A stretch of 64,000 nt of DNA from Aurantiochytrium sp. KH105 (lineage: Eukaryota; Sar; Bigyra; Thraustochytrida; Thraustochytriidae), in NCBI GenBank assembly GCA_003116975.1, contig BGKB01000094.1, positions 124,001-188,000 on the forward strand, given 5' to 3'. The notes under the pieces are model-generated. The model was not told where the DNA came from. It saw only the letters and a list, made by a program, of their open reading frames with translations, and made no database searches. The stretch's first letter is position 1; each line of letters opens with the position of its first letter. This document shows positions 1 to 64,000 of this stretch, one piece after another. The position numbers and the translations under genes are program-made.

Positions 1-504
1 AGGCGGCACGGTCTTGGCGCCCATCAGACTGACTCCGTTCGCAGAAGCTTTCGAGGAACGGCGTCGCATGCTCAAGCTCGCTTCATGGCCATCTCGCTGG
101 CTCGTGAGGACGATGACCACAAATCCAAGCTTACCGCCGAAATTATTGCCCATCAGGATCTCGAACGTCGCCAAAAGGCTGCTGTGCTCAAGTTGCAGAC
201 ATTTTGGCGCGGTAGACGTGCTGCATGGAAGTATCACAATTATCTCAGGGACCGTGTCGTTCGTAAGAGCTTCCTTGTAGAGTACAGTCTGGAACAGTCC
301 TTTATTGAAGAGTGGCGACTTCACCTCATGCGTTTCGTCATCGAAGCGCGCGATTTGGAGGCTCGGAAACAAAAGGAACTCGATGCGCGCCGACAGAGAA
401 AGATGGCGCGTGCATTACGACGAGAGAAACGGCAGCTCACGCGCAAAATCCGCGCAGACCGACGCAAGCAGCAATCCGGGGAAATGTCCAAAAACCTAGC
501 CTAG
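1..504 (+). CDS. IQ-motif protein, C-terminal part (5' truncated by window)
   Basis: The frame is open from base 1 to a TAG at 502-504, so the true start lies outside the window; the first in-frame ATG is at 85. Within the visible 167 residues there is an IQ calmodulin-binding motif (core LKLQTFWRGRRAAW, roughly residues 62-75 of the visible frame), followed by a highly charged Arg/Lys/Glu-rich helix likely to form a coiled coil. IQ motifs bind calmodulin or related EF-hand proteins. The gene converges with the MAP10-like gene, leaving 23 bp between the two stop codons. Because other genes here are ciliary, a cilium or cytoskeleton role is possible, for instance a dynein-regulatory-complex IQ protein, but the fragment is too short to assign a family. 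Confidence 0.7.
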   Translation, partial: RRHGLGAHQTDSVRRSFRGTASHAQARFMAISLAREDDDHKSKLTAEIIAHQDLERRQKAAVLKLQTFWRGRRAAWKYHNYLRDRVVRKSFLVEYSLEQSFIEEWRLHLMRFVIEARDLEARKQKELDARRQRKMARALRREKRQLTRKIRADRRKQQSGEMSKNLA

Positions 505-527
505 CACTAATGTATTGATGTTAAAAA

Positions 528-3062
528 CTAAAACACTGCCGAGGCGAGTGAGGCGTTGCCGCCGTCAAACGATTGGTACCGACTCGAAGCGAGATCATGC
601 TCCGGAGGCGGAACTGGGTCCATCACAAAGTGATCGATTGAAACGAGACTCGGGGTCCTTGGCTTCGCGCGGCGAAGTGGGCCTCGAGGCTTTGCTCGTT
701 CACGCCGGTGCACGGAGGCGCGACTATTGTGGCTTGGCGTTCCCGCATCGCCAAACTCTGAGCTCTCGCGCGACTCCCGCTGACGAGGGCGGAGCGGGTG
801 ATTCGATGTTGTCGACTCTCGCGCCCCCGTTGCTGTCGATCTCATCTCCCCGCGGGCTCGTTGCGGCGCCAAAACTGCGGGTGAGGAGAGAATCGGGGTC
901 AGTGGCGCGTACATGTGTTGGTCCCTTTCTTTCGCGCTTTTGGGTGTGAGTGGCGTCGGCGTCGGGGGGACCACTGTCTCGCTCAAAGGAGGCGGGGGTA
1001 GCGGCGGAGACGGCGGGGGCGGGGGTACCTCGTGTTCTTGCGAATCATGCAACACACTTGGAGGTTGCCTAGGATCGTCTACTGTGACCGCGGAGAGATA
1101 GCTTCTGTCCAGCTGAAATGCTGGGCGCGGCGAAAGCTCGCCGCGAAGCATGAGCTCTAGCTGCTCTTGGCGAGCTCGAGCCTCTCGCTCAGCCATGTCT
1201 TGCCCCGTATCTTGAACGAGAGCGGACTGCACCAAAGATTCGAGACGAAGGTTGCTGCTATCGTGCGATTGCCTTGCCGCGTGAGCCTTGCGGCGTTCGA
1301 GGAGATATCGCCGTTCCTCTGGCGCGCGCTCATTCAGCGCGCGCGACCGTGCGAGGTCCGCCGTTAATTGCACCACACCCACTGCATCGTTCTCGGTGGA
1401 GACACCACTTGCCTGGAAGCGGCGCCGTGTCGCCTGCTCCCTCAAAATCTGTGTTCGAGTTTTGCGCACGCGCAGGATGCGGCGCTTGTGCCCGTGCGTT
1501 GGTGGCATTCCCTCTCTGATGACCGGTGCTGGTGCTACAGAATCACCGCGGGCCGAACGTTTGTGATCCTCTGCTCCTACGCTCTTTTCATCGCTTGAGC
1601 GCTCGCGACTTTTGTGCGTACGACGCCCCTTGTTTCGTGCAATTTTCGTAGATGGACGACCGCGCGAGTGGCGCCCTTGCTTTTGATTGAGCTGGTGTTG
1701 TGCGGGGTTGTCCAATTGCGACGGCAGTAATTTGAGGTGAGTCGCGAGGGCACGCAAAAGGTCATGTGGTGCTGAATCATCGCCCCAAGCCATTGTTGTG
1801 TGCGCGAGTTCGTCCTCAGAGCCATCAAGGGAAGCAAAGTCCGAGTCAGAAGCCCCATCCGACTCGTCCTCCTGTTCACCTCTTCCACCCACGGAATTAC
1901 AAAAATACATGGCAGGTGGAAGACACGAGGCCTCGTCCTCACCTGGTCTGGGAAGCCAGCCTGAAGAACTTTTGCCTGCCATTGGACTTGACTGAGACGC
2001 ACGCTTTGTTTGATCCTGGGCGAGCATCCGTTTACGGTGCATCGCCCGCCGTTGCAAGCGTTCAATCTTGCAGAGTCTCTTCTCGACGGCACTCATTGTT
2101 TCGAGAAGAGCAGTGGGGACTGGAGCGGGAAGACCTGTTTGGCCCATGCGGACGTCCATCGCGGTCTCCATTTCATTGACTGGGCTAGGTTGCTGATCTG
2201 CCGGCGCAGACGCGAGCCCAAGATGAGGCAAGAGGCCATCACCAAAGCTGCAAACACGGACCCGAGCGGCCACACGAGCAACCTCATTTCCCATGAGATC
2301 ATAGAGCGGAAAGGTGCCCAATTTCCAGCCCCATGTGGACGCCATCGAAGGAAGAACACAACCTTCGGACCCAACATTGTGCAAGCCAACGAGGCCCGAC
2401 AGATCCAATGCGGTACTACCAACGAGCACGCCGTGGTGCAAATCGGGAGACGCCGCGGTGGAGACGCCCTTGGATACCTGTGCATTTTTATCTCCAGCTT
2501 CGGGCAAGCGAAGCAACATAAGATACATTGGTGCTGACTGCAGACCAGCAATGGCCTCTTCAAAAGGAAGCTCGAACAAGCATGACTTGCCACTTTGAAA
2601 GTTCTCTGGGGACGATCCCGCTCGCTCGATCAGCACCGTCGGAAAGTCAAGTAGACGGAAGGCAACAGCCATACGGTTTGCGTGGGCGGTCTCGTTTTGA
2701 CCATCCACATCGTTATGGTTTGCCGGCATTGGTGTCATCTCGAGGGACTCGACAAAGACTTGCAACGCGAACACATCACTCGTGTCATCCCCAGCAGTGC
2801 TTGCACCTTTTCGGCCTCCCATGGCGGCCTCGTTCAGAGGTTCGGCCTCGTAATCATCTTCGTCCAGCGCAGCGAGCAGTTTCTCTGCGCGAGGTTCTTT
2901 GGCCAGCATGTCCGTCATGCGTCCGAGTTTGAGGGAGGCATCGATTTCCGCCAGTGCGCGGGCCTCATCGCCTGCCTCGTTGGACCCTTCTGGGTCCAGT
3001 AGTGTTTCTACCTTTTCGAGAAGTGCTCGCCGCGCAGCCCTTCGTTCGGCATTCTCCGCCAT
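528..3062 (-). CDS. MAP10-like microtubule-associated protein
   Basis: Encodes about 844 residues from the ATG at 3062; the frame stays open a little further upstream but without another ATG. Residues about 97-280 resemble the N-terminal domain of microtubule-associated protein 10: RLLDFPTVLI at 136-145, GKSCLF at 158-163, then a GTFPLYDLMGNEVA-type segment and a CSFGDGLL strand. A second short block, LPPAMYFCNS at about 381-390, matches the PPxxYY-type motif downstream in that family. The rest is low-complexity, rich in Ser, Arg, Glu and a proline run, probably disordered. Family members bind microtubules and stabilise them in mitosis and at spindle or midbody structures. The start region is shared with the upstream transposon remnant through about 750 bp of GC-rich DNA. 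The family call rests on remembered motif patterns, not a search. Confidence 0.65.
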   Translation of the reverse strand: MAENAERRAARRALLEKVETLLDPEGSNEAGDEARALAEIDASLKLGRMTDMLAKEPRAEKLLAALDEDDYEAEPLNEAAMGGRKGASTAGDDTSDVFALQVFVESLEMTPMPANHNDVDGQNETAHANRMAVAFRLLDFPTVLIERAGSSPENFQSGKSCLFELPFEEAIAGLQSAPMYLMLLRLPEAGDKNAQVSKGVSTAASPDLHHGVLVGSTALDLSGLVGLHNVGSEGCVLPSMASTWGWKLGTFPLYDLMGNEVARVAARVRVCSFGDGLLPHLGLASAPADQQPSPVNEMETAMDVRMGQTGLPAPVPTALLETMSAVEKRLCKIERLQRRAMHRKRMLAQDQTKRASQSSPMAGKSSSGWLPRPGEDEASCLPPAMYFCNSVGGRGEQEDESDGASDSDFASLDGSEDELAHTTMAWGDDSAPHDLLRALATHLKLLPSQLDNPAQHQLNQKQGRHSRGRPSTKIARNKGRRTHKSRERSSDEKSVGAEDHKRSARGDSVAPAPVIREGMPPTHGHKRRILRVRKTRTQILREQATRRRFQASGVSTENDAVGVVQLTADLARSRALNERAPEERRYLLERRKAHAARQSHDSSNLRLESLVQSALVQDTGQDMAEREARARQEQLELMLRGELSPRPAFQLDRSYLSAVTVDDPRQPPSVLHDSQEHEVPPPPPSPPLPPPPLSETVVPPTPTPLTPKSAKERDQHMYAPLTPILSSPAVLAPQRARGEMRSTATGARESTTSNHPLRPRQRESRESSEFGDAGTPSHNSRASVHRRERAKPRGPLRRAKPRTPSLVSIDHFVMDPVPPPEHDLASSRYQSFDGGNASLASAVF

Positions 3063-3813
3063 ACCGCACTGCACGTTTTTGTCGTGGTTCTTTGTTGCCA
3101 ATTGCTCCCTCCCCTGGCTCGTCTCCGAACCAGCGACACGAGCGAAGAGGGACCTGCAAAGTTGGCCAAACGAGAACGAGAAGACCCAGGACGGTCAAGC
3201 GCAAGCCTTCGCGCTCGCTCGCCAGGTCTCCGCGGGGAGACGTCGCGGTTCCAGGTCCTCCCCGTCAGCGCGGTTTTCGCGCGCAGGCCGCCCGGACCCG
3301 ACCGCGCCGCTTCTTCAAACCCGCGACCGGCAGCCGCGCTCGCGCCCCTCGCGCCCGCGGCGGCCAGCCTCCAGCCGCGCGCGTCCGGGCTCCCGCCCCG
3401 GGCCGCAGCGCGCTCGGGCTCGTCGGGCTCGCGCTCGGGGTCGGGGTCCGCGTCCCGCGGTTAGGCGTCTGTTTGTCTGTCTGTGTTTCCTTGTCTCGCC
3501 TCGCCTCGCCTCCGCACGCGAAACGGCGACGCGTAACGCCGCCGCGGGGCGTTACGCCGGGCGCCGTTTCGCTATTGGACGATACGCACGATGGCCGGGA
3601 TCGTGCGATTTCTCCTTATCTACCCCCCACCTGTCAGATTAACTACTGGTAAGCAGGGAGAGGGCCTTGCGCGAAAAGAGATCAGAGCTGCAACTTAACC
3701 GTAGCAGGCTGTCTGCGCGCTGTCTGCACGTGCGCAGGCGCGTGCGCGGGCGCAAAAGCAGCAAGCGCGCAGGAGTCGGAGCGGAGAAGCCACAAGCATA
3801 CTCTCGTGTCGTC
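3063..3813. other. GC-rich intergenic DNA between MAP10-like gene and transposon remnant
   Basis: This stretch is strongly GC-rich up to about 3,570, with many CGCG steps and stop-poor spurious frames, consistent with the 5' region of the leftward MAP10-like gene. From about 3,600 it becomes ordinary in composition and leads into the nuclease remnant. No convincing terminal inverted repeat of the transposon could be fixed here by eye. Confidence 0.5.
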
Positions 3814-6274
3814 ATGGGCGTTACGGGGCTGCTCAAGCAACTGCACTCGAAGCGACGCGACATCCAGCTCTATGAACTCTTGCACGGCAAGGATGTTGGA
3901 ATTGACGCCTTGGTCTGGCTGCACATGTATGTGAGCGTGCAGCATGAAGAGGTCTCCAAGGGCAACTTCACTAGCGTCGTGTAGGGCTTCATTGGGCGGC
4001 TTAAGAAGCTGAAAAAATGGGGCGCTCGCCCTATCGTCGTCTTCAATGGCGTTTCAAACGAAATGAAGGCAAACACGAACTCTGCAAGAAGCAACAAACG
4101 CGATAAAATGGTCAAAGGTTTGATGGAAGACCTACAAGCTTGCCTCAACGCCGGCGAGGAGCCTTCGACCGCGCTCATGGAAAAGATCTCACAGGCAAAC
4201 GCTGGCGTCACCCGTGATCTTGTTTACGCGGTCATCAGGCAGTTGCGAGTGGAGGGATACCCTTATGTGGTGGCACCCTACGAGGCAGATCACACGCTCG
4301 CGGCGTTACTCCATGAAGGTTTCATCCAATACATTATCTCAGTTGACTCAGACATGCTCGTTCACCACGGCGGAAATGTTGTTGTCATCCCACCGGGCTT
4401 TTGGCAGGACGGTTTGGGCATTCTCTACGACCCAGCGGCAAATACTGCGCCAGCAGATGAATCAACCCGCGCTCTGCGACCGTCCACGTGACTTGGGTCT
4501 TATCATTGACAGAGTTGTAGGACAGCACGCATGCGAGACGCGTGAAGCGGCGGCCGCTGTGTGCCTTGCGTACGCGTTACTCGTGGATTCGGACTACCAC
4601 AACTTGAAAGGCGTTGGGGCAGAGACGGCGCTGTTCGTCATGGAGCTGCTTTTACATCGCAGGGCCACGCTGGAAAGCTGGAAAGACCCTGATCAGCTCG
4701 CGGACATTCTCTGCAACAATTACGCGAAGCAACTACGCAAAGAGGATGTTGTCTCGGACATGAAAAGGGCGAAGGGCGGTCTTCTTGGGGGCATCGCGCT
4801 GCACCTTGCGAAGCGCGAGATCGATTATCTCGATGAGAAGGTGGCGATTGACACGGGATGCATTGAACGTTTCGGCAAAACAAGTTTCGACCGCGAGCAG
4901 GTGGACCTCATCTCCCTGGGCCTGCTTTGCATGCGTGATGGATGTGGATGCCAGAGGGAGAAGCCAAAACACCATGACGTTGGTCCGGGCTATTCTGTGA
5001 TCCAGCCTCAGGACACGGTCCACCCTGTGCAGCTCACAGAAGACCTTATTATCGGGGCCAAGATGTGTGAGGAACAGGTTGACACAGCATCGCGTGCCCA
5101 GTTGGCCCGCTGGCTCCGCACTCGCGGGCAATTTGCGTCTGACAAGAAGAAGCAAAAGCTTCGCGCGAGCGTGCGTGCCCAAATGGCTGCTGAAGCAGTA
5201 CCAAAGAAAGAGAATCGCAAGCTTACCAATCTGCGGTGCCCAGAGGGCCTCAGCGTCCTGCAGCTGCTGAGGAACTGCGGACGGAATGTAGACCTTCCAC
5301 TGCTAGATAACGCCGAAGCCAAGGCTGCACTTGCCGCCATCCCGTCAGACCGCTGGATCACCTATATTGGCGAAATGCAAGAGCGAGCGCCGCTGGTATC
5401 GGAACAGTTCTTGCAGAAACATTTCAAGGACGTATGTACGAAGAAAGGTGTTTTTCGAAAAGGTTACAAGCGCATTTGCTCCCGCACACATCTTCGCGGA
5501 TTCGCAGCCTACTTCGTACCGAATGGAGACAAGCCTGCCAAAGAGTGCTGGTTCAGGCTTCACTGCCCAAGGTCGATGGTCAATGCCACCTATCCTGTCT
5601 TTGTGCGTTGTTCCATCGAATGGCATGAAGCGATGGACGGACGGCCTCCGTACGTGACAAAAGTCTGTGACCAAATGTGCGCCTGCCCTGCCGCCCGCGT
5701 TGATCAGGAATGTGTGCACGTGTGTGCTTTGCTACAAGCCGTGCAGAATCTTCGTCGCCGAGACCCGCGCGACAACTGTCCAACGAGTTTGCGCTGTGAA
5801 TGGAACACGGCACGTGCCAAAGTCGAGGAGGACCTGGTGAACAATGAGATCTCTTCTCTCGTCTTTGAGAAGGCCGATCCTTCCCAACAAGAACAGAGAA
5901 AGAAGCACAACCCAGTGTGCATGTCAAATGATCTTGGTCGTGGAGCCTACGACCCCCGGCCCCCTGCTGCAGTCAATTCCGTCCTGCGGGATTTGCAAAT
6001 GCGAGAAAAGTCCACATTGATTCCTAAAATCTTCGAGCTCATTGAAGTATGCGCACAAGGTACTGAGGAAGGTGAAACGGGCATGTCGGTTATGTATACG
6101 AAAGAACATGCGGCGAAAACTCGCTATGATCTCTGGTACAACTACGCGACTGCCGAGCTACAACGGACAGGTCTCGACAAAATCTCTCCTGAGCTCTCTG
6201 AGGCTTGGGAGTCGGAACTCTGCGCTGATGATGCGGAGGCTGATCCTTATCAAGATAGTGACGGAAGCTTTTGA
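3814..6274 (+). pseudogene. XPG/FEN1-like nuclease fused to SWIM zinc finger (broken)
   Basis: From ATG 3814 the product starts MGVTGLLKQL, the usual XPG N-terminus, with the first catalytic Asp in GIDALVWLH. An in-frame TAG at 3982-3984 interrupts it. The same frame continues with RPIVVFNG, where family members have FDG, then APYEADHTLAAL and SVDSDML of the I-region, and stops at 4489-4491. A change to the next frame between about 4,440 and 4,490 restores LVDSDYHNLKGVGAETA, the helix-two-turn-helix with its Asp. The C-terminal half holds a SWIM-type CxC...CxH finger (CAC at about 5,680 and CVHVC at about 5,710) and a YDPRPP segment, as in the second protein of ISL2EU elements. The expected function is structure-specific DNA cleavage for transposition. 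One stop, one frame break and the D-to-N change argue that this copy is dead. Confidence 0.8.
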
Positions 6275-6292
6275 AAGAAGAAGATTCAGTGC

Positions 6293-8333
6293 TTACTTTT
6301 TTGCAGGTGCCGTGATGGGCGTGCCATTTAGACTCACTAGGCAGCACGCGACCTTGAAAGCCGCAGCAATCATATCCACTTGGTGGATTGGGACCTTTTG
6401 GGTGAGCCATTGGTAGTCTTTGACACGATTTATTGCTCTCTGCACGTGAATTCGAAAGTGTGCGATTTTCCGTGTGTCATCTGCCTCCTCTCGTGTAAGC
6501 GTATGCTGCCCCTTGAATCGTTTTGGTGGCATGTACAGATATGCACCCTTTCGCTTGGCCACCTCCTCGAAAATTACGAAACCTTTGTCAGCCATGATGC
6601 TTTGACCCGGTTGTGCGCAGACCTCGTAGAAACCCGATCGCTCTGTCAGTTTGGAGTCTGATATACGTCCTGGAAAGGCAGCAGACTGCCATGCAATAAT
6701 ACCACAAGCACTCAGACCAATCAGCAACTTGGCTGTATTGCGCGCCTCGCATTCGCTCCAAGTTGCACTCTGAGCCATTGGGTTGTCTGGTACTTGAATT
6801 TCGAGCTCAGTGGCATCAAGAATCCAGCTGACCGTTTGGTGACCAAATCGATCAGAGACGTGTTTGGGGCACGTAACATCCAGCATACACGGCAACGGAG
6901 TTGGAAACATGCGCGAGAAAGTATGATGCAGAAGATGGATGCCGAATTCAAAGGTTCGCGATATCGTGGATTGGTGGACATCAAACAACGAACCCATCAC
7001 GATCTGACTCAAATTAAGGCGCAGGATCATTAGCGTAATGAGAAGTTTGTCCTCAAGCAAAAGAGGAGCCGTCCGGTGAGAATGCGATCTGCGTGACGGA
7101 GTTGAAAGACTGTCTGAGGCTTCGGAACTATTGAGCTTATTCTTCAGTCCTTGTTCAGACTTCGCGAACCCCTTGTCCTCACGAAAGCTCTGCCACTTGG
7201 CGGTAGCTGCACTGCGCTGCTTCGCGTGACAGCCACCGAAATCATGGACTGCAGACACTATTTCGTCGAAAGCAGGTACGCCGCTGAGGCCAGTGTAAAA
7301 TCGAAGTATTCTGGCGAAGCGCGGAATCGACTTGAAAGATGCCCACCTTAGAGGAACTTGAGAAGAAGAAGTTTTTGTGACCGCTTCTCAAAAAAATGGC
7401 GTAATAATCTTTCGCCTCTTTGGCCTTCGCCCGCGCTTCTTTCTTGGCCTGTTTGGAATCGCTGACGGCAGCGTCTCGTTCTTCACGGAGCTTCTGGAGT
7501 TCAGCTTGAAGCTCTTTGTTCTCTGTTGTCAGTTTCTGATTATACACTGTCAGCTTTTCTTTGTCGCTTTGGAGTTCATTAATCGTGAAATCCGTAAGAG
7601 TTGCCAATCTCTCTTAGAGGGTATTAGCACGAGCGTCAGCTTGGCTTGCATTCGAGGTCTTGACAAAGAGAGCCTGCGCACGTTTCTTAGCAGAGCTGGC
7701 CTCATGTGACAGTCGCCTGATTTCATTCTTTGCCACATCACTCCCCTGGTTCGCAACTTCAAGCTTCGCGTCAAGCTTTCGCGCCTTCTGGGTGCGCTCA
7801 TAGTCAGCATCACTCTCTGTATGGCGGGCACGCGATGTTCGACGGCGTTTTGCCTGACTGCGCTCAGGCGAAGCGATGTGACTTGTGAGTCTGCGCTCCG
7901 CTATCGTCTTTGGTGTGAGCTTATCGCTCGCCAGTACCCATTTGCTAGTCTTCCATTCAGCCCTCTCACCAGCCGGTGGAGGAGACATTGCCGTTTCGGC
8001 AGCTATCACTTGGGTTATATCAGACTTCAAGACCCAATCGTTCGTCTTACGTGTGTCGAACTCAAAGGAGTTTGGGCTAAAATGATGCCAGCGGAAGCGT
8101 CTTCTTGCCCTTGTCCCTGTAGCAACATTCCGCCGCAATCTGTTGAAGATTACATCTCGCGCCTTGCTCTCGCGAAGTGCTGCTGCATCCGTTCTCGTGT
8201 GACGGTTGCTTCTGTAAATCTCGGAAGTGCGGAAATGACCTTGTTTTTTCTGGCACCATTTCAGTGTACATGAGCATTTCGTCTTGCTAGGCGATTTCAC
8301 AGCCGACATTTGCTCTGCAAGCGCGCCCGGCAT
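6293..8333 (-). pseudogene. THAP / coiled-coil / DDE (ISL2EU-type) transposase (broken)
   Basis: Read leftward, an ATG at 8333 opens a degraded N-terminal region; a nearby frame contains ACRANVGC and the main frame WHHFSPNSF, together resembling the C..C and HF parts of a THAP zinc finger. A coiled coil follows (about 7,440-7,600, with ENKELQAELQKL), interrupted by a TAA at 7614-7616. A frame change near the T-run around 7,390 leads into RFYTGLSGVPAFDEIV and then the DDE_Tnp_4-like catalytic core: ILDATEL (first Asp), IMADKGF (second Asp) and IHVQRAINRVK. In the last, relatives have Glu where this copy has Gln, from a CAG codon at 6440-6442. At least three lesions mean no functional transposase. 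It would have catalysed cut-and-paste transposition. Confidence 0.82.
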
Positions 8334-8980
8334 CAGGCCCACGACGTGCGGACAACCTAACCACCACCACGGAGACCGAGCTCGTCGACCGTCAAGAACG
8401 TTGTCTATACGCTTGGGGCAGCTGTGAGAGCTCGCGAGGCACTAGCCTGACCAGTGTGCTTTCCAACTCGCGACCCTCCCACCGGCGCGCGGACCCCGGC
8501 GGGTCGACTTCGCGCGAGGGAATTGATTCTGCACAACTTGAGGTGCGCAAGGATACATAGGCCGCTTGGGCCGAAGGAGGTGGCCTGAGCGAGGATTGGC
8601 GCGAAATAGGGCCCTTTCGACGATGCATGTGCCTGAGCGCGAGCGCGGTCGGTACACACGCGGCGCCGAGGCGCCGACGCAGCAGGGCGTGGAGGGCCTC
8701 GCCGAGGACGCGGGCTGGGCTTTGAGCGGGCGCCGTCTCGCGGGAGCGGCAGACGCGCATCGCGACGCGCATCGCGACGCGCATCGCGGGGAGCGGGGAG
8801 GCGCAGCGCGGGGAAGAGAGAGAACCGCGGGCGTCGAGCGCGGCGGAGGAGCTGCAGAGGCTCGCTCGGCGCGCAGGAGGGCGCGGCGACCGCGGAGACC
8901 GCGCTCGGCCTCAGGCCGCGCCGGGAGAGCGAGGGAGAGAGCGCGCGCGCGGAGGAGAGGCGCGGACGGGAGGCGGGGCG
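8334..8980. other. GC-rich 5' region of MDP-1-like gene
   Basis: This region runs from the transposon remnant to the phosphatase start. After about 8,640 it is extremely GC-rich with runs of GCG and a short 12 bp repeat around 8,757-8,785 (GCATCGCGACGC units). It contains no credible gene; frames open on both strands are a composition effect. Confidence 0.45.
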
Positions 8981-9532
8981 ATGGGCGAGGTGCCGAAATG
9001 CGTGGTCTTCGACCTGGACAATCTGACTTGGTACCCGGAAATGTATCACCTTTGGGGGAGAAAGTCAGGAAGCCCCTTCAGAGCGTTGCCGAACGGCAAC
9101 GTTGCCGACCGGGGCGGCACGGAGGTGTACCTAATGGGCGCCATTCGCGATATTCTCAAGGACTTGGACGCGAATGAAAAGTGGCAACACACAACGGTGG
9201 CCGTTGCCTCAACCTCCGACGAGCCCGAGTGGGCGCGCGAGTGCATGCAGAAAATAATTGTGGACGCCGCGTCCGAGCGCCCGCTTGAGGAGTACGTGGC
9301 CGTGTCGGAAATTCACAAGGGCAGCAAGAGTGGCCATTTTCATACCATCGCCTCGCAAACTGGAGTCAAGTTTGAAGAAATGGTCTTCTTTGACGATCAG
9401 CGGTACAATTGCGACGTTGTGAGCAAGCTCGGGGTCACGTGCTACCTGGTGCCCACAGGGGGTGTGACGCAACGCGTGTGGAATACAATGCTTGAGACCT
9501 TTCCTTCGCCGGGCAATACAATTTCGTGCTGA
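8981..9532 (+). CDS. Magnesium-dependent phosphatase-1 (MDP-1)-like HAD hydrolase
   Basis: Encodes 183 residues ending in TGA. Motif I is FDLDNLTWYPEMY, with the presumed nucleophile and acid at Asp11 and Asp13; motif II is the VASTSDEP segment; motif III is VFFDDQRYN near residue 145. This order and the small size fit the MDP-1 subgroup of the haloacid dehalogenase superfamily, cytosolic phosphatases thought to act on protein phosphotyrosine or fructosamine phosphates and other damaged metabolites. Animal and plant MDP-1 usually reads DLDxTLW at motif I; here the order is NLTW, a small departure. The ATG follows a GC-rich leader and no alternative start lies nearby. Physiological substrate cannot be read from sequence. 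Confidence 0.85.
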   Translation: MGEVPKCVVFDLDNLTWYPEMYHLWGRKSGSPFRALPNGNVADRGGTEVYLMGAIRDILKDLDANEKWQHTTVAVASTSDEPEWARECMQKIIVDAASERPLEEYVAVSEIHKGSKSGHFHTIASQTGVKFEEMVFFDDQRYNCDVVSKLGVTCYLVPTGGVTQRVWNTMLETFPSPGNTISC

Positions 9533-9676
9533 TGAGCAGTCAGCAAGGATACTAGCAAAGCGCTGTTGCTTTCACTGCCTCTTGAGAAATAACATCAAGT
9601 TGGCCATACACCGATCGAGGTACACAATCTTTATAACAACATTGTTTTTCTTTTTCGATTCATTGGTCTACGATGA

Positions 9677-9780
9677 TTCGTTCGTTCGTTCGTTCGTTCG
9701 TTCGTTCGTTCGTTCGTTCGTTCGTTCGTTCGTTCGTTCGTTCGTTCGTTCGTTCGTTCGAGCGTTCGATCGATCGATCG
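9677..9780. repeat. (TTCG)n microsatellite with GATC tail
   Basis: About 21 uninterrupted TTCG units occupy 9677-9760, followed by a short GATC/CGAT run to 9780. It lies in the 316 bp between the convergent 3' ends of the MDP-1-like gene and the giant NEL gene; nothing else is visible in that gap. Confidence 0.95.
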
Positions 9781-9848
9781 TCGTCTTCCTTTGTGACTTA
9801 TTTCGTGCGGAGAAAAAGAGCAGCGTCTTGATGCACTAGCAACGGTGC

Positions 9849-12800
9849 CTAGAGCTGCTCCGGGGGCTGCTGGTCGGCCAGGGGAATGCAGCGAAAGAGA
9901 TGTGTCTTCATATCCTCGAGCGTGCGCACCTTGCGCCAGTAGTCGGTTCCGCTCGGCACCCAGAATTGCATGAGCTCTTCCAACGAGTAGACCGTTCCAT
10001 CGAGCTCGACAGGATCCGCAAGTTCGTCTCCAGCAAGGTCAGTACGCCCCAGAGACACACGACGATTTTTTGTGGGAAGGTCTTTCCACACCACGTCTCG
10101 AGCAAATTCTAGACGCAGCTGGCGTTCCCATTCGCCCCACTGCGCGAGCCACGCCTCAAAGTCCTCCTCCGAAATGGCGCGGATCGTGCGACACACATTG
10201 AAGATCTCCGACGTAGGAATATCAATGTACGATCCGTAGCGCATCATGCGCGAGGAAACAGGGAGGTTCAAAGGGACCCGAAGATCGATCTCGTACCTCA
10301 AAAACACGCAGACATCATCGGTACTACTGTAGCCACCGCGCTTCGCGATCGAGCGAGCCGCGGCCTCATGGACGTATCCAAGACGCATGAGGCGCCGACC
10401 GAGCTCGCGGAGCTTCGTGCGGTCTCCACGTGCACGCGCAATTTCGCAGACAACGTGCATTTGGTTCAGCGCCCAGATTGGCTTGTCTTCGCACGTGTCG
10501 ATGCTGGAAGTCATGCAAATGACGAGCTCTTCGCGCGTCCCAGGGTCGTCCACAAGCAGCTGAATGATCTCCATCACCCGCTCAGCAAGACCGCGTCGCA
10601 TGTTCCTCTGCCGAAACTCGCTAGCTGTACGAAGCTTACTGAGGAACCGTACAACACTGCGCACGTACGCAGCTTCGACACAGGGCTTGATGTCGAGAAT
10701 GGGAGGAGGTTTGCTCGATTTGCCAACATTCGGTTGACTTCCGCGGCTGCTGCTGCTCTGCCTCGCCGCGCTCTCACCTGTATCAGCGCCGGCAGGCTGC
10801 TCTGATTCCGGATCCTCGGCAGATTCTTGAGCGGCCTCCTGAGCGGCTTCCCGATCGGCAATGATCTTGATGGCCTCTTCGCTCAGCGGTCTGCCGTCCT
10901 TTGTGACCCACCCAGCAACAGTACTCCAGAAGCGCACAGCGTCGTCCAAATCGCCGATGGAGTCGTCCGAGTCATAATCATCATCAGAATCATCCACGTC
11001 ACTATCCTCGCCGTAGTCGTTGCGAGATTCTGGATCGTCACGTGTCACAATGTACTCCATCGCCTCCTCCCGCAGACCGTGATCTTCGGTACTATTAAAG
11101 TAAAAGTCGACGCCCTCGCGACCGCTTTGGCGCCAGAGCGCGACCGTTTCTGAATCATCCGTCACCCCTGTGTTGGCCACGTGAACGGCATGGGTAAATC
11201 GAACTGGTTTCTCTGGCATCTTGATCTGTTCAATCTCTGCAATCGCGTCGCTTTCTGCAATTTCAGCGCTCGCGACTTTTTGCAAAATCTCTGCTATCAT
11301 GGCCTCCTGTTCCGGTGTGAGGTCTACTTGCGAACTTGCAAACGACGCAGCGCTTACATTCGATGTGGCAGACGCTGCAGACGGACGCCTAGGCGGTGCG
11401 AGGGAAGAAGAAGAGGACGATCCTCCCCGAAGGCGCCTTCCAACGCTGCCAAGCGCGCTTCGCGCGAGGCGCGACGAAAGGCTCGAGCCCGAGCCTCGAC
11501 GGCGAGTCGCGCCGGCCGTCTGCGAAACCTGCGAGGCAGACCTCGATGGTCGCGAAGTCAACGACCTACGTGCAGACCGGGAAAGTCGGCCACTATGCAC
11601 AGATGGAGTCGTCTCGAGATCAGCCTCCCCATCGCCTTCATCGTCGGCGTCGCTACCAAGGTCGACATCGTCGTCGTCGGTGGCGGCAGCAGCAGGATCT
11701 TTTGTCTCTTCGATGATGGGCTCGAGATCCTTGCGCGCTTCTTCTTGAGCAGCTACACGAGCCTTGCGCTTGATTTCTTGAATCTCAAGTCTGCCTTGCG
11801 CAGCCGCGGTGGCAGCTTCGTCACGCTTCGCCTGCGCTTGCTGCCGAGCCTCATTGGCCTCCTCCCAGAGCGTGCGTGCTTCTTTAGCTTTGTCGACTGC
11901 ATCGGCCATGAAATTGAGCAAGGACTGCGGAAGGCTTTCAATCATGACTGAACCATTGATCATCAGGTCATGGCCTACCTGGACATCGTCAGGAAGAGAC
12001 CTGATCTCGCCACAGCCGACGACGCTAAGCGTTCCGGGAACTTTGAGACCGCGCGGGATCTCCTTCAGCTTGACGCAGTCGACCAAATGCAGGGAGACGC
12101 CAGTTCTTTCTTCGCTGCTTGCCTCCGAAGAGGTCGGGAGATCGTCGAAAGTGCGAAGAGGTTCCTCTTCGGGCTCCTCCATGTCGCTCTCCGAGCTGCT
12201 AGATGAGGAAGAGCTGCTGCTGTCGCTGCTGTAGCTGCTGTCGCTCCTGCTCCTATTCCCGTGGTGGCGGCGATGACTGCGGCCAGCGCCTCCTTGAGCG
12301 GGTTCTGCAAGGCTATACTCGGTGACGATGCGCGATTCGACGCTGGAACGGCTTCGCGTGAACATTGGACGCATGACCTTGGACGCCATCGTGCCGATGC
12401 GGCTCATCTTGCGCACGGGTGTGGCATTTGCGTTGGAGAGCACAGGAGGCGCCGAAAGACTCCAGTTGGTCGGCAGCGTTTCCAGCTCAGGGCACTCGAG
12501 AATAGTGAGGGACCCGCGCACATGGAGATCAGGCGAGATCTTACGCATCTTTAGGCACTGATACACGATCGCCGACCCGTACACTTCAAAAGGGGGCAAA
12601 GTCTCGAAGTCGTCCGCCATTGCAAGAATCAGCGAACCGTAGACGGTCAGCTTGCGCGGCATTTCCGAAAGACTGCTGCAGCCGAGAAGATTGAAAAATC
12701 CCTCTCCGTCTGCGTTCGAAATCTTGGTGAGTGCAGGGTAGCCCACAGTGATGCGCGTCTTTGCAAGTGACTTCAACGCCATACAATAATGCATGTCAAT

Positions 12801-15800
12801 GGCTTCGTAGCAGACGAGCTCCTGCGGCATCTCACGCAGCGATGTGCAATGCTGCATATGGAGACAGCCTTTCGGAATGCGACCGCTCTCTCGGTGATGG
12901 ACGAGCCCGGGATCCGGAATGCCAATTTCGAGGCGTTGTGCCCCCAGCTTTTCTAGAGACGTACAGTGCGACAAATGCAGATCTCCGTAGACGCGCTCAA
13001 GATAGACCTCGCGCAAGCGCGGGCACCGACGAAAGTTTGCCTTGCCTCCAGACACCTCGGCGTTCGCCTCGGACTTGACCTGACCTACGATTGTGCCGGG
13101 ACGAATCTTGACAAGTTCTGGCATCCCCGTGGCAACGAGATTGCCGAGAACACGGATCGGTGGAAGCTCGACGATGCTTGACCCGGAGAGCGTTAGATCG
13201 CCGAGCACCTCGGTCATGCCAAAGAACTCAAGCGCCGTGCAGCCGGTGAGATCAACATCACCTCGCGCCTTAGAGTCCACAACAATAAAACCGTTCTTCC
13301 ATCGCCCGCGCACGCGTCCTACACGCAAGCCGCGTGGAATGATACGAAGCGCCTTGCAGTTGCGCGCTTCGAGGTTTGCGAGGTGGGCATTGGACGGTAT
13401 ACTTGTCAACGAATGGCAGTTGGAAATATCGAGCTTCAGTTGACCCTTTGAGTTTGCGAGCGCCTCATCGGGCAAGAACATGAGATTGCGACAGCCAGAA
13501 AGGCGTAATTCCTCAAGATTCGGCGGAAGGACGTCCGGAATCATTTTAAGCTCGAGCGAATCACTCAGATTCAGCGAGCGGAGATTTGTCAGCTTGACCA
13601 GCAACGGGCTCAGCACACTTGAGTCCTGGAACAGCACGTTGCACTGCGTAATTTCCAGATCGCGAAGCGAGTCCAGATCCTCGTCGGGAACGTCGAGTGT
13701 GGTGAGGTTAGAAAGCTCCTGGAGACGCATTGACGACTTTGCGCCCACCACGGAGCAAACCTCGAGCAAAGGTAGATTGCTGAGGTTGACGGTGCCGTTC
13801 ACGCGAAAGGGAGGGCCAATCTGCTGCACCTTCTCACAGTCTCGTACCACGAGCTTGCCTAAAGTGCGAGATCCCTCGAACGTGACGGCCTCGAGCATGT
13901 TGCACAACATGAGAGTCACTTCGACCTTGGGCCCCACGCTGGCGCTCTCGGTCGCCATTTCTTTTAGGCTGGCAAGACTTTCGAGTTCTAGGCTGCCCTT
14001 CTCGACGAACAAATGCGTCGCTAGCGACTCGAGCTGTGTGCAATGGTCGACAACCAAGGCACCATCGATGGTCAGCCCACCTGCAGCAACTTTGGTGAGG
14101 AATTGACATCCGGAGATTTGCAGTCGACCGTGCATAACCACCTCCGGTGTGGAAGTCCAAAGCTCGTTGACGTTCCTGCACCCGTTGATGTAAACTGACA
14201 CGGACGATGACTCGTCTGAAGTATCATTGTCATTGTCTGCAGAGTTGAGCGCAAGGGCCTTGGGATCAAGTTGAATGCCGTCGAGCGAAGAAAAGCCCCT
14301 ACAGCTCGAGACGCTCAAGCGGGAGCTCACCGTCACGCCAGCCATGGATGCCAGAGAGTGGCAAGAGGTCAAGTTGAGGTTGCGAACAGTGAGACCGTCC
14401 AAATCATGCAGCGCAGGACCCGCGCGAACCTTTTCCTGCTCCTTTTGAAGTTTCAATCGCCGTTTCGTTCTCTGCTCGAGACGGCCCAGATACTTTATCC
14501 ACTTCGCCCGTTTCCTGCGCCGTTTCTCTCTGTAAGCCTGTTTTTCTCGTACCTCGCGTCGTTCGCTTCTCTCCTGACGCCGTTTCGCTCGATTCTCGCG
14601 ACGTTCCGCTCGACCTTCCGTCTCAGACCCAGAGGAATCCTCTGAGACGTAGTCGCGTGCGTCAAAATTCGTTGCTGCCGCGCGGATTCGATCAAAGGCC
14701 CAGTAGGACCAGATTTGGATTTCGCGTGCTTGATCGCTAGTCATTGCACGGCAGGTCTCGAGCGTACGAAGAGTGTCGCTTTCGATGAGCCTATCCAAGA
14801 GATTTTCAAAGCTCTCGTCCTCTTCGATCAATGGGGCCATGAAGCAGCGCAACACTTCAATTTCCCGACGGCCCTCGGGACTATCGCGCGGAGGCACTCT
14901 TAGGTCCACCTCGCCTTCGGGGAGCTCGAGCTTATCGAAGGCGCTCACAACGGCTTGTCTGTGTCTTTCAAGAATCAAGTCATAGCCATTAGCCAGGCCC
15001 TCGACCGTCAGCGCCCGAGCGGCCCGAATTGTGCGAACTCCCTGATCGTAGAACATGTCAAAATAAGAAGCCAGGCCTTCAAAGCGAAGGGCGCGCAGAA
15101 TTGCCGTTTCTTGGTCATTCAGCGGTCTGCGTCGCCACGCCCCGGGATAACGATCCGGATTGCCGAACTCGGCATCCGAAAGGTTCTCGTCAATGTCGTC
15201 ATCACCAAAACTTGCAGACGCCGCCTCAGCCGAGAAGAGGCGACGCGTTAGTCTCACAGTGGTCATTCGATCCATGCCCCAGAGGGGGCTTTCGGACTCG
15301 GTCATGATCGCAAGCAGCTTAGCCTTGCAATCGTCAATGGAAGAAGTCCCCTCGTCCTTCATTGTCTCCCAGTATCGCGCCATGCCGAGGCGAGCAAGTA
15401 TGCGTAAGAGAGGTGGATCGCGCTCGGTACGGGCAGCTGCATTGCGGATAGCAAGCATAATTTCGGTCCGCTCGCGAAAGCTTGTAACCCCGAGCTCCCA
15501 GAGATCAGCGTGCGAGAGCTGGCTAGCAGCTCGCAAAGCGTTCGGTTTGCGCCCTTGTACTTTGCCAAGGAGCGCAGGGGCGCACTCGTCCCAACCTGCT
15601 GTTTCTAAAATGTGCTTGACATGAGAAGCAGAGCCGTAGCGGGGCTGTGAACGACGCCGCATTGCTGATGCGGAGGACAGTTGCGATGCGCGCCGGCGGC
15701 CCGAGGCGGCTGATGTTTGCGACCGACGACGCGTTGCAGACGAAGCCGTCGAGCGCCGGCGCGATGACCGTGAGCGAGATGTCTCGCGTGGCATGGAAGG

Positions 15801-18800
15801 GGAATCATCTTCAGCATTGCTGAGCGACGCATCCTCCTCTTCATCAACTTGAGAACTTTCCTTTTCCGCGATCTTTGCAGCCTCTTGGGCGGTGTCCTCA
15901 TCGGACCAGGACGATGCGCAGGAGCTCGACCCGCCCGAGTCGTAACCGTCCATAATTACCATGTCAGAACCCATCGTCAAGCGGGTGTGGGGCAGCGCCT
16001 TGAGAATGCGCAGACTGTCTTCGGTCGAGATGCCAAACTCTCGAAGCTGAGTGATGTTCAACGACTTGAGTCTTTCAATACTCCTTACGCCACAACGCAC
16101 AATAACGTCGTGGTATTGCTCTGTATCGACTGACTTGAGAAATTCGCGAACGGCAAGGGGTCCGTCCCACATGTTGAGAACAATTTCCTTTTGCAGGGCT
16201 CCTGTGGAAGACGCCGTCGAGTCCGAGTCAGAACTGGATGCGCGACCGCGTTGCGTCCCCATCATTGGCATTTGATGCAGGCAAGCCAGAAGCCTATCAT
16301 TCTGGGCGCCAAAGATCTCGGCAAGCGCGTCGGCAGAAATTGCATGAAGTTGCGCGACCGTGTGATAGCCTTGCTCAAAGAGGGCTGGTGCAACGTGAGC
16401 AAAGCCAGCGCTTGCTAATTTGGCAAAAATAAAGTCCCTTTCGTCGCCCTCAGCCCTCTCACACAATACCTGCGAACTCGCGTCGCTAGCATTGTCTTCG
16501 CTGGGCAATCTGGACGTTCGCCGTTCACTTGCCTGAGAACCTCGCCGAGAGGAAGAGGCTTGACTGCTCCTTTTACTCTCCCTTTTTCCCTTTTTCTTAT
16601 CCTTCTTCTTCTTCTTCTTCTTGACGGGAGGCTCGCTACCCTCTTCGGCAAAGTCCGCGGGGAGGTCAGCGGCGCGAAAGGCCTCAATGATCTCGGCACG
16701 AGCCGCGTACGAGGCCACTTTACATCGCCTCAGAGAATCGTGATCGAGGTTTTTTAACTTCACCGTTGCGCAAAGCCGAGCTTGCGTCATTTCCTCGTAC
16801 AAGGGGCCCTGGTCGATGCTTGCGAGGACCTGATATACTGGCGAGGCCAGCTTCGCGCGTACGCTCTCATCTTGGGCCTCTTGATTTTGACGCTCTGCTT
16901 CGTCGACGAGCTCTTGTGCATCGTCGATAGCCTCTTGAGAGCCTTGCGACTCTGCTTGCGCCTGAAGCTCGAGAGCAGCTGCGGCATGGACAGCAGCAAT
17001 AATGCGCTGCCGCTTCTCGAAACGCACGTAGCCAAGCTCGCGCAAACTTTGGTGAGACATCGACCATGCTGCCTGGGCTGCGGTGTAGATTTTTTTCGAT
17101 TTCAGCCTGGCGACAAGTCTTGGCTCATCAATTTCATTGAGTGCCTCCACAAGTGCAGGACTTGGCGTGGGCGCTGGCCCAGCTTCAACTTCACGAGCAA
17201 TTCTACGCAAAGCAGCTATGATTGGTTTTCGCGTCTTCTTAAATTGCATGCCAAGAGCCTTCATCTCTTTGTTCCCGACATAGCGGCACGTGTCGACGTT
17301 ATCGTATCCCCCTCTTTTCAACTTTTCGTACCATTCCATCAGATTCTCACGACGCAGCGCTCTGCGCAAGCGCTTGCGGAAAATCCGTTGCGCTTTTTTA
17401 TCATTTGCCGCGTTTGGATCAGCTTCGTCGCCACTCCTCTCCTTGTCAACATCACTGTAGTCTTCTTCTTCTTCTTCCTCTTCGCTGCTGTCCTCTTCGC
17501 TGCTGTCCTCTTCGCTGCTGCTCGAGCCGCGGCCAGAATACCTGCTTCTACGAACTCTGCTTCCAGAGCTGCATTGCGTGCGCCTGGTTTCGGAACGGCG
17601 CGTCAAGGCATCTTCGCTATCATCGTCACTGGATGTTGCACGATACCCCTCCCCCTCCCAAAAACTACGGTCGCGCATGGCCGCTAACACTCGTGATCGC
17701 GTAGAGAACAAGAAAATGCCTGCCTCACGCAATTGCCCATGTGAGATATTTTGACAGGCTTCGAATGAATCAAAGCCTCTACTTTCGAGGTGACGAAGAA
17801 TGCTCTCATCCAGGTCAAAGTTTCGAAGAGCTTGACGCAAGGTGCGACCTGGTCTGCCAGTGCTCTCTCGTGCCGGTGCCGGTGCTGGTGCTGGTTGCCG
17901 TCGATCAGGGTGCGACCATGCTTCGCGAGAGTTCAACATCGTCAAAAGTCTGTCGCGGTCAATGAAGCGATGTACGCCCCATCGACGCAAATCCACGTGC
18001 GTAATCGTGCGGCAAGTTGAGTATGTCAGCGAATTGGCTGCGGTAAAGCTTGGCAGCAGGTCCTCGCGATTGACGGCTCGGAGGATCCCCACAAGACCAG
18101 CTTCAATAACTTCTTCCCCAGCGTCCTTATCTTCTTCCTCAGGCTCGTCAGGCTCGTCAGGCTCAGCCTCGGCATTTGCAAACGCCTCGAGGACTCGCTC
18201 ACGATCCAGAAAAAGCCGCACCCTCAAGCTATTGTGCAGAAAAAAGTGCGAGAGGAGACTTTTGCAGACACTCACCGAAGTAAGCCCCTGGCTTTTGAAG
18301 GCCGGCCACAGGGTGTCTTCCATTTCGATGCTTGAAAGAATTTTGCGCACGGTAGTAGCATTTGACGTGTATGACAACGCCAGAACCTTCTTACGATCCT
18401 TTTCATCTTCCTCGTCCTCGCTTTCCGTTGGGGTGTCGCTCTCGTGCACGCTGTACTCAGACACTGACGAGAGGCTGGAGTGATCAAGAGCGTCATCAAA
18501 AACGTTCCAGCCTGAAGGGACGCACTCGACCAGCTCGATACGACCGAGCTCAGCGGTTCCTGACTGCGAGAGCCCTCCTGAAAGAGGCGAGTTTCGGATT
18601 TCCACGTCGACACGGTTGGGGTTCGCGGTCTCCAGGTGACCGGCGAGGAATTCCAGGGAGGGGCAACTGAAGATGTGCACTGCGAGGTCAACATTAGCCT
18701 GCGGTTGAAGATGAAGGTGGCCCTCCGTGATGCAAGCAAAGTGTCGGCAAGATCGGACACTCAGAGGCCCGGTCAAGTGCAACGAGCCTGCGCTGCTAGA

Positions 18801-20450
18801 GAGCGACTTGAGGGCCGGGCAATCGTCCAGATTTGCTCCGGCGATGGTGACTTCGCCTTTCGACAAAGTGCGGAGAGCTCTACAATTGCTAATTGACAAA
18901 GACCGTGAGCACTCGAGCGAGGAGGTCGCCACGGTCTTGAGCTTTGCGCAGCGCTCGAGCGTGAGCCCCGCAATGCTTACATTGTCGCCTAGAGACCGGA
19001 GTTCGTCGCATCCTCGAATGTAGACGCTGTGCGATGCACTGATCAGATTCGGCGCGAGCTCTTCGATGTCATCCAAGCTTGACAAGTGCAGATCTGAGGT
19101 CACGCACGTATTCTCGAGCCAGTCAGCTGCGCCTTTGACGCGTTCGAGATTGAGATTCTTGACTGTCCACGCCACCTCGGCGGGGTTCACATTCGGCATG
19201 GAAGCGTCGCGGATCTTAACGGAGCACTTTGTACGGATACGCTCGGGCAGACCCGGAATGTCGCTCAGCTCCCCGTTCATGTTGAGCCAGAAGTCTTTTT
19301 TGAGCCGGAGACCGCGAACTTGTGGCGGCCCCTCGCGAGCCTCGAGTTCGGCGATACGATCTTGGCGGGCCTTGAGAAGACGGGCGCGACGGCGGGCATT
19401 TCGGCGCTCCACGCGCTCGCGCTCCAAGCGAGCACGAACGCGTTCTGGAGCGCGTGTGTCCTCGAAGGCGGAAATGATAGCGTGGCGAGCAACAAAGGTA
19501 GTCACACCGGCAGCGCGGAGGGGCACATGCGTTAAGGTTCCGCACCGCGAGAGTGTTGTCCACCCATTTTCTTCAAAAAGCGGAAACATATCCTCCATAC
19601 CAATACCGCGCAAGAGTTGGCGAATCATAAACGGCTCGTTTGACTCAGGATCGGTACTCAGCTCGCCGGACTCGTCGTCACTGATGTCTTCGGGATCAAA
19701 GTTCTGACCGGGATCACTGTTAACGGCACTGGAGGCATCGAGATTTTCAAATGCGGCGATGATGCGTTCGCGCATGGAGAACAGCGGAACGTCTGCAGCG
19801 CGCAGATCAGAGTGAGACACATTGCGAAGCCGATCGAGCGTCACAAGATTCTCGCGCTCAAAGGATGGGATAAAGTCTGCATGTCCAATGTTACGAAGGA
19901 CGTTCGCGATGGTCACCATCTCATCGTTTCTGTCGAGGTCGTCGACGTCCGAGTCGTAGTCAGACCCGTAGTCGAGGGCTGGCTCTGCAGCGTAGAGAGC
20001 TTTCTTGACTTGATCTATGCCATCGACGTTTGCGCTTTCAACTCTGTCGGCCCAGTCTTCGATGTAAGCTCGTGTCGCTGCATCGCAGCGAGAGCGGTCT
20101 TTCTTCTTGGACCTTTTCCGCCTCGGCCGTCTGCCCCTTGATCGTGGCGCGCTGCCCGAGGATCCTGACGTGTCGCTGTCGGAGAACAAGGGCGAGGACT
20201 CTTGCGAGGAGCTGCTGTCACTGGTTGCGCTGTCCCGCTCGCGCCTGAGCAGGCGATTCGCGGCTTCTTCGTCGTCTTCGTCGTCCGAGCGGTCCGAGTC
20301 GCGGCGCACCACGACGTCTTCGCCGTCTTCGGGGCCCAGGCCTGCCTCCGCGAGGCTTGCCGCCAGGGCTGCTGCGAAGGCGTCTTCGTCGCTCTGGCCA
20401 TCCTGCTGCTCGCGCAGCGCCCGCAAGAGGTAGCTCTCGTTCTCGCTCAT
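9849..20450 (-). CDS. Giant SAM/LRR protein with C-terminal NEL E3 ubiquitin ligase domain
   Basis: A single 10.6 kb frame encodes 3,533 residues from ATG 20450. Residues 21-35 (DEDAFAAALAASLAE) fit a ubiquitin-interacting motif. About 14 divergent SAM-like repeats (hydrophobic core of the form LRGIGMEDMFPLFEENG with a closing LRAAGVTTF helix) lie between about 175 and 1,930. Two leucine-rich blocks (xLxISNCxxLxxLP-type) lie at about 377-650 and 2,010-2,845. A charged coiled coil (about 2,850-2,915) and acidic Ser-rich linkers follow. The last about 280 residues match the NEL domain of bacterial IpaH/SspH/SlrP ligases: CEDKPIWALNQM with candidate catalytic Cys3320 (codon at 10491-10493), a LGRRLMRLG helix, LRVPLNLP and WLAQWGEWE. 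NEL enzymes form a thioester with ubiquitin through that Cys. The inferred role is a scaffolded E3 ligase. Substrates and origin are unknown; transfer from bacteria is a plausible source of the module. Confidence 0.88.
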   Translation of the reverse strand: MSENESYLLRALREQQDGQSDEDAFAAALAASLAEAGLGPEDGEDVVVRRDSDRSDDEDDEEAANRLLRRERDSATSDSSSSQESSPLFSDSDTSGSSGSAPRSRGRRPRRKRSKKKDRSRCDAATRAYIEDWADRVESANVDGIDQVKKALYAAEPALDYGSDYDSDVDDLDRNDEMVTIANVLRNIGHADFIPSFERENLVTLDRLRNVSHSDLRAADVPLFSMRERIIAAFENLDASSAVNSDPGQNFDPEDISDDESGELSTDPESNEPFMIRQLLRGIGMEDMFPLFEENGWTTLSRCGTLTHVPLRAAGVTTFVARHAIISAFEDTRAPERVRARLERERVERRNARRRARLLKARQDRIAELEAREGPPQVRGLRLKKDFWLNMNGELSDIPGLPERIRTKCSVKIRDASMPNVNPAEVAWTVKNLNLERVKGAADWLENTCVTSDLHLSSLDDIEELAPNLISASHSVYIRGCDELRSLGDNVSIAGLTLERCAKLKTVATSSLECSRSLSISNCRALRTLSKGEVTIAGANLDDCPALKSLSSSAGSLHLTGPLSVRSCRHFACITEGHLHLQPQANVDLAVHIFSCPSLEFLAGHLETANPNRVDVEIRNSPLSGGLSQSGTAELGRIELVECVPSGWNVFDDALDHSSLSSVSEYSVHESDTPTESEDEEDEKDRKKVLALSYTSNATTVRKILSSIEMEDTLWPAFKSQGLTSVSVCKSLLSHFFLHNSLRVRLFLDRERVLEAFANAEAEPDEPDEPEEEDKDAGEEVIEAGLVGILRAVNREDLLPSFTAANSLTYSTCRTITHVDLRRWGVHRFIDRDRLLTMLNSREAWSHPDRRQPAPAPAPARESTGRPGRTLRQALRNFDLDESILRHLESRGFDSFEACQNISHGQLREAGIFLFSTRSRVLAAMRDRSFWEGEGYRATSSDDDSEDALTRRSETRRTQCSSGSRVRRSRYSGRGSSSSEEDSSEEDSSEEEEEEEDYSDVDKERSGDEADPNAANDKKAQRIFRKRLRRALRRENLMEWYEKLKRGGYDNVDTCRYVGNKEMKALGMQFKKTRKPIIAALRRIAREVEAGPAPTPSPALVEALNEIDEPRLVARLKSKKIYTAAQAAWSMSHQSLRELGYVRFEKRQRIIAAVHAAAALELQAQAESQGSQEAIDDAQELVDEAERQNQEAQDESVRAKLASPVYQVLASIDQGPLYEEMTQARLCATVKLKNLDHDSLRRCKVASYAARAEIIEAFRAADLPADFAEEGSEPPVKKKKKKKDKKKGKRESKRSSQASSSRRGSQASERRTSRLPSEDNASDASSQVLCERAEGDERDFIFAKLASAGFAHVAPALFEQGYHTVAQLHAISADALAEIFGAQNDRLLACLHQMPMMGTQRGRASSSDSDSTASSTGALQKEIVLNMWDGPLAVREFLKSVDTEQYHDVIVRCGVRSIERLKSLNITQLREFGISTEDSLRILKALPHTRLTMGSDMVIMDGYDSGGSSSCASSWSDEDTAQEAAKIAEKESSQVDEEEDASLSNAEDDSPSMPRETSRSRSSRRRSTASSATRRRSQTSAASGRRRASQLSSASAMRRRSQPRYGSASHVKHILETAGWDECAPALLGKVQGRKPNALRAASQLSHADLWELGVTSFRERTEIMLAIRNAAARTERDPPLLRILARLGMARYWETMKDEGTSSIDDCKAKLLAIMTESESPLWGMDRMTTVRLTRRLFSAEAASASFGDDDIDENLSDAEFGNPDRYPGAWRRRPLNDQETAILRALRFEGLASYFDMFYDQGVRTIRAARALTVEGLANGYDLILERHRQAVVSAFDKLELPEGEVDLRVPPRDSPEGRREIEVLRCFMAPLIEEDESFENLLDRLIESDTLRTLETCRAMTSDQAREIQIWSYWAFDRIRAAATNFDARDYVSEDSSGSETEGRAERRENRAKRRQERSERREVREKQAYREKRRRKRAKWIKYLGRLEQRTKRRLKLQKEQEKVRAGPALHDLDGLTVRNLNLTSCHSLASMAGVTVSSRLSVSSCRGFSSLDGIQLDPKALALNSADNDNDTSDESSSVSVYINGCRNVNELWTSTPEVVMHGRLQISGCQFLTKVAAGGLTIDGALVVDHCTQLESLATHLFVEKGSLELESLASLKEMATESASVGPKVEVTLMLCNMLEAVTFEGSRTLGKLVVRDCEKVQQIGPPFRVNGTVNLSNLPLLEVCSVVGAKSSMRLQELSNLTTLDVPDEDLDSLRDLEITQCNVLFQDSSVLSPLLVKLTNLRSLNLSDSLELKMIPDVLPPNLEELRLSGCRNLMFLPDEALANSKGQLKLDISNCHSLTSIPSNAHLANLEARNCKALRIIPRGLRVGRVRGRWKNGFIVVDSKARGDVDLTGCTALEFFGMTEVLGDLTLSGSSIVELPPIRVLGNLVATGMPELVKIRPGTIVGQVKSEANAEVSGGKANFRRCPRLREVYLERVYGDLHLSHCTSLEKLGAQRLEIGIPDPGLVHHRESGRIPKGCLHMQHCTSLREMPQELVCYEAIDMHYCMALKSLAKTRITVGYPALTKISNADGEGFFNLLGCSSLSEMPRKLTVYGSLILAMADDFETLPPFEVYGSAIVYQCLKMRKISPDLHVRGSLTILECPELETLPTNWSLSAPPVLSNANATPVRKMSRIGTMASKVMRPMFTRSRSSVESRIVTEYSLAEPAQGGAGRSHRRHHGNRSRSDSSYSSDSSSSSSSSSSESDMEEPEEEPLRTFDDLPTSSEASSEERTGVSLHLVDCVKLKEIPRGLKVPGTLSVVGCGEIRSLPDDVQVGHDLMINGSVMIESLPQSLLNFMADAVDKAKEARTLWEEANEARQQAQAKRDEAATAAAQGRLEIQEIKRKARVAAQEEARKDLEPIIEETKDPAAAATDDDDVDLGSDADDEGDGEADLETTPSVHSGRLSRSARRSLTSRPSRSASQVSQTAGATRRRGSGSSLSSRLARSALGSVGRRLRGGSSSSSSLAPPRRPSAASATSNVSAASFASSQVDLTPEQEAMIAEILQKVASAEIAESDAIAEIEQIKMPEKPVRFTHAVHVANTGVTDDSETVALWRQSGREGVDFYFNSTEDHGLREEAMEYIVTRDDPESRNDYGEDSDVDDSDDDYDSDDSIGDLDDAVRFWSTVAGWVTKDGRPLSEEAIKIIADREAAQEAAQESAEDPESEQPAGADTGESAARQSSSSRGSQPNVGKSSKPPPILDIKPCVEAAYVRSVVRFLSKLRTASEFRQRNMRRGLAERVMEIIQLLVDDPGTREELVICMTSSIDTCEDKPIWALNQMHVVCEIARARGDRTKLRELGRRLMRLGYVHEAAARSIAKRGGYSSTDDVCVFLRYEIDLRVPLNLPVSSRMMRYGSYIDIPTSEIFNVCRTIRAISEEDFEAWLAQWGEWERQLRLEFARDVVWKDLPTKNRRVSLGRTDLAGDELADPVELDGTVYSLEELMQFWVPSGTDYWRKVRTLEDMKTHLFRCIPLADQQPPEQL

Positions 20451-22001
20451 CCTGTGCGCGCACGCGTCTCACGTCTGCGTCTGCGTCTGCGTCTACTGCG
20501 GCGGCGACGACGACGAGACGCTGCCAGTCGCCTTACCTCGCCCCGCCTCGCGTCGTCTCGACCGCGAGTAGCAGCAGCAGCAGCAGCTTGCGCTGCACGT
20601 GCAGCACGTGTTCTCCAGCCGCTCCTCTCTCTCTTCTGCAACGTCGGCGAGGCGCGGACGCGGGGGGAAGGGGAGGGGAGGGTGGAGGGAGGGAAAAAGA
20701 GGCGCGCGAGGGCGCCTTCGCGACGCGACGCGCGTGGGCGGCCTCGCCGTGCACCTGCTGCCTGCTGGGGTCGGTCGACGGCCGACGGATGGATGGGTGG
20801 TGAAGGATCCAAGTTGGTCTTCGTCTCGTCGAGTGATGCTCTCCGATTTTTCAAAACCTCGCTCGCCCGCTCGCGCAGCTGCAGCAGGGCCAGGCCAGGC
20901 CAGGCGGCGCGGCGCGGCGCGGCGCGGCGCGGCGCGGCGCTGCTGCCGCTCCGCGCTCGCGCTCCGGCCCGCGCGCGCGCAGGCGCGCTGCAGGCACGCA
21001 GGGAGGCAGCGAGGGAGGCCGGCAGAGGCAGGCACGCGTCTCCTTCTCTGCTGCTCTTTCCTATTCGGGTTCTGCACGCGCCGCGGCAACGCAGAGAGGT
21101 GCAGAGGGGGAGGAGCAGAATGTATGCGCTCGCGGTAGCCGCGCGCTAGGGGGGGGGTAGCCGCGGGGGTGTGCGCACGTCCCGACTCGACTCGAAGCGC
21201 GAGGACGCGACGGCGACGATAGCGACGGCGACGGCGATGACGATGACGGCGAGCAGAGGCGAGCGGAGGCGAGAGCCCGCGAGAAAGGGGGGGGGGGGGG
21301 GAGGGAGGGAGGCGGGGCCGGCGTCTCCGTCGCCGCGCGCGGAGGAGCGGCGAGGGAGAACGGCGGGAAACAAGCCAGCGTGAACATGCAGTGGGCTCAC
21401 TCTTGTGCGGCTCCAAGTGGCCGGCCAGCACGGAAGGCAAAGTGTGGTTTTATGGCCAGGCTTTTTATTACAAAAAAAGGATGAATGAAGACCTGGTCGT
21501 GAGAAGGTCGTGAAAGAGATGATGATGTGCTTGAGATGAAAGGACTTGGGAGGAAAGATCTTGGAGGGGACACGCGAGGAGGCGCGCTTGTTCGTATTTA
21601 CATTCGCGAAGAAGCACCATCTTTGCTTGGGTTTCGACTTGTCTGCCAGTCTCTGCCTTTACCTGCCAGCCTATCAATGGCATGTTTCAACGCGACGATA
21701 ATCGGGGGCCTCATCCACGATGGGACGGCCGGGCGCTTCCAATGATAGTGGAATCATTCTGTCACGGATGTGATGGGCATTGAGAACAGGTCCACGGCGT
21801 CTTTGCATCTGAGCCCCTCCCAGCCAGACATCCTCAGTCGTCCGGGTTCCTTACTACTAGGCCTAGGCCTATACCCATCATCAACTTCAAGCTGGATGCT
21901 CTTGATGATCACTGGCGATCACCGGTCAAGAAGAAGAACAAGAAGAAGCTTGCCGAAAACAAACGGAAAAGATCACCACACGATCATCGCCAGCGCCGAG
22001 G
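20451..22001. other. GC-rich divergent intergenic region with simple repeats
   Basis: It separates the leftward NEL gene from the rightward hydrolase gene. It holds a GGCGC repeat at about 20,908-20,942, a run of about 15 G at 21,287-21,301 and several purine-rich G tracts, and turns AT-richer after 21,450. No credible gene was seen on either strand; long open frames on both strands at 20,450-21,440 are Arg/Ala/Pro-rich composition artefacts. Confidence 0.5.
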
Positions 22002-23180
22002 ATGGCCGCGGCGACATGGATCGAGGCGGCAGCGCCTAGCCGCCCGTGCCTGGTGGGCGCGGGCTTTGCTCTGTGCGTCGTGCTCATCTGGGTGCATAAA
22101 GCCTTCGAGCGTTGGCTCTTTGGCCATGGCGTCCTCGAGGGACAGAGGCGCAGCCCACCGCTCGGACAGTTCGTGAACACAGCTCGCGGCCGCGTGCACT
22201 ATCTTTTTCTCGACAAGCACGGCGATTGCCGCAACGACCTTGCACGCACGGGTCCTATCGCCGCAGCAGAAACAAGTCGGACACCAACGCAGGCGCCAAA
22301 CGCCGCTGGGACCACCTATGGAGCCTTCGATGCTCCTTTGCTTGATGCGGAAGCAGCGACGACGCCGATGCAGCAGGCACGACATGGCGAAAGGCTCGAG
22401 TACGGTGGCGTCCATGGCGAGCTCGTGGTGATTCTGCATGGCTTTGCTGGGTCGAGCGACCCTTTCATAAACGACGAACGATCCGGCTATGCCAGCTTTC
22501 TCAATGCCAATGGGTATGCCGTGCTAGCCCCAGACCTCTATGGTCACGGCCACTCGGATGGCCCAGACACGACATATAGCAGCGAGCTTTTTGCGGAGCA
22601 GCTCGCAGAACTCTGCCTCGTCTTTGGGATCTCCAAGCCGTTTGATCTTTTTGGATTCTCCATGGGCGGCTCTGTTGCGCTTATTTTTGCACATCGCTAT
22701 CCACACCTTGTACGTCGCCTCGTGCTCCAGGCCCCGCACATTGTGGAGTCACCGCTAAGGCCGAGTTTACAGGTCGCATTACGCATTCCCTTCTTCCGTG
22801 AACTTGTAGCATACGTAATCATCTCCTTTATTGGGGAGAATCGCGGAAATCCAGCAGCCGTGCGCGCAAGTTATCGACTTCTTTTGACCAACCTTCATGG
22901 CGGCGGCCGTTGGACGAGTCCGGGTCGCGGCGGGTCTACCAAAGAAATGCTTCGCGCGGTTGAAAAAGAAGACCGAATCCAAGTCTTTATGCTTTGGGGT
23001 GAAAAGGACTCGACAGTCGGTATAACGCAGTCCCGCAAGGCGCTTCGTCTCGCGCCTCGAAGTCAGCTGGTCACGCATCGCCATGCGGATCACATGACTT
23101 TTGCAGACGGTGATCCCGAGGTCCGTGCCTTCTTCCGCACCCAACTCCTTTCGTTTTTGCGAGCTCCCGACCGCACTTGA
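22002..23180 (+). CDS. Membrane-anchored alpha/beta hydrolase
   Basis: Encodes 392 residues. A hydrophobic segment at about 16-35 (GAGFALCVVLIWV) predicts an N-terminal membrane anchor. The hydrolase fold is clear: oxyanion-hole motif LHGFAGSS, nucleophile elbow GFSMGG with Ser220, acid Asp336 in WGEKDST and His364 in HADHMTF, so the catalytic triad is complete. A PDLYGHGHSDGP strand-turn between them is typical of lipase/esterase and monoglyceride-lipase-like members. The likely reaction is hydrolysis of an ester, perhaps lipid, at a membrane; the substrate cannot be assigned. Residues about 75-135 form an insertion rich in Ala and Thr before the fold. It is followed by the SHSW-motif gene on the same strand with about 290 bp between. 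Confidence 0.82.
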   Translation: MAAATWIEAAAPSRPCLVGAGFALCVVLIWVHKAFERWLFGHGVLEGQRRSPPLGQFVNTARGRVHYLFLDKHGDCRNDLARTGPIAAAETSRTPTQAPNAAGTTYGAFDAPLLDAEAATTPMQQARHGERLEYGGVHGELVVILHGFAGSSDPFINDERSGYASFLNANGYAVLAPDLYGHGHSDGPDTTYSSELFAEQLAELCLVFGISKPFDLFGFSMGGSVALIFAHRYPHLVRRLVLQAPHIVESPLRPSLQVALRIPFFRELVAYVIISFIGENRGNPAAVRASYRLLLTNLHGGGRWTSPGRGGSTKEMLRAVEKEDRIQVFMLWGEKDSTVGITQSRKALRLAPRSQLVTHRHADHMTFADGDPEVRAFFRTQLLSFLRAPDRT

Positions 23181-23473
23181 TTGATAAATGTCTACCTAAC
23201 TTTATAGAGCAAATCGACGTCTTCGTGGCGGACCGTTTTCACCGCAATCACTCTGCGCGAGGTCCTGCCTAACGCTGGCAGTCTGCCGCCTAACCTGCGC
23301 CTCGCATCTGCAAACCCTCAAGTGTGTGTGCGTGTGTGCGGCGCATGCAATGCACACGTCACAACACAGCTGCAGATGGACTTTCTTTCTCCCTCTCTCC
23401 CCCTCTGGGCACGTGCAGCCCCAAAGCGCGCAGCAAAGCAACAGCAAAAGCGAAATCCAGCGCGACCGGCACC

Positions 23474-26140
23474 ATGAGCGACCGGCAGGTGACGGTGGCG
23501 TGGGAGGATGACTTTGCGGACGCCGTGGGCAGCGCAGCTCAATTGACGCCCCAACAGCGCCGAGATGCAGGCGCGCAAGAGGCCGTACGACGTGAACTGG
23601 AGGCGCGCATCAGTGACGAGGAATCAGGCGACGAAAGCAAGCGGGACGCGAAGTTGATGAGTACGGCCAGGATCGTCGGCACACTCGCGTTCTGGTCACC
23701 CGAGGAACGCGACGAGCTCCTCGATATCGCTAGAGAAGCTGCACAGGTTGCTTGGACTCATAAATATCAGGTGCAGTACCTTGCTGACGCTGCAGTCCGC
23801 TGGCCCGAAGTCCTCGACGAGTCCTGGATTGACGAGGTGAGCTCGCATGTCGACGAAATTGTCGCCCGGAGCGCTTCTGCATCGGGCTCCGAATTAGCAC
23901 GTTTTGCCCACACGCTCTCGTTTCTATGTGCCTGGTTCAAGACTGAGAACGTGATTTGCCCCGATCTTGATCTCGAGGGCCTTTTTCAGATCCATCATGG
24001 CGGTGTTCAGTGCGGTGCCATCGACTTGTTCGAGTATCTGCCCTCTGCAGCACAGCAGCGCTACGCAAGTGCTCTCGCCAAGGTCTTTTTCGAAAAATTG
24101 CATTGCTTTCCCAAAGCATGGTTTCTCTTGACGGTCACGCTTGATGTCGAGACAGCTGCAAGCGTGTGCACCCCCGACCAAGCCATCCGGCGCGCATGCG
24201 AGCTTCTCACTGCTGAAGATGATCCCGAGATCGATGGATACTACGACCGTCGCCATAGTCGGGACGAGGGCGTCAAATCCATCTTTGACGCCTACAGCTC
24301 GCTCGACCCGGAAATCTATGGCGATCTTCCCAAGCTCGTCGACGCTGTCTTGAAATGGTTTAAAACTCGCAATCCCACAAATGAGCTCAGCTATTCGGAT
24401 CGAGCGTTCTACAACGCACTGGCTTGGGCCATCGGTGGGAGTCGCGACAAAGACAAAGCTTTCAAGCAACCCTGGACCGATTTCCTCGTGCAACAGCTCG
24501 GCAACGAGAATCACCAACTAGCCTTTGTTCGATACGCGACCGAAGCGCTCGCTTCGGGGTGCGACCTTGAGGGCGGCGAGGTCAATCTGACAAAGGTCCG
24601 TGCCGCCGCCCTTGCCTGCTCTGATCCCGAGCGCGCCCGATACTTTGGCAGATTCCTTCCCCAGGCATTCACCAAGGACTCCAAGGCTTTTAGCAAGATG
24701 CTTGCGGAATCGTCGCCGCTCGCTACTCGCGTCTGCGTGCTGGAAGCCCTTCTCACGCTACCCCCGGCAGATTTTCTCCGGCTCATGCCGAAAAATCTCG
24801 CTCCATTCCCTGCGCCCTGGAAGGCTCTCTCGCAACGCGCAATTGCGCGCAAAATGAGCGACGGCGCCTTCGAGGAGATCTCCTGGAAGGGCGTCTCCTT
24901 TCAATTGCTTTTGGAGCTCACCTACGACCCTGCGTATTACCATGGCATGACCACTGCAGATATGTTGGAGACCGTCGTCAAGCCGGTGAGTCTGGGCTAC
25001 GGATCCGCTGCAGACGCCCCCTTTGTGCGCCGACGCTGTCCCGTAGGCGGCTACGGCGTCAATCAAACGGACTTTGGGATGATCCGGCCGCTCAGTTCGG
25101 CCTACGCCACCGAGTTCGTCTCGCATTCCTGGAGATATACCTTTGCCATGGTGATGGACATGCTTCAGTTTGGGAGCAATGCAGACTTGGACGCTTATTA
25201 TTGGTTCGATCTTCTCGTGGTTGACCAGCACGACGCACCATCGCGCCCGGCAACGTGGTGGGATACAACGTTTCGCAACGCTGTTGGCTCCTTTGGACAC
25301 CTTTCGCTCGCGGTTGATTTCTGGAAGATGCCGACGACGCTCACGCGCATCTGGTGCATTTGGGAAATTTATTCGAGTCTCGACCTTGCAGGCGAAGTGG
25401 AGCTCTGTTTCCCTTGGCGCGAAGAGCGAGAGGGAGCTCGTGCAGCCGTTAGCGATGTTTCGCAGGTCGCGGCCTTGCTCGACGACATCGATGTTGCCTC
25501 CGCGGACGCCACCTATGCTGCAGACAAGACGCGCATCCTTGATGCCATCAACGCGTCAGAATCAGCATCGGTTGACATTGTCAACCAGCGCATTCGTGCT
25601 TTCTTTGCATCGTGCCTACTTGGATACGCGGCCTACTACGGCCCCGCAGAGGTTGTGTATGAGGTACTGCGATATGAACCTCGTCTTGACATGGGTCAAA
25701 AACTCTCCCTGGATGGAATGACCCGTCCTATTCAGCTTCCCGCTCAGGCCGCACTTGAGTGGGCGTCCCCAGACCTCATTGACAGTCTTCTCGATGTGGA
25801 CAAGGTCCCTCACGCCTTGCGCGAGTATTTCATGGGTCGTGCGCTCTTTGCATATTTTCGCGCCGAGAATGAGAAAGAGCGTACTCGCTATCGTGACATT
25901 ATTGAGCTCGTCGCGATGACAAAGGAGGTCTCTCTTTCACTGGACGACTTTTTGAGTGACAAGGGCTACCTCAACCCCACGGAGGAAATGTTGGAGCCCT
26001 TGCGCGCCATTGCCGCTGCTGTGCCTGTGCAGGACGTCGCTATCACAAAACCAACCAAGTCGAAAATGTCTTTGCGCTTGTCTCGACCTGCAGTCGGCGG
26101 CGTCAAGGCCAAGAACAAGGCAAATTGTCTTTTGCAATAA
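23474..26140 (+). CDS. SHSW-motif protein with C-terminal CaaX box, function unknown
   Basis: I choose ATG 23474 (context ACCATGA), giving 888 residues; the frame is open upstream to 23324 but that part looks like leader. The N-terminal two thirds is helical without a family I can name. Residues about 535-660 hold a conserved-looking module: FVSHSWRYTF, then FDLLVVDQHD, WWDTTFRNAV, FWKMPTTLTRIWCIWE. This SHxW...WCxWE pattern recurs in proteins of algae and other protists and may be TIR-like, but that is inference. The protein ends KANCLLQ, a CaaX prenylation motif (CLLQ) preceded by a Lys-rich stretch, so membrane attachment through a lipid is predicted. The role is unknown; a signalling or scaffold function is possible. 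Confidence 0.75.
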   Translation: MSDRQVTVAWEDDFADAVGSAAQLTPQQRRDAGAQEAVRRELEARISDEESGDESKRDAKLMSTARIVGTLAFWSPEERDELLDIAREAAQVAWTHKYQVQYLADAAVRWPEVLDESWIDEVSSHVDEIVARSASASGSELARFAHTLSFLCAWFKTENVICPDLDLEGLFQIHHGGVQCGAIDLFEYLPSAAQQRYASALAKVFFEKLHCFPKAWFLLTVTLDVETAASVCTPDQAIRRACELLTAEDDPEIDGYYDRRHSRDEGVKSIFDAYSSLDPEIYGDLPKLVDAVLKWFKTRNPTNELSYSDRAFYNALAWAIGGSRDKDKAFKQPWTDFLVQQLGNENHQLAFVRYATEALASGCDLEGGEVNLTKVRAAALACSDPERARYFGRFLPQAFTKDSKAFSKMLAESSPLATRVCVLEALLTLPPADFLRLMPKNLAPFPAPWKALSQRAIARKMSDGAFEEISWKGVSFQLLLELTYDPAYYHGMTTADMLETVVKPVSLGYGSAADAPFVRRRCPVGGYGVNQTDFGMIRPLSSAYATEFVSHSWRYTFAMVMDMLQFGSNADLDAYYWFDLLVVDQHDAPSRPATWWDTTFRNAVGSFGHLSLAVDFWKMPTTLTRIWCIWEIYSSLDLAGEVELCFPWREEREGARAAVSDVSQVAALLDDIDVASADATYAADKTRILDAINASESASVDIVNQRIRAFFASCLLGYAAYYGPAEVVYEVLRYEPRLDMGQKLSLDGMTRPIQLPAQAALEWASPDLIDSLLDVDKVPHALREYFMGRALFAYFRAENEKERTRYRDIIELVAMTKEVSLSLDDFLSDKGYLNPTEEMLEPLRAIAAAVPVQDVAITKPTKSKMSLRLSRPAVGGVKAKNKANCLLQ

Positions 26141-26673
26141 TCACGAGCCAATGGCCCAAGGACGATATTATGTTGCTGTCTATCTTGAACGAGCTCCGAG
26201 GTCGCAATCCAAGAGACGGACTCTGTATCCCTCCCGGACCGGCTACTGCCAACAGCATCCTCGAGCTCCTGTCTCTTCCTTCTCTTCCTTCTCTTCGCTT
26301 GGCTGCCTGATCTTTGGGTCTGCTATTCTTGCTGTTGCTTGATTACTTGCTTGTTTGCTTCACCGCGGCGGCGAGGCGCGTGCGTGGCCTCGCCGCCCGA
26401 GACGCCCGCGTCGCACGCCCGCATCATCAGCTGCAGAGGATACTCTCGCTCTCGCTCGTGGCGCCGTGAGCGAGCGAGATCGGACCCGTGCGGGTTCGGA
26501 GCGCAGCTGTGCTGTGCGATAGTAACACGGTAGGACTGTGCGTGCAGGTCCGCCCGGGTCGAGACTCGCTTCGCTTCGGATTCGGCGGCCGGACCAGGCA
26601 GCTGCCGCGCGAGGCGAGCCCGAGTCGACGATGGCGGCAGCGGCAGCAAAAGGACAACGCGCGGAAGAACACG
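26141..26673. other. Intergenic and leader DNA before acyl-CoA synthetase gene
   Basis: This region separates two same-strand genes. A CT-rich stretch (CTTCCTTCTCTTCCTTCTC) occurs at about 26,273-26,300. The acyl-CoA synthetase frame is open upstream from 26488, but the residues there look like leader translation. No further gene was seen. Confidence 0.45.
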
Positions 26674-28617
26674 ATGGACACGAAGAAGGTTCTCAAGCTC
26701 GCGGCGGGCGCCGGCCTGGGCGTGCTGGCGGCCAAGACGCTGGACGAGAAACTCTGCATCTCGAGCGACCTTGCGCAGATTGAGACGCTCAAAAAGTATG
26801 CGCTGCTCGAGCAGCTGCCCGAGGACGCTACCGTGGCTGATGTCTGGGAAGCCACGGTTGCAGCCACGCCGGACAAGGTTGCGGTCATCTTCGCCGAAAG
26901 CGGGGAGAAGATGAGCTTTCGCGAGGTCGACGCCATGGCGAACCGCGTTGCCGCCGCGCTGCGTGCGCAAGGTCTCGGTGCCGACGATGTGGTGGCTCTC
27001 TTTGCCAACAACTGCATCGAGTACGTGTACCTTTTTCTGGGCATTGCCAAGGCCGGCATGGTCGCAGCGGTCATCAACAGCAACAACAAGGCCAAACCTC
27101 TCTTGCACAGCCTCGAGGTCGCCTCCTGCAGCGCCATCGTTTATGCCGCCGAGCTCGAGGAACAGCTCGAAGAAATCGCCGAGGACCTGGCGCAAGCAGC
27201 GTACTTTCGCATCGCCCTGTCCTTTGATGAATCGTCACGCGGAACCCAGGCGCGGGGCATTCCCGTGCTCGAGAGCCGTCGGCTCGAGGACGTTCTCCCC
27301 GGACCGGACTCGGACATCAGCTCGTCGCCAGCCTTTCGTGCCTGGCGCGCACATAGCAGCAAGCTTCACCCGTGTTCGTACATTTACACGAGTGGAACCA
27401 CTGGACTCCCCAAGGCCTGTGTCGTGACCAACTATCGTCTCCTACTCATGTTTCTGCGCATGAAGCTGTACAATGTAGGCCCGGACGATATTACGTACAC
27501 GTGCCTCCCGCTCTACCACTCGAGCGGATTGGGTATTGGCCTCGGCAACGCCATTCTCCAGGGCTCAACGATTGTCTTGTCGCGAAAGTTCTCCGCCTCT
27601 CGCTTCTTCAAGCATTGTGCAGAGCACAATGTGACCGCCGTGCAGTACATTGGCGAGGTCTGCCGATACCTTTTGCACTCGCCCGCCTCACCGTGGGACC
27701 GCAAGCACAAGGTGCGTGTGGCCATTGGCAATGGGCTTCGCAAGGAGATCTGGGTGGCCTTTCAAGAGCGTTTCCAGATTCCGGAGATTGGCGAATTCTA
27801 TGGCGCCACGGAAGGCAACCTTTCCTTTACAAACCATTGCCGTGGTGTTCTCGATGGCAATCACAGAGACGTTGGCATTGTCGCGCGAGTCGGCCCTCTT
27901 CTCAAGGAACGCAAGCAGTTCAAGATTGTTCGCCACGACGTCGCCACAGAGCAGCCCGTCAGAGACCCGACCACTGGATACTGCGTCGAATGTGCGCGGG
28001 GCGAGCCTGGCGAGCTCCTCGGTCCCATCGATCCGGCGCGCAAGGCAACCATGTTTATGGGATACACGGGGAAAGAGGCGACCGACAAGAAGATCCTCAA
28101 GAACGTGCTCAAGGAAGGAGATTGCTACTTTCGCACGGGTGATCTCATCCGTCATGACCTCGATGGCAGCGTCATCTTTGTAGATCGTGTGGGCGACACT
28201 TTTCGATACAAGGGCGAGAACGTGGCGACCGGCGAGGTAAGTCAGGTTATCAGCACTTTTCCAGGTATGGTGGAGGCAAATGTTTATGGTGTTCAGGTTC
28301 CCGGGAGCCTCGATGGTCGCGCATGCATGGCCGCCGTGGTGCTCGACCCAACAAAGCCAAACGTAGACTGGGCTGCTTTCTCCGACCACGTGCACCATTC
28401 GCTTGCGACGTATGCCGTCCCGCACTTTGTCCGTATCCTTACACGCATGGACCTCACGGGGACTCTCAAGCATCGCAAGGTCGACCTTGCCAAGGAGGGA
28501 ATCGACCCGACAATCATTTCCGATTCGCTTTGGTACCTCGACACTTCGACACGGAGCTACAAGCCTCTTGATGCCAAGAGCTATGCGGACATTGTTGCTG
28601 GCAAGGCGCGTCTCTAG
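26674..28617 (+). CDS. FATP-type very-long-chain acyl-CoA synthetase (SLC27A family)
   Basis: From ATG 26674 the product is 647 residues, close to the usual 620-690 of the family. The AMP-binding signature YIYTSGTTGLPK lies at about 236-247, followed by the GEFYGATEGN motif and the family-specific segment with YFRTGDLIRHD and DRVGDTFRYKGENVATGEV at about 485-525, which distinguishes FATP/very-long-chain synthetases from ordinary long-chain ones. A hydrophobic Ala/Gly-rich N-terminus (AAGAGLGVLAAKTL) may be a membrane-associated segment. The enzyme activates fatty acids to acyl-CoA with ATP, often coupling uptake to activation at ER, peroxisome or plasma membrane. In an oleaginous protist it could feed storage lipid or beta-oxidation. 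It converges with the acid phosphatase gene 213 bp downstream. Confidence 0.93.
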   Translation: MDTKKVLKLAAGAGLGVLAAKTLDEKLCISSDLAQIETLKKYALLEQLPEDATVADVWEATVAATPDKVAVIFAESGEKMSFREVDAMANRVAAALRAQGLGADDVVALFANNCIEYVYLFLGIAKAGMVAAVINSNNKAKPLLHSLEVASCSAIVYAAELEEQLEEIAEDLAQAAYFRIALSFDESSRGTQARGIPVLESRRLEDVLPGPDSDISSSPAFRAWRAHSSKLHPCSYIYTSGTTGLPKACVVTNYRLLLMFLRMKLYNVGPDDITYTCLPLYHSSGLGIGLGNAILQGSTIVLSRKFSASRFFKHCAEHNVTAVQYIGEVCRYLLHSPASPWDRKHKVRVAIGNGLRKEIWVAFQERFQIPEIGEFYGATEGNLSFTNHCRGVLDGNHRDVGIVARVGPLLKERKQFKIVRHDVATEQPVRDPTTGYCVECARGEPGELLGPIDPARKATMFMGYTGKEATDKKILKNVLKEGDCYFRTGDLIRHDLDGSVIFVDRVGDTFRYKGENVATGEVSQVISTFPGMVEANVYGVQVPGSLDGRACMAAVVLDPTKPNVDWAAFSDHVHHSLATYAVPHFVRILTRMDLTGTLKHRKVDLAKEGIDPTIISDSLWYLDTSTRSYKPLDAKSYADIVAGKARL

Positions 28618-28830
28618 CAAGCTAGGTGAAAGCGTAGGCCGCACAGCCTGACAAGCTCAGAAGTAAACATTTTCGGTTTCCTTCAAAGTTTTGTGTGTCA
28701 AAAGTATTCTTTCTTCCAGCCGCGTCGCGCTTTGGCGATATCGGGCTTGCCTTGATGCAAAGCTTGTCGTAGTGACGAGACAGTCAAGAATTCTTACATT
28801 ATCGTGCGATCCTACTATTTTTTGAAAGAC

Positions 28831-30180
28831 TTAGGTACGGCAAGCCGTGCGATTCCAAATTGCGTTATCAACGATGGTGTAGTCTGGCATTACGGGGAAG
28901 GGCGTCTGGCCAGGGAATTCAAAATAGCCAGCAGGATTGCGAAGCCAGGTCCAGTTGGCCAAGTTGGCGTCAAGAATGTCAAAGGTGCCAAAACCAAAGG
29001 AAGCGTCGCGCTCCAGAGACCATTCAGGTTGCTGGTAAAATTCGTTGGCCGTCTCTTCGCGGTTGCCTCCATCACCAATCGTAATGTGCACAGGGGCGCA
29101 CTCGGTGACGGTATAGTTGTTCACCGGGGCCGTGCGCTCGTAGGCGTGAACGTGGCCCGAAAAGACAACGTCGACACCATACTCGACAAAGAGGGGTTCC
29201 ATGGACACGCGCATTTCTTCGGCCTCTTGCTGATGGCTGACGTCGGAGCAGTACATGGGAGCGTGAAAGATGACAACAAGCCACGGGGTAAGCGCACGAT
29301 CAATAGTGGGCAGCGTCTCTTCAAGCCAGCGGTACTGAGGGCTATCCGTTCCAGTGTTGCAGTAGGAGCAGAGGCTGACGAGGGTCATGGGACCACGTTG
29401 CGTGGTGAACCACATGGGCCCCGTACCGGCATAACGCTGCTGGTACGCCATCCAGGCCTCTTGACTCGAAAGCTCGTGGTTGCCACCGGCCCACATGATT
29501 TCGCCCTTGCCAGTGAGGACCTGGGCAAGTCGACCAAAGGTATCCCAACGAGGCTGGTAGCCGTCGGCGTACGAGAGATCACCAGGCCAGATAATGCTGC
29601 TGGCACCACTGGTCTCGAGTGCCTCTGCGGCCCGCGTCATGGTCATGTTGCTGTAATTGGTCTGGCCAACGTCAGCAAGAACGACAGCGGAAAAGACCTC
29701 GCTGGTGCCTGCGAGGGGCGGCGTGGTGAAGGAAAGAGTTTCGCTTGTAAGTGCCTGGTAGAAGTACTTTGTGGACGGACGAAGACCCTCGAGCTTGCAC
29801 TTGTGCAGGTACGGAGACTGATAAATGTCGGACGGGTTGTGGTACGATCCACCGGTGTTGAGATTTGCATACGTGGTGCTTGATCCAGTGCCAGTAATGG
29901 TTTCGTCGTCGGTCCAAGCGGAGCATGTGGTAGCGGGAGCGGCAAAGGTATTGTTGGTGGCAAATTGGACGTAGTAGTTCCATTTGCCATCAGAATTGCC
30001 AACGATGCGCAAATTGATTTGCTGGGCAGCGTCGTTGGCATCATCCTGAAGTAGACGCATGTCAATGTCCTGGCCGGGGGCGGGACGAACCCAATTGTCG
30101 TTGCCGCCAATGCGGGCTTCGCTGGTGCCGACGGCAGCAAGAGCCACGGCCAGAAGCGAGAGCATTGATTCGAGTTGCAT
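28831..30180 (-). CDS. Secreted purple acid phosphatase
   Basis: ATG 30180 gives 449 residues starting with a clear signal peptide (MQLESMLSLLAVALAAVG, cleavage probably after TSEA). An open frame continues upstream to 30336 but would bury the signal peptide. Metal-ligand motifs of the purple acid phosphatase family occur in order: VLADVGQT (GDxG-like, Ala-Asp instead of Gly-Asp), GDLSYADGY, GGNHE, VVIFHAPMY and SGHVHAYER. A fibronectin-like N-terminal domain is expected before the metallophosphatase core. These Fe-metal enzymes hydrolyse phosphate monoesters in the secretory path or outside the cell, commonly for phosphate scavenging. The family usually has GDxG at motif one, so ADVG is a mild variant. 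Confidence 0.93.
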   Translation of the reverse strand: MQLESMLSLLAVALAAVGTSEARIGGNDNWVRPAPGQDIDMRLLQDDANDAAQQINLRIVGNSDGKWNYYVQFATNNTFAAPATTCSAWTDDETITGTGSSTTYANLNTGGSYHNPSDIYQSPYLHKCKLEGLRPSTKYFYQALTSETLSFTTPPLAGTSEVFSAVVLADVGQTNYSNMTMTRAAEALETSGASSIIWPGDLSYADGYQPRWDTFGRLAQVLTGKGEIMWAGGNHELSSQEAWMAYQQRYAGTGPMWFTTQRGPMTLVSLCSYCNTGTDSPQYRWLEETLPTIDRALTPWLVVIFHAPMYCSDVSHQQEAEEMRVSMEPLFVEYGVDVVFSGHVHAYERTAPVNNYTVTECAPVHITIGDGGNREETANEFYQQPEWSLERDASFGFGTFDILDANLANWTWLRNPAGYFEFPGQTPFPVMPDYTIVDNAIWNRTACRT

Positions 30181-30266
30181 GATGAGTTCAAATTCTTCGA
30201 TCGTCGGTCTGTAAGTTCTTGGCTTTGAGGTTTTGCTTTCCTCTTGTTTTGGATTTGCTTCTAGGA

Positions 30267-30390
30267 CCGTGCAATCTGCTTCACGATATCTGAGAACAAA
30301 CAAGATAATAGCGAGCGATGGCGGCGTTCCGTGCAATCTGCTTCACGATATCTGAGAACAAACAAGATAATAGCGAGCGATGGCGGCGTT
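30267..30390. repeat. Perfect 62 bp tandem duplication
   Basis: The segment 30267-30328 (beginning CCGTGCAATCTGCTTCACG) is repeated without change at 30329-30390. It lies 87-210 bp upstream of the purple acid phosphatase ATG. A perfect copy in noncoding DNA suggests recent duplication. Confidence 0.95.
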
Positions 30391-31509
30391 TCTGCATCTT
30401 TGCTTCCTGACCGAAAGCACGAGTCCACCCTCGATTCGACGCGCTCAGGGCACGTGCTTTCTGTGGCTGGTATAAGGGGAAACACGCAAACCAAAAGTTG
30501 AGCAGACTTGTGAATCTAGGGTGACGCTGATCGCGGCACACTGCGGTCTCGCGTGTCGCTCCGAACCACTTCGGTGCAGTCACGCAAACTTCCACCTGCT
30601 AGTGCTTGCTCACCCGGCCGTCTGTCAGCTGGAGCTGTTCGGCGTGCACTGACGCGGTCGCCTGCTCCACAAGTGGTAAGATACAAAGATCACAGCAATG
30701 TGTCCGTCCACTGCTCTGCAGGACCGAAAATTTGTAGCGAATGACTTCTCAATTCGGCATGCATAAGATTCGCAAGGTCTCCCAGGTCGTTGTCCTCGGT
30801 CATGCCTGTTCATCCTGTCTTGGTTGAGATCATGGGGGACACGCACTCTATGGATTCGGCACCCTACAAGATTCACCGGTCAAGAAGGATCTCCAAGCTT
30901 GACGGTTGTCGAAAGCGCGGCTTCCCGAGGACGGAGTCGGAGTCCATGGCGGAGACAGAGACCACGACGGAGTCCATGGCGGAGACGGAATTAGAGCAGG
31001 AGTTAGAGCTCGAGCTGGAGTTGGAGGCGGCGGCGGCCAACCATTGTTGAAGTGCAGTGAGCGGAGGAGAGATTCACGTGTTGCATTCGGTCTCGATTGC
31101 TTGAACACGAAGAATCTGCGACGGACGAGCTCGTCATCGGACGCTGCACGGCCCAGGTCAGTCAGGGCTGGTTCTGCTCGAGCTCGCACGGCAGGCACGC
31201 GTCACGTCATGCTGCAAGGCGCACGCTTTCCCGCGCCCAGCAGAAGCGAGGCGAACGGACCTTGAGAGCGCCTCGCGATGCATGCGGTTGATGGCGAAGC
31301 TGGCGCTCGAGCTGCGCGGAGAGCACAGCAGGGGAGGGAGTAAGGGAGGGAGGTATTCACGAGAAGAGCGCGCGGGGCAGCAGCGGTCGCAAGCGGTCGC
31401 GAGGAGGTCGCCACGAGTCTGCACGGCCCCGGGAGATCGACTGCAGAAAACGCTCGCGTGCGCCGCCTACACGTGAGGACTGACTGGTGCGAAGAGGACC
31501 GGCGAAGAC
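30391..31509. other. Intergenic region, divergent promoters
   Basis: This is DNA between the leftward phosphatase and the rightward first SDR gene. A short repeat with GAGTCCATGGCGGAGAC occurs twice at about 30,949-30,991, followed by a GAG/CTC-rich Glu-Leu-coding-like stretch to about 31,040. No supported gene was found. Confidence 0.4.
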
Positions 31510-32427
31510 ATGTCGCTCGCCAAGATCGCAGGCATGGCGGCCCTGGGCGGCGCCGTGGCCGCCGCGACGGCGGTGCAGGTGACCAAGCTGCGCGACGCAG
31601 CGAGTGAGCCGGAGTCTGGTCTCGCGCGCCGCGTGCAGCGCAAGAGGGTTATTCTCGTGACGGGCGCCGCGAGCGGCATTGGGCTGCGCACGGTGCAAAT
31701 GTTTATGGCGAAGGGCTGGTTCGTCGGCGCCTTTGACATCAACGAAGACGCATTGGAAAAGGCGCTCGGAGACTCGGTCTCGCTCGTCAAAGGGGTCGTG
31801 GATGTATGCGATGCCGAGTCGTGCAAACGAGCCGTGCAGAGGCTTTGCAGCGCAGCACCGGGTGGCGCCGTGGATGTGCTGTTTAATTGCGCCGGGATCC
31901 TCTCCATTGGCGAGTTTGAGCGCATCCCGCTGGAGCGGCAGCAAAGTATCATAGATATCAACTGCAAGGGTGTTATCAATATGACAATGGCATGCTTGCC
32001 AGCGCTCAAGGAGTCTCGAGGTTGCATCGTTAGCATGGCGTCTCTTTCTGCTGTGGCCGGGGTCCCTTTCCACGCCACGTACGCTGCGTCCAAGGCTTTT
32101 GTCTTTTCATTCACGGAAGGTCTGCGCTCGGAGCTTGTCCAATACGGTGTGCGTGTATGCGACGTCTCGGTCGACTATGTTTCATCGCCCATGACAGCCA
32201 CGCAAAACTGGTCTCAAGGCACTTTTATGGCAAAAAAGAACTTTGCCACCACGGGTCAAGTTGCCTGCAAGGTTTGGGACGCCGTTAATCAGGCGACTCG
32301 CTTCAACGAGCATTTTTTCGTCGACGACGCCACGCGCTTTGCCTTCAGGATGGCGCCACTCTCGCGCGCGCTTGGTCTCTCGTACCATACCAAGGCTGTT
32401 GCTCAGTCCACGTCTGCCAAGCTCTAA
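31510..32427 (+). CDS. Short-chain dehydrogenase/reductase, copy 1
   Basis: Encodes 305 residues. Motifs of a classical SDR are complete: TGAASGIG nucleotide-binding loop near residue 50, FNCAGIL, a Ser in SMASLSA and the YAASK catalytic pair at Tyr191 and Lys195. An N-terminal Ala/Gly-rich hydrophobic stretch (AGMAALGGAVAAATAVQV) precedes the Rossmann fold and may be a membrane anchor. SDRs oxidise or reduce alcohol/carbonyl groups with NAD(P)H; the substrate is not evident. The next gene, about 990 bp downstream on the same strand, is a close paralogue with the same unusual N-terminus and the same C-terminal extension (ALGLSYHTK), so the pair arose by tandem duplication. Confidence 0.92.
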   Translation: MSLAKIAGMAALGGAVAAATAVQVTKLRDAASEPESGLARRVQRKRVILVTGAASGIGLRTVQMFMAKGWFVGAFDINEDALEKALGDSVSLVKGVVDVCDAESCKRAVQRLCSAAPGGAVDVLFNCAGILSIGEFERIPLERQQSIIDINCKGVINMTMACLPALKESRGCIVSMASLSAVAGVPFHATYAASKAFVFSFTEGLRSELVQYGVRVCDVSVDYVSSPMTATQNWSQGTFMAKKNFATTGQVACKVWDAVNQATRFNEHFFVDDATRFAFRMAPLSRALGLSYHTKAVAQSTSAKL

Positions 32428-33414
32428 GAAAAAGCTGAGCATTTGTGCGGACAACTCAATGTAACGAAAGCAAGAAGTAAAGTAAGAAAGAGGAAAAGGA
32501 CGAAAGAAAGGGAGGAAGGAAGGAAGGGAAGGTCAAGCTGGCTTGCCTCGAATTCGCCATTGAGCTTCTCAACCAATCTGCCCCTTTTCCCTTCATCAAC
32601 TTGAAGCATCATTCTGAGCAATTCCGCTCCTCCACGGCAGCCAGATCCTCCTCCATTTGGACAGCCAACGTGTCTTCATCCTCTTGCCCTGCGACCCCTT
32701 TTCTTCTCCGACCCCCTTCACTGCTCTTTTCCCCCCAACCTCGAAATCACCAAAATTCCTCCTCTCATGCTGCTTCTTCTGCTCAACGTATTTACCAACA
32801 CGTACAAGCCGCCAGTGCGGTCATTCTGTCAGTCTGTCGGTCGGTCGGTACGACCCCTGACTGACTTGGGGCCGCCGCCTTACTCGCTTCCTGTCACCGA
32901 GCTCCTCGCTCCCTGGGCCCGGTCGAAACGGCGCGGTACGATCCCACCAATCGCACCTTTAGACCTACTTGTATACTGCTCGTGATACTACCAGTCACAG
33001 TGAGAGTCTTTACAGGCAAGTAAGCAGCTAGCTGCCAGTGAGCCGCGCGCGCCCGGACCGTCTTGTCTTCTTCTGGCGACGCTTCCGGTCTCGATCCCGC
33101 TGTCAGTCCGCTGCGTGCCCGGCCCGCGCTCGCCTCGCTGCCCCGCGACACGGCGACGTGCTGCAGAACGAAAACCCCATCCTCGCCGCGCCGCGCGCTT
33201 CGCCTTCGCCTTCGCCTTCGTCGTCGTCCTCGTCCTCGTCTTTGCCGCCTTCGTCTTCGTCGTCTTCGACTTCGTGGTCGCCGTCCTCGCGGAGTATCTT
33301 GGATTCGTATCTTTGGCGGCGCGAAGGAAGAAAGAGATCGTCCCGGACGCGCAGAACCAGATCAAGAACCAGAACCAGAACTAGTACGGGAGGCAGCCCG
33401 AGAGAGAGAGCATC
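32428..33414. other. Intergenic region between SDR paralogues
   Basis: This region contains AG-rich DNA (about 32,470-32,530), pyrimidine-rich DNA to about 32,780 and a CG/CTTCGTC-rich leader at about 33,190-33,300. No gene is supported. Confidence 0.4.
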
Positions 33415-34335
33415 ATGACGCTCAAGCAGGTGGGCGCGGCACTGCTGGTGGGCGGCGTGGCGGCGGCGGCGGCGGCCAAGGCCGCGAAGGCGCGCGACGC
33501 GCTGGGCGAGCCGGAGTCCGGGCTCGCGCGGCCCGTGGACCGCAAGCGGACGATCCTTGTGACTGGCGCCGCCAGCGGCATTGGGCTCAACACCGTGCGC
33601 CTGTTCCTGGCCAAGGGCTGGTTCGTGGGCGCCTTTGATCTCGACGAGGAGGCGTTGCGCAAGGCCCTCGGCGACCGCTCGGCGTCGTCGGTCGTCCTCG
33701 GCCGCGTCGACGTCTGTGACGGTGACTCGTGCAAGAGCGCCGTGGAGACCTTTTTGCGCGCGGCGCCTGGCGGTGCGATGGACGCGCTTTTCAACTGCGC
33801 AGGAATCCTCACGATCGAGGAGTTTGAGCGCATCCCGCTCGCGCGTCAGCAGCTCATCATTGATGTCAACTGCAAGGGCGTCATCAATATGACCTTACCT
33901 GCGCTACCGGCGCTCAAGGAGGCCCGCGGATGCATCATTACCATGGCCTCCGGATCCTCTGTCGCAGGCATCCCGTACCATGTTACGTACGCTGCAACCA
34001 AGGCCTTTGTGTATTCGTTCACGGAGGGCCTGCGCACGGAGCTCTCGCCGCAAGGCGTTCGCGTCTGCGACGTTAGTGTCAACTACGTGGCGACGCCAAT
34101 GACCGCCACACAGCAATGGAGCAAGGGCAGTTTTCTCGTCAAGAACAACTTTGCCACCGCGAGCAGCGTAGCTGGCACGGTCTGGGACGCGCTACACAAG
34201 GCCACTCGATTCAACGAGCACTTCTACGTCGACGACGTCACGGCCAAGACCTTTACTATTGTTGCGCTTTCCCGTGCCCTTGGGCTCTCGTACCATACCA
34301 AGCTCATTGCCGAGTCCATGCAAGCTAAAATTTAA
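33415..34335 (+). CDS. Short-chain dehydrogenase/reductase, copy 2
   Basis: Encodes 306 residues and is the paralogue of the preceding SDR. It keeps TGAASGIG, FNCAGIL and the YAATK active pair (Tyr192, Lys196) and the same length, with an N-terminal Ala-rich segment (ALLVGGVAAAAAAKAAK) that could anchor it to membrane. The two proteins agree along their entire length apart from the N-terminal helix and scattered positions, and share the C-terminal ALSRALGLSYHTK block. Reaction class: NAD(P)-dependent oxidoreductase acting on a hydroxyl or keto group, possibly lipid-derived given the neighbouring acyl-CoA synthetase, but that is only context. Confidence 0.92.
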   Translation: MTLKQVGAALLVGGVAAAAAAKAAKARDALGEPESGLARPVDRKRTILVTGAASGIGLNTVRLFLAKGWFVGAFDLDEEALRKALGDRSASSVVLGRVDVCDGDSCKSAVETFLRAAPGGAMDALFNCAGILTIEEFERIPLARQQLIIDVNCKGVINMTLPALPALKEARGCIITMASGSSVAGIPYHVTYAATKAFVYSFTEGLRTELSPQGVRVCDVSVNYVATPMTATQQWSKGSFLVKNNFATASSVAGTVWDALHKATRFNEHFYVDDVTAKTFTIVALSRALGLSYHTKLIAESMQAKI

Positions 34336-35461
34336 TGATTTCATTCCTTTTCTTGCAATCTCCAGAAAGACTGATTGAGAAAGAGACCACCATTGACAGT
34401 AAATGGAAGTCATGATGGTGGGCCGAAGTTTTCGGGCCAACGGTCTCGGGCCTCCAATTTCGCTCACCGTCACTCTTTCTCAACGAAATGGAGAGGAAAG
34501 AAAGGGATGTAGGCCCTACTACGAAGAAGTTGTGGCTCAGTCATTCATGCCTCCTCGAAACCGTCGTACACACTCTCTTCTGGCTGGATCCAGATCGCTT
34601 GAGCGTTTCGCAAAGGTGGCAGGTAAGTAGGTATAGGTAGATAAATTGGCTCACAGCGCAGCGCCACAGTGGCGGGTCGTTTTTGTTTTTCTCTGCCCTA
34701 CTTTCACAAATCATCGCCGCCTCGCCCTCTCTCCTTGTTCTTGCGACGGTGCAGTCTCCTGCCGACGCGAATCGCTGCCGCTGCTTCAGCGGCTCGCCTC
34801 CATGCCCTCCACATCCCTCGTTTCCTCATTCCTTCGCTCGTTGTCTCGAGATCGCGCGAGCCTCCACATCTCAAGCGTTACACGCACGAGTGACCCGATG
34901 TGGTCACCAACAGTGGCGAGCAAGCATCAAAGAACCAAGCGGTTCGTTCGCGAATTGACCGCACCCTGTACAGTTTCGCGCACCGTTCGTGCCCGCGCGA
35001 CGGCCTCTCGCTGTTCGCCAGCCTCAACAGACCCCGCCGTTACCAGACTTGTCAGGGCGCGCTACATGAGCAGCCCATAGGCTACGGCTAGCACACGTCG
35101 CCGGGGTTGGCCCTCCACAAGTGACCGTTGACCGCGCGTACAGACTGAGACTTCGTGTAACTTGGACGGGTCCTATTAGCCGCAGTGCAGGCTGCCGGCT
35201 GGGGCGAACCAGGGCAGGGCTAGCGTTGCTCTGCTGCCAGTGGGCCCGCCAGGTCACTTTGCCGGCGTTCAGAATGCTCGCGGCGAGTCTACATGGAGTG
35301 TAGGGTTGGCCTATCGCGTAGGAGTCAACTCGGAGAGGAGGACTTCGAGGGCGTCGAAGCGGGCAGCAGGACTCGCAAGCATACCTGAAACTAGCAAAGT
35401 ATCAAGCCCAACAAAGTAACCAACTGATCGCTCCAGCAACACAGCCCGGCGGCCAGGAAGA
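34336..35461. other. Intergenic region without a supported gene
   Basis: About 1.1 kb of mixed composition. Frames open here on the + strand at 34,646-35,080 have no recognisable domain and overlap one another in all phases. I see no RNA gene or repeat of note. Confidence 0.4.
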
Positions 35462-35989
35462 ATGATGTTCTTGCGCGTGAGCCGCGGCGCAGCCATGTGG
35501 CTTGGGATGATGCTCTTGGTGTGCGTTTCTGCCTCTGTTTCCGCACATGAGTCCGAAGAGACGAGCAGTGAGCTCGTCAACTACTTGATTGTCTCGTCCG
35601 AGTATAATGACGAGCCGGCGTGCCGCACAAACAAGGGCGAGGGCGACTTCGAGTCTGCCTTCTACCCTGTCGAGCTTCCCAGAAACGAGTGCTTTGAGCT
35701 GTGCGACGAGCTAAAGTCCTGCGTTTCGCTCTCTGTGTTTACTCAGCGCGAAGAAACGGCGTGCATGCTCTACTTTAAAAGGGAAAATGTACCGTCTGTT
35801 CTGCCCAAGTTGCATGGCATTGCGCCGGTCATCGATGAAAGCTTCCGCGAGGTTTCGCCCAAAGAGTTCTACTACGAGTCCTCGGAGGGGTTCGACCTCG
35901 CTGCCTGCTACAAGAAGCTGCCCTCTGTCCCAAAGAAGCGTCTGCGCCATCGCTCTCGCCGCTCCAAGACCGACTCGGAGACGTCGTGA
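35462..35989 (+). CDS. Small secreted cysteine-containing protein, function unknown
   Basis: Encodes 175 residues (ATG 35462; a second ATG follows at once). Residues about 1-28 form a signal peptide (WLGMMLLVCVSASVSA). The mature part has Cys residues spaced as C...ECFELCDELKSCVSL...ACMLYF, which resembles the core of a PAN/apple domain, a protein- or carbohydrate-binding module, though the match is short and I would not assign it. The tail is basic (KKRLRHRSRRSK). Predicted location: secretory path or outside. It is a single gene between the SDR pair and the lipase, all on the same strand. Confidence 0.7.
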   Translation: MMFLRVSRGAAMWLGMMLLVCVSASVSAHESEETSSELVNYLIVSSEYNDEPACRTNKGEGDFESAFYPVELPRNECFELCDELKSCVSLSVFTQREETACMLYFKRENVPSVLPKLHGIAPVIDESFREVSPKEFYYESSEGFDLAACYKKLPSVPKKRLRHRSRRSKTDSETS

Positions 35990-36358
35990 GCACCAAAGGA
36001 ATGCCGCGCCCCCCCTTGTAGAATTAGGCTCTTTTATTCTTTCATCTCAATGTCTGGCTATCGTTTGTAGTATACACCACCACCTGTTTCCATCTTGCGC
36101 CTCTCATCACAGCGGCATGTCGCCGCTGCAATGGTCGACGGTTGTTTGCGCGGGCCAGCGTCGAACATTGACAAGCCCAGGGCGGCTACAGTGAGAAGCG
36201 ACAATGTCTTCACTTCTAGACTAGGGCCAGTATAGTATACTACCTATTTTTCTGCAACCCAAGAACCGTGGTGGCGCGGCACACCCGCGAGCCCAGAGAT
36301 CGACGCACGACATCAATCATTCATCGCAGACGAGGATCGCAAAGAAGCGGCCAGCGAC
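35990..36358. other. Short intergenic region
   Basis: About 370 bp between two same-strand genes. The sequence is ordinary, with no gene or repeat recognised. Confidence 0.4.
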
Positions 36359-38320
36359 ATGAGCGACGCAGCGGCCGAGAACCTCGACGGCACCGGGGAG
36401 GATGCTGCGCAAGGCGACGGCGGCGCGGTCGCGCTCCAAGACTTTGTAGGCAAGATGCAAGAGGCGTGGGCAGCGGGAGTCGGTAGCGCGTCGCGGAGCG
36501 AGGAGGCCGCGGCGACCCAGGCCGCAGAAGACGTGGTGGCCGACAAGAAGGACTCGAATACAATCTCCACGACGCCAAAGGACAGGCTACAAACATTTTG
36601 GGCCAAACTCAGGAGCCCAGACACGTGGAGCGAACTTGCCGAACGAGCCGCAAAGCAAAGCCTTGACCAATTCGGCGTCGACAAAGATCAGAACAGACAG
36701 CTTGAGTCGGCACTGTGGTCCATGAAGGCTGGGGAGAAAAAGGAGGATAACTTTTTCTTGCTCATGGGCAAACTCAAGCTCACTCTCGACCACGCGCAGG
36801 AGCTTCTTGGCAAAGACCTGAAACTTTCTCCAACGCAAGCGCTAAGGTCCATGTCTTTCCTCATGGGATGCTGCGAGGCGTATATTGCGGAAAACGCGAC
36901 GGCCATCGAGACGCTGGCACGAGAGGACGGCGCGAAAGATGCCGAAAAAGACCTCTTGATTGAGTTGGACCGAAATATGGAGTTTGCCAATGCCGCTTAC
37001 GACGAATTCGATCCCGATGAGACCATGTTTGAATTCTTTGCTCGCCGCGAATACACGCTCATGTATTACGACTCTGCTACCGATTACGAAATGGCGGCGC
37101 ATTATGTGGCCTTTAGCCCAGCCAAGAAACGGTGCGTCGTGGGCATCAAAGGCACGAGCACGCTCAGCGACATGCTCACGGACATTTTGTGCCGTTCAAC
37201 GCCCTTTGTAGACGACGAGACGTTTGCACACGACGGCATCAAGATCACGGCGCAGCGCGTCGCGGCTCGTGTGGAGCCTTTTCTGCTGAACCTCTTTGCT
37301 CCTCTCGATTATGAGATTCTCTTTACGGGCCATTCGCTCGGCGCAGGCGTGGCGGCGCTTGTCGCTGTGATCTTCCGCGAGGCGCACAAGGTTTCCAAGG
37401 TGCGGGCGCTTGCCTATGCGTGCCCGCCAGTGCTGGACAAAAAGGCGGCCTTGCGCACGTACGAGTACGTAACGTCGGTGGTGAACAACAGAGACATTAT
37501 CCCGCGCACGTCTCTGAGCAATATGAATATTATGAACGAGGCGCTTGCGCGGGCTCATGACTTGATTCAGGCTGGCGAACTAGACAGTGCCGCGCCTGCA
37601 GCAAACGGTGAGCGCGTGCTGCGCATGATGCGCGAGGTTCAAGAGGAGGCCAAATTGGCCTTCGATCAGGACTTGTATGTTCCCGGGCGGGTTCTCTACA
37701 TGTTCAGCCCAAACACCAAGACGCGGTGTGCGCTCGAGAAGACTGGCGACTTGGCGAATTTGCGTCAAATGCTTTTTACAAAGTCGATGGTTCTGGACCA
37801 CTCGATGGACAATTACATGTACGAGCTACGAAACACGCTCTTTGATCTGCATAAGTTGCACTCGATTACAAGTCCACCCGTTATGCCTGACACCGAGGGG
37901 GCTCTCGTGAGCATTGTAGACTACATTCAGGTTTTTAGTCCTGCGGACATGCGCGATGTGGTTTTCTACGTCATCAAGACTACAGTGGCGCACTCTCCAG
38001 ATCGGGTTAGGGAGTACGAGGCGTATCGTCGATTCACTGATTTTGAGCGCCTTGTCGAGGGCGTGCGGGCTGCAGGGGCAACGCTGCTGACTAAACTGCC
38101 GTCGCGAGTTACGGTCTGGGAACCTGTGGATCGAGCGCGGCAGTTTGAGATTTACCTTTCGGCGCTCATTCACAAGGCGGCGTACAAGCGACTCGATGAT
38201 GTCATGGAGCTTGTTCGAGACTTTATTGGCGTGGGCCAGCGCCCTCCTGCACCTGAGTTCGTGCTCGATCATCTCGCTGCGCAAAAGGGAGGCGCCAAGG
38301 GATATAATGATGTGTCTTGA
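36359..38320 (+). CDS. Class 3 lipase with C-terminal PX domain
   Basis: Encodes 653 residues. An acidic/alanine-rich N-terminus precedes a Lipase_3 (diacylglycerol-lipase-like) fold: VVGIKGTSTLSD, then FTGHSLGAGVAAL with nucleophile Ser326, and VNNRDIIPRTS bearing the likely catalytic Asp. From about residue 515 a phox-homology domain follows: a VDYIQVFSP strand, EYEAYRRFTDFERL with the typical R(R/Y)F phosphoinositide-binding motif, and a LPSRV segment. Lipase_3 enzymes cleave acylglycerols; PX domains bind phosphatidylinositol phosphates, so this joins a lipid hydrolase to an endosomal-type membrane targeting module. No signal peptide is evident, so it is likely cytosolic and membrane-recruited. 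It converges with RPS23. Confidence 0.87.
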   Translation: MSDAAAENLDGTGEDAAQGDGGAVALQDFVGKMQEAWAAGVGSASRSEEAAATQAAEDVVADKKDSNTISTTPKDRLQTFWAKLRSPDTWSELAERAAKQSLDQFGVDKDQNRQLESALWSMKAGEKKEDNFFLLMGKLKLTLDHAQELLGKDLKLSPTQALRSMSFLMGCCEAYIAENATAIETLAREDGAKDAEKDLLIELDRNMEFANAAYDEFDPDETMFEFFARREYTLMYYDSATDYEMAAHYVAFSPAKKRCVVGIKGTSTLSDMLTDILCRSTPFVDDETFAHDGIKITAQRVAARVEPFLLNLFAPLDYEILFTGHSLGAGVAALVAVIFREAHKVSKVRALAYACPPVLDKKAALRTYEYVTSVVNNRDIIPRTSLSNMNIMNEALARAHDLIQAGELDSAAPAANGERVLRMMREVQEEAKLAFDQDLYVPGRVLYMFSPNTKTRCALEKTGDLANLRQMLFTKSMVLDHSMDNYMYELRNTLFDLHKLHSITSPPVMPDTEGALVSIVDYIQVFSPADMRDVVFYVIKTTVAHSPDRVREYEAYRRFTDFERLVEGVRAAGATLLTKLPSRVTVWEPVDRARQFEIYLSALIHKAAYKRLDDVMELVRDFIGVGQRPPAPEFVLDHLAAQKGGAKGYNDVS

Positions 38321-38713
38321 ATGTAGAGAGCCACATCAATGCCAATGAAAACGATGTTTTGCGAGTTGATGCTTGTATGAAGAGGGTTCGAGCTGTTCGT
38401 GTGAACGTGTAGGTAAACTCGATGAGGTCGCATTAGAGCAAAGCAAAGCAAAGCAAAAACCTGAACGATGGAAGTACATTTGCTTCAGGGCGTGTCGCGA
38501 TCATTTTAATCCATGCACGCACAAGCTTTGCTTGCGATGACCACATACGAACGAGCTCATGATTGGACGAATGGACAAGACAAGAGTGGCAAGTGGACGA
38601 ATGAGTTTGCGCGAGAGCGCTGCTTACATCGTGATCCACCTCACCTGTGAATTGAAAGGGAAAGAAAAGAAAAAAGGGAATGGAAACGGGGTCAAGGCGA
38701 AAGGAAGGATCAA
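38321..38713. other. Convergent 3' intergenic region
   Basis: DNA between the lipase and RPS23 stop codons. An AGCAAAGCAAAGCAAAGC run occurs at about 38,437-38,456. No gene was seen. Confidence 0.4.
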
Positions 38714-39142
38714 TTAGTTACGGGGCTTCTCCTTCTTCTCCTTGTACAGAGCCCAGAGGGAGACGCCGGCGACCTTGACGACCTTGAACCGGACACCGGG
38801 AATATCACCGACGGCGTGGCCAGAGCGACCGAAGCCGGCGATGAGGACCTCGTCGTTCTCATCGACGTAGTTGAGGCAGCCATCGCGGGGCACGAAGGCA
38901 GAGATCTTCTTGCCATTCTTAATCAACTGCACACGCACACTCTTACGAATGGCGGAGTTGGGCTGCTTGGCCTCAATACCGATCTTCTCGAGCACGATAC
39001 CCTTGGCCATGGACGCGCCGGCCATGGGCAGGTTGTACTTGGTGTTGCTGTGCGCCTTGGCGAAGGCCTTCTTGGCCCATCGCTGCGTGCGGCGGTGGTT
39101 CCGGTGCTTGCGCGCCGTGCGGATGCCTTGGGGCTTGCCCAT
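38714..39142 (-). CDS. RPS23: 40S ribosomal protein S23 (uS12)
   Basis: ATG 39142 gives 142 residues, the standard size; the frame is open further upstream to 39286 but the family starts MGKPxGIRTARK exactly here. The [15 protein letters not shown] block and [10 protein letters not shown] loop of the decoding centre are intact, including the Pro that is hydroxylated in other eukaryotes, and the C-terminus is KEKPRN-like. uS12 sits at the A-site of the small subunit and affects decoding accuracy. The gene has no intron. It is divergent from the P2 gene with 932 bp between, and an array of GCGCAAGTG elements lies in that space. Confidence 0.97.
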
Positions 39143-40074
39143 CCTGCTGCTGCTCCGCTGCTGCTGCTGCGACTCTCCTGCTCCGCTGCTGCTCCGGGTC
39201 TGCCCTCGCTGCCTCGCTCGGCTCTGCTCTCCCCGCGCACCAACTAAACTCCTCCTGGCCACTGCTCTCTCTGCGGCCCCTGCCACGGACGCCCCGGCGC
39301 CCCCGCGCGCCGGACTCCGCCTGCCCTAACCGCGGCCGCCCCCGCCTCCGGCCGCGCCCTTTCCCGGCGCGCGCGCAAGTGGGGAAAGGCGCCGCGCAAG
39401 TGCGGAAAGGCGCGGCGCAAGTGGAGAATGGCGCGGGGCGCCGCGGGGGCCGCGCGGGCGCAAGTGCGGAAAGGCCGCGGCGCAAGTGCGGAGAGCCCGC
39501 GCGCAAGTGCAGAATGCGCGGAAGCGGCACTTGCGCGGCGCCCGGATGAATGGGTGGGTGGGCGGGCGCACAGAGGGGGCGCGAGACACAGAGAGAGAGA
39601 GACAGAGAGAGAGAGACGAGGCGAGGGAGGTTATAGCGGCAATAGGGAGAAAGGCGGAGAGACAGAACCCTTAAATTGCCGCAGGCAGGAGGAGAGCAGC
39701 AGAGCTCTTCGTCTGGGTACGTGCAGCGCGAGCGCGAGCGCGAGGACGCGGGCGCGGGCGCGGGCGGGGCGGGGCCGGGCGTGAAGGGCTGGAGACGCGC
39801 GGGAGGAAATCGCGAGGTTGATTGACGACGAGGTGGCGGCGGCGAGGAGGAGAGAAGCGATGCGAGGTGATGCAAGCTGTCTCACGCTCTGGTGGACGGA
39901 CGGGTGGCGCCCACCGCGGCCGGGTGACCCTCGTCCGTGCACGCTGCGCGCAGGGGGTTGGGAGAGGAGAGGAAGAGGAAAGGAAAGGAAAGGAGCTCAG
40001 GAAGGACTGACGTGATGATTGATGATGATGATGATCTTGGCGACGACAGGAAACTTTCAGAACACTCAAGCAAA
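39143..40074. other. Divergent promoter region of RPS23 and P2
   Basis: 932 bp between two ribosomal protein genes. Besides the GCGCAAGTG array it has an AGAGAG run at about 39,583-39,618 and a GATGAT run just before the P2 start at about 40,013-40,034. A TTTCAG near 40,054 could be an upstream splice acceptor, but no donor was established. Confidence 0.5.
39373..39536. promoter_or_regulatory. Array of GCGCAAGTG elements with ~21 bp phasing
   Basis: GCGCAAGTG starts at 39373, 39394, 39415, 39458, 39480 and 39501, and the reverse form CACTTGCGC lies at 39528-39536. Most spacings are 21-22 bp or about twice that, close to two turns of the helix, so sites would face one side of the DNA. The element is followed by GG-AAAGG or AGAATG in each copy. 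It lies between the divergent genes RPS23 and P2. A shared transcription-factor site is inferred. Confidence 0.65.
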
Positions 40075-40419
40075 ATGCAGTACGTCGCAGCATACATGCT
40101 CCTTGCCCTTGGCGGCAAGGAGGCCCCGTCCTCGGACGACATCAAGGGCCTTCTCGAGAAGGCCGGTGTCGAGGTCAACGAGGAGAAGCTCGAGACCTTC
40201 GTCAAGGCCGTTGAGGGCAAGGACATCAACGAGCTCATCGCTCAGGGCAAGGAGAAGATGGTCACCATCCAGGGCGCTGCCGGCAGCGGCAGCGGTGGTG
40301 CCGCCGCTGGCGGTGCCGCTGGTGGCGCCGCGGCCGAGGAGGCCGCCGAGGAGGAGGAAGAGGAGGAGGTCGACGTCGGTGGCGGCGACCTCTTTGGCGG
40401 CGACGGCGGTGGCTACTAA
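40075..40419 (+). CDS. RPLP2: 60S acidic ribosomal protein P2
   Basis: From ATG 40075 the product is 114 residues: the dimerisation domain starts MQYVAAYMLLALGG and contains DIKGLLEKAGVEV and the LIAQGKEKM turn typical of P2, then a Gly/Ala hinge and an acidic tail. P2 pairs with P1 on the GTPase stalk and its extreme C-terminus recruits elongation factors. In most eukaryotes that tail ends in a GFGLFD-type sequence; here it reads GGGDLFGGDGGGY, so only the LF pair survives. An open frame begins earlier at 39937 but the P2 family starts at this Met. It is divergent with RPS23 and convergent with the nitronate monooxygenase-like gene. Confidence 0.93.
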   Translation: MQYVAAYMLLALGGKEAPSSDDIKGLLEKAGVEVNEEKLETFVKAVEGKDINELIAQGKEKMVTIQGAAGSGSGGAAAGGAAGGAAAEEAAEEEEEEEVDVGGGDLFGGDGGGY

Positions 40420-40761
40420 GCGAGTGCACCGGCGGCGGTCTGTCACCTCTGTATGCCCACGCATGTTCTTGCCGGGCTTTGGACGCCCGAAGTCAGGGCA
40501 TTGAACGATTTGTGTAAGCCTACAGCCTTCAACCTATTTTAGACCCCCTTTTCCCATCCTTTTTTCCCTGTCTTGCAGCGACGTCTTTCGACTCGTTCAT
40601 CTTGCTCCACGTGTGTCTACAACTTTCTCTTGCTCGTCGTCACCGAAAGTCTTTCCACGAAAGCCAAAAAGCAAGAAAAAAGGAGAAAGAGAAAAGAAGA
40701 GAAAATATCTATAGCTTGTGTGGTATTGATTGACTACATGCGAACTCGTTGCCTAGGCTAT
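40420..40761. other. Convergent 3' intergenic region
   Basis: DNA between the P2 and nitronate monooxygenase-like stop codons. It includes an A/G-rich run at about 40,670-40,706. No gene was seen. Confidence 0.4.
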
Positions 40762-41763
40762 CTAGTTCTCAACCATCATGCTCGACGTCTTGCGCAAGCA
40801 GGTAGCGGCATCGTTTACGAGACCCTCAATGAGATCTTCGCAGGTGGGAATATCGTGAATGAGAGCAGTGACCTGGCCCAGGCTCCACACGCCTTCGTTG
40901 ATGTCGCCGGTCTCCTGGAAAGCACGCTTGTACGCAGCGCCACGGACGTAATCGCGAATGCGGTCAAACTCGCCAGGGTGCTCGCGCTCCGTCTCGAGGA
41001 TGCGCATGGCCGTTTCGTTCTTGTACACGCGCTCGGTGTTGCGCATCGACCTCATGATGAGCGTGGTGCTCGACTCGTCGCCCTCCACAATGGCCTTTTT
41101 AATGTTATCGTGAATGGCAGCTTCCTTGGTGGCCATAAAGCGCGAGCCCATGGCCACGCCCTGGGCGCCAAGGTTGAGCGCCGCAGCCAACTGGCCGCCC
41201 GTGCCCATACCGCCGCATGCGAGCCATGGGATGCTCAGATCTTGCTGCGCCTTTGCAAAGAGGACCCAGCCGCCGACATCGGTCTCACCAGGGTGACCTG
41301 CCGCCTCGAAACCATCAATAGACACCATGTCGACCCCCATGCGCTCGGCGGTCTTGGCGTGTCGGGTAGAGGTGCACTTGTGGATGATGGACATGCCGTT
41401 GTCCTTGAACAGCTTCACGAACGGCTCGAGACCCTTGTAGTGGCCCGCGGTCTCGACCACGCGAATGCCCTCCTCGACCACAACGTGAGCGTACGCATCA
41501 TAGTTCGGGGGCTTGAGCATGGGCAAAAGGGTCATGTTGACACCAAAGGGCTTGTCCGTGAGCTCCTTGGTCTTGCGAATCTCCGCGCGGAGGTCCTCGG
41601 GCGAAGTCTGCGTCAGCGCCGTGATCACACCCAGACCACCCGCGTTCGACACGGCCGCTGCGAGACCGGCGTACCCGACGTAGTGCATGCCGCCCAGCAT
41701 TACCGGGTGTCGCACCCCGGTAAGCTCCGTCAGCGCCGTCTTGAACACCTGCTTGCCTGCCAT
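40762..41763 (-). CDS. Nitronate monooxygenase / 2-nitropropane dioxygenase-like enzyme
   Basis: Encodes 333 residues in an FMN-binding TIM barrel. Visible motifs: VMLGGMHYVG near the N-terminus, GFEAAGHPGE with the His expected to act as catalytic base, and GGMGTGGQLAAALNLGAQGVAMGSRF in two adjoining segments that hold the FMN phosphate. Nitronate monooxygenases oxidise toxic alkyl nitronates such as propionate-3-nitronate using O2 and FMN; related enzymes include enoyl-ACP reductases of FabK type, so the exact reaction is not certain. No targeting signal is evident. The Met start is immediately before the conserved domain. Divergent neighbour: the type II membrane protein gene. Confidence 0.9.
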   Translation of the reverse strand: MAGKQVFKTALTELTGVRHPVMLGGMHYVGYAGLAAAVSNAGGLGVITALTQTSPEDLRAEIRKTKELTDKPFGVNMTLLPMLKPPNYDAYAHVVVEEGIRVVETAGHYKGLEPFVKLFKDNGMSIIHKCTSTRHAKTAERMGVDMVSIDGFEAAGHPGETDVGGWVLFAKAQQDLSIPWLACGGMGTGGQLAAALNLGAQGVAMGSRFMATKEAAIHDNIKKAIVEGDESSTTLIMRSMRNTERVYKNETAMRILETEREHPGEFDRIRDYVRGAAYKRAFQETGDINEGVWSLGQVTALIHDIPTCEDLIEGLVNDAATCLRKTSSMMVEN

Positions 41764-42980
41764 CTTGCTTCTTCGCAGAAACTCGCTTCGCCCCGCCTCG
41801 CCTCGCCGCGCCGTGTCCTGCGCTTGCGCTCGCGCCCGCGTCCGCTCGGGTCTGCTCTGCTGCTTGCTCGCTCAAGCCGCTCTGTCTTGGTAAGCGGAAT
41901 GGATGTCCCCCGTAATCCAAGCTTGGGCACGGACCAAGTTGCAGCGCGGACATCGAAATCCGCCGAGCGAGGTCATGAAAGACCCAAATGTCAAAGCATC
42001 CATTCACTGGCACCTAGCAGGCTGCAGCTGCCATATTTGCCTCCAGCTGATGACAATGAGTCGCAGCGTGTCGCACGCAGCAGCTTATCGAATACATAAG
42101 CAAGGCGGGCGAAGGCAGGGCAGCAAAGAGCAAGGGAGCAGAGAGTAGAGGGAGCCAAAGTAAGGCAACCAAGAGCGTCCGACCCGCACCGAAAGGTTCC
42201 GGGAGGAGGTGCGCAAGAATGGCAGTGGCATGTCGATTGGCGCGGCAGACATTGCAAATTGCTGCACTGGTGCGGACGGAGGCGTTTCCTGCTCGCAAGA
42301 TGACCAACCGGAGAAACGCCCGAGAAGTCGATCGCTCCAGGACGGGAGAAAATTTTTCTTGCCAACCGTTCTGTAATTCGTCATAAAGATCGTGTCCTTT
42401 TTCGCTGCTCTCTCTCTCCCTCTTTCTACTTCTTGGTGTTTCAAAATGCATGCGCTTTTCGGATTTTCGATGCCACTAAAGGACAGGGCTGATGTCGATG
42501 GGTTTGTTTTCGTTACGCATAATGAGTCAGTCACTTTCCCGTGAGCGAGACGTCAATCCGAAACTCAAAGTCGTCTTGCCTCGCTTTCTTCATTCTTCCT
42601 TGGGCACCCTTGCTTGACGTTTTGCTCACGAGCTCTTCAAGGGTCTCTTCCCTACTCACGAGCTCTTCGAGAGTCTCTTCTCTGCAGCTGTTTCGCGATT
42701 CGGCGGTCGAACGTGACTCTCATTGCTCTTCACACAGAAAGGAAAGATCCGCTCAAGCCTCTCATCCTATTTCTTTTTTATCATGCTGACTGCCCCGCTT
42801 GTTCTCTCTCTGCATACTCCATCGCGTGCGCTGTTACCGCAGTGCCGTTTTCTGGATGGCTCACGCGAGGCTCGAAGAGCCTATTCTGCAGCACAGATGC
42901 CGCTTCCCGAGCTGACCCAGATATTAGACCCAGGTCAAAAGCAAAGCCAGAACGCGCGGCGACGACAACACGTCGGGAGC
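41764..42980. other. Divergent intergenic region
   Basis: About 1.2 kb between the nitronate monooxygenase-like gene and the membrane protein. Two near-identical segments (ACGAGCTCTTCAAGGGTCTC and ACGAGCTCTTCGAGAGTCTC) start at about 42,628 and 42,658. The membrane-protein frame is open from 42723. No other gene is supported. Confidence 0.4.
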
Positions 42981-44303
42981 ATGTACGGCGCCGTGGAGGC
43001 GAACGGCGGCGGGGGTGGGGCAGGGCCCGCGTACGGGACGCGGCGCACGTGCGGATCGCGCGCGCTCGCGGGCTTCGTGCTGCTTGTGGCTGCGTCGGTG
43101 GCGCTGGTCGTTTGGAGCCTCCAAGGAAACCACCAGCAGCAGCACAGCACGGACGTCAACCTTGACGTGGACGAGCCGCTGACGAACGCGCGGGCGAAAC
43201 ACCACAAGAATGAAGACAAGGGCCTGCGCGCGCGCTTCCCGCTGCCGGCAGGGCACCAAAAGGATTGCGCCGCGGAAGATTTCGTCGGCACCACTCTAAA
43301 ACTGATCAAGGAGACCAACTTCGTGAATGCCATGCTCAACTCGGGCTTTAATGCCGAGATTCTCGACAAGTTCGAGGCGAGCGACATCATCGGCTTCCAC
43401 AATGACGACAAGTTTCTCGTCGTCTTTGACAACAGCTTCCAGATCGGTCTCGTGCGTCGCCATGGTTTGAATCCGGGCGCGGAGCACACGCCCTTTGATG
43501 AGAACAAGCTCCTGGATTGGCCCGTCGACGCTGACGGCGACTCACAGTTTGAAGCCATCACGTACAACCAGTCTGCTGGTACCTTTCTCATTTTCGAAGA
43601 AACCTACCAGGACGCCACGGATGACGACGATGATACGGACAGCTCGCATTCGCGTGCGCACGAGGTCCGAATTTCGGACGATGAGCAACTTGAACACGTG
43701 CGTGTGTGTGACGTGGACTATGCTTTCTCGCACGACAACAAGGGCATCGAAGGCGCTTCCGTTATTGAGCTTCATGGCCAATCCTACGTCCTGGCGCTCT
43801 GCGAAGGTAACTATTGCGACGGCGGCGATCGGGGCCGCGAGCCTGGCAATGGTCGTATGCTTCTTCTTGAGCGCCGTATCGGCAGCGATAATTCCACAGG
43901 GGACGACAAACACGAGGACGCCTGTGTCTACGAGGTCAAGCAAGTGATCAAGCTGCCTGAAAGCGTTGCCTTCATGGACTACTCCTCGCTTTCGGTGTAC
44001 GAGAACCGCAAACTTGTCATCACCAGCCAGGAAAACGCAGCCGTATGGATTGCGGACATCGAGCCTGTTTCGCAAGAGGAGAGCGACGCAGGCAGCGACC
44101 TCTTGCGCTTCCAGAATGGCCGCATCCTTGATTTCCCGCGCAACGACCTTTGCGAAATCATTTACTGCAACATTGAAGGCGCTTACTTTTTGCAGGACGA
44201 CATCATCGTCACCGTGAGCGACGCCATGAAATCCAAGGCCCGCCAGCCCTTTGTGTGCCGTACCAAGGGTCAGAGCATTCACGTTTTCCTTGTGCCCGAG
44301 TAG
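42981..44303 (+). CDS. Single-pass membrane protein with luminal/extracellular domain, function unknown
   Basis: I choose ATG 42981 (440 residues); in-frame ATGs at 42783 and 42897 exist and could add 28-66 residues. A transmembrane helix, roughly AGFVLLVAASVALVVWSL at residues 28-47, follows a short Gly-rich head, indicating type II topology. The large C-terminal domain is acidic and beta-rich, with VVFDNSFQI, DWPVDADGDSQFEAITYN and repeated short strands that would suit a beta-propeller, reminiscent of SdiA-regulated/esterase-like propellers, but this is a weak inference. Cys pairs (CEGNYC, LCEIIYC) might form disulfides outside the cytosol. I do not recognise a specific family. Confidence 0.72.
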   Translation: MYGAVEANGGGGGAGPAYGTRRTCGSRALAGFVLLVAASVALVVWSLQGNHQQQHSTDVNLDVDEPLTNARAKHHKNEDKGLRARFPLPAGHQKDCAAEDFVGTTLKLIKETNFVNAMLNSGFNAEILDKFEASDIIGFHNDDKFLVVFDNSFQIGLVRRHGLNPGAEHTPFDENKLLDWPVDADGDSQFEAITYNQSAGTFLIFEETYQDATDDDDDTDSSHSRAHEVRISDDEQLEHVRVCDVDYAFSHDNKGIEGASVIELHGQSYVLALCEGNYCDGGDRGREPGNGRMLLLERRIGSDNSTGDDKHEDACVYEVKQVIKLPESVAFMDYSSLSVYENRKLVITSQENAAVWIADIEPVSQEESDAGSDLLRFQNGRILDFPRNDLCEIIYCNIEGAYFLQDDIIVTVSDAMKSKARQPFVCRTKGQSIHVFLVPE

Positions 44304-44731
44304 TGGCATTTTCAGATCTTCATTCACCAAACACAACATGACAGGACATAACCAAAACATAAACATGAAGTCTCGATTGTGAGCTCGCGTGAGATCTTCA
44401 CACGAGCACCTTTTGCGTCGCCACCTTGCGCTCTCGGTTTCTTTCTCATCATGGCTTGCTAATGAATCGATTGCTCGTTGGCAAGCCCCCATGACAGGTA
44501 AGGTAGAAGACAAAGTCAAAAAGTCTCAGACTCGGTGGGGCGAACTCGGGTCGACAAATCACGCCGGGCAAACGTTGAGCGAGGAAAGAGAGTCTCAATT
44601 CTGCCATCGGGCCAGGACATTGGCAGCGCTGCGTGTGGTTTTGCGCGCGCGCGCCGCGAGGACTCAGCCCTTAAAGGCAGCAGGCCGTCGTCGACGTCTT
44701 GTAGGAAACGGAGAGGTAATCAATCGCCACC
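44304..44731. other. Intergenic region
   Basis: About 430 bp between same-strand genes. Nothing recognisable was seen. Confidence 0.4.
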
Positions 44732-45559
44732 ATGGCCAAGGAAGAGTCCTCAGCGGCCGAAGCGGTGCCAGCAGCAGCAGCAGCAGCAGCGACAGCGACG
44801 CAGTCGGCAGCTGCCAACGCGGAGTCGCGCAGGCTATGGTCCGCGCTTGTCGCGTACATCGTCGGAGGCCTTGCTCTGGCCATGATAGTGGCCATGTTCG
44901 AAACAAGTGAACACATGTTTTCAGAAGAAGAACTCGCCAAGTTCGACGGCGTGGCCACGCCCGGGAAGCGCTATCTCGCTGTGTTGGGGGAAGTCTTCGA
45001 CGTGAGTTCTGGAGAATACTATACGGGAAGTGGTGGGTACGGCTACTTTGTTGGCAAGGACGCATCCCGCTCCTTTGCCACGGGCGAGTTCTCCGGCCCC
45101 GCCCGTGACGACATCCTCGACTTGAACGCGGGCGATGTCCAGGGCATCGTGCAATGGCGTGACTTTTACCGCTCGCACAAAGACTACCCGTTCAAGGGCA
45201 AGCTTGTAGGTCGATTCTATGACCCGATGGGCCAGCCGACGCTAGAGATCGAAAAGATTCAGGCCATAATCGCCGACGAGGAAGAGGCCGCAGCCGCACG
45301 GGCGGCTTCAAAGTTGCAGTATCCTTTATGCAACAGCCGTTGGACCCAGGCTGAAGGCTACGAGGTATGGTGCACAAACTCCTTGCAAACGAATTTTGAG
45401 GCCAAGCGCCTCGTACCACGTCTCATCTTCGATCCTACCACGCACAAGGAGCGGTGCGGCTGCGTCGAGCTTGACGAGGCGGTGCAGGACACGAACAAAT
45501 TCAAGACCTATGATAAGTGCAACGCCAAGGCACAACGCTGCAAGTTTTCCAAAAAGTGA
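44732..45559 (+). CDS. Neuferricin/CYB5D2-like cytochrome b5-fold (MAPR) protein
   Basis: Encodes 275 residues, start in good context (CACCATGG). A membrane segment at about 35-56 (ALVAYIVGGLALAMIVAM) follows an Ala-rich N-terminus, so it is probably anchored with the remainder luminal. The MAPR-type cytochrome b5 domain starts FSEEELAKFDG and continues YLAVLGEVFDVSSG, YYTGSGGYGYFVGKDASRSFATGEF, the pattern of neuferricin/CYB5D2, with the Tyr ligands of the MAPR group rather than the His pair of true b5. A Cys-containing tail (CNSRW, EVWCTN, RCGCVELD, KCNAKAQRCKF) matches the extended form of CYB5D2. The family binds heme and influences heme-enzyme or sterol pathways; the exact role is not defined. 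Confidence 0.9.
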   Translation: MAKEESSAAEAVPAAAAAAATATQSAAANAESRRLWSALVAYIVGGLALAMIVAMFETSEHMFSEEELAKFDGVATPGKRYLAVLGEVFDVSSGEYYTGSGGYGYFVGKDASRSFATGEFSGPARDDILDLNAGDVQGIVQWRDFYRSHKDYPFKGKLVGRFYDPMGQPTLEIEKIQAIIADEEEAAAARAASKLQYPLCNSRWTQAEGYEVWCTNSLQTNFEAKRLVPRLIFDPTTHKERCGCVELDEAVQDTNKFKTYDKCNAKAQRCKFSKK

Positions 45560-45861
45560 ATGGCGAAAGTATGATAGGTCCTAGTTGAAAAAAGCGGACG
45601 GCGTGCATGCGTTGCGCGAATGCATGCGCGTCGTTGTTTCGATGACAATAAATGCCGACGGGTCAGAAATAAATGAAGAAGCAGCGCGCTCTGCTCGGTA
45701 AAAGAGAAAAATACGGACGACCAAGTCGCAATGCTCCAGAGCTCATAGAAACTCGAAGATTGGATGGTGAAAACCCCCGAAAGATGAAAAGTTCTAGAAA
45801 AAAAATGCATAAAAACGTCGAGTCCATCCATACACGCAAAACACAGAAAGACAACAAACGA
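45560..45861. other. Convergent 3' intergenic region
   Basis: About 300 bp of AT-richer DNA between the neuferricin-like and PH/filamin genes, containing AATAAA-like words near 45,647-45,671 that could serve as polyadenylation signals. No gene was seen. Confidence 0.4.
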
Positions 45862-48800
45862 CTACATGGCCTCGGCCTTGTCTTCCTGAATCTCAGAAAG
45901 CTTGACGGGGTCTGCGAGACCCCACATAGTGAGGAGCACGTTGACCTTGGAAAGATCTGTCGAGTACAGATGGGCAAACATGGGCTTCGACAGCGAGTGA
46001 ACCGCAATCTGGGCCAGAGTTTCGACAAAAGACCCGTACGAGAGCGAGCTCACGTTGGACTTGCGCGTCACCGACGTGTACAGGTCACGAATCTCCTTGC
46101 GCGAGATAAATGTCGGTGTCACGTCATAGTCTTGGGTAAGCTGGATCATGTCGGAGAGCTGCACAGCGTTCGTGCCGCCGAGCTGCTTGTAAAACTCAAA
46201 GACTCTCGAAAGGACCACGGCGTGTTTGTCAAACAAGTTGATCATCTGCTTGCTGAGCAGCGGCGCCCCTTCGCGCTGCGACTGCTTTTGCGGGTGTTCC
46301 TTGCCAAGACTCGACGCCTTGTGGACGCCAGGTTCGCCGGGCCTCGCGTTTTTCCGACTTCCAGGAATAGCACGCTGTTGCGGATCATTCTCGCGGCCTA
46401 GCGCGCTCGGCCGTCTGCGACGCGAATGCTGTGAGGCGCCCTCCATATCGTCATAGGCGCCTTCCGGGTGACCCGCGCCCCTGGAAGCGCGCGAGGTGGC
46501 GCGAGCTTGCTCCACGAGACTTTCTGAGTCGGCTTGCACGCTCTGACGGATGCTTGCCATGTGGCGCACCTTTTCGTCCAAGAGCTGACGCGACTCGTCG
46601 ATTTCGCGGCGCGCACGGAGGAGGTCCTCCTTTTCGCGCTCAATTTCCCGGGCCCGCTCCTCGAGTGATTCGCGCACGAGCGGGGCCTCGTCGGCGTGCG
46701 GCGACCACGGCCCATTGCTGGCGGCCCCGCCGCCGTATGAGCGCGCCGTCGGGCCGCCTCCGTACATGGACGAGCCCACCGAGGCGGACGAAGAGGCAGC
46801 AAACCCATGGTACGGCTCGTCCTGGGGCCCTCCCATGGGCGGCGCGGGGTTGAAGATGGGGAAATAGCTCGAGACGGGAGCATACTGCTGCGTGAGTGCC
46901 TGCGACGGCTGCGACGCCGCGGACGAGGCTGACGGGGCGCGCTGCTGTCTGCTCGGGCCGTTCGGTACGCCGTTACCATGCATTTCGATGACACCGCTAT
47001 TGGATCCCGTCTGCACATGCGAAGAAGCACGAGTGCCGTCGCGTGGTTCCGAGCCAGCAGTGGAACCGACAATGGACAAGGGACCACCGCTCGTGCCATT
47101 GGGCACGCCGTTTTCGATGGCGGGCGGCGCATGCTCTTCCGGGCCAGCGCCTGGGAGTCGCAAGAGTCCGCTTTCCTTGAGCATTTTCGAAAAGGTAATG
47201 AACGGATTCACGTCATTCTGCGGGTGCCGTCCTTCGGCGCGCTCGCGGAGTAGCTTGTTAAACTCTGATGCCGTGTAGGCGGCAGCAATGTCCTCGGCAC
47301 TCAGCGAAGCTGCGACACCCGGCCGAAAGGGGCTCCCCTGGATGTCCCGAAGCGGCTCGATGTTGCTGCGACCGTCGTCAAGTTGTACGCGGACTTCAGC
47401 GCTAAGATCTTCGCCGCCCGCCTGCTTGTTAATGAGGTCCGTGCGCGACATCTTCACCGTATACGTGACGCGAAGCGTGCCGTCACCGTTGTCCTTGACG
47501 TCCTGCAGCTCGAGCGGCTCGCCCAGCGTCACAGTGAACTCGCGTCCGCCATCGAGTGTGACGGGCTCGTCGAACTCATTACGTGCCACAATTGTGAACT
47601 CGTTGGTTTGGTCAATTACGGCGCAAAGAAGCCCTAGACCATCTGCCGTGCAGTGACTCGTGGCCACGGGAGCGGGCAGGATCTTGGGGTGGTACGGTGA
47701 TCCGTAAATATCGTATCCGGCGAGCATGATGGTGAGCTCGTACTCGCCCAGACGGGAGGGCACGTATTCACAGGAAAAGGTTCCGTCCTGATTATCGACC
47801 ACATTCAGGTCATAGTGAAGATCCTGGCTCTCGAGAACGACGGATGGCAGTTGCCGCACAATTTCGAGGGGCTCGCCAAACTCATCGCGAGCCTGGATGG
47901 TGAAATGGGAAGGAATTCCAATTTGGCCTTCATGGAGACCGCGGCCGTAGGCTGTCCAATTTTGCGCCTCGTCCCAGCGACGCGTCGCCTCCTCGGGGTC
48001 GATTTCAGGCGCTACGCTCGGGTCCTTGACGGTCGGGTTCGTCATGGAGTGGTCCTCGCGCGCCTGCTCCAAAAGTGCCAGCTTCAAGACCCATTCGCTG
48101 GCCTCCTCTGGCGACGTGGCGGCGAACTCGTACGTGCGCTGCCGTGATGGGTCTTGCGGATTACGCTCAACGAGGTGAAATTCGTTTTCCCAACGGATGG
48201 CAGAATTTTTGTGGCGACGCTCGGGGACAGGATGGACAACCTGCGTGTGAAGCAGATCGATTTGGCCCTTGAGGGATTGATCCTTGTAGTACAGGAGCTT
48301 GACGCGGCGTTTGTCCATGCGAAAGTAGCGACGATTCCAGTTTTTGCGGAATTCTCCGCGTTTCCAAAGCTCGCCCTCGATGACACATTCGTCGGGAACC
48401 TTGAACTTGGGGATGCGACCCTTTCTCTTGCGCTTGGTGGTCTTTTTCCCGCGTGCCTCTTCGTCCTCACCTTCTTCCCGCGCCCTTTGCATTTCAACCG
48501 TCTGGTTCACCTCCATGTCCATTTCTTCGAGTTTCATTTGCAACTCGTCAAAGTCCTGGTTCAGCTCATAGTCATCATAATCGAGGTCAGCCATGGGGTC
48601 GCCATCCTGGTAGAGGTCCGGACGCGCGGAGGCCGTAAACCTGCGTTGGCGACTAGGGGCGTTCCTCCACTCGGCAGGGACGGGGTCCTCCTCTTCCTCT
48701 TCGGTGTCGTCTTTGCCGCGTCGCCCTCGCGCGCCCTGACGTGCGCCTCTTCCTCGTGCAGAAGCAGCGCGACTGGCGCCACCGACGCTGTTGCGACCAA

Positions 48801-49135
48801 AGGCAGCTGCGCCGCCGCCAAGCGGACTCGCGCCGCCAAAGCGTGCAGACGTGCGCCTCGCAAAGGACTCCTCGCCTGCGCGGCCGAAGCCGCCCGGAGT
48901 CCGTGGTTTTTCCGAGGATGTGCCCCCACGAAGGTCGGGGCGTCGCATGCTGCCGGTCTGCTTGGCGGATCCTTCGAAGCCGCCTCCGCGACGAGCACGT
49001 TCCGAGGCGAACTTGGCGGGGAGCTTTTGCTGCGGCGGCGTCTGCGGGCCTCCGCGAGGGCTACCGCCAAAATTGCGCGCGCTGTTGCCTCCGGCGCGCT
49101 GTCCATGTGGAGACTGCTGTTGTTGTTGCTGTTGC

Positions 49136-49173
<38 letters not shown>

Positions 49174-49296
49174 GGGATTACTGTTTTGCTGCTGCTGTTG
49201 AAACCCTTGCTGCTCGCCACCGGGCGCAGACTCCTCATCGAGGCCGCCACGCGCGCTGCTCTTGCCGCGCTTGAAGGGGCTCTTCAGGAACGCCAT
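45862..49296 (-). CDS. PH-domain, filamin-repeat, coiled-coil protein
   Basis: Encodes 1,144 residues. A low-complexity, Gly/Arg/Ser-rich N-terminus contains poly-Gln at 33-37 and 42-61. A PH domain spans about 303-412 (EGELWKRGEFRKNWNRRYF, ending WVLKLALLEQA), predicted to bind phosphoinositides or proteins. Two filamin/ABP280-type Ig repeats follow at about 445-540 and 548-661 (FTIQARDEFGEP, DNQDGTFSCEYVP; FTIVARNEFDEP, DNGDGTLRVTY). A Pro/Ser-rich linker, a coiled coil (EERAREIEREKEDLLRAR, about 880-925) and a helical C-terminal domain (LFDKHAVVLSRVFEFYKQLGG; FISRKEIRDLY) complete it, the latter resembling an EF-hand-like module seen in protist flagellar proteins. It is likely a cytoskeletal or cortical scaffold; no ortholog is named. 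Confidence 0.82.
49114..49200. repeat. CAG/CAA polyglutamine tract (coding)
   Basis: On the minus strand this encodes Gln33-Gln61 of the PH/filamin protein with a short Asn/Ser/Pro break. It is a mixed CAG/CAA microsatellite. Confidence 0.9.
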
Positions 49297-49763
49297 CCTC
49301 GCTTTCTCGCTTCTTCACCACCCCGACGGCGGTCCCGAAAAAGCGAACGCGAGCCAGAAACGCGAGCGCGGGGAAGCGCAATGCAAGGTCCTCGTCGCGC
49401 GAGCACGCAGCGAGGTGCCGCGCGCCGAGCGGCCACGCGAGGCGATCGCCGGAGTGGACTCGAGCAGCAGCAGCTGCACGCGCCAGACCCTGACTGACGT
49501 CCGCCAGGCAGGCAGCGGGCCGCGCAGACACGCAGACACACACGCAGGCGGGGCGGGCCTCGCGGCGGCGGAGACGCGTCTGCCGCGAGCCTGCCTGCCT
49601 CGCTCCGGGGCTCCCTCCCTCCGGGGCTGCGCGCGCCCGAGCTCGACTCGCGCTCGCTCGCTCCGAGCGTGGTTTGCCTCGCGCTCGGCGCCGCTGCACG
49701 CACTCGGCCACTTTGCCACACTCGCAAACACACCCGCGCACACTCCGCGCGGGCGCCATAGTC

Positions 49764-49792
49764 CACTTGCGCGCGCCATAGTTCACTTGCGC
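49764..49792. promoter_or_regulatory. Paired CACTTGCGC elements
   Basis: CACTTGCGC is found at 49764-49772 and 49784-49792 within a 20 bp repeat (GCGCCATAGTCCACTTGC and a one-base variant). In the direction of the leftward PH/filamin gene it reads GCGCAAGTG, about 470-500 bp upstream of its ATG. Confidence 0.55.
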
Positions 49793-51520
49793 GCGCCGCG
49801 CAGAGAGAGGGAGGGAGGGAAGGGAGCGAGGGCAGACAGCAGAGAAAGGAAACGGCGCGCGCCGCCGCATACGAGTTTTGAGAGAGGCGGCGTTTCGTTC
49901 CCCGCCGCGCAGGGAGGGGTCCCCGCAGGGAGGGAGGGGTCCCCGCGCACACCTTTGGCCGGTAAGAGATGGGGCAGAGAGGAGAGAGACGTTGAGGTGA
50001 CCGGTGCACGCGGACTCGGACTCGAAGTTGGACTCGGTGCGGGAAGACAGACAAGAGCGCCCGCAGCTTCTAACTCGGCCGTTCGTTCGTTCGTTCGATC
50101 CTTATCGCTGTTGTGCTCCATCCGTGACGCGCCGTCGATGAGCATGGCTACTGCCTGTGAGCGTCATTCTCTTTATCGTCGCCGCAGTGGCCGCTGTCTT
50201 CCTTTTTAGTGACCCAATTTCGGAGCGCGGATGGGTGTGGTGGTGTGCGTATCCGTCTGTAGGGCATTACGCCCGTCTGCGAGTCGAGGAGCGACAAAAC
50301 GACGCGCGGAAATGTACAAAGTCAAGAAGGAGCGCGAGGCGGGGGAAGACACTGTCGCACGACCGACGAACAAATGAGTGAGATCGAAGATTTCTCGGTT
50401 GCGGGAAAGACGAAGCTGCGCTTTGCTCGTTTTTTGAAAAATAATTGGAGAGTTGTTGACATCTTGTCGGATCAGAGTTTCGAGAAATGGAGATGATAGA
50501 TCTGCAACCGCCGCTTCAATCCAGACCAACGACAAGACTTTAGATCTTTTGGCGGCAGCAAGTGTCCTGGCAAAGTAAAATAAATAACATACAAGAGAAA
50601 GAGCAAAAGCAAAAGTTCTGGATAAGCACAGACTGAGGAAGCGTCGTCAACCAGATAGATAGCGCTCGAGATAAAAGTCAACACCACGCACCGACAAAGC
50701 GACTTGACTTGGAAGAGGAGATTAGGATCAAGGTACAGACGGCACCTGCATCGAACATTTTCTTTTGAGCGAGCAAGACGTGGAAAGCCCGCCCCTCCTC
50801 AGAAAAGGATTCACTCCGATCCACACTGTCCAAATAATCACCTAGTCATCTTCACACTTGCGAAACAATAGCACTTCCCTGAAATTGAGACGGCATTCTG
50901 ACTCAGAAGCCTCGACCAGCAAAGACTACAAAGACAAGTTTCATCGCTTTCTTCTGCATTCGCTGTGGACTTGGCCTTCATCTGCGCTGCTCCTCCTCCA
51001 CGTGCAACCAACTGTGATACAGTATCTGCCAACAAAGGTCGCCTTTTCTACCCACGATTTCGCTTCTCTTGCAGGTTGGACAATCCGAAATTCGGAAAAC
51101 CCTTCCTTCTGCACCGGCGGATTGGCGCTCGCCGTGCCCGTCAGCCACAGGCAGATAATCTGTGCGCTTTCGGAGTCACTTATATACCACGTCATCCTGA
51201 AGACCTCTTTTGGCCCTTCACGACGATATCTCTCGTTCCGCAAACGTTCTGGTATCGTTCGCGGAACAGATTCAGAACCGCGGCGCCGCCTCCCTCCGCC
51301 TCGATGGTTGGCGGCGAGGCGGCTGCGCTCGCCGCGCCCTCGCCTCCCCCCCGCGCGCAGGGCCGCGGCGGCGCGGGCAGGCGCGCGCGCGCGCGGGCCA
51401 TCTGCGGCGCGGCCGGCGCGGCGTGCGCGCGCGCCGCGTCGGGCCCGGGGCGCGCGGCGCTGCGCTGCGCAGGGCTGGGCTGGGCTGGGCCGTTTAGCGC
51501 GGGCGCGCGGCGCGGCGAGG

Positions 51521-51772
51521 GCGGGCGGCGGCGCAAGTGGAGTATCCCGGGGATAGCCGACTTGCGGCGCGCGGCGCAAGTGCGGTATCCGCGGCGGGCA
51601 AGCGCGGCGTGGCGTGCGCAGCAGCCACAGAGGCCTTTCGTTCGCTCGGGCGGGCGGCGGCGCAAGTGGAGTATCCCGGGGATAGCCGACTTGCGGCGCG
51701 CGGCGCAAGTGCGGTATCCGCGACGGGCAAGCGCGGCGCGGCGTGCGCAGCAGAGGCCTTTCGTTCGCTCGG
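51521..51772. repeat. 129 bp direct tandem duplication carrying GCGCAAGTG elements
   Basis: The unit 51521-51649 is followed by a nearly identical copy at 51650-51772 that lacks six bases (AGCCAC). Each copy holds two GCGCAAGTG sites, at 51531 and 51574 and at 51660 and 51703, 43 bp apart in each unit, plus a shortened reverse half-site CGACTTGCGG. The block ends about 160 bp before the eRF1 ATG. Confidence 0.85.
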
Positions 51773-51933
51773 CGTGCGAGTTGCGGCAGACGCGACCGCG
51801 AGGCGAGCGAGAGGACGCGGCGCGAGGCGACGCGGCGCAGAGCGCGAGCGAGGGAGACGCCGCGAGGGGCGCCGGCGGAGCGCAGGCGCAGCAGCGGAGG
51901 CCCGAGGCCCATAGCCGGCGAAGCGGTCGCACG

Positions 51934-53686
51934 ATGGCGGACGAAGAGGCGGATAAGAATGTGGCGCTGTGGAAGATGAAGAAGCTCATCAAGACCCTGA
52001 CGCAGGCCAGGTACGTGCGCGGGGAAGGGAGAGGGAGAGAGAGCAGGACGCGGAGAGGGAGAGCGATGGGACCGTTTGCTTTTTATCCTTTGCGAACGAG
52101 AAGATGCGAAAGTCGAGCGAAAAGGTCCCAGCAAGTGTGATCGGCGTGGCGTCGAGATTGGGACTTTGCCTGTCCAGCAAAGCCCGTCTTCTCGCCAATC
52201 GTTTCAGAATGGAGGAGATGCGGATGGAAAGATGACTCAGTCGAAAATAACAACGACTCGGACGCGAGGTTTTCGTGCGCCGCACGGCTTGATCGGAAGA
52301 TGAAAGGGGGGAAAACGAAGAAGGCAATGCAAGAGACAAACAGAGGAACTGACCCCTTTACTCTTTCGCGCGCGCGGTTTTTTCTTTCATCACTTGCACA
52401 GGGGAAACGGTACGAGCATGATCTCGCTGATCATGCCGCCCGGCGAGCAGTTGCCAAAGATTAACAAGATGCTCACCGATGAGGCCGGTACCGCGACCAA
52501 CATCAAGTCGCGCGTGAACCGGCTCTCGGTGCTGAGCGCCATCACAAGTACGCAGCAGCGTCTCAAGCTGTACAACAGGTGCCCGCCGAACGGTCTGGTC
52601 CTCTTTGTGGGCACCATCCTCACGGACGAGGGCAAGGAAAAGAAGGTGAGCATTGACTTTGAGCCCTTCAAGCCCATCAACACCTCATTGTACATGTGCG
52701 ACAACCGATTTCACACCGAGGCCCTCGAAGAGCTCCTCGCGGATGACGACAAGTTTGGCTTCATTGTCATGGACGGTAACGGCTGCCTCTTTGGTACCCT
52801 GAGCGGTAACACGCGCGAGGTTCTCACCAAGTTTACCGTGGATCTGCCCAAGAAGCACGGTCGTGGTGGTCAGTCCGCGCTGCGTTTCGCCCGTCTGCGT
52901 CTTGAGAAGCGCCACAACTATGTGCGCAAGTGTGCCGAATTCGCCACCACCTGCTTCATTACCAACGATCGCCCCAACGTCAAGGGTCTTGTGCTCGCCG
53001 GTTCCGCAGAGTTCAAGAACGTCCTGGCTGGCTCGGACCTCTTTGATATTCGCCTGCGGCCCATTGTCATTTCGCTCGTCGATGTCTCATACGGTGGCGA
53101 GAACGGCTTCAACCAGGCCATTGAGCTCTCGCAGGATGCCTTGGCCAACGTGAAGTTTGTCAAGGAGAAGAAGCTCATCACTTCCTTCTTTGACGAGATC
53201 GCCCAGGACACGGGCAAGGTCTGCTTTGGCATTGACGAGACCTTTATGGCCCTTGAAATGGGCGCCGTGGAGACCCTTCTCGTGTGGGAGAACCTCGAGC
53301 ACGAGCGCTTTGAGCTGCTCAACAACCAGACCAACGAGACCATCTTCAAGATTCTCAGCCCGGAGCAGGCCAAGGATTCCAAGAACTTTGTCACGGATGA
53401 TGGCGTCGATCTCGAGATCAAGGAGCGCACTGCGCTCACCGAGTACCTTGCGACCAACTACCGCAACTTTGGTACCACGCTAGAGTTTGTGACGGATAAG
53501 AGTCAGCAGGGCAGCCAATTTTGCAAGGGTTTTGGTGGAATTGGTGGCATTCTGCGTTGGCCCGTCCAGTTCGCAGCCATGGACCCCAACAATGCCATCA
53601 ACGAGGAGGCTCTCGCCGAGGAGTTCGACGAGGCCGTCGAGGATCAGGACCCCAACGAGATTGACTGGGATGACATTGGTTTCTAA
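51934..53686 (+). CDS. eRF1: Eukaryotic peptide chain release factor 1 (eRF1), two exons
   Basis: Exon 1 is 51934-52010 and encodes [20 protein letters not shown] and six further residues; exon 2 is 52402-53686. Joining them across a GT...AG intron reads ...[11 protein letters not shown], exactly the conserved eRF1 junction, and gives 453 residues. The decoding domain has TATNIKS, where most eRF1 have TASNIKS, and the YMCDNRF motif (YxCxxxF); the middle domain has the HGRGGQ catalytic loop that triggers peptide release. The last residues are acidic ([10 protein letters not shown]). eRF1 recognises all three stop codons at the ribosomal A site with eRF3. Window genes end in TAA, TAG and TGA, consistent with full stop recognition. 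This is the only gene here with a clearly demonstrable intron. Confidence 0.97.
52011..52401 (+). other. Spliceosomal intron of eRF1
   Basis: 391 bp with donor GTACGTGCG and acceptor TTGCACAG preceded by a pyrimidine stretch. It interrupts the codon for Arg26 after its second base. It contains stops in the eRF1 frame, and its removal restores conserved protein sequence. Confidence 0.95.
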
Positions 53687-54275
53687 GCTGTTTTTTTTTT
53701 ACTACACCGACCGAACGACGTTATCTGGAAACCTGGGCTGGGCCTTAAGCCGGGCTGATGGGGCTCAACCCACCCACCCATGTCCTGTCTCGGACACGCT
53801 ATCTTCTGCCCGTTCTTAACGAGCGAAATCTTTTTCTCCACTTTTTCCTTTTTTTCTTTCTCGCATTGACTTTCGATTTGCTACGTGGCGTGTATACTTT
53901 CGCGAAGACAAGAGCACAACTTCTATCATTCTTTACTACTTCTTCGCTCCTTCTCCATTTCCCTTTGCCCTTAGTTCTTCTGGCTGCTTGTCTCCCTCCT
54001 TCCCTCCTATCTCGACCGCCTTACAAAAGTACCCCAATTGCACTTGGGGGGAAATTAGGTTCCTTTTATCCGTTGCGAGTTCTGATAGCCTAGAGCCAGG
54101 CAAGAAAGCAGTAGCTGGGGCTTCGAAAGGAAATAATGGCGCGGCCGAGCGCGTTCACTTATGCGACGAGCAAGCAAGCCAGGAGCCAAGTAGACAACGT
54201 GAGACAGATAGCAAGTCGTACGCGGCGACGCGCGGGCGCGTGGCGCGCGCGTGCGCAAGGGCAAACGAAGTGAAG
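53687..54275. other. Intergenic region before CFAP57
   Basis: It starts with a T run and holds pyrimidine-rich DNA at 53,830-54,010. The CFAP57 frame is open from 53988 but has no family similarity before 54276. Confidence 0.45.
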
Positions 54276-57200
54276 ATGGCAGCCTTGGAGCTCGAGCACG
54301 TCTTTGGCCTGCGCAGCGATGTGCGCGGCAACGTCGTGTACCTGGATGAGACGACCGTGGCATATCCGTGCGGGCACGTGGTTGCGCTGTACAACTTGGA
54401 AACCAAGGTGCAGCGCTTTATTCATGGCTCGGATTGGTCAGGGGGCATTTGCGCCTTTGCGGCCTCCCCAAATCGCAAGCTCATCGCCATTGCAGAGCGC
54501 AGCGCAGACTGCCCGGTGGTGAGCATTTACGATGCAAGCTCGCTCAAAAAGCGCAAGGTGCTCGCATGCTCGGAAATGAGGTCCGACGACCTTGTTAACA
54601 TTGCCTTTTCGGGCGACAGCAAGCAGATTCTGGCACAAGGCGCGGCGCCAGACTGGGTCGTAATGGCCTGGGCCTGGGAGAAAAACAAGTGCATCGTGAG
54701 CAGCAAGGCAAGTAATGTCCAAGGCAATGCCATCACATGCACTGATTTCTGTCCCTGGGACAGTACAACGCTTTGCGTCATTGGGGATGGTTTACTCAAA
54801 TTCTTGCGCGTGCAAGACGGCACGACGCGTTCGCTGCCCTTTTCATTCAAGCGTGAAATTCAGCAGTACATGTGTCACGCATGGCTGCGCGAGCTCGAAC
54901 GTCTCGTTGTCGCCACCGACACGGGCGACCTCTTGCTCTTTGAGAACTTTGAGTATCGCGGTGCACTTGCGTTCATGCAGCAGGACGATGATGGCCTCGA
55001 AATGCTACCCATCGACTCGCTTGTTGCATACAACAAAGGTCTTGTCTGCGGTGGTGCGCACAACTCCTTGCGCGTCTTTGAGCAGGCTGACGATCCGCAC
55101 GAGTACTATCGACACACCAAGACATTTACTATTGATGGCAAAATGAGTCGCGTCATCAATCTTGCCTTGTCGCCAAGCGAGGACGTCATTTCCTGCTCGT
55201 TGGCCAACAATCAAGTGTACGTGCTCGGCCTTTCAAACACGGACATTCTCAAGGCGGAGGAAATGAACTTTGAGCTTCTCACGACCTCTGTGCATGGCCC
55301 GTTTATCAACGATGCTGGCATGGCTGCCACGACGGCCGGGGCAGCTGCCGCGGCCGCCGCTGAAGACGCAGGAGCGGGATCTCAGGTGACGGGTTTAGAT
55401 GTATGTATGCGCAAACCCTTTGTGGCAACCTGTGGGATTGATCGCACGGTGCGTGTGTGGAACTATGTGGAAAAGACGGTGGTACTCATGCGCGAATTTA
55501 CGGAAGTCCCGCTCTCGCTCTCGTTTCATCCCTCGGGTCTGCATCTCCTGGTCGGTTTTTCTGACAAGTTGCGCATGATGAACCTCCTCATGGACGATAT
55601 TCGTGCATACAAGGAATTTCCCATCAAGGCATGCAAGGAATGCCGCTTTTCGAACGGCGGCCAGTATTTCGCGGCCGCCAACGGCAATGTGGTCCAAGTT
55701 TTCCAGACGTATACCTTTGAGTGCATCCTAACACTTCGCGGACATGCAGGACGCGTGCTGTCGGTGGCATGGACCTCGGACGACCGATTCCTCGTCTCTG
55801 CAGGCGCAGATGGCGTGACGTATCGGTGGTGCATTAAGGAAGGGCGCAAGGACGGTGAATTTGTGTGCAAGGGCAACGTGTTGCAAAGCACGGTGGCACG
55901 CGACGTGGACGCCAATGTGGCCCTATGCACTACAAATCCGGACACAAAGATTCGCGAGGTCCAGCTTGGCAATGGCAGCGTGCTCTTTGAGGCCGCCCCA
56001 CCGGACGGACTTTCGTTCGAGAGGCTGGCCATTTCGCACACGGGTCGCAGCCTTTTTGCGACCATGGTACCCCCGGGAGATGCCAAGTATGGGACGGCAG
56101 TGATGCTCAATCTTCCGCTCTCTGCAAACCATGTGGCGCCAGGTGCCCCCGCAGATGGCGGCAAAGCGGGCGAGAGTAGTTCTGCCGAGGCATTCGACGA
56201 ATCGACGTCGGTCCTGGGTCTGAGCGGCCCTGCCGGCGGTGGTCCTGCGGCAAGCGTGGCGGGCGGTCCTGCTGCACCAGAGTGCGTGCCGCTGGAGCTG
56301 GACCAGCTGCAGCATGTTGCAGTGCATTCGGGGCGCATTACTCGTTTGTGTTCGAGCCCTGATGACCAATATCTGTTTACATGCGGCGAGGATGGCACAC
56401 TGGCCATTTTTGCAGTAAAGGAAGAGCCCGATGTGAGCGGCGGCCGTGCTGCGCGCAACACACGTGAGAAGGAGGCTCCACTTCCTTTTGCAGAGGAGAT
56501 TCTTGTGACCAAGTCGGACTTGGACGAGAAAAACCATTTGATGCAGGATCTCAAGAACAAGGTGGACGAGATGACGCTTCACAATGAGTACCAATTGCGG
56601 CTCAAGGACATGAATTATAACGAGCGCATCAAAGAGGTCACCTCCAAGTTTACAGAAGAGCTCGAGCAGGACCGCGCCAAGTATGAGAAGCTCAACTCGG
56701 AAAAGCAGAGCATGGAAAATATGTTCAAGGAGCGACTGGAGAAGCTGGACCAGCAGCACGGCGACCAGCTCGACGAAGTGGAGCGCTCGTACCAAGAAAA
56801 AGTAGACGCAGAGATTCAGCGATTCGATGCTCTTTCGCACGAGCGTGAGCAGATGGCGCTCAAGTGGGACGAAGAAAACCAAGTTCTCGTGGAGAGCCAC
56901 GAAAAGTACGTCGACGAGGTGACGGAAAAGTACGAGCAAAAGCTCGCGCGTGAGCTCAAGGAGCGCGAAGAGGTCGAGGAGGAGAAGCAACGGCTCATCA
57001 AGAACTTTGAGGACCGTAAGCAAGAGGTCGAGGAAGACGCGGACATGGAGATTGAAGAGCTCAAGGAAAAGTATGAGTCCAAGCTCAAGGGCGAGCGTGA
57101 GGCGACGATCCGCCTCAAGGGCGAGAACGGGTTGATGAAGAAGAAGTTTTCGACCTTGCAAAACGATATTGAGCAGCAAAAGGACCGCATCAACAGCCTC

Positions 57201-58232
57201 ACGGAGCGCGAGATGGATCTCTACGAGCGGATCAAGAGTTTGGAAAAGGACATTCATGGTCATCGCAAGGAGATCAAGGAGCGTGAGGAGACGATTCAGG
57301 ACAAAGAAAAGCGCATTTATGACCTGAAGAAGAAGAACCAAGAGCTCGAAAAGTTCAAGTTCGTGCTTGATTATAAGATCAAGGAGCTCAAGCGTCAGAT
57401 CGAACCACGAGAAAATGAGATTGCCGACATGCGCCAGCAGATCAAGGAGATGGATTTGGAGTTGGAGCAGTATCAGAAGAGTAACGCGGCGCTGGACTTG
57501 ATGATTGGAGAACTGCGGCTTAAGATTGACGGCATGCAAAAGGAGATTGATGAGCAGACGGTCCGGCTGCGCGAGGGCAAGGCTGCGGCTGAGCAGTGCA
57601 AGGTAGACTTGCATGAGACCATCCAGGCGCTCAACGATCCTGTTGCGCTCAAGCAACGTGTGGTGCACATGTTCAAGACGTACGCGCAGGCCCCGGATCC
57701 GGAGCCCCCAGCGCCGGGGACCTCGTCCGGCGCCCAGGATCAGAAGCAGCAACAGCAGCAACAGCAGCAGCAACAGCAACAGCAGCAACAGCAGCAACAG
57801 CAGCAACAGCAACATCAGCAGCAGGAAGCCGAGGCCACGACGCAGGTGCAGCGCGAGTACAATCGGCAGCGCGAGTACTTGGAGAAATCTGTCGACTCGC
57901 TCAAGCGTAAGCTGAACAAGGACATGAAAATGCACCAGAGTGACAAAATGCGTCTATTGCGGGAGTCTGTGGATCTCACGAACGAGATCAACCTTTTGCG
58001 TCGCGAGCTGCACGCGCTGGACGCCAAGCGGCACGCCAAGCAGCGGTCGCTCCATCTTCAGGACCGCCTGGGGCCGTCTTCGAGCAGCATGCGCGAGGAA
58101 GAAGGCGAGGAGGAATTCTTGCCTTTGCCGGGAGAGCGTCAGGTGACGCGCGAGCTCGAGATGCAGCGCAAGCAGATCAATCATCTCGTACAGCAGATCG
58201 CCACCTTTGAGCACAATCTCGGCATGAAGTGA
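54276..58232 (+). CDS. CFAP57: Cilia- and flagella-associated protein 57 (WDR65)
   Basis: From ATG 54276 the product has 1,318 residues (human about 1,250). The N-terminal about 770 residues form WD-repeat propellers: MAALELEHVFGLRSDVRGNV opening, CTDFCPWDSTTLCVIG, VTGLDVCMRKPFVATCGIDR, LRGHAGRVLSVAWTSDDRFL, then the C-terminal half is a long coiled coil (ELEQDRAKYEKLNSEK, and so on). This order is diagnostic of CFAP57. The protein is part of the ciliary axoneme, associated with inner dynein arms and the dynein regulatory complex, and is needed for normal beating. A poly-Gln insert occupies about 1158-1183, outside the conserved parts. Presence implies motile flagella, as in zoospores. Confidence 0.95.
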   Translation: MAALELEHVFGLRSDVRGNVVYLDETTVAYPCGHVVALYNLETKVQRFIHGSDWSGGICAFAASPNRKLIAIAERSADCPVVSIYDASSLKKRKVLACSEMRSDDLVNIAFSGDSKQILAQGAAPDWVVMAWAWEKNKCIVSSKASNVQGNAITCTDFCPWDSTTLCVIGDGLLKFLRVQDGTTRSLPFSFKREIQQYMCHAWLRELERLVVATDTGDLLLFENFEYRGALAFMQQDDDGLEMLPIDSLVAYNKGLVCGGAHNSLRVFEQADDPHEYYRHTKTFTIDGKMSRVINLALSPSEDVISCSLANNQVYVLGLSNTDILKAEEMNFELLTTSVHGPFINDAGMAATTAGAAAAAAAEDAGAGSQVTGLDVCMRKPFVATCGIDRTVRVWNYVEKTVVLMREFTEVPLSLSFHPSGLHLLVGFSDKLRMMNLLMDDIRAYKEFPIKACKECRFSNGGQYFAAANGNVVQVFQTYTFECILTLRGHAGRVLSVAWTSDDRFLVSAGADGVTYRWCIKEGRKDGEFVCKGNVLQSTVARDVDANVALCTTNPDTKIREVQLGNGSVLFEAAPPDGLSFERLAISHTGRSLFATMVPPGDAKYGTAVMLNLPLSANHVAPGAPADGGKAGESSSAEAFDESTSVLGLSGPAGGGPAASVAGGPAAPECVPLELDQLQHVAVHSGRITRLCSSPDDQYLFTCGEDGTLAIFAVKEEPDVSGGRAARNTREKEAPLPFAEEILVTKSDLDEKNHLMQDLKNKVDEMTLHNEYQLRLKDMNYNERIKEVTSKFTEELEQDRAKYEKLNSEKQSMENMFKERLEKLDQQHGDQLDEVERSYQEKVDAEIQRFDALSHEREQMALKWDEENQVLVESHEKYVDEVTEKYEQKLARELKEREEVEEEKQRLIKNFEDRKQEVEEDADMEIEELKEKYESKLKGEREATIRLKGENGLMKKKFSTLQNDIEQQKDRINSLTEREMDLYERIKSLEKDIHGHRKEIKEREETIQDKEKRIYDLKKKNQELEKFKFVLDYKIKELKRQIEPRENEIADMRQQIKEMDLELEQYQKSNAALDLMIGELRLKIDGMQKEIDEQTVRLREGKAAAEQCKVDLHETIQALNDPVALKQRVVHMFKTYAQAPDPEPPAPGTSSGAQDQKQQQQQQQQQQQQQQQQQQQQQQHQQQEAEATTQVQREYNRQREYLEKSVDSLKRKLNKDMKMHQSDKMRLLRESVDLTNEINLLRRELHALDAKRHAKQRSLHLQDRLGPSSSSMREEEGEEEFLPLPGERQVTRELEMQRKQINHLVQQIATFEHNLGMK
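57747..57824 (+). repeat. Coding CAG/CAA polyglutamine tract in CFAP57
   Basis: Encodes about 25 Gln with one His, residues 1158-1183 of CFAP57, between two coiled-coil segments. Confidence 0.92.
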
Positions 58233-58362
58233 TTGGTTGAGCATGGAGCGAGGAGTGCTTCACGGGGGAAGAGATAAAAACCGAGGGTTGATGTGCGCCT
58301 TTTCTCCCTCGCGCTCTCTCGCGCTCTTTTCTTCATCCGATTTCCCTTTCCTTTGAATGATA

Positions 58363-58845
58363 TTTGCATGTCTAGCTTTGATACGTCAGATTTTGTAGTG
58401 CCTAGCATTCCTTCGTCCGTGGAACTGTTGGCACTCATTTGGGACTGTGCCCGCTGGTGGGCTAGACAGGACAACGTTGCAGCAGCGTTGTGGGCGGTCT
58501 GTAGCATTTACCTCTCTTTCTCACCGCAAGTAAAAGCCCCATTCCGAGGGCACGAACAGATAGATAGAATTCCGATAGCGTGCTTGTTCCCTCATTGTCA
58601 ATTTATTTGCATGTCTGACTATGTACTGCGTAGCATTCCTTGTGTGTGTGTTCTCGTCTGTGAAACTATTGGGGTCGGCATTCATGATGTCAGGGGTCTC
58701 GACCTGTCCGTGCCCGCTGCTGGTTCTACTGGGCAGAGAATGCTGCAGCAGCGGTGTAAGCGGACGGTTGCCCTTGCCCCTCCTTCTCACCGCAAGTCGC
58801 ACACGTAGGTAGGTAGATTCCCGAGAGCGCGCTTGTCCCCCCACG
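58363..58845. repeat. Degenerate direct duplication of about 235 bp
   Basis: Two diverged copies, about 58363-58597 and 58607-58845. Both start TTGCATGTCT, include TAGCATTCCTT, contain CTTTCTCACCGCAAGT or CTTCTCACCGCAAGT, and end around CGTGCTTGTTCC or GCGCTTGTCCC. Insertions differ between the copies. No gene function is evident. Confidence 0.75.
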
Positions 58846-59084
58846 CGTTTGTTACATCGCACTCGCCACCCCATACCCTAACCACCCTCGCCACCCTAAG
58901 AGGCAAGCAAGCAACAGCATGCAGCAAGCAACAGCAATCAACAGCAACAACAGTGGCTGTGGCAGCAGGCAGAAGCGCCAGCGCGGACCGGCTCCGGCGA
59001 AGAGAAGGCGCGAAGAGAGCGTGTCACACCCGGGTTTGAATTCTGAAAGCATGATTGGTGGGTGGTTGGTTGGTTGTTTCGATC

Positions 59085-59796
59085 ATGTCGCTTCCGCCAC
59101 CGCCCATCGGAGACCAGCAAGGCGCGCCGAGCCTCGTGTCGCAGCAGCTGCAGCTGCGACTCGCGGAGGCGGAGGGCGGAAGTGCGGCGAGGCGCTCGCC
59201 ATCTTCGAGCGCCATGATGGCTCGCAAGGCCCTGCCGCATCGCGCCGGCGCAGAGCGTCCGAAGCCAGGGCAGCGCCGCGTCATGGTATGGCATGGCATG
59301 GCATGGCATGATATGCCGGAGCGTACCGCGCGACACCGCGCCGCTTCGAAGAAAGCGTCGCGCTTGGGCCCGAAGAAGATGTCGCAGAGTTTCTTGCTTT
59401 CATTCTTTCCAAAGTGCTGGTCGCAGATGGAGGCCGCTGAATGGCTGGCCGCGCGACGCGAGGCTGGCGGACGCGGACGGAGACGCGGAACCGCGACTGC
59501 GACGCGAAGGGGAAAAAGAAGAAAGGGAAAAGCGATTAGAAAAGAGACAAGACCAGCCAGAGAGCCTCGCGGCGGTATATGCGCGAAGCACGGGCGCCTG
59601 GGAGGCCTCGAGTCGGCGGCGCGCCATGATGCGGCCGACTGCAGCGGCGGCGATGCTGATGCACGTATACCGCGGCAGGCAGGCAGCTGCAGGCAGAAGG
59701 GCGCGGCCTCGCGGCCCTGCGAGAACGAGGAGCGCGGCCAAGATGGCGTCGCGCGCAGGCGTCGACGAGGAAGTCTTGGGATGGCGGTGTGAGTGA
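59085..59796 (+). other. Possible degenerate or spliced gene fragment
   Basis: Three coding-like stretches occur in different frames. ATG 59085 opens MSLPPPPIGDQQGAPSLVSQ. A second frame at about 59,312-59,455 reads ...RFEESVALGPEEDVAEFLAF and then VLVADGGR before a stop. A third at about 59,450-59,796 reads LRREGEKEEREKRLEKRQD and ends TGA. An ATGGC repeat lies between the first two. This may be one broken or intron-containing gene, or chance. No family is recognised. Confidence 0.25.
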
Positions 59797-60353
59797 TTGA
59801 TGTTCTGGGGGCATAGGGCCAAGTCACGGGATTCGAAAGCGGCGAGGCAGCGGCAGGGGGGGGGGCAGTGCGGGTCCGCTGCCCTTGTATAAGCACGAAG
59901 GTGAGAGCATGACAAGCTCGAGCACGAAATGAAATGAGATGAAATGGGATGTCACGAAACATGGACGCCGATGACCAGGAATGGCTTTTGCGCCCTCTGC
60001 GGTCCTAAAGACCCGGCAGCAGGGGCCCCGGCCGCTCGGGTCCGGGAGATGGGCGCGGCCCCCCGTGCGCGGAGAGATCTGCGCTGCCCCCAGCCGGTGG
60101 GGCGTGCCTGTCGCTAAGCTTGGATCATTTCGCGTTGCGAAGGGTGGCGTGGACCCGCAGCGCCGAACAGCGGGCGGGCGTGCGCCGCGTGCGGGCCCGC
60201 AGCGACGGGGCAAATCTCGGTTTGAGCTCCCCACAGCGTCCCGCACGGTGTCGACGTGCGCGCGCGTTCGTTCGAGCCGGTCGCGCGGCCGGCGGCGGCG
60301 GCGTCGGTCGCAACCGGTTGCGGGATGCGCTAAAGCGCGGTTGCGGGCGGCGC

Positions 60354-60383
60354 GCGCAAGTGAAGTATGCGCGCGCGCAAGTG
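60354..60383. promoter_or_regulatory. Paired GCGCAAGTG elements, 21 bp apart
   Basis: GCGCAAGTG at 60354-60362 and 60375-60383, the second followed by GGGTATCC as in the eRF1 copies (GCGGTATCC). No gene start is recognised close by, so this site might mark an unannotated promoter or a spread copy. Confidence 0.5.
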
Positions 60384-61388
60384 GGGTATCCGCGGCGGGC
60401 GGCGGTGAGGCGGCCGCGCGGCGGCCAGGTAGTCGGCGCGGCGGCCAGGCAGTCAGTGCGGGGGGTCGCGTTCGACAGCGCGCGCGGCGGCGGCGGGGCC
60501 CGCGGGAGGAACGCCGCCGCCGCGAGAGAACGCCTGCCAGCCTGCTGCTTGCTTTCTTTCTTCGCCACCTGCCGCTGCGCGTCCAAGCCCGAGCCCAAGC
60601 CCAAGCCCAGGCTCGCGTCAAGTTCACCGCGACCACACGATCCTCGCTCTCCGCCCCCCTCTCCCTGCAGCGAAGCGAAGCCGCCGCTCGTGTCGCAGTC
60701 GCGTGGATGGTGTCGAACCCGCGTTCCAAAGGCCGGCGGCGCAGGCGGACCCAGCCAGGGCTGCGCAACGCATTTTTTTCGCGAGGCGGGAGAGCTCGCT
60801 CGCGCTCGCTCGCGAGGAGCGCGCGGCGAGGAGCGGGGCGGAGCGAGCAGAGCAGAGCAGAGCGGGGCGCGAGGCGACGCGGGAGAGGCGAGGCGAGGCG
60901 AGGCGAGGCAAGGCAGGAGCGGCGGCCGCGGCGAGGAGCGGCGCGAGGCGCGGCGGAGGGAGGCGGAGAGGCCAGCAGGCAGGCAGGTGGAAAAGCAAGG
61001 CAGAGCGAGCAGAGCAGAACAGCAGAGCAGAGCAGAGCAGAGCAAAGCCAATCCGAGCTCGGCGAGGCGGGCGCCAGACCCCGCTCGGCGGCGACTCCGA
61101 CGCGGAGCGGAGAGCAGGAGAGCGGAGACGCGGCGCGCGAGGGCGCGGCGCGCGAGGGCGAGCAGGTGCAGAGCAGAGCAGAGCAGAGCGGAGCAGAGCA
61201 GAGCGGAGCGGGAGGCCCGGCGAGGCCCGGCGAGGCAGAACAGAACCGAGGCAGGCAGGCGAGGAGGGCCCTCGCCGCGCATCGCCGCCGCCGCCGCCGC
61301 CTCGCCCCGGCGGGCCTCGCACCAGCGTCTCGGCGCACCCGCGAGGCGTCGCGCGGCGCGGCGTCGACCGCGCGCGCAGAGCGGAGCG

Positions 61389-61458
61389 CAGCTTAGCGCA
61401 GCAGAGCTTAGCGCAGCAGAGCTTAGCGCAGCAGAGCATAGCGCAGCAGAGCTTAGCG
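61389..61458. repeat. 15 bp tandem repeat (AGCTTAGCGCAGCAG)
   Basis: Nearly five consecutive 15 bp units with one substitution (CATAGC for CTTAGC). It sits in the GAGCA-rich block. Confidence 0.9.
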
Positions 61459-61811
61459 GCGCCGAGCGCGGGCCCAGGCGCGGTTCCGAGCCCCGATCCG
61501 CCGCTGCACAAGCCCGGCCAGCCAGGCCCGCGCGTTGCCGCTCCGCAACGCCTCGCCTCGCGCCGGCCAGCCGCGCAGACCCGGAGCGCGAGCGGGAGGC
61601 CGCGCGCGACCGCCGCAGCGCGTCGTTCGTTGTGCACGGCGAGGGAGAGGCGCGGCGCAGCGTGGCAGAGCGGGCGGAGCGGAGCACAGCAGAGCGGCAG
61701 CGGCCGGAGGCGAAGCAGAGCAAAGCGAAACAAGGTCGAGCAGACCGCGCGGCACAGCTAGGGAGGAGGGGAGCAGCGGCAGCGCGCGAGCCATAGCTAG
61801 ATAGCTAGCTA

Positions 61812-62108
<297 letters not shown>

Positions 62109-62576
62109 CTAGCTTGGTAGCGAGGCGTGCAGCTCCAACCAAGCCCGCCCGCGACCGAGGAGCGCCCGCCGGCCGGCGCGGCTCGGCTCGCTAGCTAGCT
62201 CGCTAGCTGGCCGGCGGGCGACCGAGACCGAGACCGAGACCGAGAGCACGCGGCCTCGCTCCTCGGTTTAGTCTCGCGCACCTGTCTGTGCGTCTGTCTG
62301 TGTGCGTGAGTGCGTGCGTGCCTGTGCTTGTGCTTCCTCTCGTCTCTTCCTTCTTTCGTCCCTCTCCTATCTTTCTTCCTGCCCTCTTTACTCGCGGTAC
62401 TTGCGCCGCGGCAGAGCAGGGAGAAAGCGAGCCGGACCGCGCGCGCGCGAAGAGTCGCCAGTCGGACCACTTCGCCTCGAAGCCAGCCCGGCGAGCGGAA
62501 GCACGCGAGGGCGAGAGCGGGAGCGGTCGTGCAGGCATCCATCCATCCACCCAACCGTGCAAGGCAGGCGAGCCAG

Positions 62577-62737
62577 CCAGCCAGCCAGCCAGCCGGTCGA
62601 CCGGCTCGCGCGACGAGCTCGAGGTCAATCAATCGATTCGGTCGATCCGCTTTGCGAGATTGGTGAAAGATAAGTGAGACAGAAACGGACGAAAGAGGAG
62701 AGCTTAGGACAAGAATAAGGGTCCTTGGGCCGAAAGA

Positions 62738-62768
<31 letters not shown>
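62577..62768. repeat. Short (GCCA)n and (GA)n microsatellites
   Basis: GCCA is repeated about six times at 62,572-62,597, and a GA run of about 30 bases lies near 62,739-62,769. They are noncoding. Confidence 0.85.
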
Positions 62769-62771
<3 letters not shown>

Positions 62772-63039
62772 GACGGAGGGAGCTTGGTCTTTCTTTCTCC
62801 ATTCATTCACTCGCTCGTCTTGACCCAAGGATTTTGACCTGCACCTGAATTGCTTGTCTGCCCACACACACGCACACACACGCACACGCGACCTTGGCCT
62901 TGTCCCGGGGGTGAAGGGTAAGAAAGAAGTGAAAAACCAATATCCCAAGCAACCAAGGAAAGGCAAAAAGGCACGCACGCAAGCACGCACGCTCGCCTGC
63001 GCGAAAAGGACAAAAGTGCACCAAACACAGTACGCGACA

Positions 63040-64000
63040 ATGTTCCTCGAAGACGGAACACGGAAAGGCATCGTTCTCATGCGGCGCGAAAGCGCAGGCT
63101 CAGAACGAGGTGGCGCAACGGCAGCGTCGCTCGCGCCATGGGCGCGAGACCAGCCCGACAATGTCGCGCATCTTCAAAGCGCGCACGCGCACATCCACCC
63201 GCAACACTTGGCGTCCGCACATCCATATCGCCCCCATCTATCGCGATACGAGGTTTCAGAGCATCATGATCACCTCCACCACCACCACCACGGTAGCGGC
63301 GGCGGCGGCGGCGGCGGCACGCAACACGTTTACCAATACCACGGTCACGAGGGCTACGAGATGCCCCAACCAGAGCCGCGAGCCGGAGAACACTCCAAAG
63401 GCGGCGCTTCATATATGTTCGGCGATGAGCTCTTCGACTACGCAGAAATCGGCGGCGAAGCGACAGGCCCTCCGCCGCCCCCGCCGCCCACCGCGTCAGC
63501 CAGAGTCCTGCCGCCGCCAACGGCCGCCAGTCGGCCCGGAGAAGAGGCGAGCTTTTACTATCGCCCTCCGCCCACTCCCCCGTCCCCAAACGCAGCTCAT
63601 CCGCTCGCCTTCTCCCGCTACGAAGGAGATCTCGACCACCACAGTCTCCAGGTTCCTCGACTCGAACAACGGCGCTACTCCTCGCAGCATCTCCAGCAGC
63701 AGCAGGAGCCGCCCCAAGAACAACCACAAGATACGACGCCTAGCGGCAACCATGCTTCGCTCGCCCGAGGCCATACTGCCGCCGAAGACAACCAGAACGA
63801 ACCACAACGAGGCAACCAGCACCACCCCAGGCACTCTTCCCATCATCCCGTCCGTCATGACGACCCCACCTCGAGGCCGGACGCCAGCGACACGATGAAG
63901 CGCGAGCACCAAGCACGCTCCCACGGGGGAGTCATGACTCGACGCTCGTCTCTCATGGTGTCCCCTCACGCGCGTGGAGAAAACGGGTACGCGCAACAGC
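63040..64000 (+). CDS. His/Pro/Gln-rich protein, N-terminal part (3' truncated by window)
   Basis: ATG 63040 opens a frame that stays open to the window edge (320 codons), so there is no stop in view. It begins MFLEDGTRKGIVLMRRESAG and then has His-rich (DHLHHHHHHG), poly-Gly, proline-rich (TGPPPPPPPT), SFYYRPPPTPPSP and QHLQQQQEPPQEQPQ stretches and a His/Arg-rich C-terminal part. Such low-complexity regions are common in transcriptional or signalling regulators, but no domain is visible and function cannot be assigned. Overlapping frames on the same and opposite strand are shorter or less protein-like. It could be an exon of a larger gene. Confidence 0.6.
   Translation, partial: MFLEDGTRKGIVLMRRESAGSERGGATAASLAPWARDQPDNVAHLQSAHAHIHPQHLASAHPYRPHLSRYEVSEHHDHLHHHHHGSGGGGGGGTQHVYQYHGHEGYEMPQPEPRAGEHSKGGASYMFGDELFDYAEIGGEATGPPPPPPPTASARVLPPPTAASRPGEEASFYYRPPPTPPSPNAAHPLAFSRYEGDLDHHSLQVPRLEQRRYSSQHLQQQQEPPQEQPQDTTPSGNHASLARGHTAAEDNQNEPQRGNQHHPRHSSHHPVRHDDPTSRPDASDTMKREHQARSHGGVMTRRSSLMVSPHARGENGYAQQ

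Follow-up and report, generated by a model that had tools for sequence, protein, structure and literature searches.

A resident eukaryotic family of NEL-domain genes at 16 loci, predicted to encode cysteine-dependent ubiquitin ligases, in Aurantiochytrium sp. KH105

Introduction

Passages of a review (PMC9320238) assign the NEL enzymes to bacteria that act on eukaryotic hosts. In bacterial NELs, as described in parts of PMC12506513, the LRR domain recognises the substrate, the NEL cysteine accepts ubiquitin from the E2, and when substrate is missing the thioester is discharged to water. The window analysed here, a stretch of 64,000 nucleotides of the thraustochytrid Aurantiochytrium sp. KH105, carries a long gene whose C-terminal part was assigned to NEL in an initial annotation made from the letters alone, either as a eukaryotic NEL ligase family or as an acquired module. 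The locus raises the question of whether a NEL domain can be resident in a eukaryotic genome, and what the protein that carries it might do there. Among the matches listed in a search of the open-licence literature, there was no earlier account of a thraustochytrid NEL family; a NEL accession appears among the search models in the part of PMC7029713 that was seen.

Identity of the NEL domain and its catalytic residues

The gene and its parts are as follows.

9849..20450, minus strand: NEL gene, uninterrupted, 3,533 aa, in the order UIM-like motif, 14 SAM units, LRRs, Ser/acid-rich linker, NEL, U-box-like domain
20343..20393, minus strand: UIM-like motif, residues 20-36 (Pfam UIM 13.6 bits, below the cut-off of 21)
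14676..19916, minus strand: 14 SAM units, residues 179-1925, some partial (iterated local profile)
11904..14402, minus strand: LRR region, residues ~2017-2849, approximate borders (Pfam LRR_EndoS 36.3 bits, cut-off 27.9)
10101..10658, minus strand: NEL catalytic domain, Pfam PF14496, residues 3265-3450
10485..10493, minus strand: C-x-D motif, Cys3320 (nucleophile) and Asp3322
10317..10319, minus strand: Asp3378, aligned with SspH1 Asp552
9882..10112, minus strand: U-box-like domain, residues ~3447-3523, where SspH1 has its helical E2-Ub thumb

The initial annotation had proposed a profile search and a structural comparison with known NELs, and both agreed with its assignment. The window protein scored 96 bits against the Pfam NEL profile, for which the curated cut-off is 24. 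The predicted model of its NEL part had the NEL fold in a fold search, with IpaH3 (3cvr, rmsd 4.6) among the matches; this match covers model positions 49..319 and thus reaches into the C-terminal domain. The NEL assignment is secure.

Cys3320, which had been named as the catalytic cysteine, lies in the motif Cys3320-Glu-Asp3322, and the motif was kept across all domains compared. Its Cys and Asp were found in 40/40 eukaryotic or environmental-assembly domains (the 16 loci of this genome and 24 others) and in 14/14 Pseudomonas domains. The base position was Asp in 39 of the 40 and in all 14 Pseudomonas domains; the sole exception was the paralog L021, with Glu. SspH1 Asp552 stands at the distance from the nucleophile that IpaH9.8 Asp397, the catalytic base, also has (residue roles from parts of PMC12506513 and PMC7728815), and by alignment Asp3378 is the predicted counterpart of this general base. 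From the conserved residues and the fold, the NEL protein is likely to be a cysteine-dependent ligase.

Modules outside the NEL domain

The initial list of modules was right about NEL; the 14 SAM units, a probable UIM and the U-box-like end of the protein had gone unnoticed. The Pfam SAM_2 match in the window protein had an E value of 4.4e-27. A Ser-rich stretch near residues 2700-2775 breaks up the LRR region, and a long Ser/acid-rich linker follows the LRRs. An N-terminal LRR-like block (residues ~382-650) lies between SAM units 2 and 3 and weakly resembles the principal LRRs of the ortholog P0031.

P0031, of 3,458 aa, shares the layout of the window protein. Identity between the two was 67% in the C-terminal region used for the search, 41% across residues 1605-3526 and 29% across residues 1-1512, and the iterated local profile found 14 SAM units in each. 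Residues 20-36 of the window protein cover 17/17 positions of the Pfam UIM profile (PF02809), at the score below cut-off given above. The UIM-like stretch, including its Ala/Ser core, was nearly identical in P0031 despite the diverged N-terminal half, and among the NEL proteins scanned with a UIM-like pattern only these two matched. By these sequence features, the motif is probably a UIM.

Residence in a eukaryotic genome

Seventeen neighbouring ORFs were scanned, and a Pfam match was obtained for 11 and none for 6. The domains found include eRF1, WD40/EML, filamin with PH, class-3 lipase, AMP-binding, short-chain dehydrogenase and one transposase, so the description of the neighbours as ordinary eukaryotic genes held. 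Both haplotypes carry the window gene as an open frame, of 3539 and 3546 codons, the second allele having been fetched in part only. Seven named NEL homologs of Hondaea fermentalgiana, a thraustochytrid (Labyrinthulomycetes), were compared (P0002, P0007, P0016, P0017, P0019, P0025 and P0032), and 7/7 were 98.6 to 99.9% identical to an allele here over the aligned length, which agrees with the labyrinthulomycete source implied by the initial annotation.

Bacterial contamination, a chimeric contig or a bacterial segment inserted recently and without function could be suspected in view of the description of NEL as a bacterial family in passages of PMC9320238. Against this stand the eukaryotic neighbours, the presence of 16 loci across two haplotypes, the joining of NEL to SAM, SPRY and ARM-type domains, and the independent Hondaea records; moreover, the bacterial loci that were found reached at most 31% identity. 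A contaminated or chimeric contig was ruled out by the Hondaea homologs together with the neighbouring ORFs, and the chance of any explanation of this kind is negligible. The eukaryotic residence of the NEL gene, as first proposed, is secure on the evidence of its neighbours, its two open haplotypes and its 16 loci.

Other features of the surroundings were recorded. A DDE_Tnp_4 transposase with HTH (117 and 46 bits) lies at 6293-7258 on the minus strand, ~2.6 kb past the 3' end of the NEL gene, and a (cgaa)n repeat lies between the two, from ~9770 down to at least 9700. The search for RNA genes in the window gave no Rfam match at gathering score and no tRNA.

A family of 16 loci

Scanning of the genome (76 Mb, 367 contigs) gave 32 NEL matches, all above cut-off and none with internal stops, which correspond to 16 loci on two haplotypes. 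Allele pairs were 95 to 99% identical at the protein level, and the next-best paralogs 27-53% over the aligned part. The loci are uninterrupted ORFs of 568 to 3,533 aa. The main result of this analysis is that a eukaryote has a resident NEL family, with 16 loci. With relatives from other sources also found, the proposal of a eukaryotic NEL ligase family was borne out, and the choice between family and acquired module turned out not to be an either/or: this is an old resident family, whatever its ultimate donor.

Family members differ in what precedes NEL. Besides the UIM-like, SAM and LRR arrangement of the window protein, there were LRR or repeat-type N-termini, SPRY with LRR (L012 and L025) and an ARM-type protein (L015), whose Pfam Arm score was below cut-off while its relatives P0011, P0012 and P0015 were above it. 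L028, L034 and P0024 have, by eye, a similar Leu/Trp/Glu-rich start before the repeats, for which Pfam has no name. P0024, a short LRR-NEL relative, was modelled as an LRR solenoid with a mean pLDDT of 84 and a pTM of 0.54, so the arrangement of its domains is unsure. Among its best matches in the PDB were Leptospira LRR proteins, YopM, SspH2 and the LRR of a plant NLR; the list was filled with LRR proteins and is uninformative on the C-terminus. L009 and L010 are distinct NEL genes in opposite orientation ~4 kb apart on each haplotype (contigs C31 and C93), the only pair within 10 kb among the 32 matches.

The NEL family is under purifying selection. Pooled over the 16 allele pairs, dN/dS was 0.094 in NEL and 0.190 outside it; single NEL values ranged from 0 to 0.29, and the one paralog pair computed was saturated. 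These values bear on the idea that the proteins are sensors or scaffolds whose NEL has lost ligase activity, to which the very large non-catalytic parts and the altered base residue of L021 would lend some colour. The stronger constraint on NEL than on the rest in the pooled values argues against such a loss, as do the C-x-D motif in 40/40 domains and the base residue in 39/40, and we regard it as very improbable. The 16 versions each couple a constrained catalytic part to a recognition part that changes faster, as would fit a set of sensors.

The C-terminal domain

In SspH1, the corresponding place is taken by two long antiparallel helices that form the E2-Ub thumb, as described in parts of PMC12506513. 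The C-terminal domain of the window protein was predicted together with the NEL part, and in this model the helical thumb is absent after the catalytic part. Strands were predicted at 260-265, 280-283 and 286-289 and helices at 290-300 and 311-317 (model numbering), and the U-box structure 2kr4 was matched in the fold search with an rmsd of 5.1.

Sequence comparisons used an alignment of 20 C-terminal domains, chosen by the author as one per allelic pair and four others. The Pfam U-box profile (PF04564) matched 0/20 members with E values up to 10, and the name U-box-like is used on this account. A profile search with the domain reached Prp19 only at E 0.3, and a PDB sequence search with the last 85 residues of the window protein gave a single hit, which was weak (E 0.038) and fell on an unrelated protein. 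Seven U-box stretches were taken from this genome for hhalign, a test directed at U-boxes after the likeness had been noticed by eye. Six of them, without L045, whose U-box Pfam match spans only positions 5-56 of 73, gave a probability of 50%, and a global alignment against U-boxes gave a lower score of 13.4. The smaller set of five, without L039 and L045, gave a score of 20.2, a probability of 13% and 13 aligned columns. U-boxes usually have a loop-2 proline, which is not generally present in the domains of this family. The domain adjoined NEL at 28/28 places found in this genome; its profile did not match the 14 Pseudomonas NEL proteins (best E 0.2), so the U-box-like domain was not found in those 14.

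On balance, with the predicted fold taken in, it is probable that the family ends in a U-box-like domain. In the model, the E2-Ub docking thumb appears to be replaced in the protist by a eukaryotic-style U-box fold, which suggests E2 docking by a eukaryotic-style module. The same protein could be a native NEL ligase whose C-terminal domain is a structural cap or a contact for substrate or ubiquitin, with the E2 bound elsewhere; the failure of the Pfam call in all 20 members, the Prp19 E value, the 2kr4 rmsd and the hhalign probability of 50% speak for it, and we consider it unlikely beside docking by the U-box-like domain.

Relatives and origin

The protein search, which relies on shared exact words and a length window, first gave 28 proteins: 6 from Hondaea, 20 of environmental type (10 tagged 'jgi' and 10 'lgn', taken as metagenome or read-archive assemblies), one from Durusdinium trenchii (P0012) and one other (P0009). 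Further searches, which gave 3 and 2 proteins, added P0030, P0031 and P0032. Hondaea and the one Durusdinium record were the only named eukaryotic holders of NEL in these searches.

The automatic names of the Hondaea NEL records mislead (disease resistance protein TAO1, importin, tubulin, ryanodine receptor), those of P0025 and P0032 being tubulin or ryanodine receptor. P0032 exceeds the length of the ORF here, and in P0025 a tubulin domain is attached to the NEL gene; this fusion was rejected as a merged gene model, the locus here being a stand-alone 952-aa ORF. In P0012, an ARM-NEL protein is fused to a PDCD5-like dsDNA_bind domain on an 11-kb contig of a dinoflagellate assembly, and the record could reflect thraustochytrid contamination or a merged gene model, or be genuine.

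When 54 NEL domains were placed in a tree, many loci of this genome paired with a sequence from another source, with good support for L025/P0020, L028/P0003, L037/P0023, L015/P0015, L036/P0010, L009/P0028 and L013/P0027. These pairings indicate that the duplications concerned predate the split of the lineages. The tree is unrooted, support is weak at 20/50 inner branches, some terminal branches are long and the bootstrap is unsettled. Genome scanning for bacterial relatives used two peptide patterns derived from eukaryotic sequences, which favours look-alikes; of 91 stretches matched, 14 were confirmed, all from environmental Pseudomonas at 28-31% identity. A viral source was rejected, as none of the 6 pattern matches in viral contigs was a relative.

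NEL might have arisen in protists and been captured by bacteria for their effectors, not the reverse. Diversity is greater on the eukaryotic and environmental side of the tree than among the 14 Pseudomonas rows, and the catalytic core is common to both sides, as such an origin would have it. Set against it are the unrooted tree, whose bacteria represent one genus obtained by a pattern scan, and the few named eukaryotic holders (Hondaea, one Durusdinium record and one further record), and we hold this origin to be improbable.

Discussion

We consider it probable that the product of the window gene is a native E3 ubiquitin ligase that depends on a cysteine and belongs to an old thraustochytrid family of 16 loci, working as follows. 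The U-box-like C-terminal domain would dock a ubiquitin-charged E2, and Cys3320 in the NEL domain would take over the ubiquitin, Asp3378 acting as putative general base. The substrate would be held by the LRR region (by ARM or SPRY and LRR parts in paralogs), and its occupation would turn the enzyme away from idle hydrolysis and towards ubiquitination of the substrate, as in bacterial NELs. We infer this carry-over of the bacterial mechanism by analogy, backed by the conserved residues and the fold. Tandem SAM arrays often polymerise; the window protein may therefore work as a ligase in clusters, its 14 SAM units gathering copies into a scaffold, while the N-terminal UIM may hold ubiquitinated partners. 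That the family senses microbes or viruses inside the cell is a guess, possible rather than probable. More tentative still, and somewhat unlikely as a whole, is a wider reading: a further native eukaryotic cysteine-relay class of U-box-like domain plus NEL, its expansion in thraustochytrids into a sensor family for cell-autonomous immunity with interchangeable LRR, ARM, SPRY and SAM parts, and a common origin of bacterial and protist NEL in which bacteria may be the takers.

A resident eukaryotic NEL family with intact catalytic residues offers a natural non-pathogen setting for studies of NEL catalysis. Inventories of eukaryotic E3 ligases may miss the NEL type, which is worth looking for, and the origin of bacterial NEL effectors becomes a question testable with protist genomes.

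Several known systems invite comparison. The C-terminal domain resembles U-box E3 domains (Prp19, UBE4B/E4B, AvrPtoB) in its predicted fold and a weak collinear sequence signature, and differs from them in escaping the Pfam U-box profile and in adjoining NEL at every place found in this genome. NEL-like domains were claimed earlier for a eukaryote, in green-algal NLR proteins (PMC7145615); in the parts of that paper seen, the likeness rests on an LRR-type superfamily domain (ODAL) and the catalytic cysteine is not discussed. With RBR and HECT ligases, the protist family would share a modular logic in which the catalytic cysteine receives ubiquitin from a module that docks the E2, the suggested link of U-box fold and NEL cysteine being comparable to RBR ligases; here the catalytic domain is NEL and the docking module U-box-like. 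LRSAM1, an animal E3 of antibacterial autophagy, likewise joins LRR and SAM to a ubiquitin ligase; it is a RING ligase with one SAM, whereas the window protein has NEL and 14 SAM units. There are also the NEL effectors SspH1, SspH2, SlrP and IpaH, with which the family shares the NEL fold, the C-x-D motif, the base Asp and the position of NEL after an LRR recognition domain. Those effectors are bacterium-encoded and type III delivered, whereas the protist NEL is encoded in a eukaryotic genome, carries a U-box-like domain instead of the helical E2-Ub thumb, and belongs to a family of 16 loci in which some members are fused to SAM, SPRY or ARM-type domains.
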